Shown in pieces: positions 1 to 64,000 of a DNA stretch of 64,000 bases. The position numbers were made by a program, and so were the translations under genes. This DNA is from Halomonas cerina (GTDB lineage: Bacteria; Pseudomonadota; Gammaproteobacteria; Pseudomonadales; Halomonadaceae), in the NCBI RefSeq assembly GCF_014192215.1, contig NZ_JACHXP010000002.1, forward strand, positions 186,001 through 250,000, in the 5' to 3' direction. The stretch's first letter is position 1. Each line of letters starts with the position of its first letter. The notes beneath the pieces are model-generated. The model worked only from the letters and a program-made list of their open reading frames with translations, ran no database searches and was not told the origin of the DNA.

Positions 1-2
1 CC

Positions 3-677
3 CCCTTCATCGTCTTCGAGGACGCCGACCTCGATGCCGCCGTGGAAGGCGCCATGGCCGCCAAGTTCCGCAATGCCGGCCAGACCTGTGTGTGTACCAA
101 CCGCTTCCTGGTACAGTCCAGCGTGGTCAATGCCTTCTGCGAGAAGCTGGCCGTGGCCATGAACAGCGAGCTCAAGGTGGGAGACGGCACCCAGGCGGGC
201 GTCAACATCGGTCCGCTGATCGACAATCAGGCCGTGGACAAGGTCAGCGAGCATGTCCAGGACGCCGTCGACCATGGCGCCGAGCTGCTGCTCGGTGGCC
301 ATCCGCATCCGCTGGGGGGCAACTTCTTCACCCCGACCCTGATCAGCTTCGCCAATGGCCGCATGAAGGTGGCCCAGGAGGAGACCTTCGGGCCGCTGGC
401 GGCGGTCTTCCCCTTCGACGATGAGGAGGAGGCGGTACGCATGGCCAACGATACCCAGTACGGGCTGGCCTCCTACTTCTACTCCCGCGACCTGGGCCGC
501 GTGTGGCGGGTGGCCGATGCCCTGGAGTACGGCATGGTGGGTGTCAACACCGGACTGATCTCTAACGCCGCTGCTCCCTTCGGCGGGGTCAAGGCCTCGG
601 GTCTCGGCCGCGAGGGTGGCCACCAGGGCCTCGACGAGTTCTTGGAGACCAAGTACCTGTGTATCGATCTGGGTTGA
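3..677 (+). CDS. gabD: NAD(P)-dependent succinate-semialdehyde dehydrogenase, C-terminal part
   Basis: C-terminal half of an aldehyde dehydrogenase; the start lies left of the window. The visible frame reads PFIVFEDADLDAAVEGAM and then FRNAGQTCVCTNRF, the conserved region around the catalytic cysteine (Q-T-C). It ends with the family's C-terminal block (NTGLISNAAAPFGGVKASGLG and EFLETKYLCIDLG). The two-cysteine TCVCTNR motif and the SNAAAPFGG segment are typical of GabD, which oxidises succinate semialdehyde to succinate in GABA degradation. The stop codon is followed within 2 nt by a heptad repeat element carrying an intrinsic terminator, so this is probably the last gene of its operon. A gabT partner would lie outside the window. 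Confidence 0.85.
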   Translation, partial: PFIVFEDADLDAAVEGAMAAKFRNAGQTCVCTNRFLVQSSVVNAFCEKLAVAMNSELKVGDGTQAGVNIGPLIDNQAVDKVSEHVQDAVDHGAELLLGGHPHPLGGNFFTPTLISFANGRMKVAQEETFGPLAAVFPFDDEEEAVRMANDTQYGLASYFYSRDLGRVWRVADALEYGMVGVNTGLISNAAAPFGGVKASGLGREGGHQGLDEFLETKYLCIDLG

Positions 678-896
678 CAGCGCCAAGCGCCGAGCTGCAA
701 GCGCCAAGCTGGTCGGTGACGGGCGGCCGGTAGCGAGGCAAAGAACGTGAAACCCCACCGGGTGTTGAGCCCGGTGGGGTTTTCTTGTTGACGCCAGAAA
801 TGGCTGTGACACCATCCTGCGGCGCTCGGCGCTCGGCGCTCGGCGCTCGGCGCTCGGCGCTCGGCGCTCGGCGCTCGGCGCTCGGCGCTCGGCGCT
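678..896 (+). repeat. Heptad repeat/terminator element, copy 1
   Basis: Composite element filling the whole space between the gabD and purH stop codons. Left arm: four 7-bp units AGCGCCA, AGCGCCG, AGCTGCA, AGCGCCA (679-706). Middle: a stretch shared with the copy at 31459, then a terminator hairpin at 751-781. Right arm: eleven perfect copies of CGGCGCT (820-896). The right-arm unit is the reverse complement of the left-arm unit AGCGCCG, so the arms can pair. The last base of the array is the first base of the purH stop codon on the opposite strand. Related copies are at 16788, 30302 and 31459. Confidence 0.9.
751..785 (+). terminator. Intrinsic terminator after gabD
   Basis: Perfect 12-bp stem (AACCCCACCGGG paired with CCCGGTGGGGTT, loop of 7 nt) followed by TTTCTT on the plus strand. 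It sits inside the heptad element and would end gabD transcription. The stem is symmetrical, so it may also act on readthrough from purH. Confidence 0.85.
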
Positions 897-2476
897 CAGT
901 GCCGAAAGTGCCGCATCCCGGTAAATACCATGGCGATGCCGGCCTCGTTGGCGGCGTCGATCACCTCCTGATCGCGCATGGAGCCGCCGGGCTGGATCAC
1001 CGCGGCGATGCCGGCGGCGGCCGCGGCATCGATGCCGTCACGGAAGGGGAAGAAGGCGTCGCTCGCCATCACCGAGCCGGGCACCGAAAGCCCCTCGTCG
1101 GCGGCCTTGATGCCGGCGATCTTCGCCGAGTAGACCCGGCTCATCTGGCCGGCCCCCACGCCGATGGTCTGGCCGTTCTTGGCATAGACGATGGCGTTGG
1201 ACTTGACGTACTTGCCGACCTTCCAGGCGAAGGCTAGGTCGCGCATCTCCTGCTCGGTGGGCACCCGTTCAGTGACCACGCTGAGCTCGTCGCGGCCTAC
1301 CATGCCCAGGTCGCGGTCCTGGACCAGCAGCCCGCCGGTGACGCGTTTGAAGTCGTGAGCGTGCTCGCGCTCGCCGGGCCAGTGGGCGCTAACGTCCAGC
1401 AGCCGCACGTTCTTCTTCTCAGCAACGATGGCTTCCGCCTCGTCTTCCACCCCGGGGGCGATGATCACCTCGACGAACTGGCGGTCGATGATGACGCGGG
1501 CCGTCTCGGCGTCCAGCGGTACGTTGAAGGCGATGATACCGCCGAAGGCGCTAGTGGGGTCGGTGGCGAAGGCTTTCTCGTAAGCTTCCCTCGGGCTTGC
1601 GCCCACCGCCACACCGCAGGGATTGGCGTGCTTGACGATCACGCAGGCGGTCTCGGTGAACGCCTTGACGCACTCGAAGGCGGCATCGGTGTCGGCGACG
1701 TTGTTGAAGGAGAGCGCCTTGCCCTGGCGCTGGGTGGCGGTGGCCACGCTGGCTTCGCTGGCGTCGGCCTCGACGTAGAAGGCCGCGTTCTGGTGCGGGT
1801 TCTCGCCGTAGCGCATGGCCTGCTTCTTGATGAACTGCAGGTTGTAGGTGCGCGGGAAGCCATCCTCCCCGCCGGGCACTCGCTGGCCCAGGTAGTCGGC
1901 GATGGCCGCATCGTAACCGGCGGTATGCTCGAAGGCTTTCACGGCCAGGTCGAAGCGGGTGGCCTCAGAAACCGCGCCGTCATGCTCGGCCATCTCCGCC
2001 AGCACCCGGCCATAGTCGTCGGCCGCCACCACGATGGTGGTATCGGCGTGGTTCTTGGCACAGGCGCGCACCATGGTCGGGCCGCCGATGTCGATGTTCT
2101 CGATGGCCTCTTCGAGCGTGCAGTCGGGCCGGGCCACGGTCTGGGCGAAGGGGTAGAGGTTGACCACCACCATGTCGATGGGGGCGATGCCATGCTCGGC
2201 CATGATCGTGTCGTCCTGGCCGCGACGCCCCAGGATGCCGCCATGGATCTTTGGATGCAGTGTCTTGACCCGGCCATCCATCATCTCGGGGAAGCCGGTG
2301 TGTTCGGCGACCTCGGTGACGGCGATGCCGTTCTCGGCCAGCAGGCGGAAGGTGCCACCCGTGGAGAGCAGCTCGACGCCTTGCTCGGTGAGGCGGCGGG
2401 CGAAGTCGACGATGCCGGTCTTGTCGGAGACGCTGAGCAGGGCGCGGCGGACCGGGAGGGGGGTGGCATGGGCCAT
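896..2476 (-). CDS. purH: Bifunctional AICAR transformylase / IMP cyclohydrolase
   Basis: Catalyses the last two steps of de novo purine synthesis: formylation of AICAR by 10-formyl-THF and cyclisation to IMP. The N-terminal MGS-like cyclohydrolase domain starts [17 protein letters not shown] and contains [19 protein letters not shown]. The transformylase domain carries the conserved KHANPCG motif. At 526 aa it has the usual length. The ATG at 2476 was chosen over an in-frame GTG at 2485 because of an AGAG ribosome-binding sequence 7-10 nt upstream. The stop codon touches the CGGCGCT array. It lies downstream of fis on the same strand, behind an apparent terminator, so it probably has its own promoter in the short gap. 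Confidence 0.97.
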
Positions 2477-2499
2477 GGAAGTCACTCTCTAGCGGAAAA

Positions 2500-2551
2500 A
2501 ATCGAAAAGACGGTACTGCCGAGGGCAGCGCGGGTATGCCTGCGCCCTCGG
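2500..2551 (-). terminator. Intrinsic terminator after fis
   Basis: On the minus strand, just after the fis stop codon, CCGAGGGC (2544-2551) pairs with GCCCTCGG (2519-2526). Two U-tracts follow within about 20 nt. It separates dusB-fis from purH. The loop is long (17 nt), so efficiency is uncertain. Confidence 0.6.
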
Positions 2552-2554
2552 GGA

Positions 2555-2893
2555 TTAGATCAGGCCATGGTGCTTGAGCTTCTTGCGCAGGGTGCCGCGG
2601 TTGAGGCCGAGGATCTCGGCGGCGCGGGTCTGGTTGCCGCGGGTGTGCTCCAGCACCGAGGCAAGCAGCGGCGCCTCCACCTCGGCCATCACCATGGCAT
2701 AGAGGTCGGTGGCACTGCTGCCGTCGAGGTGATCGAAGTAGCGGTGCATGGCCGCGTCGACGGCCTCGCGAAGGGGCCTGTCATCCTGCGGCTCGGGACG
2801 GTTGCCATCGCTCATGCCGGCAAGATCGAGGCCGGCGCCGGTGCCGAGACCGGGTTGCGACGGGGAGGGGTCAAAGGCGTGGCTGCTGTTCAT
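2555..2893 (-). CDS. fis: Nucleoid-associated DNA-binding protein Fis
   Basis: Small DNA-bending protein that activates rRNA promoters and shapes the nucleoid. The C-terminal helix-turn-helix is clear ([19 protein letters not shown] followed by [16 protein letters not shown]). The preceding region ([18 protein letters not shown]) matches the dimerisation helices. The start at 2893 (MNSSHAF) overlaps the dusB stop codon by 4 nt (ATGA), the classical dusB-fis coupling of gammaproteobacteria. The protein is 112 aa, slightly longer than the 98 aa E. coli protein because of a Pro/Gly-rich N-terminus. Confidence 0.95.
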
Positions 2894-3948
2894 GCGGCAC
2901 AGGTTCCATCCGGCGTCACGGCCCGGGCCACACGGCGAGGCGCCGTGGCGGGATCGTGACGAAATAGTTCGTCGATGAAGCGGCACTGGGCAGCGGCGTC
3001 GTCCAGGCCATTGAAGGTACGTCTCAGGGCGCGCCGGCCGGTATCGTCGAAGCGGGCATCGCCGGCCAGGTACCAGCCGAGATGCTTACGGGCGATGCGC
3101 ACGCCCATGTGCTCACCATAGAAGTCGTGGAGCGCCAGGAGGTGGTCGCGCAGCACCTCGGCCCGCTCTCGGGTGCCGGGAGGCGGCAGGTGCTCTCCAT
3201 GGCGCAGGTAGTGGTCGATCTCGCGGAAGATCCAGGGGTTGCCCTGGGCGCCGCGACCGACCATCACCGCATCCGCTCCAGTATAGTCGAGGACATGCGC
3301 CGCTTTCTCGGGCGAGGCGACATCCCCGTTGGCGAACACGGGGATCGAGACGGCGGCCTTGATCGCGGCAATGGTGTCGTACTCCGCTTCGCCGCCGTAG
3401 CACTGCTGGCGATGGCGACCATGCACCGCGAGCGCCTGAATGCCGGCGGCCTCGGCCATTCGCGCCACGCGCACCCCATTGTTGCTCTCGGCGCACCAGC
3501 CGGTGCGGATCTTCAGGGTGACCGGTACGTCGACGGCCGCCACCACCGCCTCGAGGATCTCGGCCACCAGCCGCTCGTCGCGCAGCAGGGCGGAGCCGGC
3601 GGCCTTGTTGCAGACCTTCTTGGCGGGGCAGCCCATGTTGATGTCGATGATTTCGGCGCCCATGCCGACGTTGAGCCGAGCGGCCTCGGCGAGCATGGCC
3701 GCGTCGCCGCCGGCGATCTGCACGCTGCGCGGTCCGGGTTCCCCCCGGTGATCCATGCGCAGCCGCGACTTGCGGGTGTGCCACAGGCTAGGGTCCGAGG
3801 TCACCATCTCGCCCACCACCAGGCCCGCGCCCAGCCGGCGGCAGAGCGCGCGGAAAGGGCGGTCGGTGACGCCGGCCATGGGGGCCAGCACCACCCGGTT
3901 GGGCAGGATGTGGCGACCGATGCGGGGCAGGGGATGAGAGTCGGGCAT
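2890..3948 (-). CDS. dusB: tRNA-dihydrouridine synthase B
   Basis: FMN-dependent enzyme that reduces uridine to dihydrouridine in the tRNA D-loop. The TIM-barrel N-terminus reads [20 protein letters not shown]. The catalytic cysteine lies in [20 protein letters not shown], and the flavin-binding region includes [18 protein letters not shown]. The frame is open far upstream, but ATG 3948 ([15 protein letters not shown]) matches the family N-terminus and has a good promoter behind it; 352 aa. Its last 4 nt overlap the fis start, indicating translational coupling. Confidence 0.95.
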
Positions 3949-3979
3949 GGGTTCGACCGATGGTGCGAAGGGGGGACAT

Positions 3980-4008
3980 ACTATACGCCCCCCACGGTGG
4001 ATGGTGAA
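3980..4008 (-). promoter_or_regulatory. Probable sigma70 promoter of dusB-fis
   Basis: On the minus strand, TTCACC (4003-4008) and TATAGT (3980-3985) are separated by exactly 17 nt, 31 nt upstream of the dusB start. The -10 lies between six G and six C residues (3970-3975 and 3988-3993) that could form a GC-rich stem across it. Assigned by eye. Confidence 0.55.
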
Positions 4009-4204
4009 GGCAGCCGGGGGACGGCCAAGGACTATCGCAGATAGCTTCCATCGCGCGGGGCTGATCTGGAGACAAGCCTGCGAGGAGGCGCTGTAAACCC
4101 CTCCCTGGGCGCTACCGACGCCATCCCTGGCATAGGACCTCCTCTTCGGCTTTGCCCCCAGCGCCCCTCGCTTTGCGTAACTGCGATAGCCCTTGGGGAC
4201 GGTC

Positions 4205-5149
4205 TCAGCCTGGGCGCCGCCCGACGGATCGCCGCCCGACGGAGCGCCGTCCGGACAGCCGTATCCAGCCCTCGCGCACCTCGGGTTCGTCCATGACCAG
4301 GCCGCGGTCGCGATAGGCGTCGAGCACCTCCTCGGCCTGGGGCTCGAGGATGCCGGACAGCGCCAGGCGGCCGCCCGGCGCGACATGGTCGGCGATCATC
4401 GGGGCCAGCTCCACCAGCGGGCCGGCCAGAATGTTGGCCACCACGATGGGGAAGCGGCTGGCGGCCTCGAGCTGCTCGGGATAGCAGAGCCGGAAGTCGC
4501 CTTCGGCCACGTCGTTGCGCTCGGCGTTGTCGCGGCTCGCCGAAAGCGCCTGCGGGTCGATATCGGTGCCGGTGGCATGCCGGGCGCCGAGCTTGAGGGC
4601 GGCGATGGCCAGGATGCCCGAGCCCGTGCCCACGTCGAGTAGCGTCTGGTCGGTCAGCGCGCCGTCCATCGCCAGGCCATCGAGCCACGCCAGGCACAGC
4701 GCCGTGGTGGGGTGGGTGCCGGTGCCGAAGGCCAGCCCCGGGTCCAGGTGCAGGTTGACGGCGTCGGGCGCCGGTGGGGCGTGCCAACTGGGCACGATCC
4801 ATAGCCGTTGGCCCATTTGCAGCGGCTGGAAATCCGCCATCCACTCCCGCCCCCAGTCCCGGTCGGCGAGCAGTTCATGCTCGATCTCGGGACAGGGCTC
4901 ACCGGGGTGCTCGGTGGCCCAAGCCTGGCGGACCCGGTCGAGCATCGCCTCGACCCCCTCCAGGTCGTCATAGAGGCCGGTGAGGACGGTCTCGTCCCAC
5001 AGCGGGGTGCTGCCGCGCTCGGGCTCGAAGACGGGGTCGTCATGGGCATCCTGCAGGGTGATGGCGGTGGCGCCCTCGGCGAGCAGCAGCTCCTCCAGGG
5101 TCTCGGCTTGCTCGGGGGCAATATGGGCCTTGAGTTGCAGCCAGGGCAT
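4205..5149 (-). CDS. prmA: Ribosomal protein L11 methyltransferase
   Basis: SAM-dependent methyltransferase that modifies ribosomal protein L11. The N-terminal substrate-recognition domain starts MPWLQLKAHIAPEQAETLEE. The methyltransferase core shows HLDPGLAFGTGTHPTTALCL, the SAM motif LLDVGTGSGILAIAALKLG, and VVANILAGPLVELAP (the NILA/NPPY-type motif). ATG 5149 was chosen because AGGAGA precedes it at good spacing. The C-terminus ends in a repetitive GRRSVGRRSVGRRPG tail encoded by a 15-bp DNA repeat, beyond the normal end of the family. It is the last gene of the minus-strand run accB-accC-prmA. Confidence 0.95.
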   Translation of the reverse strand: MPWLQLKAHIAPEQAETLEELLLAEGATAITLQDAHDDPVFEPERGSTPLWDETVLTGLYDDLEGVEAMLDRVRQAWATEHPGEPCPEIEHELLADRDWGREWMADFQPLQMGQRLWIVPSWHAPPAPDAVNLHLDPGLAFGTGTHPTTALCLAWLDGLAMDGALTDQTLLDVGTGSGILAIAALKLGARHATGTDIDPQALSASRDNAERNDVAEGDFRLCYPEQLEAASRFPIVVANILAGPLVELAPMIADHVAPGGRLALSGILEPQAEEVLDAYRDRGLVMDEPEVREGWIRLSGRRSVGRRSVGRRPG

Positions 5150-5240
5150 GAGGCGTCTCCTGGGGGTCGGGGATGGAGCAGAGGGGAAAGGCAACGCAAG
5201 CGGGGCGGCCCTGGCCGCCCCGCGGGAGCGTCATGCCGGC

Positions 5241-6581
5241 CTACAGGCTAAGCTTCTTCTCCAGGTAGTGGATGTTGACGCCGCCCTGCTGGAAGTGGCC
5301 GTCACGCACCAGGTCCTTGTGCAGGTCGGTGTTGGTCTTGATGCCTTCGACCAGCAGCTCGTCCAGGGCGTTGCGCATGCGGATCAGCGCGGTCTCGCGG
5401 TCCACGGCCCAGGTGATCAGCTTGCCGATCAGCGAATCGTAATGGGGCGGTACCGTGTAACCGGTATAGACATGAGAGTCCATGCGCACCCCAAGCCCGC
5501 CCGGCGGGTGATAGAGGGTCACCTTGCCGGGAGACGGCATGAAGGTGCGGGGATCCTCGGCGTTGATCCGGCACTCGAAGGCGTGGCCGTTGAGCTTGAC
5601 GTCCTCCTGGCGCACCGAGAGCGGCAGGCCCGAGGCGATGCGCAGCTGCTCGCAGACGATGTCCACCCCGGTGACCATCTCGGTGACCGGATGCTCCACC
5701 TGGACCCGAGTGTTCATCTCGATGAAGAAGAACTGGCCGTCCTCGTAGAGGAACTCGAAGGTGCCGGCGCCCCGGTAGCCGATGGTGATACAGGCCTGTC
5801 GGCACGCCTCGAGCACCTCGGCGCGGGCGGCCGCATCGATGCCGGGGGCCGGCGCCTCCTCGATCACCTTCTGGTGGCGGCGCTGCAGGGAGCAATCTCG
5901 GTCATAGAGGTGGATGGCGTTGCCCTGGCCGTCGGCCAGCACCTGGACTTCGACGTGGCGCGGGTTCTCGAGGAACTTCTCCATATAGACGGTACCGTCG
6001 CCGAAGGCCGAGTGGGCCTCGGTACGGGTCACGTTGACCGCCGAGAGCAGGTGCGCCTCGGTATGCACCACGCGCATGCCGCGCCCGCCGCCGCCGGCGG
6101 CCGCCTTGATGATCACGGGGTAGCCGATGCGCCGCGCCGTGGTGACGATCTCGCCCTCGTCGTCCCCCAAGGGCCCGTCGGAGCCCGGCACCGTGGGGAC
6201 GCCGGCCTGCTTCATCGACTCGATGGCGCTGACCTTGTCGCCCATCAGGCGGATGGTCTCGGCCTTCGGCCCGATGAAGGTAAAGCCGGAGCGCTCGACC
6301 TGCTCGGCGAAGTTGGCGTTCTCGGAGAGGAAGCCGTAGCCGGGGTGGATGGCGCTGGCATCGGTGACTTCCGCGGCGCTGATCAGCGCGGGAATATTGA
6401 GGTAGGATTGGGCCGAGGGGGCCGGGCCGATGCATACGGCCTCGTCGGCCAGGCGCACGTGCATCAACTCGCGGTCGGCCTTGGAGTGCACGGCGACCGT
6501 CCGGATGCCCAGTTCCTTGCAGGCGCGAAGGATGCGCAGGGCGATCTCGCCACGATTGGCGATGAGAACCTTGTCCAGCAT
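5241..6581 (-). CDS. accC: Acetyl-CoA carboxylase, biotin carboxylase subunit
   Basis: Carboxylates the biotin on AccB using ATP and bicarbonate, the first half-reaction of malonyl-CoA formation. The full-length 446 aa ATP-grasp enzyme begins [20 protein letters not shown]. The glycine-rich ATP loop is [13 protein letters not shown] and the catalytic block is [18 protein letters not shown]. The C-terminal domain has [15 protein letters not shown]. It lies 28 nt after accB, in the usual accBC operon. It is a useful reference for the degenerate relative at 33952-34860. Confidence 0.98.
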
Positions 6582-6609
6582 GATGGGGTCCGCCAGTGTT
6601 GTGGAAAGC

Positions 6610-7071
6610 TCAGGAGATGACGAGCAGCGGCTGGTCGAACTCGACCGGCTCGCCGTCCTCGACCAGGACCGCCTCGATCACGCCGTCGCGGTCGGCCTCG
6701 ATCTGATTCATCATCTTCATCGCCTCGACGATGCAGATGGTCTCGCCTTTCTTGACGCTCGAGCCCACCTCGATGAAGGGCTTGGAGCCCGGGGCCGGCG
6801 ACCGATAGAAGGTGCCGACCATCGGCGAGTTCACGCTATGGCCCCGGTAGGCAGGGCCCTCGTCGGCCGCCGCCGGTTCGGTCGGGGCGGCCACCGGGGC
6901 GGCCGCCGGTTGCCCCGGCGCCGGCCAGGCGGGAGCGGTGGGCTGCGGCCAGGCCGTGCCGTTGGGGTGACGGCTGATGCGCACCGACTCCTCGCCTTCC
7001 TGGATCTCGATCTCGCTGATGTTCGACTCTTCCAGCAACTCGATCAGCTTCTTGACCTTGCGGATATCCAT
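6610..7071 (-). CDS. accB: Biotin carboxyl carrier protein of acetyl-CoA carboxylase
   Basis: Carries the covalently bound biotin between AccC and the carboxyltransferase. The N-terminus [18 protein letters not shown] is typical. A Pro/Ala-rich linker follows, then the biotinyl domain with [15 protein letters not shown], whose MKM lysine is biotinylated. ATG 7071 was chosen over upstream in-frame codons because the family starts here; 153 aa. The aroQ gene often found upstream of accB is absent; dsbD lies upstream instead, with a 205-nt gap that should hold the accBC promoter. Confidence 0.97.
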
Positions 7072-7276
7072 GACGTTTGTCTCGACCGGTTGGATTCGGG
7101 GGTGGCCGAAGGCGCTGTAAACCCTGGCCAACTCGCAATAGATCGCGGCAAGATAGCGTCTCTTGTCGCCTCTATTGGCCTTGAAAAGCAGCGTTGGCGG
7201 AGTGTGCCGAAAATCGGCGTTGATGTCCAGCAGAGGGCGAACGCTGTTCGCGCTTTGCCATGAACGAGGTTAGCCG

Positions 7277-9115
7277 TCAGCTCCGCCGATCGTCCAGCCA
7301 GGCCTGGACCCCTGTCAGATGGCTGGCCAGCTGCTCGGCGTTGACCTCGCCCTGGATCCGCGCCGAGCGCAGCTCCCGGCCGTCGTCGAAGAATAGCAGG
7401 CTCGGCGGGCCGAACAGGGCATAGTGCTCGAGCAGCGTCCGGCTGGTGGCATCGGTCTCGGTGACATCTACCTCGATGTGCCGAAAGTCGGCCAGGGCGG
7501 TGGCCACCGCCGGGGCGGGGAACACCTCGCGCTCCATGACCTTGCAGGAGATGCACCAGTCGGCGGTGACGTTGACCAGCGCCGGTCGTTCGCTCTCGGC
7601 CAGGGCCGAGCGCAGCTCAGGCAGGCTCTTGACGGTCGTCACGGCGCGGGGCGGATCGGCCGCGACATCGGCGGTCCGGGAAGGGGCCTGAGCGAGCGGC
7701 CGGAGAGGGTCACCGGCGCCGCTTGCGGCACCGATCACCAGGGTGATGCCCCAGACGAGCAAGAGGATGCCGCCAGCCTGACGGACCCGGGGCCAGCCGT
7801 TGGGTCGGTCCAGGCTCAGGGCACCGAGGGCCAATGCGGTGCCCAGCGCCAGGGCGGCCCACAGCAGCAGGGCGACAGGCCCCGGCACCAAACGCTCCAC
7901 CAGCCAGATCGCCACGCCCAGCAGCAGGATGCCGAAAGCCGTCTTGACGCCGGCCATCCAGGCGCCGGAGCGCGGCAGCAGGGTGGTGCCGAAGGTGCCC
8001 ACCAGCAGCAGCGGCACGCCCATGCCGAGTGCCAGGGCCAGCAGGGCGGCGCCGCCTACCAGGGCGTCCCCCGTGGAGGAGATGAAGACCAGGGCCCCGG
8101 CCAGGGGCGCGGAGACGCAGGGTGAGACCACCAGCACCGACAGCGCCCCGGCCAGGGCCAGGCCGGCAGGACCGCTGCGCTGGGCCCGGGCCTGCCAGGC
8201 ATCGATGCGTGAAGCCAGGCGGGGCGAGAGCCGCAGGTCGAAGGTGCCGAACATGGCCAAGGCGAAGACCACGAAGAGCCCCGCGAAGGTGATCAGCACC
8301 GGCGCCGACTGCAACCGAGCCTGGAGATTGAGGCCGGCTCCGAACAGGCCCATGAGGACGCCGACCAACGCATAGGTCAGTGCCATCCCGGCCACGTAGC
8401 TGGCCGAGAGCGTGAAGGCGCGGGGACGGCTGGGGTGCTGGCCGACGATGATCGAGGACAGGATCGGCACCATGGGCAGCACGCAGGGCGTGAAGGTCAG
8501 GCCCAGGCCGGCGAGGAAGAAAAGCCCGAGGACCAGGGGCAGGCTGGCCTCCTGGATCAGGGCCTGGAAGCGACCATCCTCGCTCTGAGGCGCCATGGGG
8601 GCGCGGGCGGTGTCCAGCGCCACGCCTTCGGCCGTGGGCGCCTCGCCAGACCAGGCGGCGAAGGCGGGCGGTGCCGGGCCTTGCGCTGCCTCCAACTCGA
8701 CATGTTCGGGGGGGTAGCAGAGGCCGGCATCGGCACAGCCCTGGAAGGTCAGACGGATCCCCAACGGGCCGCGTGGGGCGCCCTCCATCGGCACCGCGAA
8801 GACCAGCTGGTCGTAGAAGACGTTGACATCGCCGAGGAACTCGTCGCTCTTGGCTTCGCCGGGCGGCAGGTCCGGCTCGCCGAGAACGATCGAGGCGTCC
8901 CGGGAGGCGACCTCGAAGCGGTGACGGTAGAGGTAGTAGCCCTCGGCGTTCTCGAAGCCTACCCACAGGGTCTCACCGTCATGCCAGGCGCTGGGTTGGA
9001 AGGCCTCGAGCACCGGCAGGAACGCATCGTCGCTGGAGGTGAACCACTGGGCGCCGGCACTGAGCGGGATCAGCAGCAGAGCGATCAGGCAGGCGAGGCG
9101 GCGGGCGTAAGACAC
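7277..9115 (-). CDS. dsbD: Thiol:disulfide interchange protein DsbD
   Basis: Inner-membrane protein that moves electrons from cytoplasmic thioredoxin to periplasmic DsbC-type proteins. Order: signal peptide (RRLACLIALLLIPLSAGAQ), periplasmic alpha domain with the cysteine pair GCADAGLCYPPEHVE, a multi-helix membrane domain with FTPCVLPMVPIL and SPCVSAPLAG, and a C-terminal thioredoxin-like gamma domain with WCISCK. All three cysteine pairs are present. I prefer the GTG start at 9115, with AAGGAA 6-11 nt upstream and the signal peptide directly behind it. An upstream in-frame ATG at 9172 would add 19 residues. About 612 aa. Confidence 0.93.
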   Translation of the reverse strand: MSYARRLACLIALLLIPLSAGAQWFTSSDDAFLPVLEAFQPSAWHDGETLWVGFENAEGYYLYRHRFEVASRDASIVLGEPDLPPGEAKSDEFLGDVNVFYDQLVFAVPMEGAPRGPLGIRLTFQGCADAGLCYPPEHVELEAAQGPAPPAFAAWSGEAPTAEGVALDTARAPMAPQSEDGRFQALIQEASLPLVLGLFFLAGLGLTFTPCVLPMVPILSSIIVGQHPSRPRAFTLSASYVAGMALTYALVGVLMGLFGAGLNLQARLQSAPVLITFAGLFVVFALAMFGTFDLRLSPRLASRIDAWQARAQRSGPAGLALAGALSVLVVSPCVSAPLAGALVFISSTGDALVGGAALLALALGMGVPLLLVGTFGTTLLPRSGAWMAGVKTAFGILLLGVAIWLVERLVPGPVALLLWAALALGTALALGALSLDRPNGWPRVRQAGGILLLVWGITLVIGAASGAGDPLRPLAQAPSRTADVAADPPRAVTTVKSLPELRSALAESERPALVNVTADWCISCKVMEREVFPAPAVATALADFRHIEVDVTETDATSRTLLEHYALFGPPSLLFFDDGRELRSARIQGEVNAEQLASHLTGVQAWLDDRRS

Positions 9116-9329
9116 GGCGCTTCCTTGAGGTGGTCGGTCGAAATCGCTGGGGCTCGGGGTGAGGAACGCCACATGGGACCCTGAAGGGCCATCGGGGTTC
9201 CGACGCGAGCACTGTGGTGAACAGATGCTAGGATAACCCAGTAGCGGGTCGCTGTTGATGGCGGCTCACCTTCGAGGCTGCGCCGGATTGCCGCGCCGCC
9301 GCACACACCACCATCAGGGAAGCCAGCGT

Positions 9330-10595
9330 ATGGCGTTGACGGGAAAGGGCGCCGCCAGGCGCCGCAAGAGAATCGAGGCGCTGGAGCGTCCGGAATACGG
9401 CTGGATCTGGAAACCCTTGCTGGCGGTCGTGGTGCTCTATCTGCTGGTGACGCTGGCGCTGGGTATCTGGTGGAGTCGTACACCGCCCGCCTTCGAGGTG
9501 GAGCAGGCCGTCGCCGAACAGCGGGGCGCGGATGGTGGCGTGTCGGCCCGCGGGACCGTGACCGTGGCCAGCCTGATGACGGTGATCGAGACCCTGCTCG
9601 AGAAACCCGGCGGCTACCTGCGCAACGACGTCGCCCCTCCGGGGCTGTGGCTCGACAACATGCCCGCCTGGGAGTATGGCGTGCTGCAGCAGGCGCGCCG
9701 GCTGGCCACCGCCCTGCCGGCCATGGAGCAGAGCCAGGTCGACACCCTGGTGACGATCCAGGAGCGACTGCAGGCCGACAGTACCAGCTGGCTCTACCCC
9801 GGCACCGAGCGTCAGTTGGAGAAGGCCCTGTCAGGCCTCGACGACTACCTGGGCCGTCTCGAGGAGCATCAAGAGACCGGCTTCGGGCATGCCGGACAGG
9901 GGCTCGTCCCTTGGCTCGAGGTCATGGCCCGTGACCTGGATGACCTGGGCCTAAGGCTCTCGGCCAGCGTCGGCAATCCCGAGGCCCTGCGTTATCTCGA
10001 TATCGAGGCCGGGGCGCTGCCTGCCGGTACGCCGTGGTATCGGGTCGACAATGTCTTCTACGAGGCACGTGGCCAGGGATGGGCGCTGATGCAGCTGTTG
10101 AAGGCGATGCAGCATGACCAGGCGGATGTGCTGGAGGCGGCGGGCGTGACCTCCCGCTGGACGCTGCTGCTGGCCGAGCTGGAGCGCAGCCAGCGCCGTC
10201 TGTGGAGCCCGATGGTGCTCAACGGCTCCGGGTTCGGGGTCTTCGCCAATCACTCCCTGGTGCTGGCCAACCACATGGTGCGTGCCCGGGACCTGGCCCG
10301 TGAACTGGCGGAGCGCCTGGCGCAGGCGGTCCCGGTCGAGACACCATCACCCGCCTCACCTGTCGCCCCGGGGCAAGCAACGGCACCCGAGCCGGCCCGC
10401 GCTGCCGGGCAGGGCACCCCCGAGCAACCGACATCCGACGACGCGCCTACAGATGCTGAAGATGCGCAGGATGCACCGCCTCGCGCCGATGCCGAGACGA
10501 CCGGGCAGGAGGCGGCTGAGCCAGAGGAGGTCGAGGAAGCGAGCGATGAGCAGATGGCCGCGCCGGAGGCATCCCCCGCCTCGCCCGACGAATGA
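9330..10595 (+). CDS. DUF2333 family membrane-anchored protein
   Basis: Matches the DUF2333 family of gammaproteobacteria; function unknown. A basic N-terminus (KGAARRRKRIEALERP) precedes one transmembrane helix (LLAVVVLYLLVTLALGIWW), and a periplasmic domain of about 300 residues follows (WLDNMPAWEYGVLQQAR, YLDIEAGALPAGTPWYRVDN). The last ~90 residues are a Pro/Ala/Glu/Thr-rich acidic tail that looks disordered. ATG 9330 was chosen because AGGGA lies upstream and the family starts near MALTGKG; an earlier in-frame ATG at 9255 exists. It is convergent with ppa across a strong palindromic terminator. Confidence 0.8.
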   Translation: MALTGKGAARRRKRIEALERPEYGWIWKPLLAVVVLYLLVTLALGIWWSRTPPAFEVEQAVAEQRGADGGVSARGTVTVASLMTVIETLLEKPGGYLRNDVAPPGLWLDNMPAWEYGVLQQARRLATALPAMEQSQVDTLVTIQERLQADSTSWLYPGTERQLEKALSGLDDYLGRLEEHQETGFGHAGQGLVPWLEVMARDLDDLGLRLSASVGNPEALRYLDIEAGALPAGTPWYRVDNVFYEARGQGWALMQLLKAMQHDQADVLEAAGVTSRWTLLLAELERSQRRLWSPMVLNGSGFGVFANHSLVLANHMVRARDLARELAERLAQAVPVETPSPASPVAPGQATAPEPARAAGQGTPEQPTSDDAPTDAEDAQDAPPRADAETTGQEAAEPEEVEEASDEQMAAPEASPASPDE

Positions 10596-10602
10596 CTTGG
10601 CA

Positions 10603-10655
10603 CCCCCTTGAACATGAACGGGCCGCCCTTGAGGCGGCCCGTTCATGTTCAAGCA
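10603..10655. terminator. Bidirectional terminator between DUF2333 gene and ppa
   Basis: Long perfect inverted repeat: about 21-bp arms ending in GGGCCGCC and GGCGGCCC around a CTTGA loop, with GAACATGAAC on one side and GTTCATGTTC on the other. It lies between convergent genes, so it probably stops transcription from both sides. The U-tract is weak on both strands; the stem length compensates. Confidence 0.75.
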
Positions 10656-10670
10656 AAAGCCAGGCGGCGC

Positions 10671-11201
10671 TCACGCCTTCTGGTAGGCAGTCACGGCTTT
10701 CTCGATGGCCTTGCGGGCCGCCTCCACACCTTCCCAGGACTCGACCTTCACCCACTTGCCTTTCTCGAGATCCTTGTAGTTCTCGAAGAAATGGGCGATC
10801 TGCTGGCGCAGTAGCTCGGGCAGATCGGTGACCTCCTGGACATCGTCATACAGGCTAGAGAGCTTGGGATGTGGCACGCAGACCAGCTTGGCATCCTCGC
10901 CAGCCTCGTCGGTCATGTTGAGGATGCCGACCGGGCGTGCCCGGATCACGCTGCCCGGGGCGACCGGGTAGGGCGTGACCACCAAGGCGTCCAGCGGGTC
11001 ACCGTCGTCGGCCAGGGTATGGGGAATGAAGCCGTAGTTGGCGGGATAGAACATCGGGGTGGCCATGAAGCGGTCGACCAGCAGGGCGCCCATGTCCTTG
11101 TCGATCTCGTACTTGACCGGAGTATGGTTGGCCGGGATCTCGATCGCGACATAGATGTCGTTGGGGAGGTCCTTGCCGGCGGGGATGTTATCGAAGTTCA
11201 T
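10671..11201 (-). CDS. ppa: Inorganic pyrophosphatase (family I)
   Basis: Soluble enzyme that hydrolyses pyrophosphate to phosphate. The family I signature [11 protein letters not shown] with its metal-binding aspartates is intact, preceded by [16 protein letters not shown]; 176 aa, normal length. ATG 11201 ([18 protein letters not shown]) fits the family start. It is divergent from the PP2C-kinase gene, and a pyrophosphate-consuming phosphofructokinase lies 2.1 kb away. Confidence 0.97.
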
Positions 11202-11289
11202 GCGCGCGTCCTTCGTTGGCGGATGTCCGGATGGGCGGATTAAATCCGGCGAATTATACGAAGCCATGTCGGGGATTACCAATTCGACA

Positions 11290-11338
11290 TAGGTACTGCG
11301 ACGACTTAGGTACTGCGACGACTTAGGTACCGCGCGAC
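11290..11338. repeat. 17-bp direct repeats between ppa and the PP2C-kinase gene
   Basis: Two exact copies of TAGGTACTGCGACGACT (11290-11306 and 11307-11323), then a truncated third (TAGGTACCGCGCGAC from 11324). They lie in the divergent intergenic region, about 90 nt upstream of the ppa start. They may be an operator or a slippage product; no known binding site was recognised. Confidence 0.8.
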
Positions 11339-11468
11339 GGACCCCACCCAAGACAATTGCAGTTGAACATGACGAGGGGCCCCGGTGACAACGCTAACTG
11401 CAATAGCCCTGGGACCACGCCGTCGTCAACGGGCCAGTCGCCGTTCCGGCGTGTATCATGATGCCCCG

Positions 11469-13226
11469 ATGCATATCGTCGATTCCGAGGAGAGCCCTTT
11501 GGCACCCGCGACACTGTCCCTGAGCTTCGGTCAGGCCTTCGTGGCCCCGGACCCACGACAGCAACGCAGCTCGATGTCGGTTCGTATCCCCGAGCCCTCT
11601 CAGCTGGCTGCCAAGGGGGCCTGTGTGCTGATCAGTGATGCCGCTTCGCGCCATGCTCTCGCCCGACAGGCGGCGGATCTGGGCGTCATGGCCTTTCTGG
11701 CCGACTACTACGCCACCCCGGATCACTGGGACGTCAAGACCTCGGCGACCCGGGTGCTGCTGTCACTCAACGGCTGGTGCTACAGCCAGAGTCGGCAGGT
11801 GTCCGAGGGCAGCTATGTCTGCTCGCTTTCCGCCATGGTCTATCGGGCCCGCGAGGTCCACCTCTTCCACGCCGGGGACACCCTGGTGTTCCGGCTGCGC
11901 GGGGCCGAGTTCGAGCAGCTCTCCCGTGATCATGTCACCGACCTGGGCGGTTATCGCTACCCTTCTCGTGCGGTGGGCATGGATGTGAACCTCGATCTCG
12001 ACTACGAGCGGATACCGCTCAAGCAGGGGGATATCTTCCTGCTCACCACCCAGGGCGTGCAGGGCACCCTGATGCCCTCGGACTATGTGCGCCTGATTCG
12101 CGAAGATGCCAGTGACCTGGATGCCGCCTGTGAGCGGCTGGCCGAGGCCGCCCGGACGCGGGCACGGGAACGCGGCGTCGGCAGCGAGCCGCTCTGCTTC
12201 CAGCTGGTGCGCATCGATGCGCTGCCCGACCAGGAAACGGATCACCCCGGTCGTGTCTATGGCGATCTGCCGATCCCGCCTGAGCTGGCGCCGGGCGACC
12301 GCATCGACGGGCTCGAGGTGCAGGCCGTGCTGTCGCGGACGGCCCAGTCGCGAGTCTATCGCGTGCGCGACCTGCGCCATGGCCGCGAGATGGTGATGAA
12401 GGCACCCAGCCCCGAGCTCTCCAGCCGCAATGCCTATCTGGAGCACTTCCTGCTGCAGCAGTGGGTGGTGGAGCGGGTCCACTCCCCCTTCGTGGTGAAG
12501 GTCATGGACGCCTCTCGGCCGCGCCGTTACCTCTATTACCTGATGGATTACGTATCGGGCGATACCCTCACCGAATGGGCCCGGCGTCATCCCCAGGCGA
12601 GTCTGGATCAGCGACTGGATATCGCTAACCAGCTTGGCAAGGCGGTCCAGGCCCTTCACCACCGTGATGTGCTGCATCAGCAGGTGCACCCCGACAACGT
12701 GCTGATCGATGTCCATGGCAAGGTGGCACTGGCGGATTTCGGCGCCTGCCACCTGCGCGACGTGGATGGGCATCGACGCTCCCAGCGGGTGGTCCAGCAG
12801 GTCGGCTTGACCGAGCACAGCGCGCCGGAATACGCGTTGGGTGATGACGTGGGGCGGCGTAGCGACCAGTACTCGCTGGCCTCGACCATCTACTGGCTGC
12901 TCACCGGCGAGCTCCCCTACGCCCTGACGCCGAACCGCCTGCGCAGTCACACGGATCTGGAACAGCTGACCTACCGCAGCGCCCGCACCCTCAACCCCGA
13001 GGTGCCGGCCGCACTGGATGATGTCCTGCGCCGCGCCCTGGACCCACAGCGTGCACTGCGTTTCCGGCGCATGTCGGAATTCCGCCACCGCCTGCGCGAG
13101 GCCAGGCGCGGGCCGCAGGCCGCCGGGCGCAACGGCACGCGAAGACTGGGCGAGCCATCCCGCTTCTGGCAGGGGGTGGCGGGCATCCTGCTGCTGCTGC
13201 TGGTGCTGTCCTGGCTGCTTCGTTAG
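11469..13226 (+). CDS. PP2C-like phosphatase / Ser-Thr kinase-like fusion, apparently catalytically degenerate
   Basis: Belongs to the bifunctional PP2C/protein-kinase fusions with a C-terminal membrane anchor. The PP2C-like domain (about residues 10-250) opens LSLSFGQAFVAP and contains ATRVLLSLNGW. The kinase domain (about 275-540) has the VMK lysine (K311) and DFG (D423). A terminal helix (GVAGILLLLLVLSWLL) ends the protein. Catalytic positions are changed: the PP2C D-G motifs read SDAAS and TTQGVQG (Q195), the final D-N reads E-P (240-241), and the kinase HRD motif reads H-Q-Q (403-405). The start is uncertain: ATG 11469 has no clear ribosome-binding site, whereas TTG 11499 follows GAGGAGA. 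The gene ends in a heptad array. Confidence 0.8.
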   Translation: MHIVDSEESPLAPATLSLSFGQAFVAPDPRQQRSSMSVRIPEPSQLAAKGACVLISDAASRHALARQAADLGVMAFLADYYATPDHWDVKTSATRVLLSLNGWCYSQSRQVSEGSYVCSLSAMVYRAREVHLFHAGDTLVFRLRGAEFEQLSRDHVTDLGGYRYPSRAVGMDVNLDLDYERIPLKQGDIFLLTTQGVQGTLMPSDYVRLIREDASDLDAACERLAEAARTRARERGVGSEPLCFQLVRIDALPDQETDHPGRVYGDLPIPPELAPGDRIDGLEVQAVLSRTAQSRVYRVRDLRHGREMVMKAPSPELSSRNAYLEHFLLQQWVVERVHSPFVVKVMDASRPRRYLYYLMDYVSGDTLTEWARRHPQASLDQRLDIANQLGKAVQALHHRDVLHQQVHPDNVLIDVHGKVALADFGACHLRDVDGHRRSQRVVQQVGLTEHSAPEYALGDDVGRRSDQYSLASTIYWLLTGELPYALTPNRLRSHTDLEQLTYRSARTLNPEVPAALDDVLRRALDPQRALRFRRMSEFRHRLREARRGPQAAGRNGTRRLGEPSRFWQGVAGILLLLLVLSWLLR

Positions 13227-13309
13227 CTACGAGCTACGAGCTACGAGCTACGAGCTACGAGCTACGAGCCGGAAATGGGCCCGCAGCTCGTTGCCCGCAT
13301 CCCGCAGCT
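13225..13309. repeat. Inverted heptad arrays spanning two convergent stop codons
   Basis: Six perfect copies of AGCTACG (13225-13266) begin inside the TAG stop of the kinase-like gene. After a 15-nt spacer come four heptads CGCAGCT, CGTTGCC, CGCATCC, CGCAGCT (13282-13309), the last sharing a base with the pfp stop codon on the other strand. CGCAGCT is AGCTGCG in reverse, one base from AGCTACG, so the arms form an imperfect hairpin that may end both transcripts. Confidence 0.85.
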
Positions 13310-14568
13310 TAGATCGTGAACGCCGCCAGCTTGCGCTCGACCCGGTGCTTGGCCAGCCGGGCCACCTTCGGCAGGCCATTCTCGAAGGGCGGGAAGTCCT
13401 CCCCCTGGATCAGCGGCGAAAGGTAGGTACGGCACGCCTCGGTGATGCCGAAGCCGTCCTCGCGGATATAGTCCCGGGGCATGAACTTCTCGCGGTTGGC
13501 CACCTCGGCCAGCGGGGCGGCCTCCACTGCCCACTGATAAGGGGTGTCGCTGATCCGTTTGATGGCGGGCATCATCGAGTTCTGGCCCGCCAGGGCCAGC
13601 GCCACGGCCTTCTCGCCCACCGCATAAGCCTGCTCCACGTCGGTCTTGGACGCCAGGTGGCGAGCGGCGCGCTGCAGGTAGTCGGCCACCGCCCAGTGGT
13701 ACTTGTAGCCGAGGTCCTGCTTGACCATGCCGGCAAGCGTCGGGGCCACGCCACCCAACTGGCGGTGGCCGAAGGCATCGGTGTTGCCGGCGTCGGCCAG
13801 GAAGGTGCCGTCCTCGTAGCGGGCGCCCTCGGAGACCACGATCACGCAGTAGCCGTACTGCTTGACCGATGCCTCGACCCGCGCCATGACCTTGGCGCGG
13901 TCGAAGGCCACCTCGGGGAAGATCACCAGATGAGGCGGCTCGCCCTCGCCCTGGCCGGCCAGCGCCCCCGCGGCGGCGATCCAGCCGGCATGGCGGCCCA
14001 TCACCTCGAGCACGAAGACCTTGGTGGACGTGGCGCACATGGAGGCGATGTCCAACGACGTCTCCAGGGTTGAGGTGGCGATGTACTTGGCCACGCTGCC
14101 AAAGCCCGGGGAGTTGTCGGTGATCGGCAGGTCGTTGTCCACGGTCTTGGGCACGTGGATGGCGGTCAGCGGGTAGCCGAGCTTCTCGGAGAGCTGCGAG
14201 ACCTTCAGGCAGGTATCGGCGCTATCGCCACCGCCGTTGTAGAAGAAGTAGCGGATGTCGTGAGCCTTGAAGACCTCGATCAGGCGCTCGTACTGGGCGC
14301 GATGGGTCTCGATGTCCTTGAGCTTGTAGCGGCAGGAGCCGAAGGCGCCGGCCGGGGTGTGGCGCAGGGCGGCAATGGTCTCGTCGCTTTCGCGGCTGAC
14401 GTCGATCAAGTCCTCGGTCAGGGCGCCGATGATGCCGTTATGACCGGCGTAGACCTTGCCGATCCGGTCCGGGTGCTGGCGGCAGGCCTCGATGACGCCG
14501 CAGGCGCTGGCGTTGATCACGGCGGTGACACCGCCGGACTGGGCATAGAAGGCGTTGTGCTGGGCCAT
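13309..14568 (-). CDS. pfp: Pyrophosphate-dependent 6-phosphofructokinase
   Basis: Reversibly phosphorylates fructose 6-phosphate with pyrophosphate instead of ATP. The substrate motifs read NGGGDSADTCLKV and PKTVDNDLPITDN. The lysine in PKTVDND and the aspartate in GGGDS are the positions that distinguish PPi-type from ATP-type enzymes. MGRHAGWIAAAGAL is the sugar-phosphate motif. ATG 14568 follows AAGGA at good spacing; 419 aa. It is convergent with the kinase-like gene. With ppa nearby, the region concentrates pyrophosphate metabolism. Confidence 0.92.
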   Translation of the reverse strand: MAQHNAFYAQSGGVTAVINASACGVIEACRQHPDRIGKVYAGHNGIIGALTEDLIDVSRESDETIAALRHTPAGAFGSCRYKLKDIETHRAQYERLIEVFKAHDIRYFFYNGGGDSADTCLKVSQLSEKLGYPLTAIHVPKTVDNDLPITDNSPGFGSVAKYIATSTLETSLDIASMCATSTKVFVLEVMGRHAGWIAAAGALAGQGEGEPPHLVIFPEVAFDRAKVMARVEASVKQYGYCVIVVSEGARYEDGTFLADAGNTDAFGHRQLGGVAPTLAGMVKQDLGYKYHWAVADYLQRAARHLASKTDVEQAYAVGEKAVALALAGQNSMMPAIKRISDTPYQWAVEAAPLAEVANREKFMPRDYIREDGFGITEACRTYLSPLIQGEDFPPFENGLPKVARLAKHRVERKLAAFTI

Positions 14569-14773
14569 GGGCAATCCTTGCAGGTCGCATCGGAGAAGCG
14601 CGGCGCGGCTCGTGGAGCAGGCAGGCGCTTCCGGGGGTTGGGGGCTCGGGGGTGACGATTCTAGCGCATCCCCCCGATGCCTGCACCTGACCCCTGCCGG
14701 GATGCTGGAGAGGTGGCAGGGGCCATGCTAGGCTGCCGCTTTCCCGGCGAGGGAGACGCGCAACGGAGACCTC

Positions 14774-16165
14774 ATGCACCTTCATATCCTCGGCATCTGT
14801 GGCACCTTCATGGGCAGCCTGGCCCTGCTGGCCCGCGAGCAGGGGCTGACCGTCACCGGCTCGGATGCCAACGTGTATCCGCCGATGAGCACCCAACTGG
14901 AGGCGGCGGGCATCACCTTGAGGGAGGGGTATCGGGCCGAGAACCTTGCGCCACGTCCGGACCTCGTGGTGATCGGCAATGCGCTGTCTCGGGGCAATCC
15001 CGAGGTCGAGGCGCTGCTCAACCTGGGGCTGGCGTATGTCTCGGGCCCCCAGTGGCTCGCCGAGGAGATCCTGCCCGGACGCCGGGTCATCGCCGTGGCC
15101 GGGACCCATGGCAAGACCACCACGGCCAGCCTGACGGCCTGGCTGCTGGAAGCGGCCGGGCTCGCCCCGGGGTTTTTGATCGGGGGCGTGCCGCGCAACT
15201 TCGGTGTCTCGGCGCGGCTCGGTGCCCACGATGCGCCCTTCGTGGTGGAAGCCGACGAGTACGACACCGCCTTCTTCGATAAGCGCTCCAAGTTCGTCCA
15301 TTACCGCCCCGAGATTGCCGTGCTGGGCAATCTCGAGTTCGATCATGCCGACATCTTTCCCGATCTGGCCGCCATTGAGCGCCAGTTTCATTACCTGGTG
15401 CGCACCGTGCCCGGCAAGGGGCAGCTGCTGGTGGCCGATGACGAGCCGGCACTGGACCGGGTGCTGGCCCAAGGGTGCTGGACCCCGGTCACGCGCTTCG
15501 GTCGCGAGGCGGCGAGCCCTTGGCGCCTCGTGCTCGAGCGCGACGATGCCAGTCGCTTCCGGGTGATCCACCAGCAGGGCCAGGGCGCGGAGAGTGTCGA
15601 CGAGGATGCCGTGGTGGACTGGTCACTGACAGGGACCCACAACGCCCGCAACGCCCTGGCCGCCTTGGCCGTCGCCCATTCGCTCGGAGTCGACCTGGCG
15701 CGTGGGGCGGCGTCACTGGCCCGCTTCGAGACCCCGCGGCGGCGCCAGGAGCTGCGTGGCGAGGTGGCCGGCATCCAGGTGATCGATGACTTCGCTCACC
15801 ATCCCACGGCCATCGCCGCCACCCTGGAAGGGCTGCGGGCCGCCACCCCGTGTGGGCGGTTGCTGGCGGTGATCGAGCCGCGCTCCAATACCATGCGTCT
15901 GGGTACCCTGCGCGATCGCCTGGCGGCCAGCATCGCCGCCTCGGATGCGGTCTTCTGGTACCAGCCGCCGGGACTGGACTGGTCGCTGACCCCGGTGCTC
16001 GAGGCGAGCCCGGTCCCGGCACGCCTCGAGCAGGACATCGATGCACTGGTGGCGGTCCTGGTCGAAGAAGCGCGCCCCCTGGACCGCATCGTGGTGATGT
16101 CCAACGGCGGCTTCGCAGGCATCCACGACAGGCTGCTCGCCGCTCTGGGGGTGGCGCATGGCTGA
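14774..16165 (+). CDS. mpl: UDP-MurNAc:L-Ala-gamma-D-Glu-meso-DAP ligase
   Basis: Murein recycling ligase that attaches the recycled tripeptide to UDP-MurNAc. The N-terminus MHLHILGICGTFMGSLALL is typical of Mpl rather than MurC. The ATP loop is AVAGTHGKTTTASLTAWLL, and the central motif VVEADEYDTAFFDKRSKF holds the metal-binding residues. DDFAHHPTAIAATLEGLR lies in the C-terminal domain. 463 aa, full length. It overlaps ubiX by 8 nt. Confidence 0.96.
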   Translation: MHLHILGICGTFMGSLALLAREQGLTVTGSDANVYPPMSTQLEAAGITLREGYRAENLAPRPDLVVIGNALSRGNPEVEALLNLGLAYVSGPQWLAEEILPGRRVIAVAGTHGKTTTASLTAWLLEAAGLAPGFLIGGVPRNFGVSARLGAHDAPFVVEADEYDTAFFDKRSKFVHYRPEIAVLGNLEFDHADIFPDLAAIERQFHYLVRTVPGKGQLLVADDEPALDRVLAQGCWTPVTRFGREAASPWRLVLERDDASRFRVIHQQGQGAESVDEDAVVDWSLTGTHNARNALAALAVAHSLGVDLARGAASLARFETPRRRQELRGEVAGIQVIDDFAHHPTAIAATLEGLRAATPCGRLLAVIEPRSNTMRLGTLRDRLAASIAASDAVFWYQPPGLDWSLTPVLEASPVPARLEQDIDALVAVLVEEARPLDRIVVMSNGGFAGIHDRLLAALGVAHG

Positions 16166-16775
16166 ACAGGGCTTTCAGGCGCCCGTCACCATCGCCATGA
16201 CCGGTGCCTCCGGGGCCCAGTACGGCCTGCGCCTGATCGAGGTGCTGGTGGCGGCGCATCACGAGGTCTGGGTGATGATCTCCAAGGCGGCCCACCTGGT
16301 CATCGCCACCGAGACCGAGATCGAGCTGCCGGCGCGTCCCGTGCGGCTGGCCGAGGCCCTGACGGCACACACCGGCGCCGCACCGGGACAGATTCGCTGT
16401 TTCGGCCGGGAGGACTGGATGGCCCCGGTGGCCTCCGGGTCCGGGGCGCCTTCGTCCATGGTGGTTTGTCCCTGTTCCACCGGTACGCTGTCGGCCGTGG
16501 CCACGGGCGCCAGCAACAACCTGATCGAGCGCGCTGCCGACGTGGCCTTGAAGGAGCGCCGCCAGCTGATCCTGGTGCCCCGGGAGACCCCCTTCTCGGC
16601 GATCCATCTGGAGCACATGCTCGCCCTGACCCGCCTGGGGGCGGTGATCCTGCCTGCCGCCCCCGGCTTCTATCATCGCCCCGGCACGGTGAACGATCTG
16701 GTCGACTTCATCGTGGCGCGGATCCTCAACCAGCTGGGCATCGCGCATCGCCTGATGCCGCGCTGGGGGGAGTGA
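16158..16775 (+). CDS. ubiX: Flavin prenyltransferase UbiX
   Basis: Makes prenylated FMN, the cofactor of the UbiD decarboxylase in ubiquinone synthesis. The N-terminus TIAMTGASGAQYGLRLIEVL is the FMN-binding motif, and VVCPCSTGTLSAVATGASNN is the conserved second loop. RRQLILVPRETPFSAIHLEHM completes the signature. 205 aa, normal. It starts inside the mpl gene. A weak copy of the heptad element begins 13 nt after its stop codon. Confidence 0.96.
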   Translation: MAEQGFQAPVTIAMTGASGAQYGLRLIEVLVAAHHEVWVMISKAAHLVIATETEIELPARPVRLAEALTAHTGAAPGQIRCFGREDWMAPVASGSGAPSSMVVCPCSTGTLSAVATGASNNLIERAADVALKERRQLILVPRETPFSAIHLEHMLALTRLGAVILPAAPGFYHRPGTVNDLVDFIVARILNQLGIAHRLMPRWGE

Positions 16776-16787
16776 CGCCCTTCGGGC

Positions 16788-16927
16788 AGCACCCAGCTGC
16801 AAGCGCCCAGCTGGTTGGCAATGGGCAGCCGGTGCCGAGACAAATTCCGCCGGTGCTCGCTTGACAGTACAAGCGCTGAGGGTCCCAGACTGCGGCGCTC
16901 GGCGCTCGGCGCTCGGCGCTCGGCGCT
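16788..16927 (+). repeat. Heptad repeat element, copy 2 (terminator lost)
   Basis: Left arm AGCACCC, AGCTGCA, AGCGCCC, AGCTGG (16788-16814), a middle similar to the other copies (GGCAGCCGGTGCCGAGACAA), and a right arm of five CGGCGCT units (16893-16927). The terminator stem seen in copies 1, 3 and 4 is not recognisable. The downstream gene (lysE-like) has the same orientation and its ribosome-binding site follows 8 nt after the array, so readthrough may be tolerated here. Confidence 0.85.
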
Positions 16928-16948
16928 TATGACATGGAGGTTTTTCGA

Positions 16949-17572
16949 ATGGTCAGCCTGGGCCTGCTGTCGGTCTTCGTGCCGACCTTCCTGCTGGTCT
17001 CCCTGACCCCGGGGATGTGCATGACCCTGGCCATGGTGCTGGGCATGACCCAGGGCGTACGACGCACCCTGTGGATGATGGCCGGCGAGCTCGTCGGGGT
17101 GGGCCTGGTGGCGTTTGCTGCCGGCGCCGGGGTGGCTGCCCTGATGCTGCGCCAGCCCGAACTCTTCGCGGTGTTCAAGTGGCTAGGCGGCGCTTACCTG
17201 GTCTATCTCGGCATGATGATGTGGCGCTCCCGGGGCCGCATGGCGATCCCCGAGAAGGGACTGGAGGTGGCGCCCGTCGGGCGGATGCAGTTGGCCATGC
17301 AGGGCCTTGTCACCGCGGTGGCCAATCCCAAGGGGTGGGCCTTCTTCGTGGCGTTGTTGCCGCCCTTTCTCGATGCCGGGCGTCCGCTGGCGGGCCAACT
17401 CGCCGTGCTGGTGGCGCTGATCCTCACCCTCGAATTTATCTGCCTGCTGCTCTATGCGACCGGCGGCAGCCGGCTGAGGCGCCTGCTGAGCAAGGGAAGC
17501 GGGGTGCGCCTGCTCAATCGCCTCGCCGGTGCCCTGATGGCCGGCGTCGGCCTCTGGCTGGCGCTTGGCTAG
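16949..17572 (+). CDS. LysE family amino-acid exporter
   Basis: Inner-membrane translocator of the LysE/RhtB type, which exports amino acids or similar small molecules; the substrate cannot be told from sequence. The N-terminus FLLVSLTPGMCMTLAMVLGM carries the family's TPGP-like motif, here TPGM. Six hydrophobic segments fit the usual topology, and AVANPKGWAFFVALLPPFLD is the conserved central motif. ATG 16949 was chosen because GGAGG lies 8 nt upstream. 207 aa, normal. The 5' leader contains the CGGCGCT array of the repeat element. Confidence 0.88.
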   Translation: MVSLGLLSVFVPTFLLVSLTPGMCMTLAMVLGMTQGVRRTLWMMAGELVGVGLVAFAAGAGVAALMLRQPELFAVFKWLGGAYLVYLGMMMWRSRGRMAIPEKGLEVAPVGRMQLAMQGLVTAVANPKGWAFFVALLPPFLDAGRPLAGQLAVLVALILTLEFICLLLYATGGSRLRRLLSKGSGVRLLNRLAGALMAGVGLWLALG

Positions 17573-17631
17573 GGGCAGCTCCACCTGGCCCCTTGAATCG
17601 GGTTCTTTGCAGATCTGCGTGAACCGTTCCG

Positions 17632-17718
17632 CGTAGGTCGGATAAGCCGAAGGCGCATCCGGCATGGCCTGGGGAGACGCCTGGGTCGGGCGATGCGCTG
17701 GCGCTTATCGCCCCTACG
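17632..17718. repeat. REP-like inverted repeat
   Basis: CGTAGG-N3-GATAAGC (17632-17647) and its inverted counterpart GCTTATC-N3-CCTACG (17703-17718) enclose two smaller GC-rich dyads (GCCGAAGGCGCATCCGGC at 17646-17663 and a GCGATGCGCTGGCGC region). The layout resembles paired REP elements of enterobacteria and pseudomonads. It lies between the convergent lysE-like and DedA/PAP2 genes. Two heptads TTCGAGC follow (about 17722-17735), just before the DedA/PAP2 stop codon. Confidence 0.7.
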
Positions 17719-17737
17719 ACTGGTTCGAGCTTCGAGC

Positions 17738-19141
17738 TTAAATCGCCGGCAGCCAGGCGATGCGCGCCCCGACCAGCAATAGCGAGGCGAGGCCCAGCCA
17801 TGGCCAAGGGCAGGGCGTGAGTGAGCCGCGGGGGTGGCGTTGCCAGGCGAGCTGCACCAGGGCGCAGACGGTGAGGCCGAGCAGCGCGCCGCCAACCACG
17901 TCGCTCAGCCAGTGGACGCCCAGCAGGAGCCGTGACAGAGCCATGGGCACGATGACCGCGATGGCCGCCCAGTAGGCCCAGAAACGCTGTCCCACCGGGA
18001 GTTCCCGGGCCACGAAGGCCGCCGTCAGGCCGAACAGCACCACCGCGGTGGAGGTGTGGGCACTCGGGTAGGCCATGGAGCCGGCCAGATAGTCCGGCGT
18101 GTCGGGCCGTACCCGGCCGATGGCCCCCTTGAGCAGCGCATTGAGCACGCCAACTCCGAGCAGGCCGGCGGCGAGGTGCCCGAAGGCGACGAGGTGGCGT
18201 CGCCACAGCAGCCACAGTCCCCAGGGCAGGAACAGCGCGAGGATGGCCGGTGGGTCGCCGGCCCGGGCCATCAACTCGGCGAAGGTCGCCAGTCCGGGCA
18301 GGGCCAGGGTAACCAGGACATCATGCAAGTGCCGGTCTATCGCCAGCGGACCCTGGTGATGGAGCACCACCAGGGTCCAGGCCGAGAAGGCCGTCAGAGC
18401 GGACAGCAAGAGCAACCAGGACGCCAGAGGCGGCTCGTGCTCATGACGCTCGACGAGGTGTCGCCAGGCCTGCCGGGACAGAGGGTGGCGGCGGCTCAGG
18501 TGGGAGCAGGCGCGATAGATCAGGCCGTCACGACGGGTCTGGTGACGCAGCCAGGAGAAGATCACCGCCAGCATTACCACCAGCACCCCAAGGCTCACCA
18601 GCCAGGGCTCCAAGGCTTCGGGCACGGCGAGTAGCCGTTGCCAGGTGCGGCCCAGCAGATAGCCCGGCAGCACGTAGGTAGGGGCCCAGAGTGCGGCGGA
18701 GATCAGGTTGGCCCAGGTGAAGCGGCGTGGCGACATGTGCAACATGCCGGCGATCAGAGGGACCACCGGCCGTACCGGGCCGACGAAGCGGCCAAGCAGG
18801 ATCGAGGTCGGCCCGTGCCGCTGGAAGAAGCGGGCGCCTTGGGCGAGCCACTCCGGGTGGCGGGAGAGCGGCCAGAGGGTGATGACCCTTTCTCGCTGGG
18901 TGTAGCCGATCAGAAAACTCAGGCTGTCACCGGCGACGGCACCCAGGAAGGCGGCGAGAATCACCATCATGACGGCAACCTCCTGGTGGCCGGCCAGGGA
19001 GGCGGCGGCGGTGATTAGCACCACACCGGGGACCAGCAGGCCGACCAGCGCGAGCGACTCTACCAGCGCGATGGCGGTGATGATCAACAGCAGCAGAAGG
19101 GGAGAGGGCGTCAGCTGGTAGAGAGTATCAGCAAGGTCCAA
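17738..19141 (-). CDS. DedA family / PAP2 phosphatase fusion protein
   Basis: Two membrane domains in one chain. Residues ~10-200 are a DedA/SNARE-associated domain (LVESLALVGLLVPGVVLITA, GARFFQRHGPTSILLGRFVGP) of the family now linked to undecaprenyl-phosphate or phospholipid flipping. Residues ~230-450 are a PAP2 phosphatase with its three motifs: KGAIGRVRPD, YPSAHTS and SRLLLGVHWLSDVVGG. The fusion suggests that a lipid pyrophosphate such as undecaprenyl-PP is dephosphorylated and the carrier recycled by one protein; this is inference. 467 aa. The ATG at 19141 opens directly on a hydrophobic N-terminus. The GGDEF-like gene pair lies 18 nt upstream. Confidence 0.88.
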   Translation of the reverse strand: MDLADTLYQLTPSPLLLLLIITAIALVESLALVGLLVPGVVLITAAASLAGHQEVAVMMVILAAFLGAVAGDSLSFLIGYTQRERVITLWPLSRHPEWLAQGARFFQRHGPTSILLGRFVGPVRPVVPLIAGMLHMSPRRFTWANLISAALWAPTYVLPGYLLGRTWQRLLAVPEALEPWLVSLGVLVVMLAVIFSWLRHQTRRDGLIYRACSHLSRRHPLSRQAWRHLVERHEHEPPLASWLLLLSALTAFSAWTLVVLHHQGPLAIDRHLHDVLVTLALPGLATFAELMARAGDPPAILALFLPWGLWLLWRRHLVAFGHLAAGLLGVGVLNALLKGAIGRVRPDTPDYLAGSMAYPSAHTSTAVVLFGLTAAFVARELPVGQRFWAYWAAIAVIVPMALSRLLLGVHWLSDVVGGALLGLTVCALVQLAWQRHPRGSLTPCPWPWLGLASLLLVGARIAWLPAI

Positions 19142-19159
19142 GGGGCGCTCCGGCGGGCA

Positions 19160-20095
19160 TCAGGTGTCGAGCAGCGCCTGGCTGGCGGCCTGTAGGCGCT
19201 GCTCGAAATGGGGCCAGGTCTCCCGGGGCCTGGGCAGGCAGAGCCTGGAATGCATCTCGATGCGGCCGATGTCCAATAACCGGTCGCGGAGCAGGGCCTG
19301 CTCCAGACGCTGACGGACCAGCAGGGCGCTGCTCTCGGTGGTATCCGGCAGCACCAGCCAGAACACCTCGCTGTTCTCGCGCCCGAGCAGGTCCTGCTGG
19401 CGACTGCGACTGGTCACGGCCCGGCAGAACGTCTCGAGCAGTGCCTGGCGGGTACGCTGGCCAAACTGTTCTCCGGCCATCTCGACCTGTGGCAGATCGA
19501 TCAGCAGCACGGCGAGGGGCTGGCCGAGCAGCGCGGCTCGCTCGAATTCCCCGGCCAGCCGGTCATGTAACGCCGAGCGGGTGACCGCAGGACATTCCGG
19601 GTCACGAGGGTCGGTGGCCTGGAGCAGGGCATGCTGGCGCAGGTGCTCCCAGGGAACCAGGGCGGCGACCGTGACTAGGGTGAGATAGCTCAGCGTGATG
19701 TCCCGGTCGAGCTGGCCGTTGCCCAGCAGCGCCAACCAGACCGGTGTCAGGGCGAGATTGAGCAGCATGGCCGAACCCAGTGGGAGCAGCAGCAGCGTCA
19801 GGACCGGCGGCAGCCCGATCCAGAGCGCGGGATTGCCGCTCTGCCGGGGCAGCTCCACGGCGATCATCAGGTAGCCGCAGATCAGTACCAGGTAGGAGGC
19901 CGTGCGCGAGATGTTCTGGCGCCCGATGCCCAGCAGGGCGGCTACCACCATCACCATGGCGAGCAGGCTCGGCAGCAGGATGCGGGCATAGTCGCCCATC
20001 AGATAGAACCACAGGGCCTGGCCCAGCAGCAGCAGGGCGCCGGTAGCAGACATCAGGGTGAAGAGACGGGCCGGCCAGGGGTAGCGATCAGTCAT
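19160..20095 (-). CDS. Membrane protein with degenerate GGDEF domain (A)
   Basis: The N-terminal half has about five hydrophobic segments (LLLGQALWFYLM, VWLALLGNG). The C-terminal half resembles a diguanylate cyclase: RSALHDRLAGEFERAALLGQPLAVLLIDLPQVE corresponds to the DxLTGLxNR / DxDxFK region. The active-site loop, however, reads LLGRENSEVFWLVLP where RYGGDEF is expected, so catalysis is unlikely. 311 aa. It begins inside the upstream membrane gene (8-nt overlap), so the two are probably co-translated. A role in c-di-GMP sensing or none at all is possible; no I-site RxxD is evident before the loop. Confidence 0.7.
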   Translation of the reverse strand: MTDRYPWPARLFTLMSATGALLLLGQALWFYLMGDYARILLPSLLAMVMVVAALLGIGRQNISRTASYLVLICGYLMIAVELPRQSGNPALWIGLPPVLTLLLLPLGSAMLLNLALTPVWLALLGNGQLDRDITLSYLTLVTVAALVPWEHLRQHALLQATDPRDPECPAVTRSALHDRLAGEFERAALLGQPLAVLLIDLPQVEMAGEQFGQRTRQALLETFCRAVTSRSRQQDLLGRENSEVFWLVLPDTTESSALLVRQRLEQALLRDRLLDIGRIEMHSRLCLPRPRETWPHFEQRLQAASQALLDT

Positions 20096-20957
20096 CGGTC
20101 ACGGCTCCTGCCACCAGGCGTCGATCGGCCTGCCGGGCCAGGGCCCGGCACTCCTCCTGCAGCGAGGTCAGGCGCGACAGCGGGACGGCCCTGATCGGCA
20201 CCCAGGGTTCCAGGGTCGATAGCAGCTGGGTGCGCCGCTCGGTTGCCTGGGCGGCAGAGCGGCTGGTCATCAGCACGGCCAGCGTCCGACGGTCGATGCG
20301 ATAGCAGTTCTCGAAGCGGTGCACCAGCCGGCACAGGCGCTCGGCCAGCTGCCAGAGCCGGCGCGGGGAGCAGCGCATCAGCAGCAACTCGGCGTGCACA
20401 CCCTCCCGTTCGGCACGCTGGCGCTCCTGGGCCAGGTCCCTCTCCAACTGGCTGCCAGGCCACAGTGACATGCCGGGAATCAGTCGGGCGCGGGGCCGCC
20501 CACCGCGCCGCCAGGCCTGCAGGGTCAGGGAACGCGATAGACCCAGAGGGATCAGACCGGCCAGCAGAACGCCGGCCAGTCCCCACTGCTCGAGGCCCGC
20601 CAGGTCACGAAGGGACCACCAGGTAGTGGTCGCCAGGGTCAGGTTGAGCAACAGCATCCAGCGCGGCTGAGGCAGCATCAACAACAGGGCCCAGGCCCAC
20701 AGCCAGGTCAGGTGCCGGCCGGGCGCGATCAACAGCAGGGCGGCAAGCAGCAGGCCAGGCAGCAGCTGCCAGGGGATAGCGGCCGGGCGGCGGTGGCTGA
20801 ACTCCAGCAGGACCGCCGTCACCGCTAGCCAGGCACTGGCCAGCGCGAGGAGGAGGGCATGGGGCGTCGCGGCAACGCTCCCGGCCTGCCAGGCCAGCAG
20901 TCCTGACGCGGCGAGCAGGTTGAGGCGCAGCAGCCCGACTTTGTACTTGCTCTGCAT
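20088..20957 (-). CDS. Membrane protein with strongly eroded GGDEF-like domain (B)
   Basis: Same architecture as its downstream neighbour: about five hydrophobic stretches up to residue ~150, then a soluble region starting [20 protein letters not shown]. Local similarity in layout ([39 protein letters not shown]) suggests an eroded GGDEF fold, with [11 protein letters not shown] where the GGDEF loop would be. No catalytic residues remain. 289 aa. It is divergent from proA; its start at 20957 lies 91 nt from the proA start. It may form a heteromer with the adjacent protein; that is inference. Confidence 0.6.
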
Positions 20958-21047
20958 GGTGCCTTAGTATGGTTCCTTTGTTCCGCCTGGACCCACCGTC
21001 GTGGCCGCTCGATGATGACGGCCCGTGCTCAGGAGATAATCTACAGC

Positions 21048-22340
21048 ATGACTGCTCACATCTCCCACTCCGATCTTGCCACCGCCGATGTCGACCGCTA
21101 CATGCAGCATCTCGGGCAGCAGGCGCGCGAGGCGACGACCCGCCTGCGCCGGGCCGACACCGCGGCCAAGAATGCCGCCCTGCATGCCATGGCCGAGCGG
21201 CTCCAACAGGCGCGCGTCGATATCCTGGCGGCCAACGCGGCGGACCTGGCGCGGGGCCGCGATGCCGGTCTGGATGCCGCGCTGCTCGACCGCCTGGCGC
21301 TGGACGATGCCCGTCTGGATGCCATGGTCGAGGGGCTGGCGCAGGTTGCTGCCCTCCCGGACCCGGTCGGCGAGATCGATGGCCTGCGCTCCCGGCCCAG
21401 CGGCATCCAGGTCGGCCAGATGCGCGTGCCGCTGGGGGTGATCGGCATCATCTATGAATCCCGCCCGAACGTCACCCTCGAGGCGGCGAGCCTGTGCCTC
21501 AAGTCCGGCAATGCCTGCATCCTGCGTGGCGGCTCCGAGGCCCGTGACTCCAATGCGGCGATTGCCGAGTGCCTCTATGCGGGCCTCGAGGCCGCCGGGC
21601 TACCGGCCGGGGCGGTGCAGGTGGTGGCCACTACCGATCGCGCCGCCGTGGGGCGGCTGATCGCCATGCCCGAGTATGTCGACGTGATCATCCCCCGCGG
21701 CGGCAAGTCGCTGATCGAGCGCATCACCCGTGAGGCCCGGGTGCCCGTGATCAAGCACCTCGACGGGGTCTGCCATGTCTACGTGGATGCCACGGCGGAC
21801 CTCGACAAGGCGCTGGCCATCGCGGTGAATGCCAAGACCCACCGCTACGGGACCTGCAACACCATGGAGACCTTGCTGGTCGATGCACCGCTGGCCGAGG
21901 CGCTGCTGCCCCGGCTGGCCGAGGCCTATGCCGCGCATGGCGTGGAATTGCGGGGCTGCGAGCGGACCCGCGCGGTGCTCGAGAAGGTCGGCGAGGCGTC
22001 CGAGGCCGACTGGGTCGCCGAGTACCTGGCACCGATCCTGGCGGTGCGTGTCGTGGATGGCATCGAGGCCGCCATGGCGCACATCGAGCGTTATGGCTCG
22101 GGCCATACCGATGCCATCGTCACCGAACACTATGGCCTGGCGCGCCGCTTCCTGGCTGAGGTGGATTCCAGTTCGGTGATGGTCAACGCTTCGACGCGCT
22201 TTGCCGATGGCTTCGAGTACGGGCTGGGGGCCGAGATCGGCATCTCCACCGACCGCCTGCACGTTCGCGGGCCCGTCGGGCTGGAGGGATTGACCACCCG
22301 CAAGTACGTGGTGCTGGGTGACGGCCAGGTGCGTCGATGA
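21048..22340 (+). CDS. proA: Glutamate-5-semialdehyde dehydrogenase
   Basis: NADPH-dependent reduction of glutamyl phosphate to the semialdehyde in proline synthesis. The catalytic cysteine lies in [15 protein letters not shown]. Cofactor-binding segments include [20 protein letters not shown] and [23 protein letters not shown] 21048 ([10 protein letters not shown]) is preferred, with AGGAGA upstream at a somewhat long distance; an in-frame ATG at 21012 would add 12 residues. About 430 aa. The last 4 nt overlap nadD. Confidence 0.95.
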
Positions 22341-23011
22341 GCGAGGTCGACGAGCGTCTGACCGAGGGCGTGCGGGTCGCCATGCTGGGGGGCACCTTCG
22401 ATCCGGTGCACCTGGGCCACCTGCGCAGTGCCGTGGAGCTGCGCGAGGGGCTAGGGCTCGACCGGGTGCACATGATCCCCGCGGCCCTGCCGCCGCTGCG
22501 TGATACGCCCCAGGTGCCGCCCGAAGAGCGCCTGACCCTGTTGCGCCTGGGCATCGGCGACACCCCGGGCCTGGTGGCCGACCCGCGCGAACTCGCGCGG
22601 GACGGGCCTTCCTATAGCGTCGATACCCTGGCCACCCTGCGCCACGAGATCGGTGCGCAGGGACGTCTGGTGATGGCTCTGGGACATGATGCCTTCCTGC
22701 GTCTGGCCGACTGGCATGCGCCCGAGCGGCTCTTCGAGCTGGCTCACGTGGTGGTGATCGATCGCCCCGGCCATGCGGCATCGCCGTCCGCGCCGCTGCG
22801 TCGGCTGCTGGCCGATCGCGAGGTGGCGTCTGCCGAGGCGCTGATGGCACACCCCGCCGGCGGCCTGCTGCGGCTGTCGCTGCCCACCCGCATGGCCGTC
22901 TCCGCCACACAAGTGCGTCGCCGCCTGGCCGAAGGCAGGAGCGTGCGCTACCTGCTGCCCGAGGCGGTGGAATCTCGCCTGCTGTCGCGTGGCCTGTATC
23001 GCGAGACCTGA
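22337..23011 (+). CDS. nadD: Nicotinate-nucleotide adenylyltransferase
   Basis: Converts nicotinate mononucleotide and ATP to deamido-NAD in NAD synthesis. The nucleotidyltransferase motif [20 protein letters not shown] contains the catalytic HxGH. The second motif [20 protein letters not shown] is near the C-terminus. 224 aa. Its ATGA start overlaps proA. The order proA-nadD-rsfS-rlmH-mrdA-rodA is the same as in Pseudomonas. Confidence 0.95.
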
Positions 23012-23057
23012 ACGTATCGCGAGACGTGAATGCGCTGCCAGGGGGGCTTCAAGGCGG

Positions 23058-23103
23058 TACAATACACCTTGAACTCCCGCTGACGAAGGGCTGACGAAGG
23101 GTT
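23058..23103 (+). promoter_or_regulatory. Possible -10 element and duplicated RBS region before rsfS
   Basis: TACAAT (23058-23063) is a good -10 hexamer, but no convincing -35 is seen. Downstream, the 11-bp sequence CTGACGAAGGG occurs twice in a row, and the second copy supplies the GAAGGG ribosome-binding site right before the rsfS ATG. The duplication may be recent. Confidence 0.4.
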
Positions 23104-23448
23104 ATGCATAACGACGCACTCAAGACGCTGGTGATCGACGCACTGGAGGAACTCAAGGCCCGGGACGTCGCCATCCTGGACGTCTCCGGATTGACCAGCG
23201 TAACCGACCTCATGGTCGTGGCCAGCGGTACCTCGAGTCGCCATGTGGGCGCGCTGGCCGACAATGTGATCAAGGCCGCCAAGGAGCAGGGAGTGGCCGT
23301 GCTCGGGGTCGAGGGCGAGAGCGGTGCCGACTGGGTGCTGGTGGATCTGGGCGACCTGGTGGTCCACGTGATGCTGCCGGAAACCCGTGAGCTCTATGAC
23401 CTGGAGCGGCTCTGGGCCGACCTGCCCAGCGAGCTCACTCAGCCATGA
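23104..23448 (+). CDS. rsfS: Ribosome silencing factor RsfS
   Basis: Binds ribosomal protein L14 and blocks subunit joining in starvation. The family core is complete: [20 protein letters not shown] and [20 protein letters not shown], followed by the [19 protein letters not shown] end. 114 aa, normal. The gene overlaps rlmH by 4 nt. Confidence 0.96.
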
Positions 23449-23912
23449 AGCTGCGGCTGCTGGCGGTGGGTACCCGCATGCCCGACTGGGTGACCCGCGG
23501 GGTCGAGGAGTATCGCAAGCGCCTGCCTCGGGACTTCTCCCTGGCGATCGAGGAGATCGCCCCCGGGACGCGCGGCCGCAACGCCGACACCGAACGTGCC
23601 AGGGAACTGGAGGCGCAACGCCTCCAGGCGCGGCTCAAGGGTGGCGAGCGATTGGTGGCCCTCGAAGTGGGGGGGCAGGCCTGGAGCACCGAGCGCCTGG
23701 CCCGTGAGGCCGAGGGATGGCGCCTCGACGGGCGCGACGTGGTACTGCTGGTCGGCGGTCCGGACGGCCTGGCGCCGTCGCTGTCGGCATCGGCCGAGCA
23801 GCATTGGTCGCTCTCGCCCCTGACCCTGCCGCATCCTCTGGTTCGCATCCTGCTCGCCGAGCAGCTCTACCGCGCCTGGACCCTGATGATCGGGCACCCC
23901 TATCACCGCTGA
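23445..23912 (+). CDS. rlmH: 23S rRNA pseudouridine-1915 N3-methyltransferase
   Basis: SPOUT-class methyltransferase acting on helix 69 of 23S rRNA. The N-terminus [20 protein letters not shown] and the SAM-binding knot ([16 protein letters not shown], and [20 protein letters not shown]) are typical. 155 aa, full length. ATGA overlap with rsfS indicates one transcript. Confidence 0.96.
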
Positions 23913-23945
23913 GCGAGCACCGTTTCCCCGAGGTCTTCCCCCCGC

Positions 23946-25847
23946 ATGCGCGCCAAACGCGACACCCTGAAGAATCCGCAGCAGGAACTGCGCACCTTTC
24001 GCGTGCGGGCGCTGTTGGCGGTCCTGGTGGTCATCGCCCTCAGCGGGCTGCTGGTCGGGCGCCTGTTCTACCTGCAGGTGGTACAGCACGAGGTCTACAG
24101 CACCCGCTCGGAGGAGAACCGGGTCAGGGTCGAGCCCTTGCCGCCCACTCGGGGCCTGATCTATGACCGTAATGGCGTACTGGTGGCCGAGAACCGGCCT
24201 ACCTACAACCTGACCCTGGTGCGCGAACGGGTCGACGACCTGGATGCCACCCTGGCGCTGCTGGCCGACCTTCTCGAACTGCCGGCAGTGGAGGCCGAGG
24301 CCTTCCGGGCCCGCTCCCGCCAGCGTCAGCGTCCCTTCCAGCCTGCCTTGCTGATGAGCGATCTCGACGAGGAACAGATCGCGCGTCTGGCGGTGAACCG
24401 CCATCGGCTCCCCGGGGTGGAGGTGGAGGCCCAGCTGTTGCGCTACTATCCGGATGCCGAGGAGATGGCCCACGCCCTGGGCTATGTGGGACGCATCAAC
24501 CGCGAGGAGCTCGAGACGCTGGACCCCGGCAACTATGCCGGGACCCATTTCATCGGCAAGACCGGCGTCGAACGTTACTACGAACAGGCGCTGCACGGCC
24601 AGGCGGGGCTGCGCAAGGTGGAGACCAACGCCCGCGGGCGCGTGCTGCGCGAGCTCGGCCGTACCGACCCGGTGCCGGGGGCCAATCTCACGTTGACCCT
24701 GGACAAGCCCCTGCAGCGCCTCGCCGTGGACCTGCTCGACGGTCGGCGCGGTTCCATCGTGGCCATCGCCCCCCAGAGCGGCGAGATCCTGGCCCTGGCC
24801 TCGGTGCCGGGCTTCGACAGCAACCAGTTCGTCACCGGGATCGACATCGCTTCCTACCGGGCGCTGCAGCAGGATCTCGACCTGCCGCTGTTCAACCGGG
24901 CCATCCGGGGACGCTATCCGCCAGGCTCCACCATCAAGCCGTTCCTGGCCTTGGCCGGACTGGCCGAGGGGGCGATTACCCCCGGCGAGACCCTCTATGA
25001 CCCGGGCTACTTTCAGCTGCCCAACGACTCGCGTCGTTACCGCAACTGGCTGCGCTGGGGGCACGGCCGGGTCGACCTGGAGCGGGCCATCGCCGTGTCC
25101 AACAACACCTATTTCTATACCCTGGCCCATGAACTGGGGATCGATCGCATCCACGAGCACATGACGGCCTTCGGCTTCGGCCAGCGGGTCGCTCACGACG
25201 TCTACGGCGAGAGCGCCGCTCTGATGCCGTCCCGCGACTGGAAACGGGCGCGGTTCAACCAGCCCTGGTACCCCGGAGAGACCCTCTCGGTGGGCATCGG
25301 CCAGGGCTACTGGCAGGTCACCCCGTTGCAGCTGGCGACGGCCACCGCGGTCCTGGCCAACCGTGGCCAGTGGATCACGCCGCGCCTAGCTAAGCGGATC
25401 GGCGACGAGCCGGTGCCCACGGCGCTGCCGGACACGCCGCCCGATATCGAGCTTGGCAATGACGCCTGGTGGGACCGGGTCTACGCGGGCATGGAGAAGG
25501 TGGTGTCCGGCCATGAGGGCACTGCCCGGCGCATCGGCCAGGGTCTCGAGTATCGCCTCGCCGGCAAGTCCGGCACCGCCCAGGTATTCTCGCTGGGCAA
25601 GGACCAGCGCTACAACGCCCAGGAGCTCAAGGAGCGGCTGCGCGACCATGCCTTGTTCCTGGCCTTCGCCCCCGTGGGGGAGCCGCAGATCGCCGTCGCG
25701 GTGATCGTCGAGAATGCGGGGGGCGGCAGCACTCACGCCGCCGGCCTGGCGCGGGCCATGACGGATGCCTGGCTGCTTGGCGATCGCGGCGAGGAAGAGG
25801 CGGATGAGGCGGCCGCCGACGAGCGCCAGATGGCAGGAGCTGGATAA
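23946..25847 (+). CDS. mrdA: Penicillin-binding protein 2 (elongasome transpeptidase)
   Basis: Class B PBP that cross-links peptidoglycan for cell elongation. One N-terminal transmembrane helix (ALLAVLVVIALSGLLVGRLF) precedes the pedestal domain. The transpeptidase motifs are complete: SxxK in PPGSTIKPFLALAGL (S328), SxN in AVSNNTYFYTLA and KSGTAQV. 633 aa, normal. The end overlaps the rodA start by one base (TAATG), so MrdA and RodA are produced together. Confidence 0.97.
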   Translation: MRAKRDTLKNPQQELRTFRVRALLAVLVVIALSGLLVGRLFYLQVVQHEVYSTRSEENRVRVEPLPPTRGLIYDRNGVLVAENRPTYNLTLVRERVDDLDATLALLADLLELPAVEAEAFRARSRQRQRPFQPALLMSDLDEEQIARLAVNRHRLPGVEVEAQLLRYYPDAEEMAHALGYVGRINREELETLDPGNYAGTHFIGKTGVERYYEQALHGQAGLRKVETNARGRVLRELGRTDPVPGANLTLTLDKPLQRLAVDLLDGRRGSIVAIAPQSGEILALASVPGFDSNQFVTGIDIASYRALQQDLDLPLFNRAIRGRYPPGSTIKPFLALAGLAEGAITPGETLYDPGYFQLPNDSRRYRNWLRWGHGRVDLERAIAVSNNTYFYTLAHELGIDRIHEHMTAFGFGQRVAHDVYGESAALMPSRDWKRARFNQPWYPGETLSVGIGQGYWQVTPLQLATATAVLANRGQWITPRLAKRIGDEPVPTALPDTPPDIELGNDAWWDRVYAGMEKVVSGHEGTARRIGQGLEYRLAGKSGTAQVFSLGKDQRYNAQELKERLRDHALFLAFAPVGEPQIAVAVIVENAGGGSTHAAGLARAMTDAWLLGDRGEEEADEAAADERQMAGAG

Positions 25848-27007
25848 TGAGCTGGAGTGAGCTGTCGAGAAGCCTGAGCGGTAACCTGGGCCGTGCTCCG
25901 CGAGGGAGCATGTCCCGCCGGCGGAGCGCCTGGCAGCGTATCCACCTGGACCCCTGGCTGCTGGGCATGCTGCTGCTGTTGATGGTAGCCGGGCTGGCGG
26001 TACTCTACAGCGCCAGCGGCCAGCGCCTGGCGGTGGTCATCGCCCAGGGCATCCGCTTCGGTGTGGCCCTGGTGGTGATGGCCGGGCTGGCCCAGCTCTC
26101 GCCCTCGACCCTGCAGCGCTGGGCCCTGCCGGTTTACGGCGCCGGTGTGTTGATGCTGGTGGCGGTGGAGGTGGTCGGCGACATGGGCATGGGGGCGCAG
26201 CGCTGGCTGGTGATTCCCGGAGTGATCCGCTTCCAGCCTTCGGAGATGATGAAGCTGGCCATGCCGATGATGGTGGCGGCCTGGCTCAGTCGCCGTGAGC
26301 TGCCGCCGCGCGGGCAGGACCTGGCGGTCTGCGTGCTGATCATCGGCTTGCCGGTGGGCCTGATCGCCCGCCAGCCCGACCTCGGGACTTCGTTGCTGGT
26401 GGCTCTGGCCGGGGTGTTCGTGATCCTGCTGGCAGGGCTGTCCTGGCGGATCATCCTGCTGTGCGCGACGCTCGTCGCGGCGGCGTTGCCGCTGCTGTGG
26501 ATGAACATGCACGCCTATCAGCAGCAGCGGGTGCTGACCTTCCTCGACCCCGAGAGCGACCCCCTGGGGGCAGGATGGAACATCATCCAGTCGACCACGG
26601 CGATCGGCAGCGGTGGCCTGTGGGGCAAGGGCTGGCTCGAGGGCACCCAGTCCCAGCTGGAGTTCTTGCCCGAGCGGCACACCGACTTCATCGTCGCCGT
26701 GTTGGGCGAGGAATTCGGCCTGTTGGGGATGCTTGCCTTCCTGCTGCTTTACCTGCTGATCGTGGGGCGCGGGCTGTGGCTGGCCGGAGCGGCTCAGGAG
26801 ACCTTCGGTCGGCTGCTGGCCGGCAGCATCATCCTCACCTTCTTCATCTACGTCTTCGTCAATGTCGGCATGGTCAGCGGCATCCTGCCGGTGGTCGGCG
26901 TGCCGCTGCCGCTGGTGAGCTACGGCGGGACCTCCAGCGTGACCTTGATGGCCGGTTTCGGTATTCTCATGGCCATTCATTCTCACCGCCGCCTGCTGCC
27001 CCGCTAG
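25847..27007 (+). CDS. rodA: Peptidoglycan glycosyltransferase RodA
   Basis: SEDS-family polymerase that works with PBP2 in the elongasome. About ten transmembrane segments are visible, starting at DPWLLGMLLLLMVAGLAVLY. Conserved features include WLVIPGVIRFQPSEMMKLAM, ARQPDLGTSLLVALAG, the FLPERHTDFIVAVLGEEFG loop and VPLPLVSYGGTSSVTLMAGF. 386 aa; the first ~35 residues are a Ser/Arg-rich cytoplasmic extension. Translation is coupled to mrdA. Confidence 0.97.
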   Translation: MSWSELSRSLSGNLGRAPRGSMSRRRSAWQRIHLDPWLLGMLLLLMVAGLAVLYSASGQRLAVVIAQGIRFGVALVVMAGLAQLSPSTLQRWALPVYGAGVLMLVAVEVVGDMGMGAQRWLVIPGVIRFQPSEMMKLAMPMMVAAWLSRRELPPRGQDLAVCVLIIGLPVGLIARQPDLGTSLLVALAGVFVILLAGLSWRIILLCATLVAAALPLLWMNMHAYQQQRVLTFLDPESDPLGAGWNIIQSTTAIGSGGLWGKGWLEGTQSQLEFLPERHTDFIVAVLGEEFGLLGMLAFLLLYLLIVGRGLWLAGAAQETFGRLLAGSIILTFFIYVFVNVGMVSGILPVVGVPLPLVSYGGTSSVTLMAGFGILMAIHSHRRLLPR

Positions 27008-27050
27008 GCCGGGCCTCGCTAGGCCGGTGACACGACTCAGGGAGAAGGCG

Positions 27051-28112
27051 ATGTCGTCGTTATCACAGGGAAGGCACTGCAAGGGGGTGCTGGCGGGGGC
27101 GCTGCTGGCCCTGGCAGCGTCCAGCGGCATGGCGGCCGGCTTCGATCCGGCGCGCCAGCCCGAGGTACGGGCCCTGGTGGCCGAACTGGCCGATCAGGGT
27201 ATCGAGGCCGACTGGCTCAACGCCGCCATGCGGAAGGCCGACTTCCGTCAGGAAGTCCTGGACGCCATGTCCGGGGCGGCAGAATACCGCCTGGTCTGGC
27301 ACGAGTACCGCGACATCTTCCTGGGCGATGAACGCGTCGCCGGGGGTGTCGCCTTCATCGAGGCTCATCCTGACGCCTTTGCCCGGGCCGAAGCCGAGTA
27401 TGGCGTTCCGCCGGAGGTGATCGCGGCGATCATCGGCGTGGAGACCCGCTACGGAGAGGTCACCGGCGATCACCGGGTGCTCGATTCGCTGTCCACCCTG
27501 GCCTTCCATCATCCGCGTCGGGGCTCCTTCTTCCGGGGCGAGCTGGCCGCCTTCCTGCAGATCGCTCATGAGCAGGGCATGGCCGTCGACAGCCTGAAGG
27601 GCTCCTACGCCGGGGCCATGGGCTACCCCCAGTTCATCCCCACCAGCTACCGGGCCTATGCGGTCGATTTCAACGCCGATGGGCAGCGCAACCTGTGGAG
27701 CGACCCTCAGGATGCCATCGGCAGCGTGGCAAACTACTTCGCCGAGCATCGTTGGCGGCCCGGCGCACCGATCTACCATGAGGCCCGAGGGCCTGCCGAG
27801 GTGCCGCCATCGGTGAGTGTCAATCGGACCGAGCCGCCTGACCGCACGGTGGCCGAGCTTGGCGAGGTTGGCATCACGCCTGTGGAGCCGCTGGCCGCGG
27901 ACACTCGGGTGATGCCCCTGGCCCTGGAACTGGCCGACGGCCGCCGGCACTATCGGTTGGCACGCCACAACTTCTACGTGATCACCCGCTACAACCACAG
28001 TCACCTCTATGCGATGGCCGTCACCGAGCTGGCCGAGGCCATCGCCGCGGCGCGCGGCCAATCCCCGGACTGGCGGGAGGCCACGGCCGTCGAACCGGAG
28101 GAGCAGGCATGA
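27051..28112 (+). CDS. mltB: Lytic murein transglycosylase B
   Basis: Cleaves glycan strands of peptidoglycan to anhydro-MurNAc. Signal peptide GVLAGALLALAASSGMAAG, without a lipobox, so it is probably soluble or periplasmic like the Pseudomonas SltB forms. The catalytic region is VIAAIIGVETRYGEVTGDHR with the glutamate in GVETRYG, followed by SYAGAMGYPQFIPTSYRAYA. ATG 27051 follows GGGAGA at 5 nt; a GTG at 27027 is possible but unlikely. 353 aa. Overlaps rlpA by 4 nt. Confidence 0.95.
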   Translation: MSSLSQGRHCKGVLAGALLALAASSGMAAGFDPARQPEVRALVAELADQGIEADWLNAAMRKADFRQEVLDAMSGAAEYRLVWHEYRDIFLGDERVAGGVAFIEAHPDAFARAEAEYGVPPEVIAAIIGVETRYGEVTGDHRVLDSLSTLAFHHPRRGSFFRGELAAFLQIAHEQGMAVDSLKGSYAGAMGYPQFIPTSYRAYAVDFNADGQRNLWSDPQDAIGSVANYFAEHRWRPGAPIYHEARGPAEVPPSVSVNRTEPPDRTVAELGEVGITPVEPLAADTRVMPLALELADGRRHYRLARHNFYVITRYNHSHLYAMAVTELAEAIAAARGQSPDWREATAVEPEEQA

Positions 28113-29026
28113 AGGTAGGGTGGACCCTCGCGATGCTGGCCACCCTATTGGCCGGCTGTGCCGGCGGGGGTGGCACAGTACCCACGACCGGCGGTCATGG
28201 CGTGAGTGCCCCGGTCGACGACGGCGAACGCTATGCCCTGTCCAGCGACGCCTATCCCCAGCAGCCACCGGACGTCAGCGAGGTGCCGGATGCCGTGCCC
28301 CGGGTGGAGGCGCCATCCCGGGCCGGCAACCGGCCGACCTATGAGGTGTGGGGCGAGACCTACCACGTGCTGCCGGATGCCCGCGGCTACGCGCGCCAGG
28401 GGACGGCCTCCTGGTACGGCAAGAAGTTTCACGGCTATGCGACGTCCAACGGCGAGATCTACGACATGTATCGCATGAGTGCCGCCCATCGCTCCCTGCC
28501 GTTGCCTACCTATGCCCGGGTCACCAGCCTGGACAACGGTCGCTCGGTGATCGTGCGGGTCAATGATCGTGGCCCCTTCCACAGCGACCGCGAGATCGAC
28601 CTGTCCTACGCGGCCGCCGCCCGCCTGGATATCCTCGACGAAGGCACCGGGCGCGTCAGGGTCGAGGCCATCGATCCGCGTGCCTGGCTGGCGGAACACG
28701 GTCGGCAGGACCCCGGCGAAAGTGCGGCCGGTCAGGCGAGTACCGAGGCCGCTGATGGTCCTGTGAGCCGTGCGGTGGCAGAGAGCCGCCCCGAGGATGG
28801 TCCTCTCTACCTGCAGGTGGCGGCGCTGGGGTCGGCGGAGAACGCCCGCCGGCTCCGCTCGCGTCTGCAGGACACCCTGGCACGTCCGGTTCGCGTGAAC
28901 ACCGAACGCGGGCTGCACCGTGTCCAGGTCGGCCCGCTGGATCATGCCGGTCAGGCCGATCCGCTGCAGGCCGAACTGCGCCGTGCCGGTTATGAGCAGG
29001 CCTTCATCGTCGACGATGCCGACTGA
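28109..29026 (+). CDS. rlpA: Septal ring lytic transglycosylase RlpA, lipoprotein with SPOR domain
   Basis: Outer-membrane lipoprotein that trims denuded glycan strands. The lipobox is LLAGC after a short signal. The double-psi beta-barrel domain reads GTASWYGKKFHGYATSNGE and VIVRVNDRGPFHSDREIDLS, with catalytic residues present. The C-terminal SPOR domain starts YLQVAALGSAENARRLRSRL and would target the protein to septal glycan. 305 aa. It is the usual neighbour of mltB. Confidence 0.95.
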   Translation: MKVGWTLAMLATLLAGCAGGGGTVPTTGGHGVSAPVDDGERYALSSDAYPQQPPDVSEVPDAVPRVEAPSRAGNRPTYEVWGETYHVLPDARGYARQGTASWYGKKFHGYATSNGEIYDMYRMSAAHRSLPLPTYARVTSLDNGRSVIVRVNDRGPFHSDREIDLSYAAAARLDILDEGTGRVRVEAIDPRAWLAEHGRQDPGESAAGQASTEAADGPVSRAVAESRPEDGPLYLQVAALGSAENARRLRSRLQDTLARPVRVNTERGLHRVQVGPLDHAGQADPLQAELRRAGYEQAFIVDDAD

Positions 29027-29070
29027 GCCGCGTCCTTGCCGATTCCCGTTTCACCCCCCCCGATGCTTCG

Positions 29071-30300
29071 ATGAGATCCCACTCCATGCGTTTTTTGTCC
29101 TCCGTTCGTTCCTGCCGGCTGTGGCCGGTCCTGCTGGTCTGCTTCGCGCTGGTCGTGTCGCCGGTCATGGCCCAGACGCCCACGCCGCAGCCCACGCCGC
29201 CCCAGGCCATGATGCCGTCGCCACCCCAACTGGCGGCGACCTCCTGGATCCTGATGGATGCCGACAGCGGTCGGGTGCTGGCCGAACATAATGCCGATGA
29301 GCGGCTGCCGCCGGCCAGCCTGACCAAGCTGATGACCGCCTACCTGGTGGAACGCGAACTCAATCGCGACAACATCGCCCCGGACGATCTGGTGCCGATC
29401 AGCGAGAAGGCCTGGCGGACGGGTGGGTCGAAGATGTTTATCGAGGTCGGTGAACGAGTGCCGGTCAGTGAACTGCTCAACGGCATCATCATCGTGTCCG
29501 GCAACGATGCCAGCGTGGCCATGGCCGAATACCTGGCCGGTGGCGAGGCCCCCTTCGCCGACATCATGAACCAGCATGCGACCCGCCTGGGGATGCACAA
29601 CACCCACTTCGTCAATGCCACCGGGCTGCCCCACGACGAGCACTATTCTTCCGCCCGCGACCTGGCCCTGCTGTCCCAGCACATCATCAACGACTACCCG
29701 GAGCACTACCGGATCTACCGTCAGAAGAATTACACCTACGGTGGCATCGAGCAGCCCAACCGCAACCGGCTGCTGTGGCGGGATGCCAGCGTCGATGGCC
29801 TCAAGACCGGCTGGACCGACGCCGCCGGCTACTGCCTGGTGGCCTCCGCCGAGCGTGACGACATGCGGCTGATCTCCGTGGTGATGGGCGCCGACTCCGA
29901 GGAAGCCCGGGCCCAGGAGTCCCAGAAGCTGCTCAGCTACGGCTTCCGTTACTTCGAGACCCTCGCCCTCTACGAGAAAGGGGCGGTGCTCAGTACGCCC
30001 CGTGTCTGGGAAGGCAGCAAGAACGAGCTCAAGGTCGGCGTGGATCATGATGTCCACATGACCGTCCCGCGGGCTCGTGAGCAGGAGCTGACCGCCAAGT
30101 TGGACATCCAGGCCGACCTGACCGCCCCGATCAGCGCCGGCGAGCGGGTGGGGCGCATGGAGGTCCGGCTGGGTGAGGAAGTGGTCGGCGAGCGTCCCCT
30201 GCTGGCCTTGGAGAGCATCGAAGAGGGTGGCTTCTTCAAGCGCCTGTTCGACAAGGTGCAGCGCTTCTTCACCAACCTGGTTGGCGGTTGGTTCGGTTGA
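29071..30300 (+). CDS. dacA: D-alanyl-D-alanine carboxypeptidase (PBP5/6 type)
   Basis: Removes the terminal D-Ala from pentapeptides. Signal peptide (LWPVLLVCFALVVSPVMAQ), then a Pro/Thr-rich stretch and the catalytic motifs SLTK (PPASLTKLMTAYLVE), SGNDASVAMAEYLAG and KTGWTDAAG. The C-terminal beta domain ends in an amphipathic anchor helix, FFKRLFDKVQRFFTNLVGGW. The start could be ATG 29071 or ATG 29086; neither has a strong ribosome-binding site. About 405-409 aa. The heptad element copy 3 starts directly after the stop codon. Confidence 0.94.
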   Translation: MRSHSMRFLSSVRSCRLWPVLLVCFALVVSPVMAQTPTPQPTPPQAMMPSPPQLAATSWILMDADSGRVLAEHNADERLPPASLTKLMTAYLVERELNRDNIAPDDLVPISEKAWRTGGSKMFIEVGERVPVSELLNGIIIVSGNDASVAMAEYLAGGEAPFADIMNQHATRLGMHNTHFVNATGLPHDEHYSSARDLALLSQHIINDYPEHYRIYRQKNYTYGGIEQPNRNRLLWRDASVDGLKTGWTDAAGYCLVASAERDDMRLISVVMGADSEEARAQESQKLLSYGFRYFETLALYEKGAVLSTPRVWEGSKNELKVGVDHDVHMTVPRAREQELTAKLDIQADLTAPISAGERVGRMEVRLGEEVVGERPLLALESIEEGGFFKRLFDKVQRFFTNLVGGWFG

Positions 30301-30301
30301 T

Positions 30302-30460
30302 AGCGCCGAGTTGCAAGCGCCTAGCGCCCAGCCGCTCAGTAACGGGCGGCAGGTGCTGAGGTAGCAAACGAGAAACCCCGTCGGGTCTAATCCGGCGGAG
30401 TTTCTTTATTGACGTCACAATTGGCCATGACATCATCCTGTGGCGCTTGGCTGCCTGGCG
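30302..30460 (+). repeat. Heptad repeat/terminator element, copy 3 (diverged)
   Basis: Left arm AGCGCCG, AGTTGCA, AGCGCCT, AGCGCCC, AGCCGCT (30302-30336); a middle close to the other copies (ACGGGCGGCAGGT); a terminator stem at 30372-30404; then GACATCATCCTG and decayed right-arm heptads TGGCGCT, TGGCTGC, CTGGCGT. The element begins 1 nt after the dacA stop codon. It is the most degraded copy on the right side, and the downstream gene (ybeD) is co-directional. Confidence 0.8.
30372..30407 (+). terminator. Intrinsic terminator after dacA
   Basis: GAAACCCCGTCGG pairs with CCGGCGGAGTTTC (one C-A mismatch, one G-U pair; 6-7 nt loop), followed by TTTATT. It ends the mrdA-to-dacA transcription unit and separates it from ybeD-lipB. 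Confidence 0.7.
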
Positions 30461-30522
30461 TTGGTCTCTCCGCGTCGGGTTGCGTAAAATACTTGCATAT
30501 CCACGACTCGTCGGAAGGCTTC

Positions 30523-30837
30523 ATGAACGACAAGACCCTGCGCGATCTGCGCCGCCCCGCCGCCCGCCAGGCGGGTGGCAAGCCGCCCCGGATCGAATTT
30601 CCCTGTGACTACCCGATCAAGGTGGTGGGGGATGCGGCCGAGGATTTCGCGGCCACGGTCTGCCAGATCGTCAACCGTCACGACTCGACGTTCGATGCCA
30701 CCACGATCGCGGTGGTGCCCAGCCGCAATGGCCGCTTTCAGTCGGTGCGCCTGACCCTCCGGGCCCAGGGCGAGGCGCAGCTCAAGGCATTGTTCGCCGA
30801 ACTCAAGGGCACCGGCCGCGTGCACATGGTGGTGTGA
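30523..30837 (+). CDS. ybeD: YbeD-like DUF493 protein
   Basis: Small conserved protein that precedes lipB in many proteobacteria; regulatory role proposed, function unproven. The DUF493 core is clear: [38 protein letters not shown] and the C-terminal [19 protein letters not shown] 30523 was chosen because GGAAGG lies upstream and the longer frame runs into the repeat element. 104 aa. lipB follows after one base. Confidence 0.92.
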
Positions 30838-30838
30838 G

Positions 30839-31492
30839 GTGCCCGCCCTCGCCGTTCATCGCCTGGGACGCCAGCCCTACGAGCCCGTCTGGCGCGCGAT
30901 GCGCTCGCTCACCGACACGCGGGATGCCACCACGCCCGACCAGCTGTGGCTGGTGGAACACGACCCGGTGTTCACCCAAGGGCAGGCCGGCCGGCCCGAG
31001 CACCTGCTGATGCCCGGTGACATCCCGGTGGTGAAGACCGATCGCGGTGGCCAGGTGACCTATCATGGGCCGGGCCAGGTCGTGCTCTATCCGCTGCTCG
31101 ACGTGCGCCGCTCACGCCTCGGGGTGCGCGATCTGGTCAGCGCCCTGGAGCAGGCGGTGATCGCGCTGCTGGCGGAGCACGGCGTGAACGCCCGGGCACG
31201 AGCCGAGGCGCCCGGCGTTTACGTGGGGGAGGCCAAGATCGCCTCGCTGGGCCTGCGGATCCGGCGGGGCGCCAGCTTCCATGGCGTGGCGCTGAACGTC
31301 GATGGTGACCTGTCACCGTTCTCGCGTATCAATCCCTGCGGCTATGCCGGCATGGCGATGACGCGCCTGGCGGACCTGGTCGAGACCTGTCCCGACACCA
31401 ACACGGTGGGGATGCGCCTGGCCGAGTGCCTGGCCTGGGAGCTGGGGCGGGAGTTGGAAGCGCCCAGCGCCGAGCTGCAAGCGCCAAGCTGA
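30839..31492 (+). CDS. lipB: Octanoyl-ACP:protein N-octanoyltransferase
   Basis: Transfers octanoate from ACP to lipoyl domains, the first step of lipoate assembly. The active-site motifs are [20 protein letters not shown], the lysine in [20 protein letters not shown], and the catalytic cysteine in [11 protein letters not shown]. It starts with GTG at 30839, one base after ybeD. The final ten residues ([10 protein letters not shown]) and the stop codon come from the left arm of repeat copy 4, so the element has been built into the reading frame. lipA lies opposite, convergent. Confidence 0.95.
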
Positions 31493-31676
31493 TCGGTGAC
31501 GGTCGGCAGGTAGCGAGATAAAGAACGTGAAATCCCACTGGACGCACTATCCAGTGGGATTTCCTTGTTGATGCTTATCGTGCCCGGGGCATCATCCTGC
31601 GGCGCTGGGCGCTGGGCGCTGGGCGCTGGGCGCTGGGCGCTGGGCGCTGGGCGCTGGGCGCTGGGCGCTGGGCGCT
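31459..31676 (+). repeat. Heptad repeat/terminator element, copy 4
   Basis: Left arm AGCGCCC, AGCGCCG, AGCTGCA, AGCGCCA (31459-31486) lies inside the end of lipB. The middle is nearly identical to copy 1 (GTAGCGAGATAAAGAACGTG). The terminator stem is at 31530-31562. The right arm is one CGGCGCT and ten GGGCGCT units (31600-31676), eleven in total as in copy 1. The lipA stop codon starts at the next base. Stem and array differ in sequence from copy 1 but keep the structure. Confidence 0.9.
31530..31566 (+). terminator. Intrinsic terminator after lipB
   Basis: Perfect 13-bp stem AAATCCCACTGGA / TCCAGTGGGATTT with a 7-nt loop, followed by CCTTGTT. The stem sequence is unlike that of copy 1 although the flanking DNA is nearly the same, which implies compensatory change in both arms. 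It is symmetrical and may also serve lipA. Confidence 0.8.
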
Positions 31677-32729
31677 CTAGCCGACGTTGACGGCGTCGAT
31701 GCGGTTGGAATCGGCCTGCTGGCCGGGCACCTCAGCCGGAGCGGCGAGCCCCAGGTTGTTCTTCTCGAACACCCGGTCGGCCCGGTAGCTGGAGCGCACC
31801 AGCGGGCCGGAGGGTACCTCCATGAAGCCCTTCTCCAGCCCCAAGACCCGATAGCGCTCGAACTCCTCGGGCGTAACCCAGCGCTCTACCGGCAGGTGGT
31901 TGCGGGTGGGGCGCAGGTACTGGCCCAGGGTGACGATGTCGACCCCGATGGCGCGCAGGTCGTCGAAGGTCTGGAGGATCTCTTCCTCGGTCTCGCCCAG
32001 GCCCAGCATCAGGCTGGTCTTGGTGATCACCCCGGGGCGGTGGCGCTTGGCGTGAGCCAGCACGTCCAGGGTCTTGCGGTAACCGGCGCGGGGGTCGCGG
32101 ACCCGTGACGTCAGCCGCTCGACGGTCTCGACGTTCTGGGCGAACACTTCCAGGCCGGAGTCCACCACTCGCTCGATGGCCGAAGGGGCACCATCGAAGT
32201 CCGGGGTCAGCGCCTCGACCACCACCTCGGGGGTATTGGCCTTGATGGCGCGGATGCAATCGGCATAGTGGGTCGCGCCGCCGTCGGGCAGGTCGTCCCG
32301 ATCCACCGAGGTCAGCACCACATAGCGCAGCCCCATCAGCTCGACGGACCGGGCGGTATTGGTGGGCTCTTCCGCGTCGAGCCAGCCGCGGGGATTACCG
32401 GTGTCCACGGCGCAGAAGCGGCAGGCCCGGGTGCAGACCGAGCCCATCAGCATGATGGTCGCGGTGCCGTTGCTCCAGCACTCACCCTGGTTGGGGCAGT
32501 GGGATTCCGCGCAGACGGTGCTCAGGCGATGGGTCTCGACGTTCTTCCTGACTGCCTCGAAGCGCTCGCCGCCGGGGATCTGGGCGCGCAGCCACTTCGG
32601 CTTGCGGCCGGAGACGCCATCTTCCTCGGACTGCCGGCGTATCTTCATGCCATCCTTGATGGCCGCCATGCCCTGGTCATTGCGGTATTTCTCGCCACTG
32701 GTGATGCGTCTGGAGGGGGTATCGCTCAT
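31677..32729 (-). CDS. lipA: Lipoyl synthase
   Basis: Radical SAM enzyme that inserts two sulfurs into octanoyl groups. Both iron-sulfur clusters are represented: the auxiliary cluster cysteines in [12 protein letters not shown] and the radical-SAM CX3CX2C in [32 protein letters not shown] and [15 protein letters not shown] are further LipA signatures. ATG 32729 is preceded by AGAGAGG; 350 aa. It is convergent with lipB rather than in tandem, and its stop codon abuts the GGGCGCT array. Confidence 0.97.
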
Positions 32730-32829
32730 GGGCTCGAGCCTCTCTTGCCGACTCTCGGCGTGCATGCAGCGCCGAAGGTTACGTAGGTCGCAAGGGGGTA
32801 AACTACCATACTCGCCACGGGCCCGGCCA

Positions 32830-33816
32830 TCAGGGCGGCACCAGCGGCAGGCAGTCCACCCCGTGGCTGGGCAGCGGGCTTGGCGGTGCATTGAAATGCC
32901 GGTGAACGTCGTCCAGGTGGTCCTCGAGAAAACGCAGGAAGAGCTCGGTGACCGGCGTCGGGAAGCGCTCCCGCGGGTGGACTGCGCACCAGGAGTGGCG
33001 CAGGGGAAAGCCGGGCAGATCAAGCGGCCTAAGCAGGCCTGCCTCGACCTCCAGGCGTACCGCTAGCCTCGGCAGGACCGCGACGCCGAGCTGCGCCATG
33101 ACCCCCTGCTTCACGGCCTCGTTGGTGCCGAGCTCGATGGTGTGGGGAAGGCGGACATCCTGCTCGGCCGCCAGCTCCTCGAAGGCGCTTCTCACGCCGG
33201 ATCCCGGCTCGCGCATCAGCACGTAGTGGCGGGCCAGGTCCTCCAGGGTCGGGTGCTCGGCCTCGAGCAGGGGATGGCCCGGCCACACCAGGGGAATCAT
33301 CTCGTTATCGAGCAGCGGCATGAACACCAGGTTCCTGTCGAGTGGTATCCTGGCCATGATCACCAGGTCGTCCCGTTGCTCGGCCAGCCGTGCGAGGGCC
33401 TGACGGCGGTTGCAGACCCGCAGACGGACCCGGACATTGGGGTAGTGGGCCCGGAAGCGCGCCAGCAGATGCGGCACCACATACTGGGCGGTGGAGACCG
33501 CGGCCAGGTCGAGCTCGCCATGAATGGTGCCGGCCATCTCGGACAGTGTCATCTGCAGCCGCGAGAGCTGACCGAAGATGGCCTGCACCGAGCGGGCCAG
33601 GGCATCGGCGGCGGGCAGCACGTGCAGGGTGCGGCCGGCGTACTTGAACAATGGCTGCCCCAAGGCGTGCTCGAGTTGACGGATCTGGGCGCTGACCGCC
33701 GGCTGCGTCAGACCCAGGGCCTCGGCGGCGCGGGAATAGGACTGCTGATCGTAGACCGCACGGAACACCTGCAGCTGGCGAAAGGTCAGGCGATTGAGCA
33801 GCTTGGGTGTGGTCAT
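32830..33816 (-). CDS. LysR family transcriptional regulator
   Basis: The N-terminal helix-turn-helix is clear: [20 protein letters not shown] and [20 protein letters not shown]. The effector-binding domain follows ([20 protein letters not shown]). It resembles the CbbR/CysB-like branch in overall layout, but the target cannot be assigned. ATG 33816 was chosen as the family start; 328 aa. It is divergent from the biotin-carboxylase-like gene, 135 nt away, which makes that gene a candidate target. Confidence 0.9.
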
Positions 33817-33951
33817 GAGGGGTCCGTGGGCGTTGAAGCGGGCGCCGGGCAAGCAGGTCCTGGGGGACCCAGGCGGTGATGCCACGCCTGAGGTACCAGG
33901 TCCCGAGTATGCTAGCACCTTGCCAGTCCCCCCAGCCAACCGGGAGCCCCG

Positions 33952-34860
33952 ATGCCTGCCGATCCTTTTCCTGTCGCGCCTCGCCTGCTGGTGGCTGGCC
34001 ATGGGCTGGACAGCCTGCGTGTCCTCCAGGCCTGTCGCGAGCTCGGCCTGGAAGGCCTCGAGGCCGACGCCGGGAACGGCGCCCTGATGCGTCGCGCCCT
34101 GGCATCGGGATGCGAGGCGCTGCATCCCGGCGAGAGTGGCGCCTCGCGGCAGGTGTCACTGGCTAAGGCCTGCCAGGCCTCGGGGCTGACCTTCCTGGGG
34201 CCTCGGGCGGCCCTGCTCGAGGCCATGACCGATGGGCGTGCCATGCGCCAGCTGATGCGCGAGGCGGGGCTACCGCTGGTGGTCAGGCCCGATGAGGGGA
34301 AGCCGGTGCGGGTCCCGGTCCTCGCCGATGCGCAGGGACGGACCATCTCGCTCATGGTGCGCCATGCGCCGCGGGCCGGGCAGGTGCTGGCCCCCGTGGC
34401 ATGGCTCACCCACGAGCAGCGGGCCTATCTGGGTCGGCTGGCTGTGCAAGGGGTGAAGGCGCTGGGTCTGGTGGGCGGCGTGGGGCTGACCTTCCGGGTG
34501 GCGGGCAACCGGATCGGCTTCGTCGACATGGCGCCCGGTCTCGACGGCGACGAGGCGATCGATGAGGTACTGCTCGGGCTCGATCCCGTGATCACCCAGT
34601 TGCGCTTGGCCCGCGGCGAGCGGCTCCGGGTGCACGGCGGCGCTCTCGAGGGCCGAGGGCATGCCAGGCTCTGGCGGCTGTCGTTGCCGCCAGGGCGCCA
34701 TTTCAGTGGTGGTCCAGGGCTGCGGCTCGATCGTGTCGAGAGGGGAGGGCCGGCGCACTTCCTGGCCTGGGGGCGCTCTCCGGAGGAGCTTCTCTCCCGG
34801 GCGAGGCGCGGCCTGGAGGAGCTGGTGGGACACGATCAGGCGTGCCGGCTGCTTTCATGA
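33952..34860 (+). CDS. Truncated biotin-carboxylase-like protein, probably non-catalytic
   Basis: 302 aa, against 446 for AccC in this window. The N-terminal part matches the biotin carboxylase N domain (LLVAGHGLDSLRVLQACREL, LTFLGPRAALLEAMTDGRAM beside Acc[16 protein letters not shown]). The end of the ATP-grasp region also aligns (VGLTFRVAGNRIGFVDMAPG; GLDPVITQLRLARGERLRVH), as does the C-terminal GRGHARLWRLSLPPGRHF. The glycine-rich ATP loop is absent, and the block [11 protein letters not shown] of AccC reads DMAPGLDGDEA, so the catalytic Glu, Asn and Arg are lost. The function is unknown. It lies upstream of the DUF3141 gene, separated by 126 nt. Confidence 0.75.
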   Translation: MPADPFPVAPRLLVAGHGLDSLRVLQACRELGLEGLEADAGNGALMRRALASGCEALHPGESGASRQVSLAKACQASGLTFLGPRAALLEAMTDGRAMRQLMREAGLPLVVRPDEGKPVRVPVLADAQGRTISLMVRHAPRAGQVLAPVAWLTHEQRAYLGRLAVQGVKALGLVGGVGLTFRVAGNRIGFVDMAPGLDGDEAIDEVLLGLDPVITQLRLARGERLRVHGGALEGRGHARLWRLSLPPGRHFSGGPGLRLDRVERGGPAHFLAWGRSPEELLSRARRGLEELVGHDQACRLLS

Positions 34861-34986
34861 CAAGCCTGTGATTCCGATGCGCGGATTCGCGGCATCGTGC
34901 ATTTTGCGTTATATTGCATTGCAGCAAAAGCCATTTCCGTGATGGAGCCCTCAGGCTTCTGTCCATGGTGAGTCTGGAGTCCAACG

Positions 34987-37722
34987 ATGAAATCCCTGAT
35001 ACCGACACCGCCAGCCGCCGCGCTGCCCTTCCTAGACCCCTTGGGGTTCGGACGCGCGGCCTTCGACTACTGGCGCGATACGATCGAGCGCAGCATGCTC
35101 TACCTAGACGTCATGCGTCAGCGGGGCAACCAGTACCTCGAGCATATCGAGAAGACCAAGCCCAACGTGCTCGGTTTCGAGGCCGAGATTCTGCTCGATG
35201 GCAAGACGCTGCCGCGACCTGTCAACTATGAGCTGCTTCGGGTCCTGCCGCCGGCAGGGGTCGAGACCGACCCGCAGATGCGGCCCTTCGTGGTGGTCGA
35301 TCCCCGTGCCGGCCATGGGCCGGGTATCGGTGGCTTCAAGCCCGACAGCGAGATCGGCGTGGCGCTGCGGGCCGGGCATCCCTGTTATTTCATCGGCTTC
35401 TTGCCGTATCCCGTCGAAGACCAGACCGTGGAGGACGTGGTCGAGGCCGAAGTCGCCTTCCTGCGCCACGTCATCGACTGCCATCCCGAGACCGCCGAGA
35501 AGCCCATGGTGGTCGGCAACTGCCAGGCTGGCTGGCAGATCATGATGGCGGCGGCCCTGGAGCCGCACGTCTTCGGCCCCATCCTCATCGCCGGGGCTCC
35601 ACTCTCCTACTGGGCGGGCGAGCGAGGCCATGCCCCGATGCGCTATACCGGTGGCATGACGGGCGGCAGCTGGGTGACCGCGCTGCTCTGCGATCTCGGC
35701 AACGGGCTGTTCGATGGCGCCTGGCTGGTCCAGAACTTCGAACGTCTCAATCCGGCCAACACCTGGTGGGCCAAGCAGTATCGCCTCTACGCCAGCGTCG
35801 ATACCGAGGCGCAGCGTTACTTGGAGTTCGAGCGCTGGTGGGGCGGTCACGTGGTGCTCGGCGGTCAGGAGATCCAGTACATCGCCGACAATCTCTTTAT
35901 CGGCAACCGGCTCTCCACCGCGCAGATGGTGACCTCGGACGGGCGCCGCATCGACCTGCGCAACGTGCGCTCCCCGGTGGTGGTGTTCTGCTCCCGCGGC
36001 GACGACATCACCCCGCCCCCCCAAGCGCTGGGCTGGATACGCGACCTCTACGAAGGCACCGACGATATCCTGGCTAACGAGCAGACCATCGTCTACTGCG
36101 TGCACGATACCACCGGCCACCTGGGCATCTTCGTGTCGGGCAGTGTCTCCCGCAAGGAGCATGCCGAGTTCACCGCCAACATGGACTATATCGATGTGCT
36201 GCCCCCGGGACTCTACGAGACCACCGTCTCGCGAGCCGAGGAGCGCGATGATGCGGAGCTGATCGAGCGCGACTACCTGCTGGAGTTCCAGACCCGCAGC
36301 GTCGAGGAACTCGACCGCGACATCCAGCACCGGCCCGACGACGACACCCGATTCGCCACCGTGGCGCGGATCTCCGAGATCAACCTGGGCCTCTATCGCT
36401 TCTTCCTGCAACCCTGGATCCAGGCCCTGGCGACCCCCGAGTCGGCCAAGTGGATGCGCCGCATGCATCCCAATCGTTTCGGCTATCGGCTGCTCTCCGA
36501 CCGTAATCCGCTGATGGTCCCGGTGCCGGTACTGGCCGACATGGTGCGCCGTGACCGTCATCCGGTAGGCGGCGACAACGTCTTCCGCTCCCTCGAGGGA
36601 ATCGTCTCCGACCAGCTTACCCGTGGCCTGAATGCCTGGCGTGACTTGCGCGACCGCAGCATCGAGCGGGTCTTCCTCGATTTCTATGGGCAGCCGATGC
36701 TGCAGGCGCTGGTCGGGCTGGGCGGTGATGCTCACGCGCATCGGCGTCGCCCCGGCGCCGAGCCCGAGCACCGCCGGTTCATCCAGCAGCGCCGGGAAGA
36801 GGTGCACGCGCAGGTCGCCAAGGGGGGCAGTCACGAGGCGGTCATGCGCTCGGTGATCCATGTGCTCGGTGGGGCCCCGGCCACCGACGAGCGCAACTTC
36901 AAGCGCCTGCGCGCCTCGCGGGCCGAGCTCGAGCCCGGTATCCAGCTGGCCGACTTCAAGCATCTGATGCGCGAGCAGTTCTTCATCCTCACGCAGGATC
37001 GCGAGGCGGCCCTGGAGGCCATTCCCACCCTGCTAGCGGACCAGAGTGCCGAGGAGATCGACGGCCATCTGGCGCATATCGAGCATGTGCTGGCGGCGAG
37101 TGGTGAGCTTTCGGACCATGCCGCCCAGCGCTTCGAGCGCATCAAGGCGTTGTTCCTGCGCGCCCGGCCGGCGCTTCCCGTGCTGCCTCCTGCCGACGAC
37201 GGTCGCGAGGGCGAAGGCAAGGCGGCCGAGCCACAGGCCGCGACGCCCGAAGCACCCGCGACCCCGGCGGCCACCGTCTCGACCGCCGACACCGGCGAGA
37301 GGGCGGACAAGGCCTCCGCCGCGGACGAGGAAAAAGGCGAGGTGGCCGAGCCGCAGGCCACGACGCCTGAAGCACCCGCCACCCCCGAGGCCACCGTCTC
37401 GACCGCCGACACCGGCGAGAGGGCGGACAAGGCATCTACCGCGGACGAGGAAAAAGGCGAGGTGGCCGAGCCGCCGGCCGTGACGTCGCCTGCCTCACCC
37501 GCCACCCCCGAGGCCGACGCGTCTTCCGAGATCGACAAGCCGGCCTCGGAGGCACTATCCGCGTCCGAGAAGGCGCCGGAAGTGACTCCCCCGGGCGAGG
37601 CCAAGGCCACGGCGACGCCTGATGCATCCAAGCCCAAGCCGGCCACTCGCCGCAAGCCCGCGACGCCGCGCAAGTCGAGCACGCCACGGCGTCGCACGAC
37701 CCGCCGCAGCGACAAGTCCTGA
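34987..37722 (+). CDS. DUF3141 protein: PhaC-like alpha/beta-hydrolase with histone-like tail
   Basis: 911 aa. Residues ~70-420 form an alpha/beta-hydrolase domain related to polyhydroxyalkanoate synthases. The nucleophile elbow is VVGNCQAGWQ (C179), with candidate partners D339/D340 in SRGDDITPP and H378 in TTGHLGIF, a Cys-Asp-His triad as in PhaC. A helical region follows (~430-735), with many conserved Arg and Glu. The last ~170 residues are low complexity: two exact-length 40-residue Ala/Pro/Glu/Thr repeats (DNA repeats 37219-37338 and 37339-37458) and a basic end, KPATRRKPATPRKSSTPRRR. A polyester synthase or depolymerase role is inference. Confidence 0.85.
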   Translation: MKSLIPTPPAAALPFLDPLGFGRAAFDYWRDTIERSMLYLDVMRQRGNQYLEHIEKTKPNVLGFEAEILLDGKTLPRPVNYELLRVLPPAGVETDPQMRPFVVVDPRAGHGPGIGGFKPDSEIGVALRAGHPCYFIGFLPYPVEDQTVEDVVEAEVAFLRHVIDCHPETAEKPMVVGNCQAGWQIMMAAALEPHVFGPILIAGAPLSYWAGERGHAPMRYTGGMTGGSWVTALLCDLGNGLFDGAWLVQNFERLNPANTWWAKQYRLYASVDTEAQRYLEFERWWGGHVVLGGQEIQYIADNLFIGNRLSTAQMVTSDGRRIDLRNVRSPVVVFCSRGDDITPPPQALGWIRDLYEGTDDILANEQTIVYCVHDTTGHLGIFVSGSVSRKEHAEFTANMDYIDVLPPGLYETTVSRAEERDDAELIERDYLLEFQTRSVEELDRDIQHRPDDDTRFATVARISEINLGLYRFFLQPWIQALATPESAKWMRRMHPNRFGYRLLSDRNPLMVPVPVLADMVRRDRHPVGGDNVFRSLEGIVSDQLTRGLNAWRDLRDRSIERVFLDFYGQPMLQALVGLGGDAHAHRRRPGAEPEHRRFIQQRREEVHAQVAKGGSHEAVMRSVIHVLGGAPATDERNFKRLRASRAELEPGIQLADFKHLMREQFFILTQDREAALEAIPTLLADQSAEEIDGHLAHIEHVLAASGELSDHAAQRFERIKALFLRARPALPVLPPADDGREGEGKAAEPQAATPEAPATPAATVSTADTGERADKASAADEEKGEVAEPQATTPEAPATPEATVSTADTGERADKASTADEEKGEVAEPPAVTSPASPATPEADASSEIDKPASEALSASEKAPEVTPPGEAKATATPDASKPKPATRRKPATPRKSSTPRRRTTRRSDKS

Positions 37723-37737
37723 GGCATCGCCTGCCCA

Positions 37738-37775
37738 TGAAAACGCGCCCCCATCGGTTCGCCGGTGGGGGCGCC
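37738..37775 (+). terminator. Intrinsic terminator after the DUF3141 gene
   Basis: Stem GCGCCCCCATCGG / CCGGTGGGGGCG around a short TTCG-containing loop, 16 nt after the stop codon. No long U-tract follows, so strength is uncertain. It separates the DUF3141 gene from topA. Confidence 0.65.
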
Positions 37776-37958
37776 GTCGTCTCGCGGGTCTTGTCGCCAC
37801 GGGGCCGTGAGGTCTAGCTTCATAGGGGCCGAGCGGGCGTCGACTGGCGTGAAGGCAAGGGCTGGGGTAGGGTAAGCGCATTTTTCACCCGTCTAAGACG
37901 CGGGCCGAAACCGTCTGGCGCGGGTCGCAGGCCAGCGCCACCAGCACAGTGGAGCACT

Positions 37959-40589
37959 ATGGGCAAGTCACTGGTCATCGTCGAGTCGCCGGCCAAGGCC
38001 AAGACGATCAACAAGTATCTCGGCAACGACTTCATCGTGAAGTCGAGCGTGGGGCACATTCGTGACCTGCCGACCAGCGGCTCGGGCAAGACCGCCTCTG
38101 ACCCCAAGGAGCGTGCTCGCCAGGCCGCGGCGACCCGCAAGATGTCGCCGGAAGAGAAGGCCGAGTACAAGAAGCGCAAGGCTCATGACCAGTTGATCCG
38201 GCGCATGGGGATCGACCCCGAGCATGGCTGGAAAGCCCGCTACGAGATCCTGCCCGGCAAGGAAAAGGTGGTGGCCGAGCTCCAGAAGCTCGCCGAGAAG
38301 GCCGATGCGGTCTATCTCGCCACCGACCTGGACCGCGAGGGGGAAGCCATCGCCTGGCACCTTCGCGAGACCATCGGCGGCGAAGAGGCGCGCTACAAGC
38401 GGGTGGTGTTCAACGAGATCACTCGAAATGCCATTCAGGAGGCCTTCCAGGATCCAGGCAGCCTGAACATCCCGCGGGTCGAGGCTCAGCAAGCGCGGCG
38501 CTTCCTCGACCGGGTGGTGGGGTTCATGCTCTCGCCGTTGCTGTGGGCCAAGATTGCCCGCGGGCTCTCCGCCGGCCGCGTGCAGTCGGTGGCCACGCGG
38601 CTGATCGTCGAGCGTGAGCGCGAGATCCACGCCTTCGTGCCCGAGGAGTTCTGGGATGTCCATGCCGATCTGGTGGCCGATACCGGTGAGCCGCTGCGCT
38701 TCGAGCTGGTCCGTCAGGATAGCAAGGCCTTCCGGCCCACCTCCGAGGCCGAGACCCTGACGCGCATCGAGGGCCTGCGCCAGGCGAGCCTGGCGATCAC
38801 CGCCAGGGAAGACAAGCCAACCCGCTCGAAGCCCAATGCGCCCTTCATCACCTCGACGCTGCAACAGGCCGCCAGCGGACGGCTGGGCTTCTCGGTGAAG
38901 AAGACCATGACCCTGGCCCAGCGGCTGTACGAGACGGGCTACATCACCTACATGCGCACCGATTCCACCAACCTCTCGAAGGACGCCGTGGCCAGCGTGC
39001 GCGACTTCATCCAAGACGAGTACGGCGACCGCTACCTGCCCGAGGCGCCCAACCGTTACACCAGCAAGGAAGGCGCCCAGGAGGCCCACGAGGCGATCCG
39101 GCCCTCCGAGGTGGGCCGGCGCGCGACGGAGCTGGCCGGCATGGAGCGTGATGCCGAGCGCCTCTACGAGCTGATCTGGCGCCAGTTCGTGGCCTGTCAG
39201 ATGCCCCCCGCCGACTACCTTTCCACCACCCTGACCGTGGAGGCCGATGGCTATGAGCTCAAGGCACGGGGACGGGTGCTCAAGTTCGACGGCTATACCC
39301 GCGTCATGAAGCCCATGGGCCGCAAGGACGAGGACCAGTCGCTGCCGGACCTCGCCAAGGGCACGCCCATGACCCTGGAGGCCCTGGATCCCCAGCAGCA
39401 CTTCACCAAGCCGCCACCCCGCTACACCGAGGCGAGCCTGGTCAAGGAACTGGAGAAGCGCGGCATCGGCCGGCCGTCCACCTATGCCTCGATCATCTCC
39501 ACCATCCAGGAGCGTGGCTACGTGCGCCTGGAGAACCGGCGCTTCTATGCCGAGAAGCTCGGCGATATCGTCACCGAGCGCCTCAAGGAGTCCTTCCCCG
39601 ACCTGATGGACTACTCCTTCACGGCGCGCATGGAGGACAGTCTCGATGAGGTGGCCGAAGGCGAGCGCAACTGGCGTGCGCTGCTCGATGCCTTCTATGC
39701 CGAGTTCAAGAAGGAACTCGAAATCGCCGAGAGCGAGGACGGCATGCGGCCCAACCAGCCGGTGCCCACCGATATCGACTGCCCCAGCTGCGGTCGCAAG
39801 ATGCAGATCCGTACCGCCTCCACCGGGGTCTTCCTGGGCTGCTCGGGCTACAACCTGCCGCCCAAGGAGCGCTGCAAGACCACGATCGACCTGCTGCCCG
39901 GCGACGAGGCGGTGGCCGCCGATGCCGGGGAAGAGGCCGAGACCGATGCGCTGCGCGCCAAGCACCGCTGTGCGAAGTGTGGCACCGCCATGGACAGTTA
40001 CCTGATCGACGAGACGCGCAAGTTGCATATCTGCGGCAACAGCCCCGACTGCGACGGCTATGAGGTCGAGCACGGGCGCTTCAAGATCAAGGGCTACGAA
40101 GGGCCGACCATCGAGTGCGACAAGTGCGGCGCCGAGATGCAGCTCAAGAGCGGGCGTTTCGGCAAGTACTTCGGCTGCACCAACAGCGCGTGCAAGAACA
40201 CCCGCAAGCTGCTGAAGAGCGGTGAGGTGGCACCACCCAAGATGGACCCTATCCCCATGCCCGAGCTGGCCTGCCAGAAGGTCGAGGACCATTATGTGCT
40301 GCGCGACGGCGCCAGCGGTCTGTTCCTGGCGGCCAGCAAGTTCCCCAAGAACCGCGAGACCCGCCCGCCGCTGGTCAAGGAGCTCAAGGCCCACGCCGAG
40401 GAGCTGCCGGAGAAGTACCGCTACCTGCTCGAGGCGCCCGACGAGGACCCGGACGGCCGTCCCGCTCAGATCCGCTTCTCGCGTAAGCTCAAGGAGCAGT
40501 TCGTGATGACCGATGAAGACGGCAAGGCCACCGGCTGGAAGGCCACCTACGACAACGGCCGTTGGCAGGTGGAGGACAAGCGCAAGTGA
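37959..40589 (+). CDS. topA: DNA topoisomerase I
   Basis: Type IA topoisomerase that relaxes negative supercoils. The toprim domain starts [20 protein letters not shown] with acidic residues in [18 protein letters not shown]. The catalytic tyrosine is in [15 protein letters not shown]. Three C-terminal zinc-finger modules are visible ([43 protein letters not shown]). 876 aa, close to E. coli length. A charged insertion lies after the first toprim strand. The stop codon overlaps the next gene start (GTGA). Confidence 0.98.
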
Positions 40590-41050
40590 CCCCGAGAGCC
40601 CGTACCAATCAGTTGCTCTACCAGGCCGAGTTGCTCCTCGAGGTGCCCGCCGGCGACGACGAGCATCGCGAGGCCAGACGCATGGCGACCGAGGAAGGGA
40701 GCCTGGCGCTGCTCGAGCTGGCGTTGGAATCCCTGCTGCGCGAAGTGACCGAGCATGCCCAACTGGCGAGTCATGACTGGCGCGAACTGCTCGGCCCCGA
40801 AGGGGCCGACATCGCCGAGCTGCGCCGCCTGCGCGAGCTGGCCGCCCGCCCGGAGAGCTGGCTCGCCTGGCTGCTCGCTCGCATCGAGGCCCTCCATGAC
40901 AGCGACGGCGTGGCGCGACGCACCTCGGCCGCCACCCAAGGGGTCATCGCCGTCGGCAGCGCCGCGGCCCTGGGGGACGAGCTGCGCGACTGTGTACGCC
41001 AGGCCAAGCGCGAGCTCGCGGCCCTACGCGAGACCAGCGAGGAGTGGTGA
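40586..41050 (+). CDS. DUF6586-like small helical protein
   Basis: 154 aa, predicted mostly helical ([39 protein letters not shown]). It starts with GTG overlapping the topA stop codon by 4 nt, so it is translationally coupled to topA. A protein of this kind sits behind topA in Pseudomonas as well. No catalytic motif is seen and the function is unknown. Confidence 0.8.
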
Positions 41051-41071
41051 CGTGCTCACCGGGCGGCGAGG

Positions 41072-41085
41072 TTGATCTGTATCAA
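41072..41085 (+). promoter_or_regulatory. Anr/FNR binding site
   Basis: TTGATCTGTATCAA is a perfect match to the FNR/Anr consensus TTGAT-N4-ATCAA. A -10-like TAGGCT (41108-41113) is spaced so that the box centre would lie near -41.5, the class II activator position. The ATG of the downstream gene is at 41160. This predicts induction of that gene when oxygen is low. Confidence 0.75.
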
Positions 41086-41159
41086 GCCCTCGGATGTCAC
41101 GGTGGACTAGGCTGAAGGCATCGAGGGTGGCCTATCTACAAAGGGCGGAGGAGACGGTG

Positions 41160-41624
41160 ATGCGCTTTCATCAAGTCAGAGAACTGGTGAGCTGGGCGGC
41201 CGATTACCATGCCCGCCTCGCCGCCGTCTATACCGAGCAGGCCGCGGGCCAGGTCGGTGAGCGTGTGCGCATGGCGTTGGAATATCTCGCCGAGCATGAG
41301 CGCAAGATGCAGGCGGACCTGGAGGGCTATCTCGATGACGGCAGCGACCATCGCGGCGTGCTCGATACCTGGTTCGATGACCCCGCCGACTTTCCCCATG
41401 CTCCGGTACTCGACCGGATGTCGGCGGGCCTGTCCTGCGGCAGCGTGCAGGACGTGCTCGCCACGGCCCTGACCACGCACCGCACCCTGCAGGACCTCTA
41501 TGCACACCGGGCCGAGCGGGCCAGCGCCGAGGCCGAGCGTGACTTCTTCATGGCGCTCGCCGACGGACACGAGGGAGAGGTCCGGCGGCTGGCCAGGGAC
41601 ATGCAGCGCCTGGAGGACTACTGA
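41160..41624 (+). CDS. Small helical protein under an Anr/FNR box
   Basis: 154 aa, all-helical by inspection, with charged faces. Glu and His occur in helical spacing (YLAEHERKMQADLEGYLDD; AERDFFMALADGHEGEVRRL), which recalls ferritin-like or rubrerythrin-like bundles, but a complete diiron set is not evident. ATG 41160 (MRFHQVRELVSWAADYHARL) follows GGAGGAGA; an upstream in-frame ATG at 41094 would lie before the ribosome-binding site. The Anr box suggests expression in low oxygen. The family is not recognised with confidence. Confidence 0.65.
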   Translation: MRFHQVRELVSWAADYHARLAAVYTEQAAGQVGERVRMALEYLAEHERKMQADLEGYLDDGSDHRGVLDTWFDDPADFPHAPVLDRMSAGLSCGSVQDVLATALTTHRTLQDLYAHRAERASAEAERDFFMALADGHEGEVRRLARDMQRLEDY

Positions 41625-41645
41625 GTCGGGCGTAGTTAATCAATC

Positions 41646-41684
41646 TGTCAGGTCAAGTCTGACAAACTAGGCCTTATGACCTAG
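41646..41684. promoter_or_regulatory. Two palindromes upstream of an L,D-transpeptidase gene
   Basis: TGTCA-N9-TGACA (41646-41664) is followed 2 nt later by CTAGG-N8-CCTAG (41667-41684). Both have the half-site spacing of dimeric regulators, and they lie in the gap between the Anr-linked gene and the transpeptidase gene. The regulators are not known. Confidence 0.45.
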
Positions 41685-41885
41685 GCTGAGATAGTACCTG
41701 CCGGACGTGCTCGGCTGTCGCCATCGGGAGACATCTTGAATGAGAAAAGCCGTCAGCCGCGACGGCTGGCGGCCTCCGTCAATGTCGCCGAATTGCGACG
41801 TCGATCATCGGGGTGGTGGGCGCCTGACAGGGTCGAAGGAATGCGTTATAAACGGCATCGACATATTTCCTGGCTTGATGATGCG

Positions 41886-42518
41886 ATGACTCATACCGTT
41901 TCGAACCACCGCCTGTCACGCCGCCGCTTCGGCCTGCTGGCCCTGAGCGTTCCCTTCTGGCCGGTGATGGCCGTCGATGCCCACGCCGCGCTGATGACCG
42001 ACCTGCTGGTCACGGCCAGTCGACCGCGTTATCCGGATGAGCTGTGGGTACTCGTCGATGATCGCGAGGCGTCCCTGGGGATCTATCGCGGCACGGCCCT
42101 GATCGAGCGCTTTTCCCCGGTCTCGCTCGGGCGGGGAGGGGCCAAGCCTCAACGAGTGAGTGGGGATCGGACGACCCCGCTGGGCGAGTTTCGGGTCAAT
42201 CGCTTCAATCCCGAGAGCAAGTTCCATATCTTCGTCGGCCTCGACTATCCCACGCCGACCCATGCCCGGATGGCATTGGAGTCCGGCCTCTACAGCCAGC
42301 GGGACTACGACGACTACTTCCGCTACTACCGGCGGCATGGCTATCCCCCCCAGCAGACCGTCCTGGGCGGCTTCATCGGGATCCACGGGGTCGGCGTCGG
42401 GGACCCCGAGATCCACGAACGCTTCCACTGGACGGATGGCTGCGTGGCGGTGACCGACCCTCAGGTCGAGAAACTGTCGTCGCTGGTCGACATTGGCACG
42501 CGCGTCGTCATCCGCTAG
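41886..42518 (+). CDS. L,D-transpeptidase with Tat-type signal
   Basis: YkuD-domain enzyme that forms 3-3 cross-links or anchors proteins to peptidoglycan. The catalytic motif is split as in the family: IGIHGVGVGD, then WTDGCVAVTD with the catalytic cysteine. The N-terminus LSRRRFGLLALSVPFWPVMA fits a twin-arginine signal peptide ending near DAHA. I place the start at ATG 41886 because this gives a normal Tat n-region. An in-frame ATG at 41736 with GGGAGA upstream would add 50 residues and cannot be excluded. About 210 aa. The Lpp-like gene follows. Confidence 0.82.
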   Translation: MTHTVSNHRLSRRRFGLLALSVPFWPVMAVDAHAALMTDLLVTASRPRYPDELWVLVDDREASLGIYRGTALIERFSPVSLGRGGAKPQRVSGDRTTPLGEFRVNRFNPESKFHIFVGLDYPTPTHARMALESGLYSQRDYDDYFRYYRRHGYPPQQTVLGGFIGIHGVGVGDPEIHERFHWTDGCVAVTDPQVEKLSSLVDIGTRVVIR

Positions 42519-42567
42519 TCTTTACATGCGCTAGGGACGTTCTACGCTATGGACAAGCGCCGTTGTC

Positions 42568-42573
42568 TATAAT
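42568..42573 (+). promoter_or_regulatory. -10 element of the Lpp-like gene
   Basis: TATAAT in the context TTGTCTATAATAG, with a TG 2 nt before the hexamer, close to an extended -10. No good -35 is visible. It would give a leader of about 115 nt for an abundant lipoprotein mRNA. Confidence 0.5.
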
Positions 42574-42693
42574 AGAACAGTGTTTGAAACCTGACTGTGC
42601 AGCCGATTCTGCTGCTGTTAGGCTTGCATTGCAGGAATGCCTGTGTGACAGGTACCACCAACGCAGTACCAAGGAAGACTCAAGGAGAACACC

Positions 42694-42957
42694 ATGACTC
42701 TGAAGACCACTCTGAAGCTGACCGCCGCTGCGGCATCCCTGGCTGTCCTGGCTGGCTGTGCCTCTTCCGGTGCCCTGGAAGAAGTGCGCATGACCGCCGA
42801 GTCTGCCCAAGCCGACGCCGCCGAGGCCCGCAGCATCGCCACTCAGGCGCAGAACACTGCCAACCAGGCACAGCGTGATGCCCAGGCGGCTCTGCAGATG
42901 TCTCAGCAGAACCGCGAAGAGATGAACCGCATGTTCGAGCGTTCCATGCGCAAGTGA
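42694..42957 (+). CDS. oprI: Lpp/OprI-type major outer-membrane lipoprotein
   Basis: 87 aa. The signal peptide ends in the lipobox LAVLAGCASS. The mature chain is an alanine-rich coiled coil (AESAQADAAEARSIATQAQN) typical of trimeric Lpp/OprI. The C-terminus is MRK; a terminal lysine after arginine is the residue that L,D-transpeptidases link to peptidoglycan in E. coli Lpp (YRK). AAGGAG lies upstream of the ATG. A strong terminator follows. It sits between two L,D-transpeptidase genes, so covalent attachment is plausible. Confidence 0.93.
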   Translation: MTLKTTLKLTAAAASLAVLAGCASSGALEEVRMTAESAQADAAEARSIATQAQNTANQAQRDAQAALQMSQQNREEMNRMFERSMRK

Positions 42958-43000
42958 TCGTTCCCCGATCCCGCCCATCGGGATCATCGGAACCTTCGCA

Positions 43001-43036
43001 CAGAGGCCCTGCCGTCAGGCAGGGCCTCTGTTGTTG
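43001..43036 (+). terminator. Intrinsic terminator after the Lpp-like gene
   Basis: Perfect 13-bp stem CAGAGGCCCTGCC / GGCAGGGCCTCTG with a GTCA loop, followed by TTGTTGT. It is well placed 43 nt after the stop codon of a short, probably abundant transcript. Confidence 0.88.
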
Positions 43037-43156
43037 TGGCCGGCCTACTCGATGTGGCGGGCCTAATTGTCCCGGGGTGGCTTGCGCTGGAACGGTGAGC
43101 CATCGACGGCAGGGAACGCGATAGCACCGGCCGGACAGCGACGTCCGGCCGGGTTC

Positions 43157-44215
43157 TCAGCTTTCGCCGTGCAGGCGATCGTAGAAGGTCGGTTCGGCGG
43201 CGATCAGCTCCAGGCGGTCGTAGAGTGTCTCGGGCATCACGTCCGGCTCCGGCGCTTCGCTGGCCTGAAGGGCCACGGGCATGCCGCCGGGCACTTCGAC
43301 GACATCGCGCAGGCGCGCGTAGTCCACCGGATAGTCCAGCCCTTCGATGGCGGCATCGACCTTCTCCAGCGCATGGGTCACGCGCTCGATGCTGGTGCCA
43401 TCGTCTTCGTCGAGGTAGGGATAGGCCTGGACATGCAGCACCCCATCGGTCCAGCCAAGCTTGAAGGTCTCGTTGATCAGCGTGACCTGGGTGCCCACCG
43501 GCAGGCGCGGAAACAGCGCCTCGATATCCTCGGGCAACATGCGGATGCAGCCGTGGGTGACTCGCATGCCCACGCCCTCGGGCTTGTTGGTGCCGTGGAT
43601 CAAGTAGCCGGGAATGCCCAGGCGCATCTTGTGGTTGCCCAGGGGGTTATCGGGCCCCGGCGGCACCACACCGGGCAGGGGATCGCCGGCTTCGGCATGC
43701 TCGCGGCGGATCGACGCCGGCGGATACCAGGCCGGGTCCTCGACCTTCTCGGTGATGCGGGTGGTGCCCAGCGGGGTCTTCCAGTCCATGCGACCCACGG
43801 CGATGGGGTAGGTCTCCACCTTGTCGGGCTCGCCCTCTTGGCTGGGCGGGTAATAATAGAGGCGCATCTCGGCGACGTTGACCACCACCCCCTCGCGGGG
43901 GCCTTCGGGCAGGATGAACTGCCCCGGAACCACCACCTCGGTGCCTTCCCCGGGGTACCAGATGCTGATGTCGGGGTTGGCGCGTACCATGGCCTCGTAG
44001 CCGATGCCGTGCTCGTGGCCGATGTCGATCAGGGTGTCATCCTGGTCGGCGATGACGGTGTAGACCTCGCCGACCAGATTGCCCTCCTCGGGGAGGGGAT
44101 AGTGGCCACGCGGCCAGTCCTCGGGACTGGCCTGGGCGGAAGCCATCAGAAGCCCGGAAAGGACCATGGCCATGGCGACTCGGGCGGTACGCCCGGGCGG
44201 GGAAGCGTGTTTCAT
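43157..44215 (-). CDS. L,D-transpeptidase, ErfK/YbiS type with LysM-like region
   Basis: Periplasmic transpeptidase of the group that anchors Lpp to peptidoglycan in E. coli. Signal peptide MAMVLSGLLMASAQA. A LysM-like segment follows (TVIADQDDTLIDIGHEHGIG, NPDISIWYPGEGTEVVVPG). The YkuD core is complete: MRLGIPGYLIHGTNKPEGVG and VTHGCIRMLPEDIE with the catalytic cysteine. ATG 44215 opens the signal peptide; 352 aa. It is convergent with the Lpp-like gene, whose C-terminal lysine would be its substrate. Confidence 0.93.
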   Translation of the reverse strand: MKHASPPGRTARVAMAMVLSGLLMASAQASPEDWPRGHYPLPEEGNLVGEVYTVIADQDDTLIDIGHEHGIGYEAMVRANPDISIWYPGEGTEVVVPGQFILPEGPREGVVVNVAEMRLYYYPPSQEGEPDKVETYPIAVGRMDWKTPLGTTRITEKVEDPAWYPPASIRREHAEAGDPLPGVVPPGPDNPLGNHKMRLGIPGYLIHGTNKPEGVGMRVTHGCIRMLPEDIEALFPRLPVGTQVTLINETFKLGWTDGVLHVQAYPYLDEDDGTSIERVTHALEKVDAAIEGLDYPVDYARLRDVVEVPGGMPVALQASEAPEPDVMPETLYDRLELIAAEPTFYDRLHGES

Positions 44216-44323
44216 CGAAGTTATCGTCTCTGGTTGCCGTTCGTCGGGGGCTGCGATGGGGGCCGTCCTTGGGCGTGTTGACCCCATAGTATCGCCTGTC
44301 AGGGCACGAAGTCGCTAGCCGCA

Positions 44324-44407
44324 CAAGGGACAAGAAGCAAGGAACAAGTCGTAAGGGGCAAGAGGCAAGCTTACCGGTTCTATTTTTCCCTTTTCCCTTT
44401 TCCCTTG
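44324..44407. repeat. CAAG heptad array with inverted pyrimidine heptads
   Basis: Six 7-bp units CAAGGGA, CAAGAAG, CAAGGAA, CAAGTCG, TAAGGGG, CAAGAGG (44324-44365), then CAAGC. After a short spacer come three exact TTTTCCC units (44384-44404) and TTG. Read in reverse the right part is CAAGGGAAAAGGG, so the arms can partly pair. It lies between mfd and the L,D-transpeptidase gene, 26 nt from the mfd stop codon. The sequence differs from the AGCGCC-type arrays but the 7-nt period is the same. Confidence 0.8.
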
Positions 44408-44432
44408 AACCTCCGCTTGGCCGCTTGGCTGG

Positions 44433-47400
44433 TCACGCCGCCTCGGCCTTGCGATTGAGGACATCGAGGAGCGTCTCCACCGCCTGGAAGCGCGCCTCCT
44501 CGTCGTCCATGTCCGCCTCGAAGCGCAGGGTGTCGGCGCCCTCCAGACGATAGCGGTCCGGCGAGCGCTGGATCAGCTCGACCAGCGTCAGGGGGTCGAC
44601 GCGGGTAAGGCCGGCGAAGATCACGCGGCCCTTCTCGGGCCCGGCCTCCAGCCGCGCGATACCCAGCCGCTCGGCACGCTGGCGCAGCCGGGTCTGGCGC
44701 AGCAGCGTCTTGACCGGGGCCGGTGGCAGCCCGAAACGGTCGATCATCTCCACCTGGAGCTCCTTCAGCTCGCCCTCCGTCTCGGCACTGGCGATGCGCT
44801 TGTACATCACCAGTCGCTGCTGGATGTCGTGTAGGTAGTCGTCCGGGATCAGCGCCGGCAGGTGGAGGCTGACCTCCACGCCTTCGTCCAGCGGGGCTTC
44901 GATATTGGGCGTCTTGCCGGCGCGGATGGCCTTCACCGCCCGGTCGAGCATCTGCATGTAGAGGTTGTAGCCCAGCGCCTCCATCTGGCCGCTCTGCTCG
45001 TCGCCCAGCAGCTCGCCGGCACCCCGGATCTCCATGTCATGACTGGCCAGGGTAAAGCCGGCCCCCAGGTCCTCGGCACCGGCGATGGCCTCCAGGCGCT
45101 TGACGGCATCCCGGGTCATGACCCGCGGGGACGGAGCCAGCAGATAGGCATAGGCCTGGTGGTGACTGCGGCCTACCCGGCCCCGCAGCTGGTGCAGCTG
45201 GGCCAGGCCGAACTTGTCGGCACGCTCGATGATGATGGTGTTGGCGCTGGGCACGTCGATGCCGGTCTCGATGATGGTCGAGCACACCAGCACGTTGAAG
45301 CGCTTGTGGTAGAAGTCCGACATCACCCGCTCCAGGGAACGTTCCGGCAGCTGGCCATGGGCGATGCCCACCCGGGCCTCGGGGACCAGGCTGCGCACCT
45401 TTTCGGCCGCCGTCTCGATGGTCTTGACCTCGTTGTGCAGGAAGTAGACCTGGCCACCGCGCAGGATCTCGCGCAGCAGCGCCTCCTTGATGACGGCCTC
45501 GTCGCGTTGCTGGACGAAGGTCTTCACCGACAGGCGCCGGGCGGGCGGGGTGGCGATGATCGACAGGTCGCGGATACCGCTCATCGCCATGTTCAGGGTC
45601 CGCGGAATCGGCGTGGCGGTGAGCGTCAGGATGTCCACCTCGGCCCGCAGGCTCTTCAGGCGCTCCTTCTGGGCCACACCGAAGCGGTGCTCCTCGTCGA
45701 TGATCAACAGGCCCATGTTGGGGAAGCGCATCGACTTGGAGAGCAGCTTGTGGGTGCCGATGACGATATCGGCCTGGCCCTGTTCGATACGCTTGAGGGT
45801 TTCCGCCTGGCCCTTGCCGGCGGTGAAGCGTGAGACCAGCTCGATGCTCACCGCGGTGTCGGCGAAGCGGTCGCGGAAGTTCTCGTAGTGCTGGCGCGCC
45901 AGCAGGGTAGTGGGCACCAGCACCACCACCTGGCGCCCCGAGTGCACGGCCAGGAAGGCCGCCCGCATGGCCACCTCGGTCTTGCCGAAGCCGACATCGC
46001 CGCATACCACCCGGTCCATGGGCCTTGAGGCGGTCATGTCGTCCAGCACCGACTGGATGGCGACACGCTGGTCGGGCGTCTCCTCGAAGGGGAAGCTGGC
46101 GGCGAAGCGGGCATAGTCGGCATCCGGCGCCGCGCAGGCGAAGCCCGCCTTCGCCTCGCGGCGGGCATAGATGTCGAGCAGCTCGGCGGCGGTGTCGCGG
46201 ATCTTCTCGGCGGCGCGGCGCCGTGCTTTCTCCCACTGCTCGGAACCCAGCCGGTGCAGGGGGGCCAGTTCGTCGTCGGCGCCGGCATAGCGGGAAATCA
46301 AATGAAGGCTGTCCACCGGCACATAGAGCTTGGCCCCGTCGGCATACTCCAGTGCCACGAACTCGGCGGCCAGGCCGCCGGCTTCGAGGGTCTCCAGGCC
46401 GCGGTAGCGGCCTACCCCATGGGCCTGGTGGACCACCGGCGCGCCCGGCTTGAGCTCGGAGAGGTGCCGGATGGCCAACTCGCTGTCGTCGGTGGCCTTC
46501 TCGCGGCGTCGGCTCTGGCGCACCACCTCGCCGAACAGCTCGGTCTCGCTGATCACGGCGAGGTCCGGGGTCTCGAGCCACAGTCCGGCGTCGATCTCGC
46601 CCTCGGTGAGCGCCAGACGCGTGTCGTCGCCGAGGAAGGCCGAGAAGTCCTCGACGTGAGGCAGGGCGAGCGATAGCGGGGCCAGGGTCTCCTCTAGGGC
46701 CTCGCGGCGCCCACGGGACTCGGCGACGAACAGCACGCGGGTGTCGCCGTGCGCCTCCAGGAAGGCCTGGAGGGCCGCCAGCGGCTCCCGGGCGCGGGCA
46801 TTCACCGTGACCTCGGGGGCCGGCCGGGCGGCCGGCACCTTGGCATGGGGATGGGCGGTGTTGTCGGTCAGCTCGACCCGCGGGTGACGCTTGATGGCGC
46901 CGAACACCTCGTGTACCGGCACGAAGGCGCGGTGGGGGGGCAGCAGCGGGCGCGTCGGGTCCACGCCGAGGTTCTCGAAGCGACTCTCGATGGCGGCCCA
47001 ATGGTGCTCGGCGGCTTCGACACAGCCGGGCATCAGGGCCACCCGGGTGCCTTCGGCCAGGTGCTCGAACAGCGTCGCGGTCGCGTCGAAGAACAGCGGC
47101 AGGTACTGCTCCAGGCCGGGGGAGGGAATTCCCTTGAGGGCGTCCACATACAGCGGGCACTGGCGCGGGTCCACGTCGAACAGGGTCTCGAAGGCCTCGC
47201 GAAAGCAGGCGATGGCCGAGCGCGACAGCGAGTACTCGTGGGCGGGCAACAGCTCGACCCGCTCGACCTTGTCCTGGCTGCGCTGGCTGTCGGGGTCGAA
47301 GTGGCGCAGGGTATCGATCTCGTCGTCGAACAGGTCGATGCGCAGGGGCGACTCGCTGCCCATGGGGAAGAGATCGATCAAAGCGCCGCGCAGGGCGTAC

Positions 47401-47882
47401 TCGCCGGGCTCATAGACCGTCTCCACCGCACGGTAGCCCGCCCGGGAAAGGCGGTCGCGAAATCCCTCCCGATCCAGGGTCATGCCCACTTCCAGGGTCA
47501 GCACCCGGCCGGCGATGTAGTCCACCGGCGGCAGACGCTGCATCAGGGTGTTGATCGGCACCAGCACGATGCCATGCTCGCCACGCTGCAACAGCCGTAG
47601 GGTCCGCAAACGGGCCGAGACGATGTCCTGATGGGGCGAGAAACTGTCGTAGGGCAGGGTCTCCCAGTCGGGGAAGGGCAGCACCGGTCGGCGGGCATAG
47701 AAGCCCAAGTCGCTTTCCAGACGCTGGGCCTGGGCGGTGTCGGCGGTGATCACCAGCAGAGGCGCGTCGTCCGTCAGGTGAGCCAGGGCCAGGGCGGCGG
47801 CGCTGCCTGGCGGGGTCTGCCAATAGAGGGTCTCTCGCAGGCCTTGGGGCCGCGGTGGGTCGAGCGGCGAGAAGTTCGGCAT
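44433..47882 (-). CDS. mfd: Transcription-repair coupling factor
   Basis: SF2 translocase that removes RNA polymerase stalled at DNA damage and recruits UvrA. The UvrB-like N-terminal region, RNA polymerase-interacting domain and RecG-like motor are in normal order. Walker A is VVCGDVGFGKTEVAMRAAF, the DEEH box is LLIIDEEHRFGVAQKERLK, and motif VI is QLHQLRGRVGRSHHQAYAYL. 1149 aa, full length. Divergent from gap. The order mfd-gap-nqr is shared with Pseudomonas. Confidence 0.98.
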   Translation of the reverse strand: MPNFSPLDPPRPQGLRETLYWQTPPGSAAALALAHLTDDAPLLVITADTAQAQRLESDLGFYARRPVLPFPDWETLPYDSFSPHQDIVSARLRTLRLLQRGEHGIVLVPINTLMQRLPPVDYIAGRVLTLEVGMTLDREGFRDRLSRAGYRAVETVYEPGEYALRGALIDLFPMGSESPLRIDLFDDEIDTLRHFDPDSQRSQDKVERVELLPAHEYSLSRSAIACFREAFETLFDVDPRQCPLYVDALKGIPSPGLEQYLPLFFDATATLFEHLAEGTRVALMPGCVEAAEHHWAAIESRFENLGVDPTRPLLPPHRAFVPVHEVFGAIKRHPRVELTDNTAHPHAKVPAARPAPEVTVNARAREPLAALQAFLEAHGDTRVLFVAESRGRREALEETLAPLSLALPHVEDFSAFLGDDTRLALTEGEIDAGLWLETPDLAVISETELFGEVVRQSRRREKATDDSELAIRHLSELKPGAPVVHQAHGVGRYRGLETLEAGGLAAEFVALEYADGAKLYVPVDSLHLISRYAGADDELAPLHRLGSEQWEKARRRAAEKIRDTAAELLDIYARREAKAGFACAAPDADYARFAASFPFEETPDQRVAIQSVLDDMTASRPMDRVVCGDVGFGKTEVAMRAAFLAVHSGRQVVVLVPTTLLARQHYENFRDRFADTAVSIELVSRFTAGKGQAETLKRIEQGQADIVIGTHKLLSKSMRFPNMGLLIIDEEHRFGVAQKERLKSLRAEVDILTLTATPIPRTLNMAMSGIRDLSIIATPPARRLSVKTFVQQRDEAVIKEALLREILRGGQVYFLHNEVKTIETAAEKVRSLVPEARVGIAHGQLPERSLERVMSDFYHKRFNVLVCSTIIETGIDVPSANTIIIERADKFGLAQLHQLRGRVGRSHHQAYAYLLAPSPRVMTRDAVKRLEAIAGAEDLGAGFTLASHDMEIRGAGELLGDEQSGQMEALGYNLYMQMLDRAVKAIRAGKTPNIEAPLDEGVEVSLHLPALIPDDYLHDIQQRLVMYKRIASAETEGELKELQVEMIDRFGLPPAPVKTLLRQTRLRQRAERLGIARLEAGPEKGRVIFAGLTRVDPLTLVELIQRSPDRYRLEGADTLRFEADMDDEEARFQAVETLLDVLNRKAEAA

Positions 47883-48095
47883 GATGTCGGTCGATTGGGG
47901 CGGAGCGCGACGGGCCCCGCGGTGGACGGTATCGCGTGATGACGTGCTGGCATGATACCAGGCTCATGACGGCCGTGTAGTCAAGGGCAGGATTCTGTAA
48001 TCCCCCTACAGCGGCTGCGACCATCCTGCGATTGCCCCCGAGCCGCAGACCCGGATAATGGTCGCATATTCCATCACCGCAGAAGAGGCCACCCC

Positions 48096-49559
48096 GTGAG
48101 TGAGCAACCCCTCGATACCGTCTTCCAGGAATGGCATGACAACCAGGCCGTCGCCGAGCGGATGATCCCGCTGATCGGCAGTCTCTACCGCCATCACAAC
48201 GTGGTGACTACGCTGTACGGCCGGTCGCTGTTCAACCGCAGCGTCATCCGCATCCTCAAGGACCATCGCTACGTCCGCAAGATCGAGGGGACCGAGCTCT
48301 CCGTACAGGACACCTACCCGCTGGTCAAGGCGATGACCGAGCTCAACCTCGGGCCGGCTCACGTCGACGTCGGCAAGCTGGGGGTGGCCTTCAAGAAGCG
48401 CGGCGGCGGGGATGCCGTGGCCTTCCTGCGCGAGGAACTGGCCGAGATCGTCGATGGCCACAACCCGCAGTCCGGCAATGGCGTGCCCAAGGACGTGGTG
48501 CTCTATGGTTTCGGCCGCATCGGCCGCATCCTGGCCCGCGTGCTGATCGAGAAGGCCGGCGGTGGCAACCTGCTGCGCCTGCGGGCGATCGTGGTGCGCG
48601 GCCGTGGCGACATCGCCAAGGACCTGGAGAAACGGGCCAGCCTGCTGCGTCGCGACAGCGTCCACGGCCCCTTCGACGGCACCATCAGCGTGGACGTCGA
48701 GGCGCGCACCATCACCGCCAACGGCAATGTCATCCGGGTGATCTACGCCGACTCGCCCGCCGAGGTCGACTATACCGCCTACGGCATCGACAATGCCGTG
48801 GTGGTGGATAACACCGGCATCTGGCGCGATGAAGAGGGCCTGGGTCAGCACCTGGCCTGCAGGGGCGTGGCCAAGGCGCTGCTGACGGCTCCCGGCAAGG
48901 GCGACGTCAAGAACATCGTCTACGGTATCAACCACGCGGATATCACCGACGAGGACCGCATCATCTCCGCGGCCTCCTGCACCACCAACGCCATCGTGCC
49001 GGTGCTCAAGGTGCTCAACGACGAGTTTGGCGTCGCGCATGGCCATGTCGAGACCGTGCATGCCTATACCAACGACCAGAACCTGATCGACAACTACCAC
49101 AAGGGCGATCGCCGCGGCCGCAGCGCCCCGCTGAACATGGTGTTGACCGAGACCGGTGCCGCCAAGGCGGTGGCCAAGGCGCTGCCGGAGTTCGCCGGCA
49201 AGCTGACCGGCAACGCCATCCGCGTGCCGATTCCCAACGTCTCCATGGCCATTCTCAACCTGACCCTGGATCATGCGGTCGATGCCGAGGGACTCAACGA
49301 CTATCTGCGCCGCATGTCCATCGACTCCGCCTATCAGAAGCAGATCGACTACGTCGACTCGCCCGAGGTGGTTTCCTCGGATTTCGTCGGCAACCGTCAT
49401 GCCGGCATCGTCGACGCCAAGGCCACCATCGCCAACGGCAAGAACGCCGTGGTCTATGTCTGGTACGACAACGAGTTCGGCTACAGCTGCCAGGTGATTC
49501 GCATCCTGCAGCACATCTCTAACGTGCACTTCCTCAAGCTGCCCCGCGCCCAGGCGTAA
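48096..49559 (+). CDS. gap: Glyceraldehyde-3-phosphate dehydrogenase, long form
   Basis: 487 aa. The NAD-binding domain begins only at about residue 130 (LYGFGRIGRILARVLIEKAG), behind an extra N-terminal region of ~125 residues that is not part of the classical enzyme. The catalytic cysteine is C295 in SAASCTTNAIVPVLKV, and the C-terminal WYDNEFGYSCQVIRI is intact. Proteins of this length next to mfd occur in Pseudomonas. It may serve gluconeogenesis rather than glycolysis; that is inference. Confidence 0.93.
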   Translation: MSEQPLDTVFQEWHDNQAVAERMIPLIGSLYRHHNVVTTLYGRSLFNRSVIRILKDHRYVRKIEGTELSVQDTYPLVKAMTELNLGPAHVDVGKLGVAFKKRGGGDAVAFLREELAEIVDGHNPQSGNGVPKDVVLYGFGRIGRILARVLIEKAGGGNLLRLRAIVVRGRGDIAKDLEKRASLLRRDSVHGPFDGTISVDVEARTITANGNVIRVIYADSPAEVDYTAYGIDNAVVVDNTGIWRDEEGLGQHLACRGVAKALLTAPGKGDVKNIVYGINHADITDEDRIISAASCTTNAIVPVLKVLNDEFGVAHGHVETVHAYTNDQNLIDNYHKGDRRGRSAPLNMVLTETGAAKAVAKALPEFAGKLTGNAIRVPIPNVSMAILNLTLDHAVDAEGLNDYLRRMSIDSAYQKQIDYVDSPEVVSSDFVGNRHAGIVDAKATIANGKNAVVYVWYDNEFGYSCQVIRILQHISNVHFLKLPRAQA

Positions 49560-49567
49560 AGCCGCTG

Positions 49568-49595
49568 CCTCCCGCCGGTTCCCGCCGGCGGGAGG
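49568..49595 (+). terminator. Terminator-like hairpin after gap
   Basis: Perfect 11-bp stem CCTCCCGCCGG / CCGGCGGGAGG with a 6-nt loop, 9 nt after the stop codon. No U-tract follows, so it may be a weak or Rho-assisted terminator. Confidence 0.6.
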
Positions 49596-49887
49596 TCCCG
49601 CCTCTGTCCAGCAGGCGTCATGGCTAGGGCCTTCCGGCTGATTCTGCCCCCTTCTTTTAGCTGGTCTTTTCAACGCCCTTTCAACTGCCTACGACGCTCC
49701 GGCCCTCGCCGTATCCGCCGCCTTGCGACCTAAGGTCAGGTGGTCTTCGTCACGTCTTCTCATTATAATACGGTGGATTTTCGGGGTGGTTCGAGCTCGC
49801 CTCGGGCCTGACTGGTAGCATTCATTCAATTCCAATCCATTCGAACCCCTTTCCTTCATCTATCCGATCCATCAACTGGGCGAGACT
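49596..49887 (+). promoter_or_regulatory. Intergenic region with candidate nqr promoter
   Basis: No reading frame or repeat is evident here. The stretch from about 49640 is less GC-rich than the flanks. TATAAT at 49764-49769 (context CATTATAATACGG) is the best -10; a matching -35 is not convincing. It would give an nqrA leader of about 110 nt. Confidence 0.5.
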
Positions 49888-51237
49888 ATGATCGAAGTCA
49901 AGAAAGGCCTGGATCTCCCCATCACGGGGGCGCCGGAGGCGCGTGTCGAGGATGCGCGTCCGGTGCGCCATGTGGCCGTCCTGGGTACCGACTATGTCGG
50001 CATGAAGCCGACCATGGAGGTCCGGGAAGGAGACAAGGTCAAGCTGGGCCAGCTGCTCTTCACCGACAAGAAGGTCGACGGCGTGCGCTTCACCGCCCCG
50101 GCGGCCGGCGAGGTCGTGGCGATCCACCGCGGGGAGAAGCGCCGGCTGCTCTCGGTGGTCATCAAGGTCGATGACCACGAGGAGACGGTGGCGTTCACCG
50201 CCCATGGGCGCGACAAGCTGGAAAGCCTCGAGCGCCAGGTCGTGGTCGATCAACTGGTCGAGTCGGGGCTGTGGACCGCCCTGCGGACTCGTCCCTACTC
50301 GCGTACCCCGGCCATCGACAGCACGCCGACCGACGTCTTCGTCACCGCCATCGACACCCACCCGCTGTCCGCCGATCCCACCGGGCTCATCAATGAGCAG
50401 GCCGAGGCCTTCGAGGATGGGCTCAAGGTGCTCACCCGGTTGACCGAGGGTAAGGTCTACCTGTGCACCGCTCCCGGCACCCAGGTGCCCGGCGCCGGGC
50501 TCGAGGGCGTCCAGCACGAGACCTTCGGCGGGCCGCACCCGGCCGGCCTGGTCGGTACCCATATCCATCACCTCTCACCCGTGGCCCTGCACAAGCGCGT
50601 CTGGCACGTCGGCTATCAGGACGTCATTGCCTTTGGCAAGCTGTTCGCCGAAGGCCGGCTGGATGTGTCGCGCGTGATCGCCGTGGGGGGGCCGCGTGCC
50701 GAGAAACCCCGTCTGCTGCGCACCCGCGTCGGGGCCAGCACCGAGGAGCTGCTGGCCGGCGAGGTCATCGACCCCGAGGATACCCGGGTGATCTCGGGCT
50801 CGGTGTTCGCCGGCTTCACCTGCGAAGGCAGCCTGCGCTACCTGGGCCGCTTCCATAACCAGATCAGCCTGCTCGAGGAAGGCAACAAGCGGGTCTGGCT
50901 AGGCTGGCTGTCGCCCGGCGCCAACCGTCACTCCGTGCTCGGCATCTACCTGTCGAAGCTCAAGGGGTTGCGCAACTACGCACCGGATACCTCGACGAAT
51001 GGCTCCGAGCGGGCCATGGTGCCGGTGGGCACGTACGAGCAAGTGATGCCGCTGGACATCCTGCCCACCCAGCTGCTGCGCTCGCTGATCGTCGGCGACA
51101 TCGAGACGGCGATGCAGCTCGGCTGCCTGGAGCTGGATGAGGAGGACCTGGCGCTGTGCACCTATGTGTGCCCCGGCAAGTACGAATACGGTCCCATCCT
51201 GCGTGACAACCTCACCATGATCGAGAAAGAGGCCTGA
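49888..51237 (+). CDS. nqrA: Na+-translocating NADH:quinone reductase subunit A
   Basis: Cytoplasmic-face subunit of the sodium-pumping respiratory NADH dehydrogenase. The N-terminus [20 protein letters not shown] is typical, with [20 protein letters not shown] as the lipoyl-like segment. 449 aa, normal. Its stop codon overlaps the nqrB start (TGATG). The six nqr genes are tightly packed, so they form one transcript. A sodium pump fits a halophilic host. Confidence 0.97.
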
Positions 51238-52463
51238 TGATGGGTATCCGACAGACACTCGCCAATCTCGAGCCGCACTTTCACAAGGGCGGCAAGTACG
51301 AGAAGTTCTACCCGCTCTTCGAGGCGGTGGACACCATCTTCTACTCCCCGCCCAGCGTGACCAAGACCACCGCCCACGTGCGTGACGGCATCGACCTCAA
51401 GCGGATCATGATCACCGTCTGGGCCTGCACCTTCCCGGCGATGTTCTTCGGCATGTGGAACGCCGGCTGGCAGGCCAATGTGGCCATCGCCGAGGGCTTC
51501 GGCTCCATGGGCGGTTGGCGCGAGGCGATCTTGATGACCCTGGCCGGCGGCCATGACGCCGACAGCCTCTGGGCCAACTTCGTGCTCGGCGCCACCTACT
51601 TCCTGCCCATCTACCTGGTGACCTTCGTGGTGGGGGGGTTCTGGGAAGTGCTCTTCGCCATCAAGCGGGGACATGAGGTCAATGAGGGCTTCTTCGTCAC
51701 CTCCGTGCTCTATGCCTTGATCCTGCCGGCGACCATCCCGCTGTGGCAGGTGGCGCTGGGTATCACCTTCGGCGTGGTAATCGGCAAGGAAATCTTCGGC
51801 GGCACCGGCAAGAACTTCCTCAACCCGGCCCTGACCGGCCGCGCCTTCCTGTATTTCGCCTACCCGGCGCAGATCTCCGGTGATGCGGTCTGGGTGGCCG
51901 CCGATGGCTATACCGGAGCCACCGCGCTGTCTGCCGCCTACCAGAGCGGCATGGGCGTGCTGCAGGAGCAGCTCGGCTGGTGGGACGCCTTCCTCGGCTT
52001 CATGCCCGGCTCGGTGGGGGAGACGTCGACGCTGGCGATCCTCATCGGTGCCGCGGTCTTGCTATGGACGGGAATCGCCTCGTGGCGGATCGTGCTCGGC
52101 ACTTTCCTGGGCATGGTGGTCACCAGCATGCTGTTCAACCTGATCGGTTCCGACACCAACCCGATGTTCGCCATGCCCTGGTATTGGCACCTGGTGGTGG
52201 GGGGCTTCGCCTTCGGCATGGTCTTCATGGCTACCGATCCGGTCTCGGCCTCCATGACCAATCCAGGCCGGCTGATCTTCGGGGCGCTGATCGGCGCCAT
52301 GACCGTCCTGATCCGTGTCGTCAATCCGGCCTTCCCGGAGGGCATCATGCTGGCGATCCTGTTCGCCAACCTGTTCGCCCCGCTGATCGATCACTTCTTT
52401 GTTCAGGCCAACATCAAGCGCCGCCTGCAGCGTACCGGTGTTCCGGCTGAGGAGACTGCCTGA
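51237..52463 (+). CDS. nqrB: Na+-NQR subunit B
   Basis: Membrane subunit with about ten helices that carries covalent FMN and forms the sodium path. The flavinylation motif is [13 protein letters not shown], where the threonine of the (S/T)GAT sequence receives [23 protein letters not shown] and [20 protein letters not shown] are signatures. 408 aa. Overlaps both neighbours by one base. Confidence 0.97.
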
Positions 52464-53281
52464 TGGCACAGAGCAACAACTCCATCAAGAAGATCCTGAC
52501 GGTGGCGTTCGCACTTTGCATCGTGTGTTCGATCATCGTCTCGACCGCCGCCGTCGGCCTGCGCGAAAGGCAACAGCGCAACCAGGAGCTCGACCGCAAG
52601 TCAAACATCCTCAGTGTGGCCGGACTCGACGAGCCGGGGATGGATATCGAGACCGCCTTCCAGCAGGTCACGCCGCGGGTGGTCGACCTGCGCACCGGCG
52701 AGTATGCCGACCAGTTCGATCCCGATACCTACAACGCCTTCGAGGCCGCCCGGGACCCGGCCCAGTCACGGACCCTGTCCGGCGAGCGGGACATTGCCGG
52801 CCTGTCGCGTCAGGAGAACTACAGTACGGTGTACCTGGTGGGCGACCCCGACGATCCCGAGCAGATCATCCTGCCGATCCGCGGCCAGGGGCTGTGGGGC
52901 CTGATGCGTGGCTACCTGGCCGTGCAGGGTGACGGCAACACCATCGAGGGCATCACCTACTACTCCCATGCCGAGACCCCGGGACTGGGTGCCGAGGTCA
53001 ACAACCCGCGCTGGCAAGCCCAGTGGGATGGCAAGGAGATCTATCCCAGTGCGGACAGTGTCCAGCCGGCGATCGAGCTGGTGAAGGGAGGCGCCAGCGG
53101 GGAGACCGAGGTCGATGCGCTTTCCGGGGCGACCCTGACCAGCAACGGCGTCACCAACATGCTGCAGTTCTGGCTCGGCCCGGCGGGCTTCGGCGAGTAT
53201 CTCGCCCGATTCCGTAGCGGTATCACCCGGGACGAGGTGCAGGACGCTTCCATCGACAGTGACCAGACTGAAGGAGCCTGA
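52463..53281 (+). CDS. nqrC: Na+-NQR subunit C
   Basis: Membrane-anchored periplasmic subunit with covalent FMN. One N-terminal helix ([21 protein letters not shown]) and the flavinylation motif [17 protein letters not shown] with the acceptor threonine. [20 protein letters not shown] is conserved. 272 aa. No apbE flavin transferase gene lies in this operon, so the FMN must be attached by an enzyme encoded elsewhere. Confidence 0.97.
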
Positions 53282-53283
53282 TC

Positions 53284-53952
53284 ATGTCTGCTGCGACCCC
53301 CAAGGGCGTCCTGACGACGCCGATCTTCAAGAACAACCCCATCGCCCTGCAGATCCTCGGTATCTGCTCGGCGCTGGCGGTGACCACCAGCATGAGCGTG
53401 TCGCTGGTGATGACGCTGGCGGTGATCTTCGTCACGGCCTTCTCGAACCTGTTCGTGTCGCTGATCCGCCACCACATCCCGTCTGCCATCCGCATCATCG
53501 TGCAGATGACCATCATCGCCTCGCTGGTGATCGTGGTGGACCAGATCCTCAAGGCCTATGCCTACGAGATGTCCAAGCAGCTGTCGGTCTTCGTCGGCCT
53601 GATCATCACCAACTGCATCGTGATGGGCCGCGCCGAGGGCTTCGCCATGACCAACACCCCGGGAATGGCCTTCCTGGACGGCATCGGCAACGGGCTCGGC
53701 TACGGCTTCATCCTCATGGTCGTGGGCTTCGTGCGTGAACTGCTGGGGGCCGGCAGCGTGTTCGGCTTCACCGTGCTGCAGCCCGTGCAGGACGGCGGCT
53801 GGTACGTACCCAATGGCCTGCTGCTGCTGCCCCCGTCGGCATTCTTCATCATCGGCCTGATCATCTGGGTGCTGCGTGCCCTGAACCCGGAGCAGATCGA
53901 GGAGAATGAGTTCGTGATGAAGGAAAACACCCAGCCGAAGGAGGCCGTGTAA
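53284..53952 (+). CDS. nqrD: Na+-NQR subunit D
   Basis: Six-helix membrane subunit related to Rnf[21 protein letters not shown] and [20 protein letters not shown] are typical; the cysteine in TNC helps to bind the membrane [2Fe-2S] cluster shared with NqrE. 222 aa. It begins 2 nt after nqrC. Confidence 0.96.
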
Positions 53953-53953
53953 C

Positions 53954-54571
53954 ATGGAACACTATCTGAGCCTGTTCGTCGCCTCGGTCTTCGTCGAGAA
54001 TATGGCCCTGGCGTTCTTTCTCGGCATGTGTACCTTCCTGGCCGTGTCCAAGAAGGTCTCCTCGGCCTTCGGCCTGGGCATCGCGGTCATCGTGGTGCTG
54101 GGTGTCACCGTGCCGGTCAACAACCTGGTCTACACCTTCCTGCTGCAGGAAGGCGCCCTGACCTGGACCGGGATCAGCGGGGCCGAGAACATCGATCTCT
54201 CCTTCCTGGGTCTGCTCTCCTATATCGGCGTCATCGCCGCCCTGGTGCAGATCATGGAGATGTTCCTCGACAAGTACGTGCCGGTGCTCTACAACGCCCT
54301 GGGCGTCTTCCTGCCGCTGATTACCGTGAACTGCGCCATCCTCGGTGGCGTGCTGTTCATGGTCGAGCGTAACTACAACTTCGGGGAGGCCGTGGTCTAT
54401 GGCGTGGGGGCCGGCACCGGCTGGGCGCTGGCTATCACGGCGCTGGCCGGAATCCGCGAGAAGCTCAAGTACAGCGACGTACCGGCCTCCCTGCAGGGGC
54501 TGGGGATCACCTTCATCACCGTGGGGCTGATGTCGCTGGGCTTCATGTCCTTCTCCGGCATCCAGCTCTGA
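53954..54571 (+). CDS. nqrE: Na+-NQR subunit E
   Basis: Six-helix membrane subunit related to RnfA, inverted relative to Nqr[21 protein letters not shown] and [20 protein letters not shown] carry the conserved cysteines. 205 aa. It starts 1 nt after nqrD. A 66-nt gap follows before nqrF. Confidence 0.96.
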
Positions 54572-54637
54572 GGCGGGCTCGCCGGTGGCGCGGTGCGCCG
54601 CCGGCGACCAGGCAACGTCAAGCAATAGGAAACCGAC

Positions 54638-55870
54638 ATGGTTGATACAACAGTCATCTTGCTCGGTGTGGTCATGTTCACCGTGGTCGTCATCGGCCTG
54701 GTTCTGGTGATCCTGGCTGCCCGCAGCAGGCTCGTCAGCACCGGGGATGTGACCATCGAGGTCAACGGCGACCCTGAGCACACCCTGACCACTCAGGCCG
54801 GCGGCAAGCTGCTGAACACCCTGGCGGCCAATGGCATCTTCCTCTCCTCCGCCTGCGGCGGCGGTGGCTCCTGTGCCCAGTGCAAGTGCGTCGTGGAGGA
54901 AGGGGGTGGGGCCATCCTGCCCACCGAGGAGTCCCACTTCACCCTGCGCGAGAAGAAGCAGGGCTGGCGCCTCTCCTGCCAGGTACCGGTGAAGCAGGAC
55001 ATGAAGATCGAGGTCCCGGAAGAGGTCTTCGGCGTCAAGCAGTGGGAATGCGAGGTCATCGCCAACCCCAACGTCGCCACCTTCATCAAGGAGCTCAACC
55101 TCAAGCTGCCCGAGGGGGAGGAAGTGGCCTTCCGTGCCGGTGGCTATGTGCAGCTCGTGGCCCCGCCCTACGACATCAAGTTTTCCGACTTCGACATCGA
55201 GGAGGAGTACCGGGGCGACTGGGAGAAGTTCGGGCTGTTCGATATCTCCCACAAGAACCACGAGGAAGTCATCCGCGCCTACTCCATGGCGAACTACCCG
55301 GACGAGAAGGGCATCCTCAAGTTCAACATCCGCATCGCCACGCCGCCGCCCAACACCAGCCATCCGCCGGGCCTGATGTCCACCTATGTGTTCAGCCTCA
55401 AGCCCGGGGACAAGGTCACCGTGATGGGGCCCTTCGGCGAGTTCTTCGCCAAGGACACCGACGCCGAGATGGTGTTCATCGGGGGTGGGGCCGGCATGGC
55501 ACCGATGCGCAGCCACATCTTCGATCAGCTCAAGCGGCTCAAGACCAACCGCAAGATCTCCTTCTGGTATGGCGCGCGCTCCTGGCGCGAGACCTTCTAC
55601 AACGAAGAGTACGACCAACTGGCCGAGGAGTTCCCCAACTTCGAGTGGCACCTGGCGCTCTCCGATCCGCTGCCCGAGGATAACTGGGACGGGCCGACCG
55701 GCTTTATCCACAACGTACTCTATGAGAACTACCTCAAGGAGCATCCGGCGCCTGAGGACTGCGAGTACTACATGTGTGGGCCGCCCATGATGAACGCCTC
55801 CGTCATCAAGCTGCTGCTTGATCTGGGGGTCGAGCCGGAGAACATCATGCTGGATGACTTCGGCGGCTAA
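54638..55870 (+). CDS. nqrF: Na+-NQR subunit F, NADH-oxidising
   Basis: Entry point for electrons. N-terminal helix, then a [2Fe-2S] domain ([20 protein letters not shown], with the fourth cysteine in WRLSCQ), an FAD domain (RAYSMANYP) and an NADH domain ([20 protein letters not shown]). It ends DDFGG. 410 aa, full length. A clear terminator follows, so nqrF is probably the end of the main nqr transcript. Confidence 0.97.
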
Positions 55871-55894
55871 CGTTCCCCGGTCGATGATACAATG

Positions 55895-55921
55895 GGGCTG
55901 GTCCACCGGACCGGCCCTTTT
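55895..55921 (+). terminator. Intrinsic terminator after nqrF
   Basis: Stem GGGCTGGTCC / GGACCGGCCC with one G-U pair and an ACC loop, followed by TTTTGTG. It lies between nqrF and nqrM, so nqrM may depend on readthrough or on its own promoter; TACAAT at 55888-55893 overlaps the foot of the hairpin. Confidence 0.8.
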
Positions 55922-55966
55922 GTGCTTTAGGAACAGAATTGGCCTGAATACGACAGGAGAGACCAC

Positions 55967-56233
55967 ATGAGTACCTTTCTCGTTGTGCTGGCGTTCATGC
56001 TGCTGATCATGGCGGCCATGGCGATCGGCGTGATCATGGGGCGCAAGCCCATCGCCGGATCCTGTGGTGGGCTCAACCAACTCGGCCTCAAGCAGGGATG
56101 CGAAGTCTGCGGCGGCAAGGACGAGGTCTGCGAGGAGCAGAGCCGCAAGCCTGGCGACGCCCGGCACAGTGCCCGTCGTCGCAGTGATGAGAGCCGCGGT
56201 GCCGACCTCGGCTATGACGCTACCCGGCGGTAG
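55967..56233 (+). CDS. nqrM: Na+-NQR maturation protein NqrM
   Basis: 88 aa, DUF539 family. One N-terminal helix (FLVVLAFMLLIMAAMAIGVI) is followed by the cysteine motif GSCGGLNQLGLKQGCEVCGG and a further cysteine in EVCEEQ, used to deliver iron to the NqrD/E cluster. AGGAGAG precedes the ATG. The C-terminal ~35 residues are polar and variable. In many genomes apbE lies between nqrF and nqrM; here it does not. Confidence 0.93.
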   Translation: MSTFLVVLAFMLLIMAAMAIGVIMGRKPIAGSCGGLNQLGLKQGCEVCGGKDEVCEEQSRKPGDARHSARRRSDESRGADLGYDATRR

Positions 56234-56561
56234 GCCCTCAGAGCCACCTCTTTCTTACCGTCCCTCTTCCCAGCCTCTAGTCAGCCCCTAGCGGCGGCCC
56301 GGCCCCTCGCCGAAGAGGGCGCCTGGGGCCCGCCGACCCCCTTCCGTTATAGCTCGCCTTGAGCGTCGAGGCCCGGCCCTTGCCGGGCCTCGATTCTTCC
56401 CGTCTCTGTCCTCCTAGCTCGCTGAGCCCCGCCTTGCTGACATTTCTTGACCCGTGATCGCTGGATGAGCGAGTCGCGGAATAAAGCCAAAGTATGAAGC
56501 AGTTAATGCTAATGCACTTGAGAAATAACAGTTACGCAGAGCAGGAGCCCATTGAGTAACC
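56234..56561. other. Intergenic region between nqrM and the polysaccharide locus
   Basis: No coding sequence recognised. It holds a hairpin CGAGGCCCGGC / GCCGGGCCTCG at 56367-56392 with an ATTCTT tail, a likely terminator. From about 56450 the sequence becomes clearly AT-richer than the rest of the window, marking the change to the surface-polysaccharide locus. Confidence 0.6.
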
Positions 56562-56659
56562 TTGTGTAGACAAAACTTAGCTTTTGTAACTGAACGGTAA
56601 GCCACAATCGGTCATTCGGTCTGAGAGGAAAAACCGGCAACCTCTCGGGCGGTAGCGTG
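56562..56659 (+). promoter_or_regulatory. Leader of the polysaccharide operon with ops (RfaH) element
   Basis: A possible promoter is TTGTGT (56562-56567), 17 nt, TGTAAC (56585-56590). Between the promoter and the first gene, GAGAGG/CCTCTC (56623-56646) can form a hairpin, and GGCGGTAGCGTG (56648-56659) is an exact copy of the E. coli ops element. Ops pauses RNA polymerase and loads the antiterminator RfaH. It lies 163 nt upstream of the acyltransferase ATG, where ops sites usually lie in O-antigen and capsule leaders. The promoter call is weak; the ops match is exact. Confidence 0.75.
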
Positions 56660-56822
56660 GCTTGACGGCGCATACCCCGACGGGTGCATGACGCACAGTA
56701 GGCTATCCGGGCGGGTGGCCGGCGGTCGGTAACGTGTTTCCAGTTAATACATTATGGCTTGGCACGTGCGCAGGCACGTGATCCAGGGACCTCGAAGCCG
56801 TAAAAGTAATACGAGGAAATCG

Positions 56823-58877
56823 ATGAGCACCTATTATCGCCCCGAAGTGGATGGCTTGCGGGCAGTCGCTGTGATACCCGTCATCCTGTTCCACGCCGGT
56901 CTTGACGCCTGGAGTGGTGGTTTCGTCGGTGTCGATATCTTCTTCGTGGTCAGTGGCTACCTGATCACCGGCATCATCTATAACGAGATTCGTCAGGGGA
57001 ATTTCTCGATCATCAAGTTTTATGAGAGACGGGCCAGGCGCATACTGCCGGCCCTTTTCTTCGTGAGCTTGACGTGCCTCGCCATAGCCTGGATATGGAT
57101 GCTGCCGAAAGAGTTCAGTAAACTCAGCGAGAGCCTGGTGGCCGTCAACCTGTTTGTCTCCAACATCTATTTCTGGCAGGACGTGGACTATTTTGCCGGT
57201 CCCGCCGACATGCAACCCTTTCTCCATACCTGGAGCCTGGCCGTTGAGGAACAGTTCTATCTGTTCTTCCCCCTGGTCATGCTCGTACTGGGCATGCTGA
57301 GGAGGCACTACCTTCTGGTCATGGTGTTCCTGGCCTTTCTCCTCAGCTTGATCCTGGCAGAATATGGCGCACGCAATCATCCTGCGGCCAACTTCTATCT
57401 ACTGCCGACACGCGCCTGGGAGTTGATGGCCGGTGCGCTGATCGCGATTGGCCTCCATGAACGCGAACTCAAGTTGCCTAGGGCAATCCATGATGGCGGG
57501 GCCTTCCTCGGCCTGGGCATGATCCTTTACTCGATCTTCCTCTTTGACGAAAGCACGCCCTTCCCCAGTCTGTGGGCCCTGATTCCGGTACTCGGGGCTG
57601 CACTGGTGATCCTGTTCGCGAGACATGACAATGCAGCGGGCAAGTTGCTGGCTGCGAAGCCTGTCGTAGGCATCGGACTGATCAGCTACAGTGCCTACCT
57701 GTGGCATCAACCTGTCTTTGTATTCGCCAGGGAGCGTAGCTTCGGTGCTCTCTCGCAGAGCGATTTCCTGCTGCTGAGTCTGCTGTCCCTGATCCTGGCT
57801 TATTTCTCCTGGCGCTTCGTGGAGCAGCCATTCCGCGACAAACGCAATTTTAGTCGGGCGACGATTTTTTCCGGTGCCTTGGCCGGCACGGTCTGCTTCA
57901 TTGGTATCGGGCTTTACGGCACCTACACACAAGGCATTCCCTGGCGCCTGAATGCTGCCGTGGCCCAAGTGGCCGATGTGAGAAATGACCGGCACCTGCA
58001 GTCGGAAGGCTGCCAGTCCATGCCAGGCAGGGTCATTCCCATCGAAGAAGCCTGTGAGTACAACGGCGAGTACATGGACAAGGTGGTGGTGTGGGGCGAT
58101 AGCCAGGCTACGCCTCTGGTCGGGCCGGTGGCAGAAAGGGCGAAAGACCTGGGGTTGGGTGTGAAGCAGTTTGTCTATACGAACTGCCTGCCGGTGGCGG
58201 GTTATACGCGAAGCGATGAGCCCGAGTGTGGAAGCTTCAATGAAGACGCTATGAACTACATGGTCGATAACGACCATGTCAAGCTGGTGGTCATGCTGGG
58301 TCGCTATCCCCTCCAGTTCGAAGGGGAAACCTTCGATAACCGGGAAGGGGGCATCGAGGAGGATAATACGGTGTATGCGGTTCCTTTCGACAAGGCAAAG
58401 ACTGTCGATCCGGCGATGATGACGAATCGCGTGCCTCTCGTCGGGGAGCGCATTCAGCAGACTGTCAACACCCTCGTCAGCGATGGAAAGAAAGTGGTGC
58501 TTATTTATCCGGTGCCTGAAGTGGGATGGGATGTTCCCTTTACCCTGGCCAAGGAAATGATGTACGGCAAGGCAAGAGCCGCGCCGCTGTCGACCAGTCA
58601 TGAGGTCTTCAAAGAGCGGGTCGCCTCCGCCTACGAACAACTCGACCTGGTCGAGAATCACAAGAATCTTCTGAAGATCAAGCCTGAATCCCTGTTTTGC
58701 GATACCTATCTGACAGGACGGTGTACAACGCAGGTGAACGATGAGCTGCTTTATTATGACAACAACCACTTGAGCAAGGCCGGCGCTACGCTGGTGGTCG
58801 ACCATATCTTCGATGAGATGAAGGAGGTCGGATGGTTGAAGGACAAGCGAGTCGAGCTGGGCTGGTTGAATGACTGA
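56823..58877 (+). CDS. O-antigen-type acyltransferase with SGNH domain
   Basis: 684 aa. The N-terminal acyltransferase-3 domain has about ten helices (EVDGLRAVAVIPVILFHAGL, GFVGVDIFFVVSGYLITGII, FYERRARRILPALFF). The C-terminal periplasmic SGNH domain has VVVWGDSQATPLV with the nucleophile serine and NNHLSKAGATL with the catalytic histidine. Proteins of this architecture acetylate O-antigen or other surface sugars. ATG 56823 follows GAGGAAA; the longer frame at 56754 has no ribosome-binding site. First gene of the polysaccharide locus. Confidence 0.92.
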   Translation: MSTYYRPEVDGLRAVAVIPVILFHAGLDAWSGGFVGVDIFFVVSGYLITGIIYNEIRQGNFSIIKFYERRARRILPALFFVSLTCLAIAWIWMLPKEFSKLSESLVAVNLFVSNIYFWQDVDYFAGPADMQPFLHTWSLAVEEQFYLFFPLVMLVLGMLRRHYLLVMVFLAFLLSLILAEYGARNHPAANFYLLPTRAWELMAGALIAIGLHERELKLPRAIHDGGAFLGLGMILYSIFLFDESTPFPSLWALIPVLGAALVILFARHDNAAGKLLAAKPVVGIGLISYSAYLWHQPVFVFARERSFGALSQSDFLLLSLLSLILAYFSWRFVEQPFRDKRNFSRATIFSGALAGTVCFIGIGLYGTYTQGIPWRLNAAVAQVADVRNDRHLQSEGCQSMPGRVIPIEEACEYNGEYMDKVVVWGDSQATPLVGPVAERAKDLGLGVKQFVYTNCLPVAGYTRSDEPECGSFNEDAMNYMVDNDHVKLVVMLGRYPLQFEGETFDNREGGIEEDNTVYAVPFDKAKTVDPAMMTNRVPLVGERIQQTVNTLVSDGKKVVLIYPVPEVGWDVPFTLAKEMMYGKARAAPLSTSHEVFKERVASAYEQLDLVENHKNLLKIKPESLFCDTYLTGRCTTQVNDELLYYDNNHLSKAGATLVVDHIFDEMKEVGWLKDKRVELGWLND

Positions 58878-58940
58878 GCCGGCAGCTGAATCGGCACATC
58901 GGCTTTTAATGGAAATGACATACAAAGTTCAGGGAATGTT

Positions 58941-59984
58941 ATGAAGATACTTATTATCGGCAACATGGGGTATGTCGGACCCGCCGTCGTCCGTGAGCTG
59001 GCCCATCGCCATCCCGAGGCCATTCTCCATGGCTATGACAATGCCTATTTTGCGCACTGTCTGACCGGTACTCCCTTCCTGCCCGAGCGCTATCTTTCCC
59101 AGCAGTACTTCGGCGATGTCCGCGAGATCCCCGACCGCTTTCTTGAAGGCTATGAGGCGGTGGTCCAATTGGCGGCCGTGTCCAATGATCCGATGGGAAG
59201 CCGATTCGCCGCGGTCACGAGAGAAATCAATCAGGAAGCTACCGTGTCGATTGCCCGCCAGGCGGCCAGGGTCGGCGTGCAGAACTTTGTCTTCGCCTCG
59301 AGCTGCAGTGTCTATGGCGTCGCCACGGGAGGGCCACGCACGGAGCATGACCCGGTAGCTCCCATGACGGATTACGCCAAGTCCAAGATCGGCAGCGAGG
59401 ATGCCTTGGCCAGCATCGAAGGCGATATGGTGATCACAAGCCTGAGGTTTGCCACGGCCTGTGGCATGTCGGATCGCCTGCGGCTGGATCTGGTCCTCAA
59501 CGACTTCGTCGCCTGTGCCCTCAGTCAAGGCAAGATTAGCGTCCTCAGCGATGGCTCACCCTGGCGTCCTCTGATCGATGTCAGCGACATGGCGCGGGCC
59601 ATCGACTGGGCGATCCAGCGAAGGGCCGACAACGGCGGCAGGATACTCAGCCTCAATACGGGCTCCAATGAACGTAACCATCAGGTCCGCGACCTCGCCG
59701 CTGCCGTGGCCGATGCGGTGCCGGGTACCACGGTGAGCATCAACACCGATGCGGCGGTCGACAGTCGTTCCTATCAGGTCGATTTCAGTCTCTTTGCTCG
59801 CTTGGCGCCCGACCATCAGCCCCTGATGACCCTGTCCGATTCGATCCAGGGATTGATCGATGGGTTAACGGGCATGGCGTTTGCGGACGCGGAATTCCGC
59901 TCCTCCCCCTTGATGCGCCTTCAGGTGCTCCAAGCACATGTCGACTCGGGACGCCTCTCGGAAGGCTTGCAGTGGCTGGAATGA
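58941..59984 (+). CDS. NAD-dependent epimerase/dehydratase (extended SDR)
   Basis: 347 aa nucleotide-sugar enzyme. The Rossmann motif is IIGNMGYVGPAVVRELA (GxxGxxG). The catalytic region is ASSCSVYGVATG and the YxxxK motif is DYAKSKIG. RPLIDVSDMARAIDWAI is typical of sugar epimerases or reductases. AGGGA precedes the ATG. The exact sugar cannot be told. With rfbF next to it, a CDP-sugar is likely. Confidence 0.88.
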   Translation: MKILIIGNMGYVGPAVVRELAHRHPEAILHGYDNAYFAHCLTGTPFLPERYLSQQYFGDVREIPDRFLEGYEAVVQLAAVSNDPMGSRFAAVTREINQEATVSIARQAARVGVQNFVFASSCSVYGVATGGPRTEHDPVAPMTDYAKSKIGSEDALASIEGDMVITSLRFATACGMSDRLRLDLVLNDFVACALSQGKISVLSDGSPWRPLIDVSDMARAIDWAIQRRADNGGRILSLNTGSNERNHQVRDLAAAVADAVPGTTVSINTDAAVDSRSYQVDFSLFARLAPDHQPLMTLSDSIQGLIDGLTGMAFADAEFRSSPLMRLQVLQAHVDSGRLSEGLQWLE

Positions 59985-60093
59985 CGGTAACGGGAAGGGG
60001 GCATCCCAGGAGCGTGTCACTTAACGTTCTGGGTGATGACCTCCTCGATGATGAGCGGTTGCTAATGACAACGTACCCAGAAGAGGTGGGATC

Positions 60094-60870
60094 ATGAAAG
60101 TGGCAATTCTGGCAGGCGGCTTTGGTACTCGACTGAGCGAAGAGACATCGATTCGTCCCAAACCCATGGTCGAAGTGGGTGGACGGCCCATCCTGTGGCA
60201 TATCATGAAGCTCTATTCACATCATGGCTTCAAGGACTTTGTCATTCTGGGGGGATACAAGGTCGAGCAGATTCGCGATTACTTCCTGAACTATCGGGGA
60301 AAACGAACCGACTATACCATCGACCTCAAGAGCGGAAAGGTCGAGTGGCTGCAAGGCATCAACGAGGACTGGACCGTGACGGTCCTCGATACCGGGGCCG
60401 ATGCCCTGACAGGCGGGCGTATCAAGAAGGCCATGCATTTGTTGTCCGATGGCCCGTTTTGCCTGACCTACGGTGATGGCGTCAGCAATGTGGACATCAA
60501 TGCGCTGGTCGATGCCCACAAGGCCTCTGATCGCTGGTGCACGCTGACCGCCGTGACCCAACCCGGACGCTATGGGGCCTTGCGCTTGAACGAGGATGCC
60601 AACCGCGTGATGGCCTTCCGCGAAAAGGGTGCCGTCGATGGTGGCCTGATCAATGGTGGTTTCTTTGTCTGTGAGCCGGAAGTCTTCGACCTGATCGATA
60701 ATGACCAGACGACCTGGGAAAATGAACCCATGGAACGGATGGTGGAACTTGGCAAGCTGGGGTATTACCACCATCAAGGCTATTGGCAGAGCATGGACTC
60801 GCTACGCGACAAGATGGTGCTGGAGAAGGCCTGGGAAAATAACCCGCCCTGGAAGGTCTGGAAGGATTGA
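60094..60870 (+). CDS. rfbF: Glucose-1-phosphate cytidylyltransferase
   Basis: Makes CDP-glucose, the entry to CDP-deoxysugars. The N-terminus KVAILAGGFGTRLSEETSIR and the PKPMVEVGGRPILWHIM motif identify the cytidylyltransferase rather than RmlA. DGPFCLTYGDGVSNVDINAL is the catalytic aspartate region. 258 aa, normal. The expected partner, CDP-glucose 4,6-dehydratase (rfbG), is not next to it. An 8-bp inverted repeat (TTCTGGGT 60027-60034, ACCCAGAA 60075-60082) lies in the upstream gap. Confidence 0.95.
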   Translation: MKVAILAGGFGTRLSEETSIRPKPMVEVGGRPILWHIMKLYSHHGFKDFVILGGYKVEQIRDYFLNYRGKRTDYTIDLKSGKVEWLQGINEDWTVTVLDTGADALTGGRIKKAMHLLSDGPFCLTYGDGVSNVDINALVDAHKASDRWCTLTAVTQPGRYGALRLNEDANRVMAFREKGAVDGGLINGGFFVCEPEVFDLIDNDQTTWENEPMERMVELGKLGYYHHQGYWQSMDSLRDKMVLEKAWENNPPWKVWKD

Positions 60871-60984
60871 TAGCGGAATATCCAACCAATAAAACACGAG
60901 TCAATACAAGGAGGTCGCGGGAATAGGGTGCGGGCATGAGTGAGAGCAGTGCCTGTTAATCCCCTGGAGACTCGCGAGAAGCTG

Positions 60985-62298
60985 ATGATCATAGTGGATA
61001 CGGCGCTAGCCAAGCGAGAGGCCCAGCACAACCCCATACGGGTCGGCATGATCGGGGCAGGATTCCAGGGCAGTGGTATCGGCTTGCAGATCATGACCGC
61101 GACACCCGGCATGCGCCTGTGTGCCGTAGCCAACCGCAACGTGGACTCGGCCATCGGGGTCTATGACCAGGTCGGGGTTCAGCCCACGCGTTGTGACACC
61201 CAGGGTGATCTGGAAGCAGCGATTGCGGCTGAACGTCCTGCGGTTATCGAGGATGCCGTGGCGTTGGCCAGCGCCGCGGGGCTGGATGCCATCATCGAGG
61301 TCACGGGCTCCGTGGAGTTTGCGGCCCATGCCGTGCTGGCGGCCATCGAAAGCGGCAAGCACGTCATCCAGATGAATGCCGAACTCGATGGGACCATTGG
61401 TCCGATCCTGAAGGTCAAGGCCGATCGTGCCGGCGTCGTGTACAGCTTCTCCGACGGGGATCAGCCTGGCGTCCAGATGAACCTCTACCGGTTCGTCCAG
61501 GGGTTGGGCGTGACGCCCGTTCTGTGCGGCAATATCAAGGGATTACATGACCCCTACCGCAACCCCGCCACCCAGGAGAGCTTTGCAAGACGCTGGGGAC
61601 AAAAGCCTGCCATGGTCGCGTCCTTCGCCGACGGGACCAAGATATCCTTCGAGCAGGCGATCGTCGCCAATGGCACGGGGATGCAGGTGGCGCGCCGCGG
61701 CATGCTGGGACCGGATTTCTCGGGCGGTGATCCTAGCGCGCCTCAGGTACCGATTGAAGAGACCCTGAGTGCCTTCGAGGCCCATCTCGATCCGGCCGGT
61801 CCGGGGCTGGTGGACTATGTTGTGGGCGCGCGGCCCGGGCCCGGCGTGTTCGTGCTTGGGGCACACGCCCATCCCCGTCAGCAGCATTACCTTGAACTCT
61901 ATAAGCTGGGGAAAGGGCCCTACTACTGTTTTTACACGCCTTACCATCTCTGCCACTTCGAGGTCCCGACGTCTGTTGCCCGCGCCGTTCTCTTCCAGGA
62001 CCCGGTGCTCACCCCGGCAGGCGGCCCCCGAGTCGGGGTGATCGCGGTTGCCAAGAAAGCCCTTGCCGAGGGAGAGCAGATTCACGAGTTCGGCGGTTTC
62101 GAGGTCTACGGGGTCACGGAGAACATGGAGGTGATCCGTCGCGATAACCTGTTACCCATCGGGCTGGCCCTGGACTGCAGGCTGGCGAGAGCGGTTGACC
62201 AGGACACGCCCTTGACCTTCGATGACGTTGTCATCCCCGAAGGGCGACTGGTGGATCGTCTGTATGCCGAGCAAGAGCACGAGTTTGCTGGCCAATAA
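60985..62298 (+). CDS. NAD(P)-dependent oxidoreductase with SAF domain
   Basis: 437 aa. The N-terminal Rossmann fold (IRVGMIGAGFQGSGIGLQI) resembles homoserine dehydrogenase. The C-terminal SAF-type domain reads AVAKKALAEGEQIHEFGGFE and then NLLPIGLALDCRLARAV. Such proteins occur in LPS and capsule clusters, but their reaction is not established. I chose ATG 60985 (MIIVDTALAKREAQ) because relatives begin this way; a GTG at 60940 would add 15 residues. GGAG lies upstream. A role in making an unusual CDP-sugar is inference. Confidence 0.8.
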   Translation: MIIVDTALAKREAQHNPIRVGMIGAGFQGSGIGLQIMTATPGMRLCAVANRNVDSAIGVYDQVGVQPTRCDTQGDLEAAIAAERPAVIEDAVALASAAGLDAIIEVTGSVEFAAHAVLAAIESGKHVIQMNAELDGTIGPILKVKADRAGVVYSFSDGDQPGVQMNLYRFVQGLGVTPVLCGNIKGLHDPYRNPATQESFARRWGQKPAMVASFADGTKISFEQAIVANGTGMQVARRGMLGPDFSGGDPSAPQVPIEETLSAFEAHLDPAGPGLVDYVVGARPGPGVFVLGAHAHPRQQHYLELYKLGKGPYYCFYTPYHLCHFEVPTSVARAVLFQDPVLTPAGGPRVGVIAVAKKALAEGEQIHEFGGFEVYGVTENMEVIRRDNLLPIGLALDCRLARAVDQDTPLTFDDVVIPEGRLVDRLYAEQEHEFAGQ

Positions 62299-62335
62299 GG
62301 CGGGATGTCGCTACGAACCATGGTAGGGAAGGATA

Positions 62336-62884
62336 ATGAAATTTCATCAGACTAACCTCAACGATGCCTGGCTGATCGAGCTAGAGCCACGCGGCGATTC
62401 TCGCGGACACTTCGCCCGCACCATGTGCCACGATGAGTTTGCCCGGCATGGCTTGATCTCGGACTTCGTGCAGCAAAACATGTCTTACTCGGCACAACGG
62501 GGCACCTTGCGGGGGTTGCACTATCAGCGACGTCCCTATGCCGAGGCGAAGCTGATACGCTGCCTGAGAGGGGCCATCGTCGATGTCATCGTCGATATCC
62601 GTGAAGACTCGTCATCCTATCTGCAACATCAGTTGTTCGAGCTGACCGACAGGAATCAGCAGCAACTGTATGTGCCACCCGGGTTCGCGCATTCCTTCCT
62701 GACGCTGAGCGATGACGTGGAAGTCAGCTATCTGGTGTCGGCACCCTATCATCCCGCCTCCGAGGATGGCCTGAGGTATTCGGATGAGGCCCTGAATATC
62801 TCATGGCCCACTCCCATTACCGTCCTTTCCGAGAAGGATGCCAACTGGCCGTTGATCAGTGAGCGTACGGAACGATTGTTCTGA
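62336..62884 (+). CDS. dTDP-4-dehydrorhamnose 3,5-epimerase family protein
   Basis: 182 aa cupin of the RmlC family. GDSRGHFARTMCHDEFARHG, the active-site histidine in TLRGLHYQRRPYAEAKLIRC and VPPGFAHSFLTLSDDVEVSY are present. In this cluster the substrate may be a CDP- rather than a dTDP-keto sugar; no rmlA, rmlB or rmlD is seen here. It starts 37 nt after the oxidoreductase gene. Confidence 0.88.
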   Translation: MKFHQTNLNDAWLIELEPRGDSRGHFARTMCHDEFARHGLISDFVQQNMSYSAQRGTLRGLHYQRRPYAEAKLIRCLRGAIVDVIVDIREDSSSYLQHQLFELTDRNQQQLYVPPGFAHSFLTLSDDVEVSYLVSAPYHPASEDGLRYSDEALNISWPTPITVLSEKDANWPLISERTERLF

Positions 62885-62899
62885 CCGACGGTGACGAGA

Positions 62900-62965
62900 A
62901 GTACCTTTTCCATTCACTCACAGTACCTTTTCCATTCACTCACAGTACCTATGCCATTCACTCAC
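62900..62965. repeat. Three 22-bp direct repeats (iteron-like)
   Basis: Two exact copies of a 22-bp unit (62900-62921 and 62922-62943; begins AGTACC, core CCATTCACTCAC) and a third with two changes (62944-62965). A decayed fourth (GATGTCCCTGTCATTCAT) follows. The period is about two helical turns. They lie just after the rfbC-like gene, about 130 nt before the next start codon. Confidence 0.9.
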
Positions 62966-63048
62966 GATGTCCCTGTCATTCATCGTAGGATCGCTAGTCG
63001 AGGCATATGATGTGTTCGCCGGTAAGGCCTTGTACTTAGGGCCGAGCA

Positions 63049-63054
63049 TATAAT
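63049..63054 (+). promoter_or_regulatory. -10 element before the glycosyltransferase gene
   Basis: TATAAT in CATATAATATCAG, 42 nt upstream of the ATG. No good -35 is seen at normal spacing, which would fit an activated promoter. The 22-bp repeats end about 84 nt upstream. Confidence 0.45.
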
Positions 63055-63096
63055 ATCAGTGCATGAAACGTCACAGGGAATCGGACGGGGGCTAAT

Positions 63097-64000
63097 ATGA
63101 CAAAAGTGATCGCTGTTATTCTTACCTATAATCGGAAGGAATTGTTACGCCAATGTCTCGATGCGGTATATTCGCAGACGACGCCGTGCGATCAGGTGTT
63201 TGTCATCGACAATGCCAGCACCGATGGTACTCAAGACATGCTAGAGGACATGCCCTATCCGGATCTCCTTATCCATAGACTGTCACAAAATCTCGGTGCT
63301 GCAGGGGGATTCAATATCGGATTTCGGCTTGCGTACCAACATGGCGCCGATTTTGTCTGGATGATGGATGATGATGTCATCCCCAAGCCTACCGCCCTGC
63401 AGCGCTTGCTTGAGGCGAATGCGTTATTGAAGACACAGGAAGTCGAGTATTCGTACTTGCTCTCCACCGCCTTCACGGAAGGGGGGCTGGTGACCAACAC
63501 CCCCGAAGTCAGCCACCATAAGAACCGAATAGGTTACCATAGTTGGCCATTGCTGGCCGAACATGGGCTGGTCGCGGTGAGCCGCGGTACCTTTGTCTCG
63601 ATTCTGGTACCGCGTCTGACCCTGGAAACGTCCGGGCTGCCGATCCTATCGATGTTCATCTGGGGAGAAGATGCCGAGTTCACGCTAAGAATCACCAAGA
63701 CAGCGCCTGGCTTCCTGGTGGGGGCGAGTCAGGTGCTGCATGTGCGTCAGGGAAGTGGTTCGATCAGCATCCTGTCGGAAGATAATCCGGCGCGATTCAA
63801 ATACTATAAACACTTCATACGCAACAATATCTATATGGCAAAACAATATAGACCCTTTCACCGACGGGTTTCCGTGTTGCTTCGCTATCTGCGTATGGCG
63901 TTTACATTGTTGGGTCGCGGTCAATACCAGAAGGCGCGTGTCGTGATGCAGGGGCTAATGGCGAGTATGTATTTCGCTCCCCATCTCGAGGCGGCCGGGG
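63097..64000 (+). CDS. Family 2 glycosyltransferase, C-terminus beyond window
   Basis: 301 codons are open to the right edge with no stop. The N-terminus is MTKVIAVILTYNRKELLRQC, and the nucleotide-sugar region is VFVIDNASTDGT. The metal motif is FVWMMDDDVIPKPT, and the catalytic acidic residue lies in MFIWGEDAEFTLRITK, a layout like that of rhamnosyl- and galactofuranosyltransferases. Codon use is less GC-rich than in the housekeeping genes, as expected for a polysaccharide locus. Sugar and acceptor are unknown. Confidence 0.88.
   Translation, partial: MTKVIAVILTYNRKELLRQCLDAVYSQTTPCDQVFVIDNASTDGTQDMLEDMPYPDLLIHRLSQNLGAAGGFNIGFRLAYQHGADFVWMMDDDVIPKPTALQRLLEANALLKTQEVEYSYLLSTAFTEGGLVTNTPEVSHHKNRIGYHSWPLLAEHGLVAVSRGTFVSILVPRLTLETSGLPILSMFIWGEDAEFTLRITKTAPGFLVGASQVLHVRQGSGSISILSEDNPARFKYYKHFIRNNIYMAKQYRPFHRRVSVLLRYLRMAFTLLGRGQYQKARVVMQGLMASMYFAPHLEAAG

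Follow-up and report, generated by a model that had tools for sequence, protein, structure and literature searches.

In Escherichia coli, the ops element lies in the leaders of the O-antigen operon rfb and the colanic acid operon wza, and the leader described here shares with them an identical 12-nt ops, read in the sense orientation ahead of a long polysaccharide operon. Read as sequence, the two E. coli leaders have a short stem (CTGG/CCAG, TTGG/CCAG) that stops 1 nt short of ops, although folding of the rfb stretch gives a different pairing at minimum energy. JUMPstart elements of gammaproteobacterial polysaccharide leaders are described as including a conserved stem-loop (PMC2864571). This stem-loop, modelled as JUMPstart RNA (RF01707 in Rfam), and the hairpin reported below both sit in polysaccharide leaders; the model, however, finds no match at E up to 1 between positions 56300 and 56900 of our sequence, and gives only a weak match (22.7 bits against a gathering threshold of 35) at the third ops of this genome. 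The leader differs from those of E. coli rfb and wza in its sequence and in its hairpin, and also in a 141-nt block that is common only to two leaders of this one locus.

The window analysed is a 64,000-nt stretch of contig C2 of Halomonas cerina. A preliminary description of it had pointed to an exact, sense-oriented ops element in a polysaccharide leader 163 nt before the first gene, with a hairpin immediately upstream and a long operon downstream, and all these parts held up. The element GGCGGTAGCGTG matches exactly at 56648-56659 on the forward strand and neither strand of the window contains a second exact copy. Being exact, it contains the pause-inducing TG at positions 11-12 and the loop bases G4, G5 and T6, and 163 nt separate it from the ATG of the first gene at 56823. 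Twelve further sequences in the window match ops with 1-2 mismatches; with 13 matches in total against 11.3 expected, these near-matches are meaningless.

The ops element is followed by 14 co-directional genes that span 16.7 kb, from 56823 to C2:259480, and end 408 nt before the next ops. The first gene (56823-58877, +) encodes an AT3 acyltransferase fused to an SGNH domain (Pfam PF01757, PF19040). It is followed on the same strand by genes for an NAD-dependent epimerase/dehydratase (58941-59984; PF01370), a sugar nucleotidyltransferase (60094-60870; PF00483), an oxidoreductase with a DRL catalytic domain (60949-62298; PF21135), a member of the dTDP-4-dehydrorhamnose 3,5-epimerase family (62336-62884; PF00908) and a family 2 glycosyltransferase assigned by Pfam and cut by the window end (63097-64000). 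All ten operon genes profiled with Pfam are of polysaccharide type: the first five are an acyltransferase, a sugar epimerase, a nucleotidyltransferase, a DRL-type oxidoreductase and an RmlC-like epimerase, and the other five types are glycosyltransferase, ABC transporter, UbiA-type prenyltransferase, FAD oxidase and short-chain dehydrogenase. Counting both strands, the operon contains 7 intrinsic terminators where 10.4 are expected, which makes no case either way.

The leader combines the ops element with a hairpin and with a block of similarity that encloses both. The hairpin (56622-56647, +) consists of a 7-bp stem with arms TGAGAGG (56622-56628) and CCTCTCG (56641-56647) around a 12-nt loop, and its last base directly abuts ops with no gap. 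The stem stands out against shuffles of its own 45 nt (p = 0.008) and appears in two minimum-energy folds, that of the 52 nt that end with ops and that of the 142-nt leader; in the leader fold, pairing with the first three ops bases lengthens it. A similarity search revealed that the block at 56520-56660 (+) recurs in the leader of the second ops of the locus (C2:259756-259900), with 75% identity over 141 nt. Its two halves are 78% and 71% identical and the flanks fall to the shuffled level, so that the similarity fades outside the block. No other match to the block was found at E <= 0.001 in the 90 genus genomes, and a search of 55850-56900 revealed no sigma-70-type promoter.

A hairpin abutting ops is found in other leaders of the genus as well. 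We analysed 118 ops sites, comprising 104 of the 107 sites from 16 genomes (two of the three left out lie near contig ends) and 14 single, first-listed sites from elsewhere. At 62 of the 90 intergenic sites, a strong stem stops no more than 3 nt from ops, compared with 5 of the 28 sites inside genes; in 20 shuffles, the count had a mean of 23 and a maximum of 30. With one site taken per leader cluster, the combined significance over 35 clusters is p = 9e-7, against p = 0.79 for the 28 in-gene sites. Individually, 8 of the 35 clusters reach p < 0.05, and the integrase-associated leaders fail. The hairpin recurs in different leaders with a stem sequence that differs between clusters, suggesting that the pairing rather than the sequence is kept, and these comparisons suggest that natural leaders repeatedly carry a hairpin directly against ops.

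The preliminary description had also predicted processive antitermination and a functional RfaH in this Halomonas-like organism, had suggested a search for other ops sites, and had named a missing RfaH homologue or a lack of conservation before homologous loci as grounds for rejection; neither ground was borne out. The genome encodes two NusG-family proteins, NusG itself on contig C16 and a separate RfaH on contig C10. The latter, 180 residues long, scores 174.9 bits against the TIGR01955 profile (cut-off 144.5) and shares 36% identity with E. coli RfaH (5OND, 2OUG). Its closest relatives among the 80 loci fetched are from Halomonas species, at 79-84% identity, and the named relatives include Halomonas, Billgrantia, Litchfieldella and Salinicola. 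Residue roles in ops contact and in autoinhibition, the latter including E48 and F130, have been described for E. coli (PMC5995543, PMC7593976), and most of these residues are kept here. The H. cerina protein retains E. coli K10, R16, H20, Q24, T72, R73, E48 and F130, of which K10, H20 and R73 contact ops in E. coli, and in an alignment of 26 of the 80 related loci all are invariant except H20 (23/26). It differs from E. coli RfaH in an N-terminal extension of ~14 residues and in four substitutions, R23N, N70R, A71S and I93V. R23 touches T6 in E. coli and is asparagine in this protein and in 26 of the 26 aligned relatives; the effect of an R23A replacement in E. coli is reported as slight (PMC5995543). 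A further residue named for autoinhibition in E. coli, I93, aligns with valine. In the AlphaFold model of the RfaH of a relative, two C-terminal helices (139-149, 152-168) are predicted at low confidence, with a block pLDDT of 31-53, and the best PDB match of this model is E. coli RfaH with ops DNA (5OND). A strong RfaH match is present in 89 of the 90 genus genomes, with H. cerina counted, and the one exception is 77% complete.

The whole H. cerina genome holds seven ops copies, compared with one copy of the reversed-pattern control. Three of the seven lie on one strand of the same locus within a span of ~35-36 kb; the other two locus copies, at C2:259888 and C2:277942, are exact, and each stands before a wza-like gene, with Poly_export matches at C2:260250 and C2:278275. 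A further copy at C8:100423 is likely a chance occurrence, given that its next gene is convergent and its hairpin insignificant (p = 0.43). In the genus as a whole, 537 exact ops face 135 reversed patterns over 90 genomes, a fourfold excess, and ops outnumbers the control in 81 of the 90. Upstream of the best-scoring wza (Poly_export) gene of 30 genomes, drawn from 54 with a match among 61 searched, an exact sense ops is present in 20 of the 30 loci. The remaining 10 loci have no exact ops, one of them carrying a one-mismatch copy, and the scanned loci contain no ops within one mismatch on the other strand.

Beyond the genus, ops counts divide according to RfaH. Over 194 genomes of the order, ops and its reversed pattern are equally frequent overall (238 vs 236). 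Genomes of the order with no RfaH-like paralogue (n = 130) average 0.58 ops against 1.20 control matches, those with a weaker paralogue (n = 22) 1.55 against 1.05, and those with an RfaH over the cut-off (n = 36) 2.44 against 1.58. Within this last set, the seven genomes of the own family reach 4.57 against 1.57, and the 29 outside it show a slight excess of 1.93 against 1.59. One order-level family, f8 (G096, G251, G273, G227, G174, G139), has 40 ops and no control match, and its matches to the RfaH profile are partial. A clear ops excess is therefore seen in the own family and in this six-genome group with partial RfaH-profile hits.

From these sequence comparisons we conclude that the element is very probably a working ops, serving as the RfaH pause and loading site in the 5' leader of the polysaccharide operon. 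By analogy with E. coli, from which pausing, loading, fold switch and antitermination at this ops are inferred, RNA polymerase would start upstream, transcribe the leader and pause once U11 of ops has become the RNA 3' end. Autoinhibited RfaH would then be recruited by the non-template strand of ops exposed at the pause, and its C-terminal domain would refold after recruitment; RfaH would stay on the polymerase, keep NusG and Rho off and couple ribosomes, so that the 16.7-kb operon could be transcribed to its end. The two further ops would serve the next two operons of the locus likewise. With the polymerase paused at U11, the RNA 3' end would be 11-13 nt beyond the end of the stem, which is about the distance at which the hairpin of his-type pauses sits, and this position suggests that the hairpin could stabilise the pause. 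The ops-paused complex is described as biochemically distinct from a hairpin-stabilised pause (PMC11001881); since that work sets the two apart, their joint effect in natural leaders is a testable matter.

Could the 12-mer have arisen by chance from the composition of a GC-rich genome and have no function? Some copies have, as the reversed pattern occurs ~1.5 times per genome and 21 of the 104 fully sampled ops sites lie inside called genes, the calls coming from a simple custom caller that is rough in AT-rich stretches. In favour of a working element, 71 of the 83 intergenic ops with a downstream gene called read into that gene in sense. For the copy in the window, a chance origin has a very low probability. 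At the genus-wide reversed-pattern rate, and assuming ~4.0 Mb per genome, 0.024 hits are expected in 64 kb, and three hits on one strand within 35 kb, as seen at this locus, have P = 4e-7; the leader block common to two of the three ops, the hairpin and the conservation of ops before wza likewise speak against chance. We regard it as very unlikely that the element is an RfaH-independent pause or leader signal, acting in ribosome loading or through another factor, with the hairpin as its main part. The ops sequence is described as a consensus pause in itself (PMC5995543), and several copies occur in some genomes with no detected RfaH-like paralogue, seven of them in G272; that genome gave no profile match at all, not even to NusG, so the search may have missed an RfaH. 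Against an RfaH-independent signal, the loop bases needed for RfaH and dispensable for pausing are kept exactly, RfaH is present in 89 of the 90 genus genomes, and genomes that lack RfaH show no ops enrichment.

The neighbourhood of some ops sites raises another alternative, in which leader and ops primarily serve integron-type integrases as a recombination site, the RfaH sequence being kept through the entry of cargo there. At 9 of the 118 sampled sites, the 3' end of an integrase gene follows ops directly in antisense, and the one integrase tested (C10:27922-28857) matches TIGR02249, the integron integrase profile, with 402.9 bits; two ops of the H. cerina genome adjoin integron-type integrases. 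These sites are the ones at G000:C10:14125 and 28879 (-), designated L005 and L006, and L026, L027, L030, L079, L092, L097 and L136. A primarily recombinational role also draws on nine leaders behind guaA in relatives, described below, whose common sequence stops at the last ops base. The genes called near the three ops of the locus, however, include no recognised integrase, nor is one seen at most of the sampled sites, and in a second leader family sequence after ops is common to 80 of 231 pairs; as an account of this leader, a primarily recombinational role is extremely unlikely. A working RfaH site in a polysaccharide leader is the reading that we retain.

In relatives, ops also occurs outside polysaccharide loci. 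One leader family lies ~190 nt behind guaA (L161-L188, L141-L143, L251-L264), where a common leader with ops or a one-base variant precedes differing cargo. Nine of the 28 guaA-type loci passed an exact tail filter, which fixes the last ~24 nt, and in these the 150 nt before ops have a median identity of 90%, compared with 0.55 for the 150 nt after ops (0.56 when shuffled). Among the remaining guaA-type loci, some have an exact ops, some have GGCGGTAGTGTG and in some none was found by pattern. The cargo is often lower in GC, with 36-42% in the first two kb of three islands and 37-58% over 3 kb in 14 others. Profile matches identified the upstream genes guaA and katG in one island apiece; elsewhere the names come from similarity of the leader or the gene start.

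The guaA cargo is enriched in matches to anti-phage defence components. Of the 28 genomes with any match to this leader, 17 have a leader match reaching ops and a contig that continues; 12 of these carry an exact ops and five a one-base variant, ending in T at L256 and reading GGCGGTAGTGTG at L257-L260. By a rule set after the first results, the first same-strand ORF of at least 250 residues after ops was scored against PADLOC (E <= 1e-10); the ORFs used earlier, one or two per island, had been partly chosen by eye. The first gene is PADLOC-positive at 10 of the 17 sites, with L262, which has no qualifying ORF, scored as a miss, compared with 3 of 20 random window genes (Fisher p = 0.007). Positives comprise 7 of the 12 exact and 3 of the five variant sites, and the matches include Lamassu, Druantia, Dnd and type I restriction components. 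PADLOC holds generic kinases, helicases and methylases, which explains why the control lies above zero; accordingly, the kinase-like match at L252 and the helicase match at L256 may be non-defence genes.

The second leader family, mostly behind katG, behaves differently: 3 of its 10 sites are PADLOC-positive (p = 0.31 vs the control), and at least one of the 10 (L147) is not behind katG. Among the 22 of 30 loci that passed the filter, median identity is 0.81 upstream and 0.58 downstream of ops, and the break after ops is unclean, with 80 of 231 pairs above 0.7 downstream. Loci L191-L220 of this family occur in several copies per genome, in some 5-13 kb apart, and at six of these loci the ops is a variant with C as its last base (GGCGGTAGCGTC), followed, as judged by eye, by an integrase tail. 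The H. cerina genome has no match to a guaA- or katG-type leader, so the link to defence applies to relatives only. In the literature covered by our search, no report of RfaH or ops control of anti-phage defence was found.

Two other arrangements were observed. Locus L148 (G008:C9:68500-88400) has four exact ops in ~8 kb between repeated modules; by their gene starts, its neighbours are VgrG-like and secretion effector-like, giving it the look of a type VI secretion effector region. A study of Yersinia RfaH (PMC12607645) reportedly mentions type VI secretion. At L007 (G000:C38:5561), L035, L099 and L129, a AGGGcaTGGGAA..CCCGG..CAATCCCC leader with ops lies 10-34 nt before a permease-like gene.

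A tentative reading of this survey, which we consider possible but rather doubtful, is that RfaH in Halomonas and its relatives is a general gate for horizontally acquired cargo and not mainly a regulator of surface polysaccharides, with fixed leaders of hairpin plus ops behind core genes such as guaA and katG acting as expression docks. Defence islands, secretion-effector modules and integrase-borne cassettes would be swapped in after ops and would be read well only by RfaH-modified polymerase, and the dock may double as the recombination site of integron-type integrases. The variant ops at 5 of the 17 guaA sites and the common downstream sequence in the second family weaken this proposal.

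What is new here is the leader family and the breadth of the predicted regulon; the function of the element is deduced from homology and conservation. RfaH/ops control, worked out in enterics, would thereby extend to a large halophilic group of bacteria, and the H. cerina locus offers three linked operons for its study. According to the wider survey, anti-phage defence islands may be under the control of one antiterminator that switches them on; if this is true, deletion of a single gene could turn off part of the defence of these bacteria.
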